From Kordiimonadales bacterium (GTDB lineage: Bacteria > Pseudomonadota > Alphaproteobacteria > Sphingomonadales > Kordiimonadaceae): 38,424 bases of DNA. The stretch is from assembly GCA_002401685.1 (NCBI GenBank), contig NVTU01000014.1, forward strand, positions 28,839-67,262. Reading direction: 5' to 3'. The notes beneath the pieces are model-generated. The model made no database searches. It was not told where the DNA came from and worked only from the letters and a program-made list of their open reading frames with translations. Every line of letters begins with the position of its first letter. Position 1 is the first letter of the stretch. Below, in pieces: positions 1 through 38,424 of the stretch. The position numbers and the translations under genes are program-made.

Positions 1-362
1 GTGGTATCGCCGCCAGCCAGCTGAAGGCCGTACCGCGCCTGTGCTTCACCCAAACCTTTAGAAAAGCCTTCGAACCAATCCGTTGGCGTTTCTTTGGGTA
101 TGGCTAGGCCAACAAAATACTCAGTTGGCTTTGCGCCCTTTGCCGCTAAATCAGAAATATTTACTGAAAGCGCCTTGAAGGCTAAGTCAACGGGGTCCGA
201 ATTCGGCAAAAAATGGACGTCTTCAACCAGCATATCCTTACTGATTATCAAATCTTTTCCTGCAGGAGGCCGAATACAGGCGGCATCGTCAAGCAGCCCT
301 AGCCCCGAAGGCCCTGCGAGCGGAGCAAAATACCGGGCAATAAGATCAAACTCACCCGCCAT
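1..362 (-). CDS. thiL: Thiamine-monophosphate kinase, N-terminal part (cut by window edge)
   Basis: ThiL phosphorylates thiamine monophosphate to thiamine diphosphate with ATP in the cytoplasm. I translated the minus strand from the ATG at 362 and got 120 codons before the window ends, so the C-terminal two thirds are missing. The N-terminus begins MAGEFDLIARYFAPLAG and continues with GLLDDAACI and then ISKDMLVEDVHF, the acidic Mg-ATP binding stretches of the ThiL/PurM-like family. NISDLAAKGAKP and LQLAGGDT are also family hallmarks. The start lies 30 bases after the nusB stop, and nusB-thiL after ribH is the usual alphaproteobacterial order. Identity is secure. Activity cannot be judged from a fragment. 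Confidence 0.93.
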   Translation of the reverse strand, partial: MAGEFDLIARYFAPLAGPSGLGLLDDAACIRPPAGKDLIISKDMLVEDVHFLPNSDPVDLAFKALSVNISDLAAKGAKPTEYFVGLAIPKETPTDWFEGFSKGLGEAQARYGLQLAGGDT

Positions 363-392
363 AACCGTCCCTTTTTTCTAGAAGAATAGTCT

Positions 393-860
393 TTAAGAAC
401 GCAGGGTACGGGCCAGTTTGTCAAGCACACCGTTTACGAAGGAAGTTTCTGTCCGCTCGTAAAATGCATGAGCGACATCAAGATACTCATTAATGACAAC
501 CGCCGTTGGCACGTCAGGACGCGCTGCCAGCTCATAGGAGCCCGCACGGAAAATGGCCAAAACGATTAGCTCAAGGCGACCGATCACCCAATCACGGCTT
601 AGACACGGCGTAATAAGAGCATCCCATTCCTCGCGGCGTTCCCAGCCGCCAGCAGTGACATCTGCAAACAAAGTTGCGTCCGCATCAACAAACTGCTCAC
701 CGTCCACTTCAGCACCCAAGCGGTGCGCCGTGAATTCGGCTATTGTCGTTTTAACGTTTGGCTCTTCTGACGCAGCCAACTGGTAGAGCGCCTGAACAGC
801 CGCTAAGCGAGCTGCACTGCGAGGGCCTGCGGATTTAGTCTTCTTACCAGTCATGGTCAT
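393..860 (-). CDS. nusB: Transcription antitermination factor NusB
   Basis: NusB binds boxA RNA with NusE (ribosomal protein S10) and helps RNA polymerase read through rRNA operons. The 155-residue product has the normal length and the all-helical NusB pattern: AARLAAVQALYQL near the N-terminus (residues about 17-29), DWVIGRLELIVLAIFRAGSYEL in the middle, and the C-terminal VINEYLDVAHAFYERTETSFVNGVLDKLA signature. The ATG overlaps the ribH stop by one base (TAATG), so translation is probably coupled to lumazine synthase. Pairing of nusB with ribH is widespread in bacteria. Confidence 0.97.
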   Translation of the reverse strand: MTMTGKKTKSAGPRSAARLAAVQALYQLAASEEPNVKTTIAEFTAHRLGAEVDGEQFVDADATLFADVTAGGWERREEWDALITPCLSRDWVIGRLELIVLAIFRAGSYELAARPDVPTAVVINEYLDVAHAFYERTETSFVNGVLDKLARTLRS

Positions 861-1297
861 TACTTAGTTCCAAAATGTGTTTTTAACTGTATTACCGCCA
901 GCGCAGCAAGTGCCGCACCAGCGCCTTTGTTCATTTGATCGCGTTTCGCCCGCGCCCAAGCCTGATCCCAATTTTCAACAGTGAGAATTCCGTTCCCAAT
1001 AGCCAGATTATGGTTCAGCGCCAAGTCCTGTAACCCACGAGAGCTTTCATTACAAACTGTTTCGTAATGTGTCGTCTCACCGCGGATAACGCAGCCAAGC
1101 GCAACATAGCCGTCAAAATGAACAATTCCGTCCGCGGCCACCTTTATTGCGATCGGTAATTCAAGGGCACCGGGCACAGCCACGCGCTCCCAAGTGCCGC
1201 CAGCTTCTTCAATTGCTTCAATTGCACCAGCGGCTTGTTCGTCTGCAAGTTCGTTATAGAAGCGCGCCTCAGCTAGTAAGATATGGGGCTTCGACAT
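860..1297 (-). CDS. ribH: 6,7-dimethyl-8-ribityllumazine synthase
   Basis: Lumazine synthase condenses 5-amino-6-ribitylamino-uracil with 3,4-dihydroxy-2-butanone 4-phosphate, the penultimate step of riboflavin synthesis. The 145-residue protein shows PGALELPIAIK (substrate loop), then the VALGCVIRGETTHYETVCNE block with the catalytic His in the TTHYE element, then NGILTVEN and a C-terminal NKGAGAALAAL. Length is normal. An 89-base spacer separates it from the upstream ribBA, the largest gap inside the rib operon; I saw no clear hairpin or riboswitch there. The downstream nusB start overlaps its stop codon. Confidence 0.97.
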   Translation of the reverse strand: MSKPHILLAEARFYNELADEQAAGAIEAIEEAGGTWERVAVPGALELPIAIKVAADGIVHFDGYVALGCVIRGETTHYETVCNESSRGLQDLALNHNLAIGNGILTVENWDQAWARAKRDQMNKGAGAALAALAVIQLKTHFGTK

Positions 1298-1386
1298 GGG
1301 CTTTTCCTCGGACTGGTTGCTGACGGGCAGCGCTATAAACTCGTTGTTTTACAAAATTCGCATTCCTGAATTAGCAGGCTTACGTA

Positions 1387-2487
1387 TTAGGCTTTCGGGA
1401 TTTGACGCTGCTCCACAACATCAAGGCCGTACCCTTCAAGCCCAACAATGTGGCTCGGTGTATTAGAATACAGCACCATATGCTTTACGCCGAGGTCCCG
1501 CAGAATTTGCGCACCAACTCCGTATTCCTTCAAAGCACCAGACTTCTGCACATTACCGCCGTCTTTGATCGCGGCGGAAGGCCGCATCCCAATAAGGCCG
1601 GAGAATAGCACAACGACACCTTTGCCTTCGTCTTCAATCGCCTTCATCGCACGTGAAAGTTGGCCGCTTCGTGGATGATCCATCTCAAGCAAGTCCTCAA
1701 AAGGGTTGAGCGAGTGCATGCGCACATGAATAGGCTCGTCCTCATTGATATTGCCAAGTGCCAACGCAACAGTTTCCCGATTTTCGCCAACAGTTTTATA
1801 AACGGCTACACGCCACTCTTTTCCGCTCAAACGGCGGAAGGCAGTGTCGGAAATTCTTTCGACCAAATGATCATTCTTCAGTCTATAGGCGATCAAATCG
1901 CGGATCGTCGCCACATTCATCTTGTGCTCTTTAGCAAACTCAACCAAATCAGGTAGGCGCGCCATTGTGCCGTCTTCATTCATGATTTCACAAATAACAG
2001 CCGACGGGTTCAGGCCTGCAAGGCGCGAAATGTCAACTGCAGCCTCGGTATGCCCTGCCCTTACAAGCACGCCGCCATCGCGGGCAACAAGCGGAAACAC
2101 GTGACCAGGCGTTGCGATATCCGCACTACCCGCCTTCGGATCAATTGCCACCTCAATAGTCCGAGCTCTATCAGCCGCTGAAATGCCTGTGGTTACACCC
2201 TCACGTGCTTCAATTGATGTCGTGAAGGCGGTTTGGTGACGGCTTTGATTGTTTGTACTCATCAAATCGAGACCAAGTTCGCCAACGCGCTCTTGCGTGA
2301 GCGGCAAACAAATAAGGCCGCGGCCATGCTTGGCCATAAAATTCACTGCGTCTGGCGTTGCCATCTCCGCAGGAATGATAAGGTCGCCTTCATTTTCGCG
2401 GTCTTCGTCATCAACCAGAATGAATATTTTTCCGTTGCGGGCGTCTTCAATAACGTCCTCAATTGGGGAAAGGAAAGTGTGGGGCAA
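1387..2487 (-). CDS. ribBA: DHBP synthase fused to a degenerate GTP cyclohydrolase II-like domain (RibBA/RibBX type)
   Basis: Residues about 1-205 are 3,4-dihydroxy-2-butanone-4-phosphate synthase: the catalytic VDDEDRENEGD loop, MAKHGRGLICLPL and GHTEAAVDISRLAG are intact, so RibB activity is expected. The C-terminal half has the fold and ending of GTP cyclohydrolase II (YGVGAQILRDLGV, then GLEGYGLDVVEQ). However, where active enzymes have HVRVHSECLTGD followed by CDCG (three zinc-binding cysteines), this protein has HVRMHSLNPFEDLLEM and no cysteines. The second domain is therefore probably not a GTP cyclohydrolase. The start is TTG at 2487, six bases after AGGA; that ribosome site overlaps the ribE stop, so the two are coupled. 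A separate active ribA is expected elsewhere. Confidence 0.93.
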   Translation of the reverse strand: MPHTFLSPIEDVIEDARNGKIFILVDDEDRENEGDLIIPAEMATPDAVNFMAKHGRGLICLPLTQERVGELGLDLMSTNNQSRHQTAFTTSIEAREGVTTGISAADRARTIEVAIDPKAGSADIATPGHVFPLVARDGGVLVRAGHTEAAVDISRLAGLNPSAVICEIMNEDGTMARLPDLVEFAKEHKMNVATIRDLIAYRLKNDHLVERISDTAFRRLSGKEWRVAVYKTVGENRETVALALGNINEDEPIHVRMHSLNPFEDLLEMDHPRSGQLSRAMKAIEDEGKGVVVLFSGLIGMRPSAAIKDGGNVQKSGALKEYGVGAQILRDLGVKHMVLYSNTPSHIVGLEGYGLDVVEQRQIPKA

Positions 2488-2495
2488 AACTGTTC

Positions 2496-3095
2496 CTAGC
2501 TTTTATCTTGAAGACGCGCCACATAGCGCGCCAATACATCAAATTCTACGTTTACTTCGTCGCCAGCTTTCAAAGTGCGGAAACTGGTAACTTCCTGCGT
2601 GTGTGGGATGATATTAATGGAAAAGCGTGTGCCTTCCGTTAAGTCTTCCACCTTATTCACCGTTAGCGATGCACCATCGATGGTGACACTGCCTTTCTGG
2701 GCAATAAGTTTGCCCTGATCGGCGGGAATAAGGATCTGCAGCAGCATGCTGTCATCTACCGGATCAAAGCGCGCGACTTTACCGACGCAATCAACATGGC
2801 CAGACACAATATGCCCGCCAAGCTCGTCGCCAACCTTCAGCGCCCGTTCCAGATTGACAAGCGTTCCTGCTTGCCAGCCTGCGATGCTAGTAACACTGAT
2901 GCTTTCCCGCGACACATCAGCGGAAAACCAATCATTATCTTTATCGACAACCGTCAGACAGACGCCAGAACAAGCAATAGAAGCGCCAATCTCAATTGTC
3001 GTCGTATCATAAGTGGTTTCGAAAGCAATACGGACGTCGCCATTGCCTTCAACTGACCGTACGGTCGCTACATCTGTGATTATACCTGTAAACAT
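2496..3095 (-). CDS. ribE: Riboflavin synthase, alpha subunit type
   Basis: Riboflavin synthase dismutates two 6,7-dimethyl-8-ribityllumazine molecules into riboflavin and the pyrimidine that is recycled. The 199-residue protein begins with the family hallmark MFTGIITDVATV and contains two tandem lumazine-binding barrels. The first carries IACSGVCLTVVDKD, and the second repeats the pattern as KGSVTIDGASLTVNKVED. GHIVSGHVDCVGKV lies at the domain border. It sits between ribD (9-base gap) and ribBA (8-base gap) in one operon. Confidence 0.97.
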   Translation of the reverse strand: MFTGIITDVATVRSVEGNGDVRIAFETTYDTTTIEIGASIACSGVCLTVVDKDNDWFSADVSRESISVTSIAGWQAGTLVNLERALKVGDELGGHIVSGHVDCVGKVARFDPVDDSMLLQILIPADQGKLIAQKGSVTIDGASLTVNKVEDLTEGTRFSINIIPHTQEVTSFRTLKAGDEVNVEFDVLARYVARLQDKS

Positions 3096-3104
3096 GCGCC
3101 TGAA

Positions 3105-4196
3105 TTACTCCGCATTAACGTAGGTTGCAAGCAAATCCGCGCCTATTTTGCGGGAGCTCTTGAGCGTAAAGTGGGGCGCACCCCCTAAGCTGGCAAGGCC
3201 AAAGGCCGCAATAGCGGGCAAGCCGTCGCCGCCAATCGCTTTTCCTGCCGTAAAACACACCAGTTCATCCGCCATTTTTGCAGCCAAAAACGATGCGTGT
3301 AGCTGGCCACCGCCCTCAACCAAAACCCTTGTGATGCTAAGTTTAGCCATGACTGAAGCCACTTCTGCTAAATCGCGTGTGTCTGCGACATCGACTATGC
3401 TGACACCCAGCGCCTGTAGTCCAATACGTTTCTCAGTTTTTCCCGCCGCTTTGTTACAAATAACGGTCGTAGGCTGCGATCTAGCTGTTTGCACTAACTT
3501 CGAACCAATCTCTATCCTCAGCTCGCTATCTAGCACCAACCGGTGTGGCGATGAATTTCCTAGCCCTTCCACCCGGCATGTAAGCGAAGGATCGTCAAGC
3601 AGGGCTGTATTCGCGCCGATCAGTATTGCATCATGGCTGGCCCGCAACAAATGGCCGTAGGAGCGCGCAGGCGAGCCAGTGATCCATTTACTCTCGCCCG
3701 ACTTGGTTGCGATCCTACCGTCTAAACTTGCAGCCAGTTTCAAAGTAAAATGAGGACGAGCCGCCGTAACGCTTTTGAAAAAGCCGTCATTGAGTAATAC
3801 TGCCTGCTCCGCCATTACGTTTTCTAGGACGTCGATGCCTGCGTCTCGCAACAATGCGAGACCTTTTCCCGAGACACGGCTATCGGGATCTGAAGTAGCA
3901 GAGATAACTTTGACAATACCGGCGTCTATAAGGGCTTCAGCACATGGCGGCGTTTTACCGTGATGTGCGCAAGGTTCCAGCGTTACGTAGGCTATTGCCC
4001 CCTTAGCGTTAGCTCCTGCCTGCGTTAACGCCACCGTTTCCGCGTGCGGGCGACCGCCCGGTTGTGTCCAACCACGACCAACTACTTTGCGATCCTTAAC
4101 GATAAGGCACCCAACCGCAGGGTTAGGTGCCACATTGCCAAGCCCTCGCCTAGCAAGGCCAAGTGCTGCTTTCATCCATCGTTGGTGCTCTGACAC
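3105..4196 (-). CDS. ribD: Bifunctional diaminohydroxyphosphoribosylaminopyrimidine deaminase / 5-amino-6-(5-phosphoribosylamino)uracil reductase
   Basis: RibD performs the second and third steps of riboflavin synthesis. The N-terminal cytidine-deaminase-like domain has the zinc site: PHAETVAL (His-Ala-Glu) and EPCAHHGKTPPCAEAL (the two Cys ligands). The C-terminal reductase domain starts near residue 150 with FTLKLAASLDGRIAT, followed by GANTALLDDPSLTCR and LVEGGGQLHASFL. At 363 residues the length is typical. The start is GTG at 4196, eight bases after AGGGAA. It is 30 bases downstream of nrdR, so nrdR and the rib genes probably share a transcript. Confidence 0.97.
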   Translation of the reverse strand: MSEHQRWMKAALGLARRGLGNVAPNPAVGCLIVKDRKVVGRGWTQPGGRPHAETVALTQAGANAKGAIAYVTLEPCAHHGKTPPCAEALIDAGIVKVISATSDPDSRVSGKGLALLRDAGIDVLENVMAEQAVLLNDGFFKSVTAARPHFTLKLAASLDGRIATKSGESKWITGSPARSYGHLLRASHDAILIGANTALLDDPSLTCRVEGLGNSSPHRLVLDSELRIEIGSKLVQTARSQPTTVICNKAAGKTEKRIGLQALGVSIVDVADTRDLAEVASVMAKLSITRVLVEGGGQLHASFLAAKMADELVCFTAGKAIGGDGLPAIAAFGLASLGGAPHFTLKSSRKIGADLLATYVNAE

Positions 4197-4226
4197 AGCG
4201 TCAGTTCCCTACCTTGTTACCCACCA

Positions 4227-4700
4227 CTAGTTATCGTGATAGTCTTCTTCGGTACCGCTGAGATTACCCAGAAACTTCTCGAAATCAGAGGCTTCACGGA
4301 AATTCCTGTAAACCGACGCATAGCGCACATAGGCAACCTGATCGAGGCTCTCAAGCCCTTCCATCATCAAACGACCAATCTGATCCGACTCGATATCGCT
4401 TTCGCCCATCGATTCGAGTCTACGCACAATACCATTGATCATACGCTCAACACGTTCTGGCTCTACAGGGCGTTTGCGCAAAGCTATATCCAAAGACCGC
4501 TCAAGCTTATTCCGTTCGAACGGGACGCGCCTTCCTGATTTCTTCAATACTGTAAGCTCGCGCAACTGCACCCGCTCAAAGGTGGTGAAACGAGCGCCGC
4601 ATGCCGGGCAATAACGCCGCCTGCGAATAGCCGACTTATCATCAGTTGGCCTAGAATCTTTAACTTGAGTATCTTCGTTTTGACAAAACGGACAGCGCAT
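4227..4700 (-). CDS. nrdR: Transcriptional repressor NrdR
   Basis: NrdR represses ribonucleotide reductase genes in response to ATP/dATP. The 157-residue protein has the N-terminal zinc ribbon (MRCPFC with Cys3 and Cys6, and CPACG with the second pair), the [18 protein letters not shown] linker, and then the ATP-cone domain that starts at [20 protein letters not shown]. The acidic C-terminal tail is normal. Location between glyA and ribD is conserved in alphaproteobacteria. I did not find NrdR boxes in the window, and no nrd gene is present here, so its targets are elsewhere. Confidence 0.97.
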
Positions 4701-4788
4701 ACCGCCTATACTCCCCCGAATTAGTTACATTAGTTTACACACATAAACGCAGCCCCCAACAGACTGCGCCATTTCGACCTTAGCCTAC

Positions 4789-6072
4789 TTACCCATAAAT
4801 TGGGAAGCGTTCACATAGATCAGCTACTTTACGACGTGCTTCTTCCTCCGCCGCATCATTATCTTCTGGGTTTGAGGCCAGACCGTCAAGCACATCTGTA
4901 ATCATATCAGCAATTAGAATGAAATCTTCTTTGCCAAAGCCGCGTGTCGTGCCTGCAGGCGTACCAAGGCGAATACCGGAGGTAATGAAAGGCTTTTCCG
5001 GATCAAACGGCACACCGTTCTTATTACAAGTCATCAAAGCACGTTCTAGTGCTTCGTCAGCCGCCTTGCCTGTAAGCCCTTTTGGCCGCAGATCAACCAG
5101 CACAACATGGGTATCCGTACCACCCGACACGATGTCAAAGCCGTTCTCTTTCAAACGGTCAGCCAAAGCCTTGGCATTTTCGATCACTTGTTTTGCATAT
5201 ATTTTAAAATCGGGACGCAGTGCCTCACCAAAAGCGACCGCTTTCGACGCGATCACATGCATCAAAGGACCGCCTTGCAAGCCAGGGAAAACTGCAGAGT
5301 TAATTTTCTTGGCAATGGCCTCATCATTCGTAAGCACCATGCCTCCGCGTGGTCCCCGCAGTGTTTTGTGCGTTGTCGTCGTGACAACATCGGCAAATTC
5401 AAGTGGATTAGGATGCTCACCGCCAGCAACAAGGCCTGCAAAATGCGCCATATCAACCATGAAAATCGCGCCAACTTTATCTGCAATTTCGCGAAAGCGT
5501 TTGAAATCAATGATCCGTGGGTAGGCAGAGCCACCAGCAATAATCATTTTAGGCTGATGCTCTTCAGCAAGGGCCGCTACTTCATCAAAATCTATCAATG
5601 CGTCTTTTTTGCTTACGCCGTATTGAATAGCATTAAACCATTTACCGGAAAGAGCAGGCTTTGCTCCGTGCGTCAGGTGTCCACCGGCATCGAGAGACAT
5701 TCCTAAAATCGTATCGCCCGGCTTCACAAGCGCAAGCATAACAGCGCCGTTGGCTTGCGCACCAGAGTGAGGCTGCACATTCACAAAACCGGCACCAAAA
5801 AGCTCTTTCGCCCTGTCAATCGCCAACATTTCAGCGATATCCACATGATGGCAGCCCTGATAATAACGGCGCCCAGGATATCCTTCGGCATATTTATTGG
5901 TTAACACAGAGCCCTGCGCCTCAATAACCGCCTTACTGACAATGTTCTCGGAGGCAATCAGCTCAATCTGGTTCTGCTGACGCTTAAGCTCACCGTCAAG
6001 CGTTGCCAAAAGTTCTGGATCAGTATCCGCCAAACCAGAAGTGAAATAGCCGTCGTGTGTAAAATTGCTCAT
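4789..6072 (-). CDS. glyA: Serine hydroxymethyltransferase
   Basis: GlyA is the cytoplasmic PLP enzyme that interconverts serine and glycine while charging tetrahydrofolate with a one-carbon unit. The sequence shows [45 protein letters not shown] and the PLP-lysine motif [15 protein letters not shown] prefer the ATG at 6072 (427 residues, [10 protein letters not shown]) over an in-frame TTG three codons upstream. An AGGG ribosome site lies nine bases before the ATG, whereas the TTG would sit inside that spacing. Downstream, an 88-base gap leads to nrdR. Confidence 0.97.
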
Positions 6073-6128
6073 GGCATACAACCCTAATTAACAAAGATAG
6101 TTAGTACTTAGCCTCCCAGACTTGGAGA

Positions 6129-6563
6129 CTAGCTCATTTTCTCTACGCGTTTTTGGTGACGCCCACCTTCAAATTCAGTCGATAGAAAAGCGTCTACGCA
6201 GTCGTAGGCTGTTTCAATCCCAATCAGACGGGCACCCAAAGCGATCACATTTGCGTCGTTATGGCGTCGAGCAAGCTTTGCAGCCAAGCCGTTCTGCACA
6301 AGCGCCGCCCGAACTGCAACGTTTCGGTTTGCAGCGATTGAAATGCCAATACCGGAGCCACAAACCAATACGCCACGAGTGGCTTTACCTGAAGCAATAG
6401 CATCCCCCATTGCTGCACCGAAATCCGGGTAGTCCACAGATGCAGGACCGTCAGTCCCAAGATCAAGAATTGTATGATTCTCCGCTATCAGCCACGCTTT
6501 AATCGCCTCTTTCAAGTCATATCCAGCATGGTCGCTGGCAAGCGCAATTACCGTATCGGTCAT
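6129..6563 (-). CDS. rpiB: Ribose 5-phosphate isomerase B
   Basis: RpiB interconverts ribose 5-phosphate and ribulose 5-phosphate in the pentose phosphate pathway, which feeds the riboflavin and nucleotide genes nearby. The 144-residue protein begins with VIALASDHAGYDLKE and contains the active-site VLVCGSGIGISIAANR (Cys as catalytic base), then RHNDANVIALGARLIG. The DHAGYDLK and CGSGIG signatures distinguish it from the LacA/LacB isomerases less certainly, but the partnership with glyA in alphaproteobacteria supports rpiB. It is divergent from the mucR-like gene. Confidence 0.95.
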   Translation of the reverse strand: MTDTVIALASDHAGYDLKEAIKAWLIAENHTILDLGTDGPASVDYPDFGAAMGDAIASGKATRGVLVCGSGIGISIAANRNVAVRAALVQNGLAAKLARRHNDANVIALGARLIGIETAYDCVDAFLSTEFEGGRHQKRVEKMS

Positions 6564-6837
6564 GAAATCAATCCTTCAGCCTAGTGGTACACACAAGGGG
6601 CCCTGTACATATGTGCGCGGTAAATATCACAGATATAGACATAACCCAAGAGAAGCTTCGAAATATGGTATGCATCAAATAAATCGTTGAAATGAATACA
6701 AGTAATACTTGAGCAAAAACTTAGTTAACGCTTTATTAACTAAATAAAAAACAAAATAGACCCATTCGACCTTGTATTCATAAATGAAATGCGGCAATAA
6801 CGAATAAATACATGCACTAAATAAGAGAGATAATTTA
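6564..6837. promoter_or_regulatory. AT-rich divergent intergenic region between rpiB and the mucR-like gene
   Basis: This 274-base gap separates two divergent starts and must hold promoters for both. The half next to mucR (about 6655-6837) is strongly A/T-rich with many TpA steps and runs of A or T, in contrast to the flanking coding DNA. MucR/Ros proteins are known to bind AT-rich DNA and to repress their own genes, so autoregulation is a reasonable inference. A GAGAGA element precedes the mucR ATG as a ribosome site. No individual promoter boxes were convincing. Confidence 0.4.
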
Positions 6838-7248
6838 ATGCCCGACAACTCGATTGACTTACCACCAACTACAGACATGCTTGGTCTTACAGCAGATATA
6901 GTTGCAGCGTACGTCAGTAATAATTCAGTTACTTCTGACGAGCTGCCGGATGTTATTAAAACGGTTTACACCACGTTAGACCACCTGCAGGGCACTCGTG
7001 CGCTGGCTGGAGCGCTCAAACCCGCGGTACCGATCAAAAAATCATACAACGCCGACTATATAATTTGTTTGGAAGACGGTAAAAAGCTAAAGATGCTGAA
7101 AAGATATCTACGGTCCCATTTCAAAATGTCGCCTGAAGAATATCGCGCGAAGTGGAACTTGCCTGCTGATTATCCTATGGTAGCACCGAGTTACGCAGCT
7201 AAACGATCTGCGTTTGCAAAAGAAATAGGCCTCGGAAAAAAGCGTTAA
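6838..7248 (+). CDS. mucR: Ros/MucR-family transcriptional regulator lacking most zinc ligands
   Basis: The 136-residue protein aligns with MucR/Ros across its length: an N-terminal oligomerisation region (LTADIVAAYVSNNSV, residues about 17-31), then KPAVPIKKSYNADYIICLEDGKK, the DNA-binding core, and the conserved tail PEEYRAKWNLPADYPMVAPSYA. Classical Ros coordinates zinc through Cys-x2-Cys and two His. Here the first Cys is kept, but the second is Asp (CLED), the first His is Tyr (KRYL), and the last ligand position is Phe (SHF). It should fold without zinc, as described for some Mesorhizobium homologues. These regulators control exopolysaccharide, motility and cell-cycle genes, so a link to the EPS locus 13 kb away is plausible but unproven. 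Confidence 0.93.
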   Translation: MPDNSIDLPPTTDMLGLTADIVAAYVSNNSVTSDELPDVIKTVYTTLDHLQGTRALAGALKPAVPIKKSYNADYIICLEDGKKLKMLKRYLRSHFKMSPEEYRAKWNLPADYPMVAPSYAAKRSAFAKEIGLGKKR

Positions 7249-7413
7249 CAGGTAAGAGCGTCGAAAATCTATTTTAGCGCACCGAATAATGCTTCAACGC
7301 AATTTACACACAATGTTTCTTTGAAAAACGGAAACTGATTTGCATTTTGCCGTACAAATATCAGTGATTTTTGACTGAACCGCAAACCGAAGTCCTATTT
7401 ACTCCCAACTCGA

Positions 7414-7632
7414 CTAGATAGTTATCCCTCTTTTTCTCGCCTGAACACCCGCCGCTTCATTTTCCATAACCCGACGCAGCTTATTTACTGCTATGCGCTC
7501 TAGTGTAGCTTTGCTGGCCTTTGGGTCACCCACAATGCAGACCTCACGACCTGTTCGTTCACAGATAGCGGACACTTTTACGGAGTTACCGATTTTTAAA
7601 AATTCTATATAGATACGGTCTTGTTGGGGCAT
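7414..7632 (-). CDS. Small conserved protein downstream of hemA (DUF6898-like)
   Basis: This is a 72-residue basic protein starting MPQQDRIYIEFLKIGNSVKVSA and ending in a Lys/Arg-rich tail. The N-terminal half reads as short alternating strands (YIEF, SVKVSAI, EVCIVG) and the C-terminal half as a helix (LERIAVNKLRRVME). It resembles short alphaproteobacterial proteins annotated as DUF6898, but I cannot confirm this without a search. The ATG at 7632 lies seven bases after the hemA stop; a TTG 12 codons further upstream would overlap hemA and is less likely. The spacing suggests translation coupled to hemA. Function unknown. Confidence 0.75.
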   Translation of the reverse strand: MPQQDRIYIEFLKIGNSVKVSAICERTGREVCIVGDPKASKATLERIAVNKLRRVMENEAAGVQARKRGITI

Positions 7633-7639
7633 TAGGCGA

Positions 7640-8860
7640 TTATACAGCAATTGCCCTAGATATTCCAAGACGTTTCCACACTTCCTTAAGAGCTTCGATC
7701 AGCGCATGCATCGCGGCGTCATCATGAAGTGGGCCTGGCGTGAAGCGCAGGCGTTCAGTTCCGCGCGGGACAGTCGGGTAATTAATAGGCTGAACATAAA
7801 TACCATATTCGTTCAATAAGATATCCGACACGTCTTTACATAAAACGGGGTCACCGATGAAAAGTGGTACAATATGGCTAACAGATTCCATAACAGGAAG
7901 GTCAGCGTCCCTCATGGCCTGTTTTAAGAGCGCAGCGCGTATCTTCTGCCCATCACGTTCTTCAGCACTTGCTTTCAGATGCTGAATACTGGCCAACGCG
8001 CCTGCCGCCAAAACTGGGCTCAGTGCCGTTGTGAAGATAAACCCTGAGGCAAAGCTACGCACAACATCAATGATTGCTGTTGAAGAAGCAATATAGCCGC
8101 CCATCACACCGAACGCCTTGCCAAGCGTCCCCTCAATGATAGTAACCCGGTCTGCAACACCGTCGCGCTCAGCAATGCCACCGCCGCGAGGGCCATACAT
8201 ACCAACTGCATGAACCTCATCCAGATACGTCATCGCGCCGTAACGGTCCGCTAAATCACAGATTTTTCCAATTGGCGCAATATCGCCATCCATTGAATAT
8301 ACAGATTCGAATGCGATAATTTTCGGCGCGTCCGGGTCAGCAGCTTCCAGCAACTCCTCAAGATGCGCCAAATCATTGTGCCTAAACACATGCTTCGCGG
8401 CACCGCTATTGCGAATACCTTGAATCATAGACGCATGGTTCAATTCGTCTGAAAAGAAAATGCAGTTCGGAAGCATTTTTGAAATGGTGGAAAGCGTGGC
8501 TTCATTCGATATATAGCCCGAAGTGAAAAGCAGCGCCCCTTCTTTATCATGCAAATCCGCGAGCTCACGCTCCAGCAGGACATGGTAATGATTGGTACCT
8601 GAAATGTTTCGTGTGCCACCAGCGCCTGCGCCTGTCTCGTCAAGCGCCTTGTGCATCGCACCAACCACTTTAGGATGCTGCCCCATACCTAAGTAGTCGT
8701 TTGAGCACCACACTGTGATCGCACGCGCATTATCGCCCGCGTCATAGCGTTGAGCGCGGGGGAAATTCCCACGCTCGCGTGAAATATCAGCAAATACTCG
8801 ATACCGGCCTTCTTCCCGAATTACGTCGATGGCGTCGGCAAAGATTTTTTCGTAGTCCAT
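7640..8860 (-). CDS. hemA: 5-aminolevulinate synthase
   Basis: ALAS condenses succinyl-CoA and glycine to 5-aminolevulinate, the committed step of haem synthesis in alphaproteobacteria. The 406-residue protein has the family blocks [56 protein letters not shown] and the PLP-lysine motif [14 protein letters not shown], followed by [13 protein letters not shown] near the C-terminus. A ribosome site AGGA lies six bases before the ATG. The next gene in the same direction is a small basic protein. hemB, the following pathway step, is 0.9 kb away beyond the marR-like gene, making a haem-synthesis neighbourhood. Confidence 0.98.
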
Positions 8861-9034
8861 TTCAAATCCTGTTTCGATATCGCTTGGCCGTTACCTATGT
8901 CAGTTCCATAAGCAATGCAATATAAGCTTCAATAGAAGCGTATACCCACCATAAGATACACTTTCTCCGACTAACCAATCAATTAACCCGATACTGGACG
9001 ATTAGACCCAAAAAATAGGCAGAAACGCAGTATC

Positions 9035-9514
9035 TTATAGCCCAAAATGTATCTTGTCTGACCAAAAGCGCTCCAAGTTACGTAGGTTTTTGCGCAAATC
9101 TTTCAAGTTATCGTGGCTAATCAAATCATCCTGCATCAATTCTTCAAGGTGACGCTGATACAGATTATCCATTAGCTCTCTAATCTTATACCCTTCATCA
9201 GTTAATGAAATACGAACGGCGCGGCCATCATGTTCTGCCCGCTCATGCCGCAAATAGCCCATTTCCACCAACTTCTTAAGGTTATAAGACACGTTAGAGC
9301 CTTGATAATACCCGCGTGTCTTCAGCTCACCAGCTGTAATTTCATTTTCACCGATGTTGTGCAACAGTAGGGCCTGCACCGGATTGAGATCATTTTTTCC
9401 GATATGCTCGAGATGATTTTTTAATACATCAAGAAGCCGACGGTGCAAACGTTCCACTAGGGAAAGGATATCCAAGAATAAAAAGCTTGGGTCGTTAAAG
9501 TCATAACCACTCAT
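9035..9514 (-). CDS. MarR-family winged-helix regulator (LdtR-like)
   Basis: The 159-residue protein is a MarR-type dimeric DNA-binding protein. A helical N-terminus (FLDILSLVERLHRRLLDVL) precedes the winged helix at residues about 50-105: NPVQALLLHNIG, then GELKTRGYYQGSNVSYNLKKLVEMGYL as the recognition helix, then the wing RAEHDGRAVRISLTDEG. A long C-terminal helix completes the dimer interface. The YYQGSNVSYNLKKL recognition segment resembles LdtR, the alphaproteobacterial regulator of L,D-transpeptidase genes, but this assignment is from memory. It lies between hemA and hemB and diverges from hemB, so it could also influence hemB. Confidence 0.88.
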   Translation of the reverse strand: MSGYDFNDPSFLFLDILSLVERLHRRLLDVLKNHLEHIGKNDLNPVQALLLHNIGENEITAGELKTRGYYQGSNVSYNLKKLVEMGYLRHERAEHDGRAVRISLTDEGYKIRELMDNLYQRHLEELMQDDLISHDNLKDLRKNLRNLERFWSDKIHFGL

Positions 9515-10736
<1,222 letters not shown>

Positions 10737-10825
10737 TTAGGGGTAAGCGAAGGCTGCGACCCTTAGATTGCCCCGTCACTGCCTCGTCCCGGTAACCAGC
10801 CTGGCACGGGCACGACTAAAGCCCA

Positions 10826-10839
10826 AATAAGCGCTTATT
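10826..10839. repeat. Perfect 14-base palindrome over the stop codon of the lectin-like gene
   Basis: AATAAGCGCTTATT is a perfect inverted repeat that overlaps the TAA stop at 10835-10837. It lies between the convergent ends of hemB and the lectin-like gene. Without a loop longer than four bases or a T-run it is not a standard terminator. It could be a protein site or chance. Confidence 0.4.
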
Positions 10840-11452
10840 GCGTTCCGGATTTACTGGCTTCGTCGTCTTTCACAACAGCCTTGCTTTCGGCCTCATTTTC
10901 TTCTTTTTTTAACGGCACAAACTCAACGATCATATACCGAACATCTGTGCGAGCGTTGGCTGCCTCCCAGCGCATCCCAAACTTGCTAGAATTGTAATAA
11001 ACTGGGAAGCGTTTGAAGCTGGAAGCGCCCGCTCGGCACCCACGGGAAATTTTACGTTGGGCTCCGTCACTCCAGGCCCTGAAAGGGGTAGCAACCAAAG
11101 CCGTTCCGTCCACCCATTCAAACGCTGTGCCGTCCCGGCATATTGCCGTCAATCCAAACCACATATTCACGGTACCAACCAATGGGAAATTACCCAGTAG
11201 AAAATAGTGAACATCAGCCGTTGGGATTTTTGCTAGTTGGCCCGGCACCCCTTCGTGCATATAGCCGCTAACCATCAATTCGGCATGTTCCCAAGTATGG
11301 GGAGGGCGCCCTACGAATTCGAAGATCTGAAAATGATGACCTGTTGTTTCTTCAAGCACCGCCTTGCCCAAAGGCTTAGCCGCAGCAGTTCCAGTTCCCG
11401 AGAAGCTCTGGACCAGGAGTGAACTTGCGATAACCAACGAAGCAAAAAACAT
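10835..11452 (-). CDS. Secreted C-type-lectin-like domain protein
   Basis: The 205-residue protein starts with a probable Sec signal peptide (FFASLVIASSLLVQSFSGTGTAAA, cleavage near residue 25), so it is likely periplasmic or released. Residues about 36-178 match the pattern of a C-type lectin fold: an early aromatic segment (HHFQIFEF), HTWEHAELM, GQLAKIPTADVHYFLL, then WFGLTAICRDGTAFEWVDG and a later W-rich end. The WxGL and EW-DG signatures are the main support. Only two cysteines (about residues 105 and 139) remain. The C-terminus is a Lys/Glu-rich tail. An AAGGA site lies six bases before the ATG. The ligand is unknown; it could be a polysaccharide, but bacterial members of this fold need not bind sugar. 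Confidence 0.75.
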   Translation of the reverse strand: MFFASLVIASSLLVQSFSGTGTAAAKPLGKAVLEETTGHHFQIFEFVGRPPHTWEHAELMVSGYMHEGVPGQLAKIPTADVHYFLLGNFPLVGTVNMWFGLTAICRDGTAFEWVDGTALVATPFRAWSDGAQRKISRGCRAGASSFKRFPVYYNSSKFGMRWEAANARTDVRYMIVEFVPLKKEENEAESKAVVKDDEASKSGTQ

Positions 11453-11521
11453 AGAGTTTCCTTAAAAACGGTACCTAACGAAATTCAGGTTATAATACAA
11501 GGTCTTGAAGAAAAGAGAAAC

Positions 11522-12253
11522 TTAATCCTCTCGCGTCCGCCCCAAAGACTTCACCACTCCGCGCAAGGTGCGCACATCCTGCGATGCAAATTCCGCATTC
11601 TGAAGAATATTGCGAAGTGCTAAGCGCTGAGTGCCCTGTCGGCCCTCGCTGCGAAAATATCCCTTCTTCGTGAGAACCTGTTCAAGATGCTCCATCAAGC
11701 CGACCAGTTCTTCTTTGTCGGCAAGGCCTTCTGGATGAGCAGGCAGATACGCCGGCACGTCGGCTTTATGCTGAAAAAACTCGTACGACATTAAAATGAC
11801 CGCCTGCGCAAGGTTTAGGCTGCCGTAATCTGGATTAACTGGAACTGTAAGAACAGTATCAGCCAAGGCAATATCATCGTTTGTCAGGCCAGAGCGTTCT
11901 GGACCAAACAACACTCCCGGTCGCTCACCCACATCAATCATTGATGCCATCTGCGCCGCGGCCTCCCGCGGCGTTACAACTGGCTTTGGCATATCGCGGT
12001 CGCGCACTGTGGTAGCATAAACATGCGTGCAGTTGGCTACTGCTTCCTCCACAGTCTCATAAACAGTTGCCTGATCAATAAGCAGCAAAGCACCTGCGGC
12101 AGAAGGCCCTGCATCGGGGTTAGGCCAACCATCACGCGGCGCAACAAGACGTAAATCCGTTAGGCCAAAATTATACATGGCGCGCGCGGCTTTACCTATG
12201 TTTTGCCCAAGCTGGGGCCGCACCAGAATGACGGCGGGTTGAATATCAGCCAT
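11522..12253 (-). CDS. trmJ: tRNA (cytidine/uridine-32-2'-O)-methyltransferase TrmJ-like, SpoU family
   Basis: SPOUT methyltransferases of this group methylate the ribose of residue 32 in the tRNA anticodon loop. The conserved blocks are VILVRPQLGQNIGKAARAMYNFGL at the N-terminus, GVLFGPERSGLTNDD (motif 2) and NPDYGSLNLAQAVILMSYE (motif 3, the knot). I chose the ATG at 12253 (243 residues): it follows the cysS stop by one base and is preceded by GGAAGG nine bases upstream. A GTG ten codons earlier lies inside cysS. The tight junction suggests coupling with cysS and gltX. Assignment to TrmJ rather than another SpoU protein rests on length and the motifs. Confidence 0.9.
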   Translation of the reverse strand: MADIQPAVILVRPQLGQNIGKAARAMYNFGLTDLRLVAPRDGWPNPDAGPSAAGALLLIDQATVYETVEEAVANCTHVYATTVRDRDMPKPVVTPREAAAQMASMIDVGERPGVLFGPERSGLTNDDIALADTVLTVPVNPDYGSLNLAQAVILMSYEFFQHKADVPAYLPAHPEGLADKEELVGLMEHLEQVLTKKGYFRSEGRQGTQRLALRNILQNAEFASQDVRTLRGVVKSLGRTRED

Positions 12254-12254
12254 A

Positions 12255-13592
12255 TCAGTCAGCCTTCCGCCACGTGGTGCCACCAGCGCTGTCCTCTAGG
12301 GCTATACCCTTTTCCGTCAGCGCTGCGCGAATACGGTCTGATTCTGCAAAATCCTTATTGGCCCGCGCATTCTTGCGTGCCTGGATCATCGCTTCAATTT
12401 CTTCAGTCGTTATGCCTTCGGGCGCATCGCCGCGGAACCAATCATCTGTGGCTGTTAGCAAAAAGCCCATAAAGTTGGCGCCAGCCTTCAAGTCAGCAGC
12501 AGTCTCAGCCGATGCAAGCGCATCAAGCGCCGCGATAGCCTTGGGCGTATTCAGATCGTCTGAAAGCGCGTCAATGACAGACTGCGGAACCGTTGCAGAT
12601 GCAGTTACGCCGTCAACAAGCCGGTACCAGCGGTCAAGCCGCCGCTTCTGCTCGGTCGCATTGTCATGCGAGAAATCAACCGGCTGCCTATAATGTGCAG
12701 TCAACAGCGATAGCCGCAGTGGCTCGCCACCATGGTCATTCAGCAAATCACGGATAGTGTGAAAGTTCCCCAGCGACTTGGACATTTTAACGCCGTCCAC
12801 CGTCAGATACCCATTATGCATCCAGTAGCGCACAAACTGTTTGCCGTTTGTGCATTCAGACTGCGCTATTTCATTTTCGTGGTGCGGAAAAATCAGATCT
12901 TGGCCACCAGCGTGAATATCAATGGTTTCGCCGTACTGTTTTTCGATCATGCAAGAGCATTCAAGATGCCAACCCGGCCGGCCACGGCCCCAAGGGCTTC
13001 CCCAGCCAACTTGCTCATCAGAAGACGGCTTCCACAATACAAAATCTGCCGGGTCTTTTTTGTAAGACGCTACTTCCACACGCGCCCCAGCAACAAGCTC
13101 ATCGCGGCTATGGCGGGAAAGACGCCCGTAATTTTCCATCGACGGCACATGGAACATCACATGGCCGTCCGCCTCGTACGCATTTCCTTTTTCAATAAGG
13201 GTGCGCATCATCTTGATCATTTCTGGAATATGGTCTGTGGCCCGAGGCTCCGTTGTAGGCTCCAACGATCCAAGTGCCCGAATATCTTCCTGAAAAATCT
13301 TGGTGTAACGGTTAGTAATCGTCTTGATACTGACGCCCTCTTCCGCCGCACGGTCCATGATTTTGTCTTCAATATCAGTGATGTTACGGGCATAGCTTAC
13401 GTGCGTTTCGCCGTAAACGTGGCGCAACAAACGGAAAAGAATATCAAATACCGTATAAGGCCGCGCGTTGCCGATATGGGCCTCGCCGTAAACCGTTGGG
13501 CCACACACATACATACGGACGTTTTTCGGGTCTACTGGTTCAAAAAGAACCTTCTTGCGTGCCTCGGTATTATAGACAAAAATTTCGGTCAC
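12255..13592 (-). CDS. cysS: Cysteinyl-tRNA synthetase
   Basis: CysRS charges tRNA-Cys. The 445-residue class I synthetase shows YVCGPTVYGEAHIGNARPYTVF, with the zinc Cys and the HIGH-like HIGN motif, then LECSCMIEKQYG and the FPHHENEIAQSE zinc ligands, and VKMSKSLGNF (KMSKS loop). The C-terminal part holds the DALR-like and anticodon helices. The start is GTG at 13592 and overlaps the gltX stop by four bases (GTGA), so gltX-cysS-trmJ is a tightly coupled run of translation genes. Confidence 0.97.
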   Translation of the reverse strand: MTEIFVYNTEARKKVLFEPVDPKNVRMYVCGPTVYGEAHIGNARPYTVFDILFRLLRHVYGETHVSYARNITDIEDKIMDRAAEEGVSIKTITNRYTKIFQEDIRALGSLEPTTEPRATDHIPEMIKMMRTLIEKGNAYEADGHVMFHVPSMENYGRLSRHSRDELVAGARVEVASYKKDPADFVLWKPSSDEQVGWGSPWGRGRPGWHLECSCMIEKQYGETIDIHAGGQDLIFPHHENEIAQSECTNGKQFVRYWMHNGYLTVDGVKMSKSLGNFHTIRDLLNDHGGEPLRLSLLTAHYRQPVDFSHDNATEQKRRLDRWYRLVDGVTASATVPQSVIDALSDDLNTPKAIAALDALASAETAADLKAGANFMGFLLTATDDWFRGDAPEGITTEEIEAMIQARKNARANKDFAESDRIRAALTEKGIALEDSAGGTTWRKAD

Positions 13593-14920
13593 GCACTTTT
13601 GCCTTCTAGCCGCGCAATAACCTTGTCGCGGCCGATCAGCGGCAAAAGAGACGCCATGTCAGGGCCATGCTTCTGGCCGGTTAGCGCATGCCTCAGAGGC
13701 ATAAACAGGCCTTTGCCTTTAACGCCGGTTTCAGCTTTGATGCTGTCGGTCCACTCTTTCCAGCTATCCGTCGTTAATTTGCCCTCAGGCAGGAGGCTGA
13801 TGGTTTTCGCAATATGGTCAGCGTCTTCAATAATCGGAGTGACAGGCCCATCAATCATCATGCGCCACTCTGCAATATCCGAAAGCTTCTTCAAGTTTGG
13901 ACGAATGGTATTCCATAGTGTTTCGTCCACACCATCAAGACGGTCTTCAATCATGCTGTAAGGCGTAGCGTGGAGAATTTTAGCGTTCAACATATCCAGA
14001 TCAGCCGGGTCAAGCTTCGCGGTGGAGCGCCCAAACTTACCAAAATCAAAGCCTTCAATCAGCTCTTTTACTTCAGCAAACCCTTCAATTGGTTCACTTG
14101 TACCAACGCGTGCAAGCAAGGAAACAATAGACATGGCCTCTAGCCCGGCTTCAACACGGTACTCTTCAATCGACATCGCACCGTGGCGTTTCGATAGGCC
14201 TTCGCCGCCCTTGCCTGTTAGCAAGGCAAAATGTGCCATTTCTGGTGCCTTGCCGCCGATAACTTCAAACAATTGCACCTGAACTGCAGAGTTGGTTACA
14301 TGGTCTTCACCGCGTACAATGTGTGTAATGCCGTAGTCAATATCGTCGATCACACTTGGAAGCGTGTACAGAAAGCTGCCGTCACCGCGAATAAGGATCG
14401 GATCAGAAACCGATGCTAGATCAATCGACACGTCGCCGCGGATCAGGTCTTTCCAATCAATTCGCGCAGGTACATCAAGCTTGAAACGCCAGTGCGCGGT
14501 GCGGCCTTCAGCCTCAAACGCGGCAACTTCGTCAGCGGAAAGTGCCAGCGCAGCCCGGTCATAAACTGGCGGCTTACCCTGCCCCATCTGAATTTTTCGC
14601 TTCATATCCAGCTCTTCAGCTGTCTCGTAGCATGGGTATAAACGGCCTGCGTCCTTTAGCTCTGCAACAACGGCTTTATACCGATCAAACCGGTCACTTT
14701 GACGGAAAGTATCATCCCAGTTAATGCCAAGCCATTTCAGATCGGTGTGGATCGCGTCAACATATTCCTGCTTGGAACGGGCCTTATCAGTATCATCAAT
14801 GCGCAGAATAAAGACGCCCTGCTGCTGCTGAGCGAACAACCAGTTCACAAGAGCTGCACGAATGTTCCCTACATGGAGTTTACCTGTAGGTGACGGGGCG
14901 AAACGAACTTTTACAGTCAT
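13589..14920 (-). CDS. gltX: Glutamyl-tRNA synthetase
   Basis: The 443-residue class I synthetase has FAPSPTGKLHVGNIRAALVNWLFA (HIGH motif), HIVRGEDHVTNSAVQ, and GEGLSKRHGAMSIEEY (KMSKS-like loop). Many alphaproteobacteria have two GluRS genes and no GlnRS, making Gln-tRNA through GatCAB; whether this copy charges tRNA-Glu only or also tRNA-Gln cannot be told from the sequence. It lies 16 bases after nadE and overlaps cysS by four bases. Confidence 0.96.
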   Translation of the reverse strand: MTVKVRFAPSPTGKLHVGNIRAALVNWLFAQQQQGVFILRIDDTDKARSKQEYVDAIHTDLKWLGINWDDTFRQSDRFDRYKAVVAELKDAGRLYPCYETAEELDMKRKIQMGQGKPPVYDRAALALSADEVAAFEAEGRTAHWRFKLDVPARIDWKDLIRGDVSIDLASVSDPILIRGDGSFLYTLPSVIDDIDYGITHIVRGEDHVTNSAVQVQLFEVIGGKAPEMAHFALLTGKGGEGLSKRHGAMSIEEYRVEAGLEAMSIVSLLARVGTSEPIEGFAEVKELIEGFDFGKFGRSTAKLDPADLDMLNAKILHATPYSMIEDRLDGVDETLWNTIRPNLKKLSDIAEWRMMIDGPVTPIIEDADHIAKTISLLPEGKLTTDSWKEWTDSIKAETGVKGKGLFMPLRHALTGQKHGPDMASLLPLIGRDKVIARLEGKSA

Positions 14921-14936
14921 ATCTTTATCCTAGAGC

Positions 14937-16619
14937 TTACGCTTTATCAGTATTTCTTTGAGCACTTCGGAACCCGTTTGTAATCGGGTACCTGCGATCT
15001 TTACCAAAATTCTTACGTGTTATCTTAACGCCGGGCGGAGCTTGACGCCTTTTATACTCGGCGATGTACAGGAGGTGCTCGATCCGCGCAACCTCTGATG
15101 CACTGTGACCGCGCGCCACCACCTCTTCTGCAGACATTTCTTCATCCACCAGACAGCGCAACATATCATCGAGCGCTTCATACGGCGGAAGGCTGTCTTC
15201 GTCCTTCTGATCTTCACGAAGCTCAGCAGTTGGCGGCTTGATGATAGTATTGAGCGGCATCACTTCGCCGTCAGGTCCAAACGCACCCGCAGGCATATTA
15301 GCGTTCCGCCAATGCGACAGCGCAAACACGTCCAGCTTATACACGTCCTTAAGCACGCTGTAGCCGCCGCACATATCACCGTAAAGCGTTGCGTACCCAA
15401 CCGACATCTCGGACTTGTTGCCCGTGGTCAGCACCATTTTACCAAACTTGTTCGACAGCGACATTAAAATAAGGCCGCGCAGCCGCGACTGGATATTTTC
15501 TTCTGTCGTATCAGGTTCAGTACCTTCGAACACCGGCCCCAGCATATCAGCAAACGCATCTACACCAGGCTTTATGGTTATTGTCTCATACTGAACGCCG
15601 AGCGATTTCGCGCAGGCTTCCGCGTCAGAAACACTTTCTCCGGTGGTGTATTTAGAAGGCATCATTACACAGTGCACTCGGTCAGCACCAAGCGCATCCA
15701 CCGCCACGGCAGCAGAAAGCGCACTATCAATACCGCCCGAAAGGCCAAGGATTACACCAGGGAACCGATTTTTATTCACATAGTCCCGTAGGCCTAGCAC
15801 CATCGCCTGATAAATATTTGTCAGACGGTCAGGCATGTCGCTTTGAAGGCGCGTGTCGCAAACAAGCTCCGTGCCGCTTCGCGTCCAGTGCGTCAAAAGC
15901 CCTTCTTCGCGCCAGCCACACATTTGCACAGCAACGCTGGCGTCCGCCGCGAGCACATAGCTCGCGCCGTCAAACACCAATTCGTCCTGCCCGCAAATCT
16001 GGTTACAGAATACCAAAGGCAAGCCAGTCTCAGCAACACGGTGCGCTGCGTGTTTCTGCCGCTCGGCATGTTTTTCAATCTCAAACGGGCTACAGGTCGG
16101 GATAAGCAACACCTCGGCACCTGCGGCTTTCAAATCAGCCGCGCAGGCCTCGAACCACATATCTTCGCAAATCATTACGCCAAGCTTATGGCCACGGAAT
16201 TCCATTACTTGCGCAGCAGGCCCAGCATCAAAAATGCGCTTTTCATCGAAAACACCGTAATTGGGCAGTTCTCGCTTCAGATGAATGTCTTTGATTTCGC
16301 CCGCTTCCAGTAGAAGGGCTGCATTATAGAGTTTGCCGTCTTCAATCCACGGGCTGCCAACGATCAAACCAAGCTCGCCGTCACCTGCTGTCAAATCCGC
16401 TAGCGCCCTGACCGCTTTCATCGCTTCTTCGACAAAATGGGGCTTTAACACCAAATCCTCAAGCGGATAGCCTGTGACCGATAGCTCGGGCGTCAGTATT
16501 AGTTCAGCGCCGCATGCTTTAGCTGACGCGTAAACTTCTGCGATTTTTTCGCAGTTGGCTTGTACCGCGCCAACGGTCGCGTTCATCTGGGCGATATAAA
16601 GGGATAACTTTTCATTCAT
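14937..16619 (-). CDS. nadE: Glutamine-dependent NAD+ synthetase
   Basis: NadE makes NAD+ from deamido-NAD+ using ammonia from glutamine. The 560-residue protein has two domains. Residues about 5-270 are a nitrilase-type glutaminase with the triad Glu in LTPELSVTGYPLEDLV, Lys in LKRELPNYGVFDE and Cys in VMICEDMWFE. Residues about 285-560 are the ATP pyrophosphatase synthetase with LGLSGGIDSALSAAVA, TTGNKSEMSVGYATLYGDM and the C-terminal KITRKNFGKDRRYPITNGFR. Both halves look complete, so it should not need a partner amidase. It precedes gltX on the same strand. Confidence 0.97.
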   Translation of the reverse strand: MNEKLSLYIAQMNATVGAVQANCEKIAEVYASAKACGAELILTPELSVTGYPLEDLVLKPHFVEEAMKAVRALADLTAGDGELGLIVGSPWIEDGKLYNAALLLEAGEIKDIHLKRELPNYGVFDEKRIFDAGPAAQVMEFRGHKLGVMICEDMWFEACAADLKAAGAEVLLIPTCSPFEIEKHAERQKHAAHRVAETGLPLVFCNQICGQDELVFDGASYVLAADASVAVQMCGWREEGLLTHWTRSGTELVCDTRLQSDMPDRLTNIYQAMVLGLRDYVNKNRFPGVILGLSGGIDSALSAAVAVDALGADRVHCVMMPSKYTTGESVSDAEACAKSLGVQYETITIKPGVDAFADMLGPVFEGTEPDTTEENIQSRLRGLILMSLSNKFGKMVLTTGNKSEMSVGYATLYGDMCGGYSVLKDVYKLDVFALSHWRNANMPAGAFGPDGEVMPLNTIIKPPTAELREDQKDEDSLPPYEALDDMLRCLVDEEMSAEEVVARGHSASEVARIEHLLYIAEYKRRQAPPGVKITRKNFGKDRRYPITNGFRSAQRNTDKA

Positions 16620-16943
16620 GAGCTGCTTTTAACCTGCTTAAGCATAAGGAACAAGACAAACAAAAGGTGAATGGCGTTATAGGTTTATCATAGGAACTCT
16701 TGCGCCGTAGCCGCCAATAAATGCAAGAAAAGCCGACGCAAACAAGGAAGAGGGACAGCGTCGATAAACTTTCATCGCGCGACCACTTAGACAAGGCGTG
16801 CCTTGGACGGAAAGAAGAACAACCTTACCGATAATTAATACCCAAAGAACCCGAAAAATACCGATCGGAGGTAGATTTTTTAACAAAAATATGGTAAGTA
16901 AAAGAAATGCAAATGCGTTCCAATTGAAAAACTGGAGGTCGAT
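16620..16943. other. Gene-poor gap between nadE and a secreted Ala/Pro-rich protein
   Basis: This 324-base spacer separates two divergent starts and should contain promoters for both. I see no RNA gene, repeat or convincing terminator. A GGAGG-containing ribosome site (AACTGGAGGTCGAT) sits just before the ATG at 16944. Hydrophobic readings on the minus strand exist but run into the start of the divergent gene and have no ribosome site; I regard them as chance. Confidence 0.5.
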
Positions 16944-17669
16944 ATGCAATATTCTAGATTAATCGCTGCCATTGGACTGCTTTCTGGAACAGCGATTGTT
17001 GCCCCCACATCTGCGATGGCTACAAATCCCCCTACTACAGTTACAGCAGCCACACTTTTGCAAATGGTTGTAAGCCTTGAAGACGCCCTTGTTGCAGCTG
17101 CTGGTGACGCTGATGCTGTACAGCGCATTATTGACGGCGAACTTGCTGCTGGAAATGCAGACGGGTTGGCGATTGCGCTGTCGAAAGCAGCATCAACCAT
17201 AGCCGTGACGGACATATCAAATGCAGCCTCATTGGTTGCTCAAGCTGTTACAGTGGCAGCAAGCGCTAGCGTTGCAACACAGCAAGCTGTTGGCGGCGTA
17301 GCCAGTGCTGTTGCGACTACCGCTTCTGAAAGCGGCGACGCAGGTGCCGCCGCGGCAGTGGCTGTTGTTACTGCGGCAGTTAATAATGCTGGCGGCAGTG
17401 CAGCAGCTTCGTATCAGGCAGCTGGTGGGTCCTCCGGCGCGAATGTGAACAACTCGGTGGCTGTTGTCATTGTACAAGCAACACCGACCCCGCCAAGGGC
17501 ACCTTCAGCACCAACGCAAACAGCGGCCGGACCACCTCCTCCTGCGGGGGGCCCGCCACCACCACCTCCTCCTACGGCAGGGCCGCCACCGCCGCCGCCT
17601 CCTCGTCCTCCTACACTTCCACCTGTACCTGTGGAGCCAAATCCTTCACAGTCAGGAAGCCCGACGTAG
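16944..17669 (+). CDS. Secreted Ala-rich protein with a polyproline C-terminal tail, function unknown
   Basis: I do not recognise the family. The 241-residue product begins with a classical signal peptide (YSRLIAAIGLLSGTAIVAPTSAMA, cleavage after AMA near residue 26). Residues about 30-170 are an Ala/Val/Gly/Ser-rich, poorly charged segment likely to form helices or aggregate, with VSLEDALVAAAGDADAVQRIIDGELAAG as its most ordered piece. Residues about 181-236 are Pro-rich with runs of seven prolines, resembling a spacer through the cell wall or a binding tail. There is no LPXTG or PEP-CTERM signal. The ribosome site GGAGG is strong and a terminator follows, so it is probably a real single-gene unit. 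Confidence 0.8.
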   Translation: MQYSRLIAAIGLLSGTAIVAPTSAMATNPPTTVTAATLLQMVVSLEDALVAAAGDADAVQRIIDGELAAGNADGLAIALSKAASTIAVTDISNAASLVAQAVTVAASASVATQQAVGGVASAVATTASESGDAGAAAAVAVVTAAVNNAGGSAAASYQAAGGSSGANVNNSVAVVIVQATPTPPRAPSAPTQTAAGPPPPAGGPPPPPPPTAGPPPPPPPRPPTLPPVPVEPNPSQSGSPT

Positions 17670-17698
17670 GGCCGCGGCAGATAGAAATATAAGAATTG

Positions 17699-17728
17699 AG
17701 GCACCTACATTTTGAGTGCCTTTTTCTT
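17699..17728 (+). terminator. Rho-independent terminator of the Ala/Pro-rich secreted protein gene
   Basis: AGGCAC (17699-17704) pairs with GTGCCT (17716-17721) across an 11-base loop and is followed by a T-rich run. It lies 30 bases after the stop codon at 17669. Confidence 0.75.
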
Positions 17729-17833
17729 ATATGGTTCGGATGAAAATGACTTCCGAATGAAGGTTGATGCACCACAGCATTTAGTTGCCGGCCAGCAGGT
17801 GAAAGCTTTCAACCTGGGTATTGAATGCTCTAC

Positions 17834-17858
17834 AAAAAAAGGCGGCACAGGTGCCGCC
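17834..17858 (-). terminator. Rho-independent terminator of aroG (bidirectional in form)
   Basis: GGCGGCAC and GTGCCGCC (17841-17858) form an eight-base GC-rich stem with a tiny loop. On the minus strand the stem is followed by seven T residues (the A-run at 17834-17840), 27 bases after the aroG stop. On the plus strand it is followed by TTTT, so it may also stop transcripts arriving from the secreted-protein side. Confidence 0.85.
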
Positions 17859-17884
17859 TTTTGCCATTTGTTTACTTAGGTCGG

Positions 17885-19258
17885 TTACGCGACAGCTGTA
17901 TCTGCTAACGCTTGACGCTCTTCCTTGAGGCTTTCGGCCACGAGGAAGGCAAGTTCGATGGCCTGGCTGGCATTTAGGCGCGGATCGCAATGCGTATGAT
18001 AACGAGATGCGAGGCTTTCTTCAGTAACCGCGACGGCACCGCCGGTGCACTCCGTTACGTCCTGTCCGGTCAGTTCCAGATGAATACCACCAGCATAGGT
18101 GCCTTCCGCTTTGTGGCAAGCAAAGACCTGTTTCACTTCTTTCATAACCCGCTCAAACGGCCGCGTTTTTAACCCGCCCGCCGCCTTAATGGTATTGCCG
18201 TGCATCGGATCGCACGACCAAACGATCTTGCGGCCCTCTTCTTTGACCCGGCGCAATAGTTTCGGCAGATAATCTTCAACTTTATCTGCACCAAAGCGCG
18301 TGATCAGCGTTAAGCGCCCTGCTTCGTTGTTGGGGTTAAGAATATCAATCAACCTGATCAAATCATCAGGATCAGTGGTTGGCCCCACTTTTGATGCGAT
18401 AGGATTACCAATGCCGCGTAGGAATTCAATGTGCGCGCCGTCAGTTTGGCGCGTCCGGTCGCCTACCCATAGCATGTGAGCAGAGGTATCGTACCAATCA
18501 CCGCTGGTAGAATCGACCCGTGTTAGGGATTGCTCGTAGCCAAGAAGCAAAGCCTCGTGCGACGTATAGAAATCTGTTCCTTGCAACTGGCGTACATCAC
18601 CAGGATTAATGCCGCAGGCTTCCATGAAGGACAGCGCTTCGCCGATACGGTCCGCAAGTTCCCCGTACTTTGCACCGACGCCTTGGGATTTCACAAAGTC
18701 CAAATTCCATTTGTGAACAGATACCAAGTTTGCATAGCCACCCTGCGCAAAGGCTCGCAGCAGGTTAAGCGTAGCAGCCGATTGGCTATAGGCGCGCAGC
18801 ATGCGTTGGGGATCTGGTATCCTTGAGGCCTCATCAAAATCAATACCGTTGATGATATCGCCGCGGTAGCTTGGCAGCTCAACACCGCCTATCGTCTCGG
18901 TATTGCTAGAGCGAGGCTTGGCGAATTGGCCAGCCAAACGGCCCACTTTAATTACGGGGCAACTGGCGGCATAGGTAAGCACCACAGCCATCTGCAGGAG
19001 CACGCGGAAGGAATCGCGGATATTATCGGGGTGAAACTCAGCAAAGCTTTCGGCGCAGTCGCCGCCCTGCAATAAAAAGGCACGGCCTTCAGCGGCTTCC
19101 GCCAACTGTGCTTTCAAATTCCGGGCTTCACCAGCAAATACCAGCGGCGGATAGCCAGAAAGCTCCGCTTCAACTTGCTGCAACGCATCCTGATCAGGAT
19201 AATCCGGCAGCTGTACCACTTTACGTGATTTCCAACTGTCAGGGCGCCATTCACTCAT
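17885..19258 (-). CDS. aroG: Class II 3-deoxy-7-phosphoheptulonate (DAHP) synthase
   Basis: DAHP synthase joins phosphoenolpyruvate and erythrose 4-phosphate at the entry of the shikimate pathway. The sequence matches the plant/actinobacterial class II type: [12 protein letters not shown] with the metal-binding Cys, [55 protein letters not shown] and ECTGG. The ATG at 19258 (457 residues, MSEWRPDSW) is preceded by GAGG at seven bases; a GTG one codon upstream is less well placed. A strong terminator follows. Class II enzymes are the usual DAHP synthase in many alphaproteobacteria. The feedback control cannot be read from the sequence. Confidence 0.96.
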
Positions 19259-19498
19259 CACATATCCTCACTCTAGTTCAATTTTTATTGTTCATATATT
19301 TCAAAAATATACGATTCTACGCAATATCATTATCTAAATAAGCATGAAGGAATATTAGATCAAGCGAAAAGAACGAAAGCTCTAGCTAGCAATACCCTTG
19401 TATTATAGAAGACAGGGATATTGACCTTCTTCATTTAAGTGACCGTAACCTCTTACTTCAGGAAACGGAAATCAACTGTTTCATTTGCGACTATTTTT
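19259..19498. other. AT-rich divergent spacer between aroG and the gph-like gene
   Basis: The spacer is 240 bases and A/T-rich, especially 19275-19400, and should contain both promoters. I saw no hairpin, repeat or leader peptide that would indicate attenuation of aroG. Confidence 0.35.
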
Positions 19499-20170
19499 AT
19501 GACCCAATTTACAGCCCAAAAAATCCTCTTCGATCTTGATGGTACACTGGTTGATACCGCCCCAGATCTACACGCGGCAACAAACCACACGCTGCAAACA
19601 ATTGACCGACCACCTGTGCCCATCGACGCGGTTCGCCACATGACAGGGTTTGGTGCAGTAAAGCTGATTGAAACGGCGCTTGAAACCACGGGCGGCATTG
19701 AAGGATACGATTTTGCAAAATTACGTGATGTTTTCTTAGAGTATTACAGCGAGAATATTTGCGTTCATTCTGCCTTGTACCCCTATTGCCTTGATATGCT
19801 TAAACAACTGGGCGGCGCAGGCTTCCAATTAGCTGTATGCACCAACAAGCCAATCGGCCTTGCTGTGCCACTCCTTGAAAAACTTGAGATCTATTCGCTC
19901 TTTGGTGCGGTAACCGGGGGTGATAGTTACAGTTTCAAGAAACCCGACCCTCGCCACATCCAGAAAACAGCCGAACTGCTTCCAGGGCACGGCCCCGCGC
20001 TTATGGTGGGTGATGCATCCCCTGATATTCTAGGGGCGCAAGCCGCGAGCATTCCTGTGATTGCAGTCGATTACGGCTATGCGGACCAGCCAATCGAAGC
20101 CTTAAAGCCCAATCATATCATTGGCTCTTTAGCGGATCTTCCCGCTTTACTGCGTTTACCAACTGCCTAG
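19499..20170 (+). CDS. gph: HAD-family hydrolase, phosphoglycolate phosphatase type
   Basis: The 223-residue protein has all HAD motifs: LFDLDGTLVDTAPDLH (motif I with the nucleophile Asp and the acid/base Asp), AVCTNKP (motif II), FKKPDP (motif III Lys) and VGDASPDILGA (motif IV). The cap segment between motif I and II is the Gph type. Phosphoglycolate is the likeliest substrate but related HADs hydrolyse other small phosphates. The ATG at 19499 starts just before the conserved domain; an upstream in-frame GTG would add a non-conserved 20-residue extension. No strong ribosome site is visible. Its last 53 bases overlap the convergent nucleotidyltransferase gene. Confidence 0.85.
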   Translation: MTQFTAQKILFDLDGTLVDTAPDLHAATNHTLQTIDRPPVPIDAVRHMTGFGAVKLIETALETTGGIEGYDFAKLRDVFLEYYSENICVHSALYPYCLDMLKQLGGAGFQLAVCTNKPIGLAVPLLEKLEIYSLFGAVTGGDSYSFKKPDPRHIQKTAELLPGHGPALMVGDASPDILGAQAASIPVIAVDYGYADQPIEALKPNHIIGSLADLPALLRLPTA

Positions 20171-21164
20171 CAGCTTTCCGCATCAGATGAAGCGCCAGCT
20201 GAGGGATCGGCATCCGCAAATAGTGGCTTCTGACATAGAGAATAAGTTTTGCAAAGTAAGCACCACTGATATTCTCGAGCTTGGCCCTAAAAGCGCCCCT
20301 TACTAGAGCTGACGCTGGCTTTATCATACTGTCGGCACCAACCCCAGGGACTTTTTCACCAAAAAACTCGTTGAGTGCCCAAAGCGCTGTCGCCACCGGC
20401 ATCGACGCCCCAACAGTCACTGACCGCTCAGCCAGTGCAGATTTATCAGCTTCACTTAGGCCGGAAAATAAGAAATAGAGCTCCACCAGGCTTCGGGCTG
20501 GTGTATCAAAGGAACCGTCGGCGAAACTGTGGACCGACGAATGAATAAAGAGGTCAACTGGCTGGAACGTGCGCAACTCCCGCCCCTTTAAATGTTGCGC
20601 CGCGTCAATGAGCATGTCGTTCTTAACCAAAACACGCGACGTACGCGGCAATATGCGGTGATGAACATCAACTACCGTGCGACGTCTGATGTGGCGAAGC
20701 GGCGGTAGTTCGTGCATAAATTCGCGGTAATAAGCTTGATCGTATTCGTTATCAGTCGTTTCCTCAAAAGCCCACCCGGCCTCCTTCAATCTATTTTCGG
20801 TTTGCTCCAGATCGTCTTCCGCGACAAGGATGTCGATGTCGGCCACCCTGCGGCCTTCGCTTGCAGGAAGCTCAAGCGCCACATAGGCGCCGCCTTTCAG
20901 CAAAACAGGCGCAATGCCCGTTCCATGAAGCGCACGCTCAATGCGGCCCATCTCAAATGCCAACATACGGTGATCAAACGCCGTACGAATAGCAGCATTT
21001 TCAAAAACGTCTTTCAGTTTACCTGTAGCTTCGTTTTGCCAAACCGTCGCCATCTGCCCCAAGACATGATGAGCCTCGGCAAAAGCAACCAGATCAGATA
21101 AAGATTCTGGATCTGAAGGCAATGGCGACTGCCTAACAATAGATTTAAGCCAGGCTTTTGTCAT
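20118..21164 (-). CDS. PF14907-type nucleotidyltransferase
   Basis: The 348-residue protein has the layout of the uncharacterised nucleotidyltransferase family PF14907. VLLKGGAYVALELP (residues about 87-100) and RRVADIDILVAEDDLEQTENRL (about 105-126) give the GG and Asp-x-Asp metal site of polymerase-beta-like enzymes, followed by LKEAGW and VVDVHHRIL, which are also typical. The C-terminal half is helical. The start overlaps the kinase stop by four bases (ATGA), so the two are translationally coupled. Members of this family act in some lasso-peptide clusters beside an HPr-kinase homologue. The substrate here is unknown. The 3' end overlaps the convergent gph gene by 53 bases. Confidence 0.88.
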   Translation of the reverse strand: MTKAWLKSIVRQSPLPSDPESLSDLVAFAEAHHVLGQMATVWQNEATGKLKDVFENAAIRTAFDHRMLAFEMGRIERALHGTGIAPVLLKGGAYVALELPASEGRRVADIDILVAEDDLEQTENRLKEAGWAFEETTDNEYDQAYYREFMHELPPLRHIRRRTVVDVHHRILPRTSRVLVKNDMLIDAAQHLKGRELRTFQPVDLFIHSSVHSFADGSFDTPARSLVELYFLFSGLSEADKSALAERSVTVGASMPVATALWALNEFFGEKVPGVGADSMIKPASALVRGAFRAKLENISGAYFAKLILYVRSHYLRMPIPQLALHLMRKAARQLVNAVKREDPLKSQ

Positions 21165-22093
21165 AACCCGACACCTGCGGCCAAATCTTTCACAATTTTC
21201 ATGCTATCATCGGTGTTGCCGTACTGTATTTCGTAAGACCGCGCACCGGCTACCATTGCTGTCAAAGCTTCAAAACCCCCTTGCCCTAAAAGGTGATAAT
21301 TGGTTGAACTAGGGATCAACCTCATAAGAGCCTCTGACTTGGCTAATTCTTTTGCTACTGGGCGTGCGCCCTTTGTAAACACAGGAAAAACGATAAGTTT
21401 GCTTGATAATTTTTTATCAGCCTCCTCAATGTCACTAGGCCTGGCACGCCGGTAAGCGATGTCACCTTTAGGTGTATCGCTAAGCACAGGGGTCAACCAG
21501 TCGGCCCCAGTGAAGTCACGCACAATATTTATGCTATCCCCCTTCAAAGACACCGGTCGTGGATACGGCACTAAAAGCGAGTTCGACATATCAAGCAACC
21601 CGAATTCGTCAGAAAAAAGCCGGTAACCTTCCACCATCAAGGCGGACGCAAGTGTACTTTTACCGCCACCAGAGTGGGCAGAAATGAAGATCGCACCTTT
21701 TTCGTTGCCCACCACTGCCGCATGGAAGGAAACCAGCCTGCAGCATTTAAGGGCAACTGCCAAATTTAGTCCCATCTCAAAGGACAATGCCGAAAGCCTG
21801 ACAGGAAGCGGTACAGCAGGAACAATGAAGCCCGGATCTGCAACGACTTGCCTGCGAACATATTGCCTGAACCATGAAGGAGATTTTATAGTGACAGCAA
21901 CATCGGTGATGTCGCCAAGCTTAGTCCGGACAGGCACGTCACGGTAAGCATCCTGAAGAAACTCTGTAACTTGACTGTTATTTGCTTTCAGTCGCTTGCT
22001 AAACGGCCCCAGCGACATCTCAAGACAGCCATCTTTTAGCGATTGCGCCAATTCTGGGTACGGCACATCACCCAAGCGGCGGAAGTGCTCCAT
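21161..22093 (-). CDS. HprK-related kinase A
   Basis: The 310-residue protein carries the HPr(Ser)-kinase-like P-loop FISAHSGGGKSTLASALM (residues about 137-152), followed by EGYRLFSDEFGLLD, which corresponds to the catalytic acidic segment of HprK after its P-loop. The N-terminal 110 residues are not those of HprK. NCBIfam calls such proteins HprK-related kinase A and pairs them with a PqqD-like protein, which is exactly the next gene upstream. I prefer the ATG at 22093, five bases after AGGGG and overlapping the pqqD-like stop by one base (TGATG). Since HPr itself is absent, the substrate is probably a peptide or protein. Confidence 0.9.
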   Translation of the reverse strand: MEHFRRLGDVPYPELAQSLKDGCLEMSLGPFSKRLKANNSQVTEFLQDAYRDVPVRTKLGDITDVAVTIKSPSWFRQYVRRQVVADPGFIVPAVPLPVRLSALSFEMGLNLAVALKCCRLVSFHAAVVGNEKGAIFISAHSGGGKSTLASALMVEGYRLFSDEFGLLDMSNSLLVPYPRPVSLKGDSINIVRDFTGADWLTPVLSDTPKGDIAYRRARPSDIEEADKKLSSKLIVFPVFTKGARPVAKELAKSEALMRLIPSSTNYHLLGQGGFEALTAMVAGARSYEIQYGNTDDSMKIVKDLAAGVGL

Positions 22094-22401
22094 CACTCAC
22101 CGCCCCTAGCAGGGATCACAAGCCCAGCTTCATCGAGTTGCAGGATTGTGTCTTTGATCAGCCCCTTTGGGCAATCACTTTCTTCCATTCCTATAGTCTC
22201 TAAAACTCTAGGAGCCGCACTGGCGAAAGTTTCCTTGCCGCTCGACAACACTTGAATTACTGCCGCCGATAGAAAATTCAGAGCATGCGTATCGCCTGAA
22301 AGAGTATCAAATGTCAGGTTAACGTCTTCCATAACGCGAATAACCAAACGCGTTATGTCAGCTGTCCATAAAGTCTCGTCAGAATAAGGGCCTGCAGCCA
22401 T
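22093..22401 (-). CDS. PqqD-like peptide chaperone of the HPr-rel-A system
   Basis: This 102-residue protein has the size and pattern of PqqD, the RiPP-recognition fold: LTFDTLSGDTHALNFLSAAVIQVLSSGKETF (residues about 29-59) matches the strand and helix order, with the typical 'F-N-x-L-S-x-x-x-x-xL-N' layout, and GLIKDTILQLDEAGLVIP closes the winged-helix part. Such proteins bind leader peptides and bring them to modifying enzymes. The stop overlaps the kinase start by one base. It lies 66 bases after the Tat-signal protein gene. There is no strong ribosome site before its ATG. Confidence 0.83.
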   Translation of the reverse strand: MAAGPYSDETLWTADITRLVIRVMEDVNLTFDTLSGDTHALNFLSAAVIQVLSSGKETFASAAPRVLETIGMEESDCPKGLIKDTILQLDEAGLVIPARGGE

Positions 22402-22467
22402 TCAAGTGCCCAGTGCTTTGCGAATGTAATTTAAAAAATAGGTAAACCGGACATTGGGCCTCAAGGT

Positions 22468-23259
22468 TTATTGCCCAACAAAATTCAACACAGAAATCAC
22501 ACACGACACGCCAGGGAACGAACTGTTTAGGCCTGCAGATTCTGAGTGTGATACGGCAAGAGCAAGGAATACACCTTCGTCTCCGGTATAATTAAACCCA
22601 GAACCGTTTACAAAATCGCCCGGCGTTATAGTAGATCCAGAGCTATATTCATAACAGGCATAGCCGCAATCAACGACCCCTTGGTCGTGACCGTGGCTGC
22701 TATCATCATCGTCGCCGCCACCGCCGTGACCGTGGCAGCTGCCGTCGTCGTCGTCACCACTGCCTGCAAGAAAATCATTCAAGGCGTATGAACCATTTTC
22801 GTCTACTAGGTGCGCCAGCAATTCATCGTCATCGTCGCCATCATCATCACCACCACCAGAAGAACATTCCTCGACTTCCTCGCATTCGTCGGGACGGAAC
22901 TCGGAAGGTACGCTGCCTTCGTCAAACACAAAGTCGGCATTCTCTTTGAAAGCGTTAATGCTCTCCAGGGTCCAGCCTTCGGATCCTTTGCCCTTACCTT
23001 TGCCTTTGCCTTTACCTTTGCCTTTGCCCTTAGTTGTGCCTGTTTCCAAGCTGCCATCACCGACCCAAGCCGCGCCAGTATCGTCTACAAGGATTTTAAG
23101 GCTTCCGGGGAGCGTGATAACACAAGTGAGCTGAGAAATGACGGCCTGTGCCGCAGAAGCGCGCAACGTGAGCACCATAGGCATGCCCGCAGCACCAAGC
23201 TTCAAGAGCTGGCGACGCCGATTAAGAAATGTTCCGGACTGATCATTCTTCTTTTGCAT
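22468..23259 (-). CDS. Tat-exported low-complexity protein with (Lys-Gly)8 and Asp/Gly/His-rich regions, function unknown
   Basis: I do not recognise the family. The N-terminus has a twin-arginine signal (NRRRQLLKLG at residues 13-22, a hydrophobic stretch and an AxA-type cleavage site near SAAQA). Residues 77-92 are eight Lys-Gly repeats. Residues about 134-200 are acidic and Gly-rich with DDDGDDDDE, then SCHGHGGGGDDDD and HGHDQG, which could bind metal. Eight cysteines are spread over residues 46-253. The C-terminus, from about 215, looks more ordered (FNYTGDEGVFLALAVSHSE). The ATG at 23259 is used; an upstream GTG adds four residues. It precedes the PqqD-kinase-nucleotidyltransferase trio on the same strand and is a candidate substrate. 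Confidence 0.72.
   Translation of the reverse strand: MQKKNDQSGTFLNRRRQLLKLGAAGMPMVLTLRASAAQAVISQLTCVITLPGSLKILVDDTGAAWVGDGSLETGTTKGKGKGKGKGKGKGKGSEGWTLESINAFKENADFVFDEGSVPSEFRPDECEEVEECSSGGGDDDGDDDDELLAHLVDENGSYALNDFLAGSGDDDDGSCHGHGGGGDDDDSSHGHDQGVVDCGYACYEYSSGSTITPGDFVNGSGFNYTGDEGVFLALAVSHSESAGLNSSFPGVSCVISVLNFVGQ
22984..23031 (-). repeat. Hexanucleotide tandem repeat encoding (Lys-Gly)8
   Basis: Eight copies of an AAAGGC-like unit with third-position variation (GGC, GGT, GGA; AAA, AAG) encode Lys-Gly repeats. Changes in copy number would keep the reading frame, so the tract could vary in length between strains. Confidence 0.85.
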
Positions 23260-23429
23260 GCTTTTAACCACTTGTCTAAATACCCATTGCAGCCATTTTA
23301 CACTACTTTAACAGCCTAACCTACTGCGGGTCCAGTAAGATTTTAGTTAACAAGACCATGAAACTTAAATGAAATGACCATAATCACCCTCGTACAAATC
23401 TCGCCACCCGAGTTAAACACCTTGAACAA

Positions 23430-25319
23430 TCAAATCTCTAGACCAAGACGCTCCAGTGTTTTGTCCAGCATTAGAAGGGCCCATAAACTGGTGTGATGGT
23501 CACGTTTCCCTGAAATATGCTCTTCACCAAATTCTTTTATACCAGCATAATCAAACAAACCTGTATCCAACAAGGCGGTACTTTTACTTAATTTCCGGAC
23601 TTCACCCTCAAGTTCCCCCCGTAGCCAAGACACCATCGGCACATCAAAGCCCTTTTTTGGTCTGTCTAACACATCGTCTGGTAATGTACCGCGCAGCGCC
23701 TCTCTAAATACGGCTTTCCCCTTGCCTTCTACAATGCGCCCATCGGCCGGCAGCCGCAGCGCATATTCAACGAACTTATGATCAAGTAAAGGGACACGAA
23801 CTTCCAACGAATGCGCCATGCTTGTTCGGTCGACCTTGGTCAAAATATCACCAGGCAAGTATGTTTTAAGGTCTATATATTGCACTTGCGAAAGGGCATC
23901 GGCGCCTTTCACCTCGTTTGCAAGCTCAACAAATCGATCGTGCGCTCGGTAGCCACCAAGGCGTTTCTTCATTAAATCACTATGCAACCGAGCCCGGTCC
24001 CGATCGGGAATTTTACTGACGCTATGACAATACGCTTCAGGCGATGACCTACTCAAAGCTTCGAATGTAGATTTCGCCCGCAAGAATTGAGGGGCCCGGT
24101 CCAGTTTCGGATAAAGAGCAGCAAGGGGCTTAAAAATGGGCCGTCTTAAGCCAATTGGCAACCGTGATCGCAGAGCCTCTTCCATCATATGGAACCGATA
24201 ACGCCTATATCCGCCGAATAGTTCGTCGCCACCGTCACCTGATAAAGCAACTTTCACTTTCTTCCTTGCGAGTCCGCTCACCCTGTAAGTCGGGAGCGCC
24301 GACATATCTGCAAAGGGCTCATCAAAAATTTCGGCCATACGTTGCAGCATAAACCCGTCAGAAGCCGAGGCTAGTCGGGACTGGTGATGCGTACCGAAAT
24401 GGTCTGCAACAGCCTGGGCAAAGCCGCTTTCATCATAAGCAGCATCTTCCGAGCCGATAGCGCACGTGGCAACGGGGTCATTGGAAAATTTACTCATCAT
24501 GGCAACGACGGCCGAACTATCAACACCACCTGACAAAAACGCACCAAGGGGCACATCAGCGACAAGCCGCATTTGCACCGCATCTTCTAACCGCTCTAGC
24601 AGATCCATTTGGCTGTTGGGGCTCGTCGTACCCGGCTCCAAATCAGGGCTCCAGTAGGTTGAAACTGAAAGATCAGGCGAGCCTTGCTTCTTGACGAGCG
24701 TACAAGCGGGCGGCAATGTCGCGACCCCGTCCACGATCGACTTCGGATCGGGAACATAGCCCAGAGTCAAATAGTCTTCCAAGGCGTCTAGGCGCAGTTT
24801 GCGTCTTAACTTCCTGTGACACAATAAGCCCTTCAATTCTGAAGCGAACAAAAAGGTACCGTCCGGCAACAGGGTGTAATAAAGCGGCTTGATACCAAGC
24901 CGATCTCGCGCAAGGAACAGCTCTCTAGTTCTTGTGTCCCATATTGCAAAAGCGAACATTCCACGTAGCCGCGTTACACAGCTTTTGCCCCATTCCATGT
25001 ACGCTTCCAGCAATACCTCAGTGTCGGAATGGGTACGAAACCTATGGCCTAGAGCTTCGAGTTCCCGCCTAAGGTGTTGAAAGTTATAGATTTCGCCGTT
25101 GTAAGAAATAACCACCTTACCATCTGCGCAATACATCGGCTGTGAGCCGCCTTCAATATCAATGATACTCAGTCGGCGGTGCCCCAAGGCCACCGTTTGA
25201 CCAAAGTAAAAGCCATCGCCGTCTGGCCCACGGTGCGCGATGCTATCAGTCATCTTCCTGATAGTTGCTTGATCAAGATCAGTGCCTGTTGGCACCATTA
25301 TACCAGTTATGCCGCACAC
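23430..25319 (-). CDS. XrtA/PEP-CTERM-associated amidotransferase (asparagine synthetase-like)
   Basis: The 629-residue protein starts with Met-Cys-Gly-Ile, so the nucleophilic Cys2 of the class II glutaminase domain is in place (residues about 2-200, with RGPDGDGF, GHRRLSIIDIE and YNGEIYNF). The C-terminal asparagine-synthetase domain has the pyrophosphatase loop AFLSGGVDSSAV at residues about 260-270 and SGDGGDELFGGYRRY. The start is GTG at 25319, overlapping the exosortase end by 13 bases. TIGR03108-type amidotransferases are a fixed part of exosortase A loci; the target is thought to be a sugar or peptide unit but is not established. It is not a stand-alone lasso cyclase. Confidence 0.93.
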   Translation of the reverse strand: MCGITGIMVPTGTDLDQATIRKMTDSIAHRGPDGDGFYFGQTVALGHRRLSIIDIEGGSQPMYCADGKVVISYNGEIYNFQHLRRELEALGHRFRTHSDTEVLLEAYMEWGKSCVTRLRGMFAFAIWDTRTRELFLARDRLGIKPLYYTLLPDGTFLFASELKGLLCHRKLRRKLRLDALEDYLTLGYVPDPKSIVDGVATLPPACTLVKKQGSPDLSVSTYWSPDLEPGTTSPNSQMDLLERLEDAVQMRLVADVPLGAFLSGGVDSSAVVAMMSKFSNDPVATCAIGSEDAAYDESGFAQAVADHFGTHHQSRLASASDGFMLQRMAEIFDEPFADMSALPTYRVSGLARKKVKVALSGDGGDELFGGYRRYRFHMMEEALRSRLPIGLRRPIFKPLAALYPKLDRAPQFLRAKSTFEALSRSSPEAYCHSVSKIPDRDRARLHSDLMKKRLGGYRAHDRFVELANEVKGADALSQVQYIDLKTYLPGDILTKVDRTSMAHSLEVRVPLLDHKFVEYALRLPADGRIVEGKGKAVFREALRGTLPDDVLDRPKKGFDVPMVSWLRGELEGEVRKLSKSTALLDTGLFDYAGIKEFGEEHISGKRDHHTSLWALLMLDKTLERLGLEI

Positions 25320-26842
25320 AAGCTGCGCCCTTTCGGTGACGAAAATAATTCATGCCATAGAAACCTATCGTAGGAAAAAGTCGATAGAAATTTGGTTATT
25401 TTTTTCCCGCCACGAGCTGAGCCATCGTACGCTGTAGACGAAATCACGAGAACCGCCCCAGCTGCGGTACCCTGAAGTAGCCGCTGCTTCACTGTTTCAA
25501 ACCTTACAGCCAAACCAGACACTTGTGGGTTGCCGTTTATAAAGTACCCCACTAGTACATGCCTTTTTTTATCCCGAAAACTATAGGTACGGGGCTGTAG
25601 GCGCCAGATTCCAACGTGGATTTCCTCCAGCGCATCGCCAGCCACCTCTTCCCACCTGTGACCAACAGGGAGAACTCCCTTTTGTAGTAAACTATCACCA
25701 GGGCGCAACGGGCAATAAAGACCCGCAGACACCACAAAAGTGTCGGCAGCATTACGGTAAGCAAAACTATACTGCTGATCAGAGCCGCGAAAAACCGATA
25801 CGCCCTGCCCTGACGCCTCCGGCAACAGCCGGTAGTCACAATCTTGGCACTCTGGGGCCGCCAGTGCATCTACTGTAACGGAAACACCGCTTTTGGCGGC
25901 GCCAACCACGGCCGCCAAGGGCGCCATGATTATAGCCACAGCGGGGATAATCATGGCAAAGCCAAACGCAAGGGGCTTGTTGCTAGCGGTCTTTAGTAAA
26001 TTGCTCGCAGGCGTTACTTCATCGACCTTATCGGCATAACGGTAGGCCAGAGCGATCAACGCAAACAGCACAAACGAGAGAAACCCCCACCCGTACACGA
26101 CATGGTCTACACCTTTCGCAAACGACTGATCCGTTGCTTCCGAGATCAGCAATATGCCAAGCACACGCAGCGCATTAGCCACAATAGGGATAAGAGCGGC
26201 AGCTATCAAGATTAAGACCCTACCTCTCAAACTACTATAGGCAAGGTTTGCCAATAGTGCGCCGGTTACCAAGCTGGTAAAAAGAAATTTTATGCCTGCG
26301 CAGGCCCGGGCCACTTCATAAATACCACTCGAAATAGTAATTAGAACACCGTCCGCTTCAACGGGCACGCCCAGCACCGGCAGAACCGCGATTACCATTT
26401 CAGCCGTCACAGTTTGCAGAATGGGTATAAGACTGATCCCAATCGGGATGGCTAAATAGAGGAACAGCAACGGGAACAAAAACCGGTAAAACAAGGCTCT
26501 GCCGTAGCAAGCCATCAGCAATCCTTGAAACGCCGATATTAACGCTACGTGCGATAGGAATTTCGCATCGCCCGCTTCACCTAGTAACCACAGCAGCCCC
26601 GAAAGAAGGACAATCGCGGTACCTCGCCAATCAAACGATAGCAGAGAAGCAGAAAAATGGGTCCGCCGACTCCAGAGCAAGCCTGCGCTTGCAAATGGTA
26701 CAAGAATACCATGAGAAAAACTGTCAACATTCCATACGATGTCGGCCAAATGAGCCAAAGTGCCAAACCATGCCCAAAACAGGCTGATAGCGCCTAGTAA
26801 AAAGGCGGCTGTGTGCAGCCCTATCTTTTGGCTTGAGTTCAA
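25307..26842 (-). CDS. xrtA: Exosortase A fused to EpsI-like domain
   Basis: The multi-pass membrane protein carries the exosortase triad: Cys in EVARACAGIKFLFTSLVTGALLA (about residue 181), Arg in NALRVLGILL (about 226) and His in GVDHVVYGWGFL (about 247). These enzymes cleave and anchor PEP-CTERM proteins. Roughly eight or nine hydrophobic segments precede the C-terminal EpsI-type domain (residues about 300-470), a fusion seen in the XrtA class. I chose TTG at 26842: it overlaps the upstream gene's stop (TTGA) and follows GAGG by seven bases, while a TTG 17 codons earlier has no such support. The length, 511 residues, is typical. Confidence 0.93.
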   Translation of the reverse strand: MNSSQKIGLHTAAFLLGAISLFWAWFGTLAHLADIVWNVDSFSHGILVPFASAGLLWSRRTHFSASLLSFDWRGTAIVLLSGLLWLLGEAGDAKFLSHVALISAFQGLLMACYGRALFYRFLFPLLFLYLAIPIGISLIPILQTVTAEMVIAVLPVLGVPVEADGVLITISSGIYEVARACAGIKFLFTSLVTGALLANLAYSSLRGRVLILIAAALIPIVANALRVLGILLISEATDQSFAKGVDHVVYGWGFLSFVLFALIALAYRYADKVDEVTPASNLLKTASNKPLAFGFAMIIPAVAIIMAPLAAVVGAAKSGVSVTVDALAAPECQDCDYRLLPEASGQGVSVFRGSDQQYSFAYRNAADTFVVSAGLYCPLRPGDSLLQKGVLPVGHRWEEVAGDALEEIHVGIWRLQPRTYSFRDKKRHVLVGYFINGNPQVSGLAVRFETVKQRLLQGTAAGAVLVISSTAYDGSARGGKKITKFLSTFSYDRFLWHELFSSPKGRSLCAA

Positions 26843-28035
26843 CGCAGGGCCTCGTTGATTACACTTGATAAATCTTGATATGACCTGCTCCAAGAAAAGT
26901 TAGCCTTAACAAAACCATGCCCAGACGCGCCGACCTTTTTGGCAGCTTCTGGCCCATCCAACAATGCTGACACTCCCGTAGCAAACTCCTTGGGAGAACC
27001 TGCAACATAAAGGTGTTCCCCGTGCTCAGCATTAATGCCTTCATTGCCTAAAACAGTTGTCACAACGGGTTTTGACATAGCCATTGCTTCCAGTATTTTA
27101 TTCTGAATACCTCTTGCCGTCTTCATTGGCGCGACACAAACAGCAGCAGCAGCTAACACTTCAGCCATATTTTCGACAAAGCCGAGTACTGTTACATTTG
27201 GGTTAGCACTTAAACGCTTAACTCTGGCTGGCACGGGCCCGCCACCAATTGTGAAAACCGCGTCAGGATGCTCTGCACGAATGAGTGGCCACATATCACG
27301 GCAGAACCATTCCACCGCCTCGATATTTGGTAGGTAATCCATTGCCCCAGTAAAAACGATGTTTTTTGGCTGCGCCTTACCCTCATGCTGCGACGCATCG
27401 AACTGCTTAAAATCCACGCCATTTGGAATACCGCTTATTTCCTTAAGCCCACCACCGTGTAGGGCTGAAAAGAGTGTAGCTTCGTCTTCACTAACAAAGA
27501 CTGATCGCTGGCTGGTCCCATAAACTGATTTCTCAAACTGGTTTAATTTCTCTGCCTCTCTGCGATAAACCCATGACATCGGCCAAGACGCAGTTTCTGC
27601 GTAAGCGCGCCATTTTTCTGAATCGACATCAACGAAATCGCAAACCACGGGAATGGTTAGCCGGGACGGCAGCAGTGAAGCGGTTGCTGCGGAAAACAAA
27701 AAGATCAAATCAACCGAACCGCCTTCTATCAGATCCTTGACATATGATCGTAACCTCTTGTGAGGATAAGCGTTTTCAGTTAAGCACTGCCCCTTTAGAA
27801 GCCCGCGTAAACTCAATAACTTCTGCTGAAACGGCGCAGTATGCTGAAAACACGTTGTTTCCATGCGCTCCTTCAAAAACGCCTCATATTGTCGGTCATC
27901 TTTTAAATCGACAAAACATCCCAAATGGACGGTATGTTCCTCTGCTAACCGCTTCAGAAAATTCCAAGAACGAATTTTATCCCCCTTATTAGGCGGATAA
28001 GGAATTCGGTGCGAAAGGAAAAGGATATTTGCCAT
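26839..28035 (-). CDS. TIGR03087-family XrtA-associated glycosyltransferase
   Basis: A 398-residue GT-B glycosyltransferase with N-terminal ILFLSHRIPYPPNKGDKIRSW, the hallmark of the group, VDVDSEKW, then SGIPNGVDFKQF, NIVFTGAMDYLPNIEAVEWFC, VTVLGFVEN and the C-terminal donor-site region APMKTARGIQNKILEAMAMSKPVVTT. It should transfer a sugar to the lipid-linked EPS repeat at the inner face of the membrane. Its neighbours are the exosortase (overlap of four bases) and the FemAB-like protein. The donor sugar cannot be inferred. Confidence 0.93.
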   Translation of the reverse strand: MANILFLSHRIPYPPNKGDKIRSWNFLKRLAEEHTVHLGCFVDLKDDRQYEAFLKERMETTCFQHTAPFQQKLLSLRGLLKGQCLTENAYPHKRLRSYVKDLIEGGSVDLIFLFSAATASLLPSRLTIPVVCDFVDVDSEKWRAYAETASWPMSWVYRREAEKLNQFEKSVYGTSQRSVFVSEDEATLFSALHGGGLKEISGIPNGVDFKQFDASQHEGKAQPKNIVFTGAMDYLPNIEAVEWFCRDMWPLIRAEHPDAVFTIGGGPVPARVKRLSANPNVTVLGFVENMAEVLAAAAVCVAPMKTARGIQNKILEAMAMSKPVVTTVLGNEGINAEHGEHLYVAGSPKEFATGVSALLDGPEAAKKVGASGHGFVKANFSWSRSYQDLSSVINEALR

Positions 28036-28041
28036 CTGCGC

Positions 28042-29088
28042 TTATCCTAAATGCCGGCTGAGGAACGGCCCGATGAAATTCGCGACAGGAAGCGGTAACT
28101 TTTTCCAGAGCTTAACCATCAGTTCGAACTTCTTGTTCGTTGGGCTAATATCTGCCTTCGCAAATCCAGCTGCAGTCTTTGTTTCATACTCAAGAAACGT
28201 CGGCGAAAAGCCCCAATTTTTCTTAAACTTAAAGGGTCCGGTTCCTTCTTTACTTCGGCCAAAGTCAAATATGTTATAGCCCCGTTCAACGGCGTTGGTC
28301 ATCAGGCGGTAATACATAAAGTCGTGCGCCCCGTAGCGCCGAGCTTCAGCTGTGCCGCCAGCATAGTAGGGCAAGACGGTTTTCCCGTGATAGAAACTTA
28401 ACAGGCTTGCTACCGCCTCGCCAGATGGTGCTCGAATGACCTGCACCGAAACATCTTCGCCAAACTGCTCAATAAACAGGGAGAACATCTTTTTGGGAAA
28501 CACAGGCGTGCCAAGATTGCGCACACTTACAGCGTAGAGCCTATAAAATGTATCGATATCCTTATCCCAAGAACAGGTAAGCCCCGCCTTCAAGCTCTTG
28601 CGTACAACGGCACGCTGCTTTCTTGGGATATCCAGCAACAGCGCCTCATCGTCAGCCGCCAGTGGCTTCACGAAAGTCGCGGCCCGCGTAGCATCTGCCG
28701 CCCATCCACCTTCACTATGGATTTTAGCTTTCACAGTGCGAAACTCAAGCTGTCCTAACTTTTCAGTGCGGCTTATAGCCCACGCTGCATTCTCAAGCGC
28801 AGCTAAAGCATTCTCATCCTCTGCAAGCGGGCCACCGTAAACACCGAACATCGTCGAAATCAATGCATTGCCAAAAAGCCGGCTACGCCGCGCAGTCAGT
28901 GGCAAAACGCCAACAATCTTACCCTCTATTTCCGCAATCAGATAGGGACATTTATGGCCCGCGCCCCCTTCGATAACTGATTTCCAGCCGGCACGGTGGC
29001 AGAAAGTACCGTCCTCGTGAGCCAAAACATAACCATCCCATGCGGCGCGGTCTTTGTTTTCCATCTGGCGTATCAGCACAGGCGCCAT
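28042..29088 (-). CDS. FemAB-family XrtA-associated transferase (TIGR03019 type)
   Basis: The 348-residue protein has the GNAT/FemAB layout: WDGYVLAHEDGTFCHRAGWKSVIE, the central VVRKSLKAGLTCSWD, SLLSFYHGKTVLPYYAGGTAEARRYGAHDFMYYRLM and IFDFGRSKEGTGPFKFKKNWGFSP, the last being the TIGR03019 signature. Family members transfer acyl or amino-acyl groups, and here the acceptor may be an EPS sugar. The ATG at 29088 overlaps the deacetylase stop by one base and follows AAGGGGG by about five bases. Confidence 0.92.
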   Translation of the reverse strand: MAPVLIRQMENKDRAAWDGYVLAHEDGTFCHRAGWKSVIEGGAGHKCPYLIAEIEGKIVGVLPLTARRSRLFGNALISTMFGVYGGPLAEDENALAALENAAWAISRTEKLGQLEFRTVKAKIHSEGGWAADATRAATFVKPLAADDEALLLDIPRKQRAVVRKSLKAGLTCSWDKDIDTFYRLYAVSVRNLGTPVFPKKMFSLFIEQFGEDVSVQVIRAPSGEAVASLLSFYHGKTVLPYYAGGTAEARRYGAHDFMYYRLMTNAVERGYNIFDFGRSKEGTGPFKFKKNWGFSPTFLEYETKTAAGFAKADISPTNKKFELMVKLWKKLPLPVANFIGPFLSRHLG

Positions 29089-30005
29089 CACGCCCCCTTG
29101 CCGCTAAAAAGCGGGGCATAAATCTTATCCATGCGTTGGCAGTCAAAATCGCGACCCAACGCCCTCAATTTGTCTGGCAGTGCTTTTTGCCCAACATAAT
29201 GACGAAAACGGGAGAGCCTTGAAGCCTCTTTGACATAAGGCTGACCAGTATCCACTTCCCAAGGGTGCATATAGAAAACGCTGGGGCCAGAGGTCTGGTT
29301 TGAGGCTTTCTGCAGCAAATATCTGCCGAGCATATAAGGCATAAGCCGAAAATACCCGCCGCCAGACGCCGGCAGCCTTTTAAACGGCACGTCACATACG
29401 GTCAGCGGTATTTCCAATACACCGTGGTTTCCAGCTGGGAAATAAGGCGTTCTCGGCGCATTTTTAGATCCATAATGGTCGGTTTGCACAGGATAGACAC
29501 TTGATGAATAAGAAAACCCTGTCACGGCTAGTTCTGGATACACCCACTGGGTAGTTGAGGTGAGCGAAAAACTCGGCGCACGGTATCCCTGCACTTTTTT
29601 CCCCGAAGCGTCTTCCAACAAACGTTTCGCTTGCCGAACGTCATTCGCAAAGTCGCTTTGCGACATTGTGAACAGACGGCGATGGTCCATGCCGTGGCAC
29701 CCAATTTCGTGCCCAGCCTCAGCAATCTCGAGAATTAGTTTTGGGAAACGTTCCGCAACCCAGCCAAGGCAAAAGAAAGTAGCTTTGACCCCCATTTCCG
29801 CCAACAGAGGCAAGATTAGCGATATTTGGATTTCTACACGGCTTTCAAGAGACTGCCACTCACCGCGATCGAAGACATTCTCGAACGCTCCAACCTGAAA
29901 CCACTCTTCCAAATCAACCGTGAAAGCCAATGAGGAGGACTGTTTCACCAGGCTAATATCAGCGATGGCAACTTCGGTTTTGCCGATTGGTTTATTACTT
30001 GCCAT
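29088..30005 (-). CDS. XrtA-associated polysaccharide deacetylase
   Basis: NodB-type deacetylase. FTVDLEEWF (the first Asp block; residues about 28-36) starts the domain, GHEIGCHGMDHRRL carries the His-x3-His metal motif, QGYRAPSFSLT is motif 3 and FYMHPWEVDTGQP is the C-terminal His motif. It should remove N-acetyl groups from EPS aminosugars. The ATG at 30005 (305 residues) overlaps the ATPase 3' end by 11 bases; an ATG 20 codons earlier would lie well inside that gene and add a non-conserved stretch. No signal peptide is seen, which is normal for this subgroup. Confidence 0.93.
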   Translation of the reverse strand: MASNKPIGKTEVAIADISLVKQSSSLAFTVDLEEWFQVGAFENVFDRGEWQSLESRVEIQISLILPLLAEMGVKATFFCLGWVAERFPKLILEIAEAGHEIGCHGMDHRRLFTMSQSDFANDVRQAKRLLEDASGKKVQGYRAPSFSLTSTTQWVYPELAVTGFSYSSSVYPVQTDHYGSKNAPRTPYFPAGNHGVLEIPLTVCDVPFKRLPASGGGYFRLMPYMLGRYLLQKASNQTSGPSVFYMHPWEVDTGQPYVKEASRLSRFRHYVGQKALPDKLRALGRDFDCQRMDKIYAPLFSGKGA

Positions 30006-31041
30006 CGCCTTTAGACCCAGCCGCCAACTGCGCCATAATACTGGTGAGTTTTTGCAGAGTTTCATCCTGAGACTTCATCATCTTCTCAAGCTTTCCCATC
30101 CTACCTTCTAGCACATCTACATTCTTCTTATTCTCTAACGGAATAGAAGCGTCATTCTGCGCATTCACGGCTGGCCCCCCATGAGACATGGTGGCCGAGC
30201 GGGCCGAACTAAGTGCTTTAACAGGCTTCATATCGCTGGACATATCTGCGATTACAGCCTGCACAGTTTCGGCGTCAATCGTATGTATTTCTTCAAGTGA
30301 GCCAAACAAAAGCAACCGCGAACACAGTGTGTTCAACCGGCGCGGAACTCCTTCGCTGTGATTATAAATTGCTTCTACCGCATCAGCCGTAAAACAAGGA
30401 TCATTATCCCAGCCCACCAAACTAAGTCGGTGGCCGATATAGGAAGATAACTCTTCTAGTTCCATTGGCTCAAGGTGGTGCGTCGCAATAACTCGTTGGC
30501 GTAACTGCTCCAATTCGGGCGCTTCAAAAATACGTTCTCTAAATTCTGGTTGGCCCACGAGGAAACTTTGAATAAGCGCCTTGTCACCTTCCTGGAAATT
30601 GGACAGCATGCGCATTTCTTCGAGTGCAGCGTTCGAGAGGTTTTGTGCTTCATCAACCACAAGGAGGGCGCGTTTGCCTTCCTTAAACTGGGTCCGAAGA
30701 TGTTGCTCAAACCGAGCGAGCAATTGCCCTTTGTCATCAGCCTGCGCATCTAAGCCAAAGGCTGCTACCACGCTCCGCAACAGATCTTCAGCACTGAGCT
30801 GCGTACTAACGATCATCGCGGCAACATATTCTTCACGGTCGAGAGTGTCAAACAGATGGCGGAGCAACGTAGTTTTACCCGTGCCAATGTCACCAGTTAC
30901 GATAATAAAACCTTCGCCCTGGTTCAGGCCGTAGGTAAGATATGCCATCGCTTTTTTGTGGGTACGCGAACTAAAATAGAAACGCGGGTCAGGTGTCAGC
31001 TGAAAGGGCCGCCCCTGTAAATTGTAAAAACTTTCATACAT
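29995..31041 (-). CDS. XrtA-associated AAA ATPase (ExeA-like)
   Basis: The 348-residue protein begins with MYESFYNLQGRPFQLTPDPRF, the start of the XrtA-associated ExeA-like family. It has the Walker A FIIVTGDIGTGKTTLLRHL (residues about 45-63), Walker B ALLVVDEAQNLS and QRVIATHHLEPM. The C-terminus is a Lys/Gln-rich coiled segment (VLEGRMGKLEKMMKSQDETLQKL). ATPases of this group are thought to drive or regulate EPS assembly, and no membrane segment is visible. It is six bases downstream of the outer-membrane protein gene. Confidence 0.93.
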   Translation of the reverse strand: MYESFYNLQGRPFQLTPDPRFYFSSRTHKKAMAYLTYGLNQGEGFIIVTGDIGTGKTTLLRHLFDTLDREEYVAAMIVSTQLSAEDLLRSVVAAFGLDAQADDKGQLLARFEQHLRTQFKEGKRALLVVDEAQNLSNAALEEMRMLSNFQEGDKALIQSFLVGQPEFRERIFEAPELEQLRQRVIATHHLEPMELEELSSYIGHRLSLVGWDNDPCFTADAVEAIYNHSEGVPRRLNTLCSRLLLFGSLEEIHTIDAETVQAVIADMSSDMKPVKALSSARSATMSHGGPAVNAQNDASIPLENKKNVDVLEGRMGKLEKMMKSQDETLQKLTSIMAQLAAGSKGDGK

Positions 31042-31047
31042 GCCTGC

Positions 31048-32538
31048 TTAAAAAGTCCCTCGTAAATAAAACGTCATTGAATTTTCCTCGAGGTCAGCAC
31101 CTGGTTCGTTTGACTGACGCTCAGAATGGCTGAAACCAATAGCAGCCTTAAAGTATCGTGACAATGTTACCGTCCAATCCAAACTTGCCCGTATATTGTT
31201 ATCTATACGAGTTTCTCCCTCAAATCTACTACGTCGAAAGCTAATATCACCGGATATTTGCGAGCGTGTTGTGATCCGCCGCTCAAAACCAGACGAAACA
31301 CCCCAAGACTGAGCTGTTCCTGAAGCATCGTCAAAAGTTCTCAGTTCATAGTTTCCGCTTAAAAAGAACTGTGTACGTTTTTGGCGCAAAGTCAATGTTC
31401 CCCGCGTCGTCCTTCGTCGGAAGTCCGTGTCAGAGAACGTAAAAATAGGATTGGTCTCGTCAATAGGGAGCCGTTGACCATTGGTAATACCGTTGTCTTC
31501 ATCAAAATTGAAACTCTGAAGGCTATCATTTGTAACAATGGTGTTCGCGGTAAGGACGTCCTGATAGGTCCCGTTAAAGTCCAACCGACTAGTCAGCAAA
31601 TAAAGCACCTGTGCAGAGTATGTCTCCCTACGGCCATCTTTCCCTGCGGTCGCTGTTATGTCCAGTTTTCTACCCGGCGTCCAGCGAAAGCCTGCTTGCC
31701 AGGTAAAGCCATCTTCCGATAGTTCAGCCGACTGAAAACCATTATCGGAAACGCCAACTTCGCCAATCAATTGAAAGAAGCGATTGAATTTATACTTTAA
31801 TTCAGCGCCAGCCCGCTCTGTCCAGAAATCATTCACGTCAACTTCGTCAGATACGGTCAAACTTCTTGTCACTTTTGACGAGTTCGCAAATATCCGCCAG
31901 CTGAAACTATTGAAACGATCCCCCGAGCCAAGAGCGGCTGAGATTTCCTGTGAATTAGTATCCGAGAAATTTACCGTCAGGGTTTCATCTTCCAAATTGT
32001 CAGCTGGTGTCCGCGATATACCATACCGATACGTAATTCTCCAATCGGCAAAATCCCTCACCCCGCCTTTAAGAATGGCCGTCCCTGTATAATTTTGCAG
32101 CAAACGGCGATTATCGCTCTGGTTCGCGAAATTGCTAGAAATTGATCCCCGTTGATCAAGAAATTGTTCCCGCAAACTAGCACGAGCAACAATGGTCAGA
32201 TGATCTTCAATCACTTCCGCATCAAGGGTGCCAAAAAGATTTTGACGCGTATCGGTCGTATTGTCCGACAGGAAGTAGAAATAATCGAGCGCATAATCTG
32301 CCGCCGCAGTAATGCGCTTGCCTTCGTACCGCACGTTCAAACCAGGCGATAGATTTAACACGGCATCGGATACACGACCAGACTCGGTAAGGAGCGCATT
32401 ATCGGTCAGCGAAAGGCGTGCCTCGGTACGAGGATCAAAAAACCAATGATCGCTTGCAAGTGCGGTGTTTGCTGCAAACAAATACAAGCAAAACATGAGG
32501 CACAGTTTAGAGAATTTTTTGGGCCGAAAATAAGCCAC
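31048..32538 (-). CDS. TIGR03016-family outer-membrane beta-barrel protein of the XrtA EPS locus
   Basis: The mature part is rich in alternating polar/aromatic strands (RITAAADYALDYFYFL, DIAWRITYRYG-type segments) and ends in MTFYLRGTF, a C-terminal Phe typical of Bam-assembled barrels. I chose the GTG at 32538: it gives a clean signal peptide (AYFRPKKFSKLCLMFCLYLFAANTALA, cleavage after ALA), and AAGGGG lies six bases before it, adjacent to the kinase stop codon. Longer upstream starts would lie inside the kinase gene. At 496 residues it has family length. It may form the pore or a wall-docking site for EPS. Confidence 0.9.
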   Translation of the reverse strand: MAYFRPKKFSKLCLMFCLYLFAANTALASDHWFFDPRTEARLSLTDNALLTESGRVSDAVLNLSPGLNVRYEGKRITAAADYALDYFYFLSDNTTDTRQNLFGTLDAEVIEDHLTIVARASLREQFLDQRGSISSNFANQSDNRRLLQNYTGTAILKGGVRDFADWRITYRYGISRTPADNLEDETLTVNFSDTNSQEISAALGSGDRFNSFSWRIFANSSKVTRSLTVSDEVDVNDFWTERAGAELKYKFNRFFQLIGEVGVSDNGFQSAELSEDGFTWQAGFRWTPGRKLDITATAGKDGRRETYSAQVLYLLTSRLDFNGTYQDVLTANTIVTNDSLQSFNFDEDNGITNGQRLPIDETNPIFTFSDTDFRRRTTRGTLTLRQKRTQFFLSGNYELRTFDDASGTAQSWGVSSGFERRITTRSQISGDISFRRSRFEGETRIDNNIRASLDWTVTLSRYFKAAIGFSHSERQSNEPGADLEENSMTFYLRGTF

Positions 32539-32548
32539 ACAGCACCCC

Positions 32549-33754
32549 TTAGCGCCCGCCATACCCATAATAAGTGGCGAATTTTTTATTGCCACCATTA
32601 AAGCGCGTCTGGTTCAAAAGTAAATTAATATGTTCGCATGAACTAATCATGTTCAAGCTTTCTTTAATTTGTGGTTCTGTGGTTTGTTCTGCATGGATTA
32701 CGAACACCGTTTGTCCCATGTAGAGTGCCATCACAGACGCCGCCGAGCTCGCAAGAACTGGCGGGCTATCAAATATTACAAGTCTGTCCGGGTAGCGGTT
32801 CGCTATCTCGTCAACTATTGCTTCCATTCGGTCGGACGCAAGAAGCTCGGTGGTTAGGTTATGTTGTCTTCCCGCTGGCAAAAGCACCAGGTTCGGCACG
32901 TTCGTGCGTATCAAACAGTCGCCCACTTCCAAGTCTTTATCAGCAACGACATCCATGAGCCCGCGTCCACCACCAACGCCCATTCGGTTTAGGACTTCTG
33001 GCTTAGAAAAATCCGCGTCGATCAGAAGAACCGTTGTATCTTGTTCTGTCGCAATGGAGAGAGCCAAATTGATTGTGCAAAAGGTTTTTCCTTCGCCGGG
33101 ATTGGAGCTCGTCACCAGGACAATATTGCTATTCTTACTTTTTTGCGTTCCTTTTGAGAACGCATTCAGAAGAATAGATCTTTTGATAATTCTAAACTCT
33201 TCAAGCATCAGGTTTGGCGGCATATCAGGGGTTATATACCCGCTTTCCCGTAACCCAACTAAGTCAATCTCTTCGACTTTACGCTGTTTACGAACTTTTC
33301 TTACGACGCCAGGCGCAGTTGCCGCTGCGTTATCTTGCCCGGTAAGGCCAGCCGCGCTTGGTCGTGCAACAGAAACGCCGTCATCGGCATTTTTGGTTAC
33401 ATCCGTTTTAGCAATCTCGTCATTTTTTGTGTTTGCGGGCCCCGTATTTTGGCCAAGGCCTGTAGCCTTTTGCCCAAGACCGGTAGCGTTTTGTCCAAGG
33501 CCTGTAGCGCGTTGAACGCCCACTGCTACATTCGCCCCACGCGGCTTCTCTGGAGCCCGGCTAACGGGCTCAGTTGTAGTAACACTAGGGTTCATCGCAG
33601 AGGGATCACGTTGATGCTTTTTAGGTGTCCCTATTCCGACAGCTAACTTTCCGGCAAACGGATTTTTTTCAACGTTTTCCGCCGCACGCTCCACCAACGA
33701 AGCACCTTTTTTGCGGGCTTTCTGTTGTTTCGCGGCGCGTTCGATCAAATCCAT
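32549..33754 (-). CDS. XrtA-associated tyrosine autokinase (CpsD/Wzc type)
   Basis: Residues about 190-401 form the BY-kinase: Walker A VTSSNPGEGKTFCTINLALS, Walker A' VLLIDADFSKP, Walker B LVIFDSPPVL, and a Tyr-rich tail ending FATYYGYGGR that is the expected autophosphorylation site. The N-terminal 170 residues are low complexity and probably disordered, with three ATGLGQ(N/K) repeats. It pairs with the separate Wzz-like protein, whose gene is immediately upstream (22 bases). Phosphorylation of the tail normally switches chain-length control. Confidence 0.93.
   Translation of the reverse strand: MDLIERAAKQQKARKKGASLVERAAENVEKNPFAGKLAVGIGTPKKHQRDPSAMNPSVTTTEPVSRAPEKPRGANVAVGVQRATGLGQNATGLGQKATGLGQNTGPANTKNDEIAKTDVTKNADDGVSVARPSAAGLTGQDNAAATAPGVVRKVRKQRKVEEIDLVGLRESGYITPDMPPNLMLEEFRIIKRSILLNAFSKGTQKSKNSNIVLVTSSNPGEGKTFCTINLALSIATEQDTTVLLIDADFSKPEVLNRMGVGGGRGLMDVVADKDLEVGDCLIRTNVPNLVLLPAGRQHNLTTELLASDRMEAIVDEIANRYPDRLVIFDSPPVLASSAASVMALYMGQTVFVIHAEQTTEPQIKESLNMISSCEHINLLLNQTRFNGGNKKFATYYGYGGR
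33446..33508 (-). repeat. Three 21-base tandem repeats in the kinase linker
   Basis: Three copies of a 21-base unit (coding Ala-Thr-Gly-Leu-Gly-Gln-Asn/Lys) lie in the N-terminal linker of the tyrosine kinase. Units differ mainly at third codon positions, so they have been selected at the protein level or have been there for some time. Confidence 0.85.
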
Positions 33755-33776
33755 TTAACTCTCAACTTTCTTAATA

Positions 33777-35399
33777 CTAACCGAACAATGACAGATTCAG
33801 GTATTCTGAAATAACCAGCCCGACAAAAACCAGCAAAAGAAGCATAAACGTTCCTGCAAATCCGAGCATCTGAATTTTGCGGTCCTTCGCCTCGTCTTCC
33901 GATAAAATTCTGGTTACGTTCCCTAGGACCGGTAAATCGAACTGCGCCCGCAGCTGCTCAACTGTAATTATAACCGGGCGCAATTGTGACAACATAAACG
34001 CAGCGCCTAAGCCGCCAACAAACGCGCCTGCAAACGCTACAAAAAGAAACAACAGCCGGTTTGGGCCATTAGAGTTTGCGGGTAACACAGGGGCATCAAT
34101 AATATTGAAGGCCAACGCTTCGGTGCGAGTTTCAAATCCTTCACGTAGTTCCAGGCTTTCGATCTCTTCTTGAACGTTCTCAGCTCTTTTTCTCAAATTT
34201 CTATGCGTTGCTCTCAGAGTTGCTTCTTCAGCTTTTTTCTCAGGGACAGACTTTGCCTTAATGGTCAGATCATTCACCACGGCCTGCTGATTGGACAAGC
34301 GTTGCTCAAACGTCCTTAAATCAGCTTGAATACCAATTTTTTCTTTAAACAAAGTCTCATAGAGGGGATTAGGAATGGACGTTGTCAGCGTATTCGTCTG
34401 GCCAGCTTCAAGTGAACCAGCGAGTTCGGCAGCGATTTTCTCCTGCTTGGCATCAAACTGGATCTGCAATTGGTCAATGAGAACAATTAAACGCGCAGAG
34501 TCTGGCCATGCATCCTTAAAGCCCTGAGTGCGCAAATCATCTAGTGCCTTTTGACGATCAAAAATTCTTGCCAATAAGGGATCCTCATCGGATTTCCCTT
34601 TACTTGACTGTTTCGCCTGCCGGATAGTTGGGGCCGTGTTCCGCAATTGAATACTTATTTCTTCCTCACGCACACGTGCTTCTGAAATGCTATGTTCTGT
34701 GTCTCTTAGGTCTCGCGCTGCAGACTCTCTTTTTGAACCAAACCTACCATCGCCTAAATACTGAAAATTCTCTGAGCGAAATGCATTCAGTGCTCGTGAT
34801 GCGGCCTCGGTCTGCTGCTGGTAACCTCTATATGCGCGTTCTAGCTCGTCTCGCGTTCCAGCAGTCTGCCCACTATTATTAGCGCTGGCGCCTTGTTGGA
34901 AAAACGACAAAAGATTATCCACAACGGTTTTTACAACAATCGCCCGATCCCGTTCGGTAAGACGACTATCATTGTTCTCATAAAGGATGCGGAAATTATT
35001 TTTGTCTAAAGATACAATACGAATGTCACGGGTCATCTGTGCAATCAGGGCATTTTTGACGTTCACGTTTGACCCCACCAACTGATCTAGTTGATCCGTA
35101 CGCTTTATTATAGTTTCCAGTGTCGTGCGATTAACAACCGTTTTGCGCACTTGCTCCAGTTTCTTTTTAACATCAATATTGATGCCTAAGTTTCTCGCAA
35201 TTTCAGGCAGCAACGTATCATTAATGCTGACCCTCGCATCCGCGGAATAGATAAGAGGCATGCGCAAAATAATCACCCAACTTACAAGCGCAATTACCCA
35301 GGCGGTTGCCAGCATAGCCCAGCGTTTACGCCAAATGCCGTAACCAGCAGCTTTTACCTGCAGAAACAGGTCATGCAATCCGGGTGTTTGCGATGCCAT
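33777..35399 (-). CDS. XrtA-associated Wzz-like chain-length determinant
   Basis: The 540-residue protein has an N-terminal membrane segment (WAMLATAWVIALVSWVIIL, residues about 25-45), a long periplasmic coiled-coil region with repeated Glu/Arg/Gln heptads, and two C-terminal hydrophobic segments (LLFLFVAFAGAFVGGLGAAF and GTFMLLLLVFVGLVI), as in the TIGR03007 family. The ATG at 35399 is used: AGGAG lies six bases before it, whereas an ATG two codons upstream would touch the ribosome site. It controls EPS length together with the kinase next door. Confidence 0.93.
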   Translation of the reverse strand: MASQTPGLHDLFLQVKAAGYGIWRKRWAMLATAWVIALVSWVIILRMPLIYSADARVSINDTLLPEIARNLGINIDVKKKLEQVRKTVVNRTTLETIIKRTDQLDQLVGSNVNVKNALIAQMTRDIRIVSLDKNNFRILYENNDSRLTERDRAIVVKTVVDNLLSFFQQGASANNSGQTAGTRDELERAYRGYQQQTEAASRALNAFRSENFQYLGDGRFGSKRESAARDLRDTEHSISEARVREEEISIQLRNTAPTIRQAKQSSKGKSDEDPLLARIFDRQKALDDLRTQGFKDAWPDSARLIVLIDQLQIQFDAKQEKIAAELAGSLEAGQTNTLTTSIPNPLYETLFKEKIGIQADLRTFEQRLSNQQAVVNDLTIKAKSVPEKKAEEATLRATHRNLRKRAENVQEEIESLELREGFETRTEALAFNIIDAPVLPANSNGPNRLLFLFVAFAGAFVGGLGAAFMLSQLRPVIITVEQLRAQFDLPVLGNVTRILSEDEAKDRKIQMLGFAGTFMLLLLVFVGLVISEYLNLSLFG

Positions 35400-35457
35400 T
35401 GCCATCTCCTACGTAACAAAACAGACGCTATTAAAGCGCAAGGTTCTGTTCAGTATA

Positions 35458-36102
35458 CTACAAAATGCTCTCAGGTATAATAAGTACGTCACCTGGTAGT
35501 ATTTTTACATTCTTCTTGATGTTCCCATCACGAATTAATTCGTCAATTTTCAGACGGTATTTCTTTTGTTCCCCATCGACAACCCGGATCAATGTGGCTT
35601 GATCGCCAGCTGCAAATTCTGTCAAACCACCAACCTGGATCATCACATCCAGCAGTGTCATATTAGCAATATAGGGTATCGCCTGAGGCGTGCCTGCCTC
35701 GCCAACTACGCGCACTTGTTGACCAAAGGGGCCGTTGAAGCTGTCGACCATTACTGTCACACTGGGCAAAGCCATAATCACTTCAAGCTCTTCGCCGATT
35801 TCCTTTGCAAGTTCCGCTGGGGTTTTCCCCGTTGCTGCCAAATCATCGATCAGGGGAATACTCACGGACCCATCAGGCCGTACGGTTACACGCCGCGTTA
35901 GATCAGGGTTACGCCATACGTGAATATTCAAAACATCAAGCGGACCAATAAGATACGCCGGTCCTGGACCTTCATTCGGTGAGACAAATGGCTCAGGTGG
36001 AAGTTCTTCTAGGGACCCGTAGAAGACCGAGCAACCTGCCAAGGACAAGGCCAAGAACGCCGCGACCAATGCTTTCGAATACAATTTTATACTAGCAGCC
36101 AC
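35458..36102 (-). CDS. XrtA-associated polysaccharide export lipoprotein (Wza-like)
   Basis: The 214-residue protein has a lipobox (SLAGC, Cys at residue 24) behind a signal peptide, so it should be anchored in the outer membrane. YLIGPLDVLNIHVWRNPDLTRRVTVRPDGSVSIPLI is the Poly_export domain and VRVVGEAGTPQAIPYIANMTLLDVMIQVGGL the SLBB-type part. The start is GTG at 36102, with GAGG seven bases upstream. It begins a run of tightly spaced EPS genes that reads leftwards. Confidence 0.93.
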   Translation of the reverse strand: MAASIKLYSKALVAAFLALSLAGCSVFYGSLEELPPEPFVSPNEGPGPAYLIGPLDVLNIHVWRNPDLTRRVTVRPDGSVSIPLIDDLAATGKTPAELAKEIGEELEVIMALPSVTVMVDSFNGPFGQQVRVVGEAGTPQAIPYIANMTLLDVMIQVGGLTEFAAGDQATLIRVVDGEQKKYRLKIDELIRDGNIKKNVKILPGDVLIIPESIL

Positions 36103-36203
36103 AGCAGCGCCTCTTCTAAAATTCTAATAAATCGAGTAATTAAACTCTAGCTAGTGTCCCTTATGCATAGTTAAAACACTATAAATCAAGGATAAAACAC
36201 GTT

Positions 36204-36259
36204 AAACGCCGATTGCTCGACGAAATTAACTTAGTCTATTTCATTTTTGCTCGGCGTTT
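36204..36259. repeat. Nine-base inverted repeat near the end of the small ORF
   Basis: AAACGCCGA (36204-36212) is the inverse complement of TCGGCGTTT (36251-36259), separated by 38 bases. The arms overlap the 3' end of the 51-codon ORF. A T-rich stretch follows on the plus strand. The loop is too large for a standard terminator, so function is uncertain. Confidence 0.4.
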
Positions 36260-36386
36260 TCTTTGCTAAACTGAATTTCTTATCCCGGATCTGCCCTTGA
36301 AACTCGAATTGGTCGTCTTTTAACAGGCTCCACATAATTACAAATGCATTTGCTACACAAAATGTAAGAAAAAATAGGGATAACAT
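36231..36386 (-). CDS. Small single-pass membrane protein (51 residues), function unknown
   Basis: This ORF begins at an ATG four bases after the galE stop and is preceded by AAAGG about ten bases upstream. The product starts MLSLFFLTFCVANAFVIMWS, a 20-residue hydrophobic helix, and then becomes charged (DDQFEFQGQIRDKKFSLAKK) with a Lys-rich end. One membrane pass with a cytoplasmic basic tail is expected. I recognise no family. Support comes from the ribosome site, the position and the amphipathic logic, not from homology, so it could still be chance. Confidence 0.5.
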   Translation of the reverse strand: MLSLFFLTFCVANAFVIMWSLLKDDQFEFQGQIRDKKFSLAKKTPSKNEID

Positions 36387-36390
36387 ACCA

Positions 36391-37398
36391 TTAGGGCCTT
36401 TCGGTATCGTCTAGTTTCTTTTTCCAAGCTACTGCTGAATTTATAATTTCACGCAAGTCATCAAATTTTGGCACCCAATCAAGAGCACCTAGCAAAGTAT
36501 CAATATTAGCAACAACGGATGGGGCCTCCCCATCACGGGCCTCAACAAATCGGTGAGGTACTTTACATTGCAGTGCATTTTCAATGCATTCCATTACTTC
36601 CAGCACACTGGCACCGCGGCCATAGCCTAAATTCATCGTAACACTAGCAGGATTTTCCCCCAAATGCGACAACACAGCCAAATGTGCCATCGCCAGATCA
36701 TAAACATGGATGTAATCTCGAACCCCTGTCCCATCCGGCGTTGGCAAATTGGCGCCAAACACCTCTAACGGCCCCGCACTGCCAAGAGCAGCATCTATTG
36801 TCCGTCCAATTAAATGCACTGGGTTTTTCAAAAACTGACCGTGCCGCAGCTTGGGATCCGCACCGGCAACATTAAAATAGCGTAGCGCCGCAAACTGTAG
36901 GCCGTGCGCCCTGTTCGCATCCCGCAACATTCTTTCGGTGAACAACTTGGACCACCCATAGGCGTTTAGGGGTATTGTTGTAGCGCACTCGTTAACTGTC
37001 TCCTGACCCTCGACAGTGCCATAAACAGCCGCCGTTGAAGAAAAAACAAAGCGCGGAACCCCACAAGACACCGTGGCTGCAATCAGCTTTCGGCTCGCTT
37101 CAGTATTATTATCATAGTATTTGAGCGGATCACTTACTGACTCGTCAACTTTGATACTGCCCGCAAAATGTAGAATTGATTGAACACTGTTGTCGCGAAT
37201 TATACTTTCCACAAGGGTTTGGTCTTGAATATTGCCTTCATAAAACTTGACCTGATCATGAAAGGGTCTCATCGACCCAGTTGAAAGGTCGTCAATGACT
37301 ATAACTTCTGCGCCTAAATCCAGCAGACAAAGTACGGTCTGGCCGCCGATATAGCCCGCGCCCCCAGTCACCAAGATTGGGCTGTCCAAATAGCTCAC
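36391..37398 (-). CDS. galE: UDP-glucose 4-epimerase
   Basis: GalE interconverts UDP-glucose and UDP-galactose, supplying a sugar donor for the EPS. The 335-residue short-chain dehydrogenase has the Rossmann signature VTGGAGYIGGQTVLCLLDLG, the Ser/Thr motif FSSTAAVYG, and the catalytic Tyr-x3-Lys in NAYGWSKLF, followed by LRYFNVAGADP and RDYIHVYDLA. The start is GTG at 37398, overlapping the glycosyltransferase stop by four bases. Specificity for N-acetyl sugars cannot be excluded. Confidence 0.95.
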   Translation of the reverse strand: MSYLDSPILVTGGAGYIGGQTVLCLLDLGAEVIVIDDLSTGSMRPFHDQVKFYEGNIQDQTLVESIIRDNSVQSILHFAGSIKVDESVSDPLKYYDNNTEASRKLIAATVSCGVPRFVFSSTAAVYGTVEGQETVNECATTIPLNAYGWSKLFTERMLRDANRAHGLQFAALRYFNVAGADPKLRHGQFLKNPVHLIGRTIDAALGSAGPLEVFGANLPTPDGTGVRDYIHVYDLAMAHLAVLSHLGENPASVTMNLGYGRGASVLEVMECIENALQCKVPHRFVEARDGEAPSVVANIDTLLGALDWVPKFDDLREIINSAVAWKKKLDDTERP

Positions 37399-38424
37399 AG
37401 TTTTACCTTCACTTTAATCGCCTCAAACGCCCTGATGGCCCGTGTGAATATCTCATTCTGCGCGTCTGAAGTCTCCCGCCATCCGAAGTTTTCGGCAAAC
37501 CTTCTAACATCCGCCCGCAAAGGATAATGCGTCATCAAGTCCCTCACCGCCACTGCTATATCATGCGATTTATCGCTATCAACTACTCGCCCGGCAACCG
37601 GGTCAGTAATGAGGTCAGGAGCCGCACCAACCGAGCGCGTTACTACAGGTGTACCGCACGCCATGGCTTCCAACAACACGTTCGGCCAGCCTTCCCGGTC
37701 TGATGGCAACAGTAAAATATCAGCACTTCGATACAGGCTTGCCATTTCCTCCGGCTTCTTCTGCCCCAAGAATTCTACGCGGTCGGCAATGCCGAGTTTT
37801 TGCGTAGTTGCCTCCAAATGCTTTTTGAGAGGGCCGTCTCCGACAATGATAGTCTTTAGATTAGGAATTTGCTTTGTAACTTCTAACACCAAGTCCAAGC
37901 GTTTGCGCGGTATCAACCATCCAGCGTAAAGCATGACCCAAAGCTTGTTCGGGCCCGCTGACTTTTTTTGCAGCGAAACGGTAGACTGCTGAATTTGAAA
38001 ACGATCGAGATCAACCCCATTTCTTAAAGTGGAAATCTGCGAGGGCTTTGCTCCTAAATCAATTAGATCCCGTCTCAAGTTTTCGCTAACGCAAATCGTA
38101 CGTGAGGCTTGGCTGATGGCGGTCAATATTGCTTTTTTCGGTTTTTCCAAAAGAGCAATTTCAGTTACATCACTACCACGTGCTGTCATTACAAATGGCT
38201 TCTCAAGAGCACCCGCCAGTTTCGACGCGGCGACACCATCAGGATAAAGATAATGCGCATCTATCAAATCAAATTCCAAACCAGCTGTGAGGAGCTTCTG
38301 CACGCATTTCAATGCGGCTCGAAACAGAAAGTTTGGGGTCATCAGCATGCCAATTTTTGGGATCACCAAATATCTGGGATGATAAATTGTTATCCCATGC
38401 CTCTCCTCAACATAAGGTGCAGAT
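37395..38424 (-). CDS. GT4-family glycosyltransferase, N-terminal end cut by window
   Basis: The reading frame stays open from 37395 through the right edge of the window, so the true start is outside. The first codons inside read ERHGITIYHPRYLVIPKIGM, typical for the beginning of EPS glycosyltransferases. Later blocks are DLIDAHYLYPDGVAA, VMTARGSDV, LRNGVDLDRF, MLYAGWLIPRKRLDLVL, IIVGDGPLKKHLE, VEFLGQKKPEEMASLYRSADILLLPSDREGWPNVLLEAMACGTPVV. This is a GT4-type donor site. It belongs to the EPS operon, overlapping galE by four bases. The sugar donor is unknown. Confidence 0.92.
   Translation of the reverse strand, partial: SAPYVEERHGITIYHPRYLVIPKIGMLMTPNFLFRAALKCVQKLLTAGLEFDLIDAHYLYPDGVAASKLAGALEKPFVMTARGSDVTEIALLEKPKKAILTAISQASRTICVSENLRRDLIDLGAKPSQISTLRNGVDLDRFQIQQSTVSLQKKSAGPNKLWVMLYAGWLIPRKRLDLVLEVTKQIPNLKTIIVGDGPLKKHLEATTQKLGIADRVEFLGQKKPEEMASLYRSADILLLPSDREGWPNVLLEAMACGTPVVTRSVGAAPDLITDPVAGRVVDSDKSHDIAVAVRDLMTHYPLRADVRRFAENFGWRETSDAQNEIFTRAIRAFEAIKVKVKL

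Follow-up and report, generated by a model that had tools for sequence, protein, structure and literature searches.

The closest known counterparts of the locus described here are the paeninodin-type lasso peptides and the linear polyphosphorylated peptides (LPP) of Bacillota. According to PMC9266682, the kinase PadeK phosphorylates the C-terminal Ser of the precursor PadeA before maturation, and the nucleotidyltransferase homologue PsmN is required for added hexoses, with a host glycosyltransferase considered as another possible contributor. The LPP report (Nat Commun 2026, PMC13381572) describes a discrete RiPP recognition element (RRE), an HprK-like kinase and an NTP transferase acting on precursors of 35-200 aa that are not lasso peptides; their N-terminus is conserved and the remainder variable, and they are encoded in polysaccharide loci. 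According to the same report, LppK polyphosphorylates one core Ser (core Ser3), deletion of the NTP transferase causes no change in the detectable product, and LPPs and paeninodins are restricted to Bacillota; its text makes no use of Proteobacteria, Pseudomonadota, twin-arginine, Tat signal or exosortase. In addition, NCBIfam names a kinase (TIGR04352) and a PqqD family peptide chaperone (TIGR04353) as 'HPr-rel-A system', and these names give no target; a literature search restricted to open-licence PMC articles found no paper on this system. Both names are carried by genes of a Sphingomonas parapaucimobilis plasmid and the kinase name also by genes of Vibrio alfacsensis; in both records a nucleotidyltransferase family protein then follows and the Tat gene is annotated as 'hypothetical protein'. 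The window, i.e. the whole stretch of 38,424 nucleotides analysed here, contains a trio of genes which has the kinase in common with the HPr-rel-A system and, judging from the annotated loci, the nucleotidyltransferase neighbour as well, and its PqqD-like partner scores just below the cut-off of the system's second model. The preliminary description presented this trio as a candidate undescribed system; the word undescribed was wrong, because NCBIfam already names two of the three proteins as one system.

The three genes were present as open frames on the minus strand (Table 1), and the previously reported order of PqqD-like, kinase and PF14907 nucleotidyltransferase genes with one- and four-base overlaps was confirmed. 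The PqqD-like stop codon TGA and the kinase ATG have one base in common (TGATG), an alternative GTG start of the kinase one codon upstream would give a 4-base overlap with the PqqD-like gene, and the overlap between the kinase and nucleotidyltransferase genes is 4 bases. A chance arrangement is excluded, as the genes were met in the same order in numerous genomes across the phylum. Searches against NCBIfam and Pfam bore out the proposed families: the kinase scored 234.3 bits against TIGR04352 (HprK_rel_A; cut-off 200) and the third protein 135.9 bits against PF14907 (cut-off 31.2). The PqqD-like protein reached 34.5 bits (E 3e-8) against TIGR04353 (PqqD_rel_X), half a bit below the cut-off of 35, and had no Pfam match at E 1; its orthologues in loci L002 and L125 scored 33.2 and 60.1 bits, respectively, against the same model.

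Table 1. Features of the locus, with positions in the window.
Feature	Position	Strand	Basis
PqqD-like protein, RiPP-recognition-element type, 102 aa	22093..22401	-	TIGR04353; equal position in relatives
HprK-related kinase A, 311 aa (alternative ATG 22093)	21161..22096	-	TIGR04352
PF14907 nucleotidyltransferase-fold protein, 348 aa	20118..21164	-	PF14907; KG...R..DID motif
Candidate substrate of 267 aa with GTG as start codon (alternative ATG 23259)	22468..23271	-	Sequence and homologues
XrtA/PEP-CTERM system amidotransferase, neighbour	23430..25319	-	TIGR03108, 866.1 bits
Exosortase A, neighbour; not constant in module	25307..26893	-	TIGR03109, 242.4 bits

The locus resembles the LPP clusters in that the RRE, HprK-like kinase and NTP transferase occur without lasso enzymes. 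The absence of a lasso cyclase, a B2 protease and a short precursor, which distinguishes the locus from the paeninodin clusters and had been noted before, held up on closer comparison. The neighbouring Asn-synthase homologue was identified as the XrtA amidotransferase (866.1 bits, cut-off 816.9) and scored 264.5 bits with the lasso cyclase model (cut-off 525). The lasso B2 family PF13471 had no match in the genome containing the window, which is 77% complete, and was found in none of six own-family genomes and in two of ten genomes in all. At the upstream position, where a short precursor was looked for among window frames listed from 60 aa, there was instead the 267-aa Tat-like protein. Thus, a lasso peptide cluster was rejected on the cyclase score and the missing PF13471. 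The analogy drawn earlier from the shared folds agrees with what is reported for the closest characterised systems, in which the precursor carries a leader and is phosphorylated on a Ser (PMC9266682, PMC13381572).

The fourth gene is a new element added to the trio. Its product has a Tat-like signal (RRRQLLKLGAAGMPMVLTLRASA), an acidic, low-complexity (GK)n body and the C-terminus PGVSCVISVLNFVGQ. The twin RR, the hydrophobic core and the AxA were evident by sequence, whereas Tat models gave no match at E 1; of five relatives, two matched TIGR01409 below its cut-off of 16.7 bits, at 13.3 and 14.7, and one of the pair also matched PF10518 at 13.1 bits (cut-off 22.7). No NCBIfam family was found for this protein at E 1e-3 or E 1 and no Pfam match near the cut-off, and none of the six Tat proteins scanned had a family in either collection. 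To assess the distribution of the module we counted 102 loci, from 100 genomes (the window's genome included) and two of eight plasmid records; the 100 genomes came from 123 with a kinase at or slightly below the cut-off. The duplicates L147.1 and L159.1, in which one protein was matched twice, were removed before counting, and the fetched flanks were mostly about 9 kb per side, several being cut by contig ends. The refutation set beforehand for the preliminary reading was the absence of a conserved neighbouring substrate, and what we found was a Tat-like gene adjoining the kinase in 97 of the 102 loci. Ninety-two of these were recognised by profile (two weakly, at 10-11 bits), three by eye, one was divergent and one lay downstream; since the profile was trained on upstream genes, the 92/102 is partly in-sample. 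In three further loci (L094, L099 and L108) the Tat-like gene was located elsewhere in the genome, with the tail motif described below in 3/3, and the two loci left without it were also missing the neighbouring PqqD. The three kinase-less genomes of the own family (G405, G407 and G412) had no substrate either, and unlinked Tat paralogues in eight kinase-bearing genomes had all kept the tail motif (8/8). The Tat protein is an almost constant companion of the trio with an unusual export tag and a usually fixed tail sequence, and this makes it the likely modification target; we consider it very probably the substrate of the trio. It is the same neighbouring Tat protein to which the preliminary description had pointed.

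The enzymes of the trio were conserved as well. The invariant columns among six kinase sequences included His125, the Walker A motif GGGKST with Lys146, Asp163-Glu164 and Asp169, and His125, Lys146, Asp163 and Asp169 may correspond to the conserved His-Lys-Asp-Asp of paeninodin and pseudomycoidin kinases (PMC9266682). The His, GKS and DE residues were kept in 101 of 102 loci, the exception being a misread frame. The PF14907 gene was found in 96 loci, each with KG..R..D-x-D (96/96). PqqD was recognisable in 92 loci and not recognised in 10, and a Methylobacterium tardum plasmid encodes a PqqD-HprK fusion near a PF14907 gene. A phmmer search of the PDB with the kinase found no solved relative at E 1, and the structure prediction from four sequences (pLDDT 34) was too low for use. 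The distant homology of the kinase to HprK (PF07475, E 0.24 in the window and 2e-4 in L125) would also suit a regulatory role as an HPr kinase of PTS type, with the gene of its target at another place. However, such a role is extremely improbable, since PqqD, PF14907 and Tat neighbours are constant, and the identity as HPr/PTS kinase was rejected, as TIGR00679 gave no match to the window kinase at E 1e-3 and only 10.7 bits (cut-off 240) to the L002 orthologue. Moreover, a further, short HprK-like frame is present in many genomes of the same order and could take the ordinary role.

To compare the substrates we used a set of 100, leaving out L127 (a 10-bit match), the eight unlinked paralogues and the unlinked substrates of L094, L099 and L108. 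The motif [S/T]-C-x-x-S near the C-terminus occurred in 84/100 substrates (74/90 when non-redundant) and in 4/1384 other genes of those loci. Thus, a single site is not universal, as 16 substrates had no tail motif, one of them with the near variant NCYLS. The body of the protein was hypervariable, and in the own family the median identity was 0.68 for the signal, 0.73 for the tail (chosen by motif) and 0.38 for the body. In the signal, P-x-h-h-[T/S] was found 12-13 residues past RR in 69/100 substrates versus 0/30 ordinary Tat signals from six own-family genomes, one rule being applied to both sets; the strict motif was absent from 31/100 substrates, and a loose form was detected in 81/100 substrates versus 2/30 controls. 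In a Sphingomonas-type group of 11 substrates the corresponding place resembles SAIVSIRPALAQ. The LPP leader YxxPxVLxHQ (PMC13381572) has P-x-V-L in common with this element, but its Tyr and HQ are absent here. In the kinase tree, 14 of the 16 motif-less substrates belonged to one kinase clade, and this co-segregation of substrate type with the kinase may reflect shared descent.

Based on the observed gene association, motif conservation, co-occurrence and intact catalytic residues, we infer that the four genes form, with somewhat better than even probability, a protein-modification module with the Tat protein as its dedicated substrate. The Tat signal would double as a leader consisting of the twin Arg plus P-x-h-h-[T/S], which the PqqD-like protein would bind and present; the reading of the P-x-h-h-T element by PqqD is a conjecture that we hold at slightly under even chances. 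Using cytoplasmic ATP, the HprK-related kinase would phosphorylate the Ser of the C-terminal [S/T]-C-h-x-S-h, and for phosphorylation at this site the chances appear evenly balanced. The PF14907 enzyme might then decorate the phosphate with a sugar, sugar-phosphate or nucleotide, which is a tentative proposal. The finished protein would be exported by Tat, which transports folded, already modified proteins, to serve a role at the surface, often beside an XrtA-type exopolysaccharide. In comparison, the LPPs of Bacillota have a SipW-type peptidase and an MsbA-like exporter and are phosphorylated at core Ser3 (PMC13381572), whereas the module of Pseudomonadota has a Tat-like signal and its candidate site is the tail Ser.

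The conserved Cys of the tail may indicate disulfide or thiol chemistry instead of Ser phosphorylation. A modification at this Cys, or a joining of Cys and Ser (e.g., phospho-Ser converted through dehydroalanine to a thioether) with phosphorylation merely as a step, would fit the joint presence of Cys and Ser in all 84 tails with the motif (both residues being fixed by the search pattern) and the second Cys that is frequent after the signal. However, no constant lyase or cyclase was seen on inspecting the neighbourhoods, and the LPP and paeninodin kinases give phospho- or polyphospho-Ser (PMC9266682, PMC13381572), so that this chemistry appears distinctly unlikely. The candidate target of the proposed Ser phosphorylation can now be located in the locus, recognised by its signal and, in most members, narrowed to one Ser, which opens the system to a direct test by mass spectrometry. 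If true, RRE-guided phosphorylation would extend from the LPPs and lasso peptides of Bacillota, for which it has been described (PMC9266682, PMC13381572), to Tat-exported proteins of Pseudomonadota, and an export signal would also act as a modification leader.

In the window, ten upstream genes, from the amidotransferase to an export protein, have NCBIfam XrtA-system names, and nine of them reached the cut-off, the chain-length protein remaining below it (240.6 versus 278.85). The coupling to an exosortase locus, proposed in the preliminary description, proved frequent, with XrtA-type genes within the fetched flank of 49/102 loci, but not obligatory, and strict coupling was rejected. XrtA was above the cut-off in 25/61 kinase-bearing and in 10/337 kinase-less genomes of the phylum, it was not found even at E 1e-20 in 30 of the 61, many of which are incomplete, and in nine same-order genomes more than 180 kb separated it from the kinase. 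The PEP-CTERM/exosortase A system has a common locus, and often a common genome, with the module, but a PEP-CTERM tail with PEP motif, hydrophobic stretch and basic end is missing from the Tat protein; the main text of the PEP-CTERM paper mentions neither HPr nor PqqD (PMC1569441). In distant genomes, amidotransferase homologues likewise adjoin the module, and together with stp1/stp2-like glycosyltransferase genes they flank it in distant families. Such an association would be expected if the trio acted on the exopolysaccharide pathway, with a sugar or carrier being phosphorylated and nucleotidylated and the Tat protein being a passive co-transcribed partner. We consider this unlikely, as the Tat gene accompanies the kinase much more regularly than do the XrtA-type genes, which are missing from 53/102 of the flanks (though these are short), as the tail motif is retained in the unlinked Tat paralogues, and as PqqD-type proteins are peptide binders. 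A highly unlikely extension of the protein-modification reading would make the tail Ser a phospho-glycosyl anchor on which the XrtA-type exopolysaccharide is attached or primed, the Tat signal being a bifunctional leader and the protein-polysaccharide phosphodiester being formed in the cytoplasm before Tat exports the folded product. As about half of the loci are near XrtA-type polysaccharide genes, the proposed protein modification has a bearing on exosortase-A products besides PEP-CTERM proteins.

In the regions upstream of the 100 substrates, a Pho-box scan averaged 9.21 of 14 matches, versus 8.91 in shuffled sequences; phosphate-starvation control is thus unsupported, and control of the module by PhoB was rejected. 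In its own order the module is often located beside phoR, phoB and pst genes, and a phoR-like gene was near 41 of 63 clustered loci, one of which is on a duplicate contig.

The three genes of the preliminary description, encoding a PqqD-like protein, an HprK-related kinase A and a PF14907 nucleotidyltransferase, lie where it placed them, on the minus strand and downstream of an exosortase A (XrtA) polysaccharide operon with its customary partners. The PqqD-like stop and the kinase start have one base in common (TGATG), and the kinase stop and the PF14907 start have four. The trio is, however, not undescribed as had been proposed: its kinase and PqqD partner are already known by name as one NCBIfam system (TIGR04352 and TIGR04353, the latter labelled 'HPr-rel-A system PqqD family peptide chaperone'). 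In the window, a gene for a 267-aa protein, the candidate substrate, immediately precedes the PqqD-like gene; this protein had no match in NCBIfam and none close to a cut-off in Pfam. The window's genome is 77% complete and has relatives in the Kordiimonadales.

Positions of features in the window and at sampled loci (L numbers)
Feature	Position or loci	Strand	Detail
Candidate substrate gene	22468-23271	minus	267 aa
PqqD-like gene	22401-22093	minus	TIGR04353, 34.5 bits (cut-off 35), E 3e-8
HprK-related kinase A gene	22096-21161	minus	TIGR04352, 234.3 bits (cut-off 200)
PF14907 protein gene	21164-20118	minus	PF14907, 135.9 bits
Convergent overlap	20118-20170		53 bases; PF14907 gene and plus-strand phosphoglycolate-phosphatase-like gene
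(GK)n simple repeat	22984-23031		within substrate gene; length possibly unstable
PqqD-HprK fusion	L126:4419-5570		Methylobacterium tardum plasmid
Hypothetical protein, kinase, nucleotidyltransferase	L124:4875-7942		Vibrio alfacsensis plasmid
Sulfotransferase-like genes	L132, L137, L142, L145, L146, L154, L156, L157, L159, L160, L161		after kinase
Trypsin-like peptidase genes	L084, L092, L106, L127, L129, L130, L138, L143, L149, L152, L153		PF13365 for L084 copy

TIGR04352 exceeded its cut-off in 11 of the 385 genomes sampled across the class and 61 of the 398 sampled across the phylum, as well as in 64 of 98 closer relatives; none of 14 control genomes reached it. The 102 loci that we sampled come from 100 of the 123 kinase-positive genomes, among them that of the window, and from one plasmid record each of Vibrio alfacsensis and Sphingomonas parapaucimobilis. 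The PF14907 protein was present in 96 loci and the PqqD-like protein in 92, in 89 of which it immediately precedes the kinase. Of the ten loci lacking PqqD, seven fall in a single kinase clade; at five of the seven its position is taken by a short unassigned frame (69-92 aa).

Relatives of the candidate substrate have little common sequence, yet a gene of the same build stands at nearly all loci: a hydrophilic N-terminus, RRxLLKxGAAxxPxVLTLxxxAxA or a variant, mostly a Cys shortly downstream, a body very variable in length and composition (tracts of Asp, repeats of GK or GN) and a mostly conserved tail. The window's (GK)n is replaced in relatives by GN, GGK or Asp tracts. A signal profile detected the upstream substrate in 92 of the 102 loci (two weakly), a count that is partly in-sample since the profile was built from upstream genes. 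Elsewhere in 12,735 frames it returned nine rows, or seven distinct frames, two of which are substrates inverted (L155) or relocated downstream (L164, a short 75-aa frame). With three recognised by eye (L129, L130 and L149), a substrate lies by the kinase at 97 of 102 loci, and four loci (L067, L083, L086 and L122) have two each. At L094, L099 and L108 it is encoded elsewhere in the same genome, tail motif included, and L139 and L165 have neither a substrate at the locus nor a PqqD beside the kinase. The three Kordiimonadaceae genomes without the kinase (G405, G407 and G412) are also without the substrate. Eight kinase-bearing genomes carry a second, unlinked paralogue, with the tail kept in all eight; most of these (L166-L173) adjoin genes that by eye are YCII-like and sigma-factor-like, perhaps a second conserved locus.

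Of the 100 substrates, 69 have a signal motif P-x-h-h-[T/S] whose Pro stands 12 or 13 residues past the twin Arg or Lys-Arg; none of the 30 ordinary Tat signals retrieved with TIGR01409 from six Kordiimonadaceae genomes has it. A looser form matched 81 of the substrates and two of the ordinary signals. According to PMC13381572, lasso RREs bind leaders via [Y/W]xxPx[L/V/I/A/F/Y], and the leader consensus of the linear polyphosphorylated peptides (LPP) of Bacillota is YxxPxVLxHQ. The P-x-V-L common to this LPP consensus and our signal motif suggests that the PqqD-like protein may read the Tat signal itself.

At the other end, [S/T]-C-x-x-S lay within the final 60 residues in 84 of 100 substrates (96 loci) and within the final 30 in 82, starting at a median of 12 residues before the C-terminus; with near-copies dropped, 74 of 90 had it. 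Among the remaining genes of these loci it was found in 4 of 1384 (two within the final 30). In the 84 motif tails Cys is followed, without exception, by W, L, I, V, F, Y or M, and Ser almost always by a hydrophobic residue. Median pairwise identity within the family (200 sampled pairs each) was 0.68 for the signal, 0.73 for the 11-residue tail, a figure inflated by choosing the tail by motif, 0.38 for the body and 0.47 for the kinase; beyond the family the body fell to 0.25. One of the 16 substrates without the motif is a near variant, NCYLS (L113). On the kinase tree, 14 of 16 loci with motif-less substrates form one clade (SH-aLRT 96), and motif state changed three times against a shuffled mean of 15.2, with L127 added by hand and L113 and three unlinked substrates scored as motif-bearing. 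This clustering is evidence of co-inheritance and not of contact, because shared descent alone could produce the same pattern. Alignment of 13 motif-less substrates gave only scattered conserved columns, one a Ser just inside the mature end. A trypsin-like peptidase gene, possibly for a maturation protease, flanks 11 loci, eight with substrates lacking the SCxxS tail.

The kinase His upstream of the P-loop, GKS and DE were kept in 101 of 102 loci (the exception is a misread frame) and KG..R..D-x-D in all 96 PF14907 proteins; strict patterns matched 93, 101, 100 and 89, and the remainder was scored by reading the exceptions. ATP is cytoplasmic, so the kinase step would precede export, and Tat carries folded, finished proteins, which would account for a Tat instead of a Sec signal. 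By analogy with PadeK/PsmN and LppK, the kinase would phosphorylate the tail Ser in the cytoplasm, the phosphorylated Ser would subsequently be decorated, and Tat would then export the completed substrate. According to PMC9266682, PadeK phosphorylates the precursor's C-terminal Ser and PsmN is required for one or two hexoses, a host glycosyltransferase not being excluded there. PMC13381572 describes LppK as placing several phosphates onto one core Ser, with neither Thr nor Tyr accepted there, and detectable products as unchanged upon deletion of the LPP NTP transferase. The substrate family and both motifs were absent from Pfam and NCBIfam (six proteins scanned) and from the literature searched; we therefore place the trio plus Tat-like protein among the RRE-guided phosphorylation systems, as a new variant that is neither a lasso nor an LPP member. 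The L126 fusion has a PF14907 gene in its vicinity, and the top NCBIfam PqqD model for its PqqD part is a lasso one (42.4 bits, under the cut-off of 70).

The proposed coupling of the trio to an exosortase locus held as a statistically real association, but one that is ancestry-shaped and not obligatory. In the phylum sample, XrtA was above cut-off in 25 of the 61 genomes that carry the kinase versus 10 of the 337 that do not. Among relatives, a threshold of E 1e-20 gave 62 of 66 kinase-bearing genomes (including two kinases slightly below cut-off) versus 18 of 32 others. Among the 43 listed same-contig pairs of kinase and XrtA in relatives, 34 lie within 20 kb and the other nine more than 180 kb apart. 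XrtA-type genes were in the flanks of 15 of 25 own-family loci, of 8 of the 37 remaining loci of the order or class, and of 26 of the 40 remaining loci of the phylum; some own-family XrtA genes lie 12-13 kb away, beyond the flank.

Other neighbours recurred. A sulfotransferase-like gene was present in 11 loci, immediately downstream of the kinase in those inspected; the L145 copy, the only one scanned, encodes a TPR-sulfotransferase that matches PF13469 at 177.5 bits. These genes may serve an additional tailoring step on the same protein. In the L064-L125 group of the window's own order, phoR-like, phoB-like and pst genes recur upstream of the substrate and glmU-glmS downstream; the phoR-like gene was found at 41 of 63 clustered loci (one a duplicate), and a Pho-box scan of the regions ahead of 100 substrates showed no enrichment. 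The L124 genes adjoin 2-aminoethylphosphonate uptake genes.
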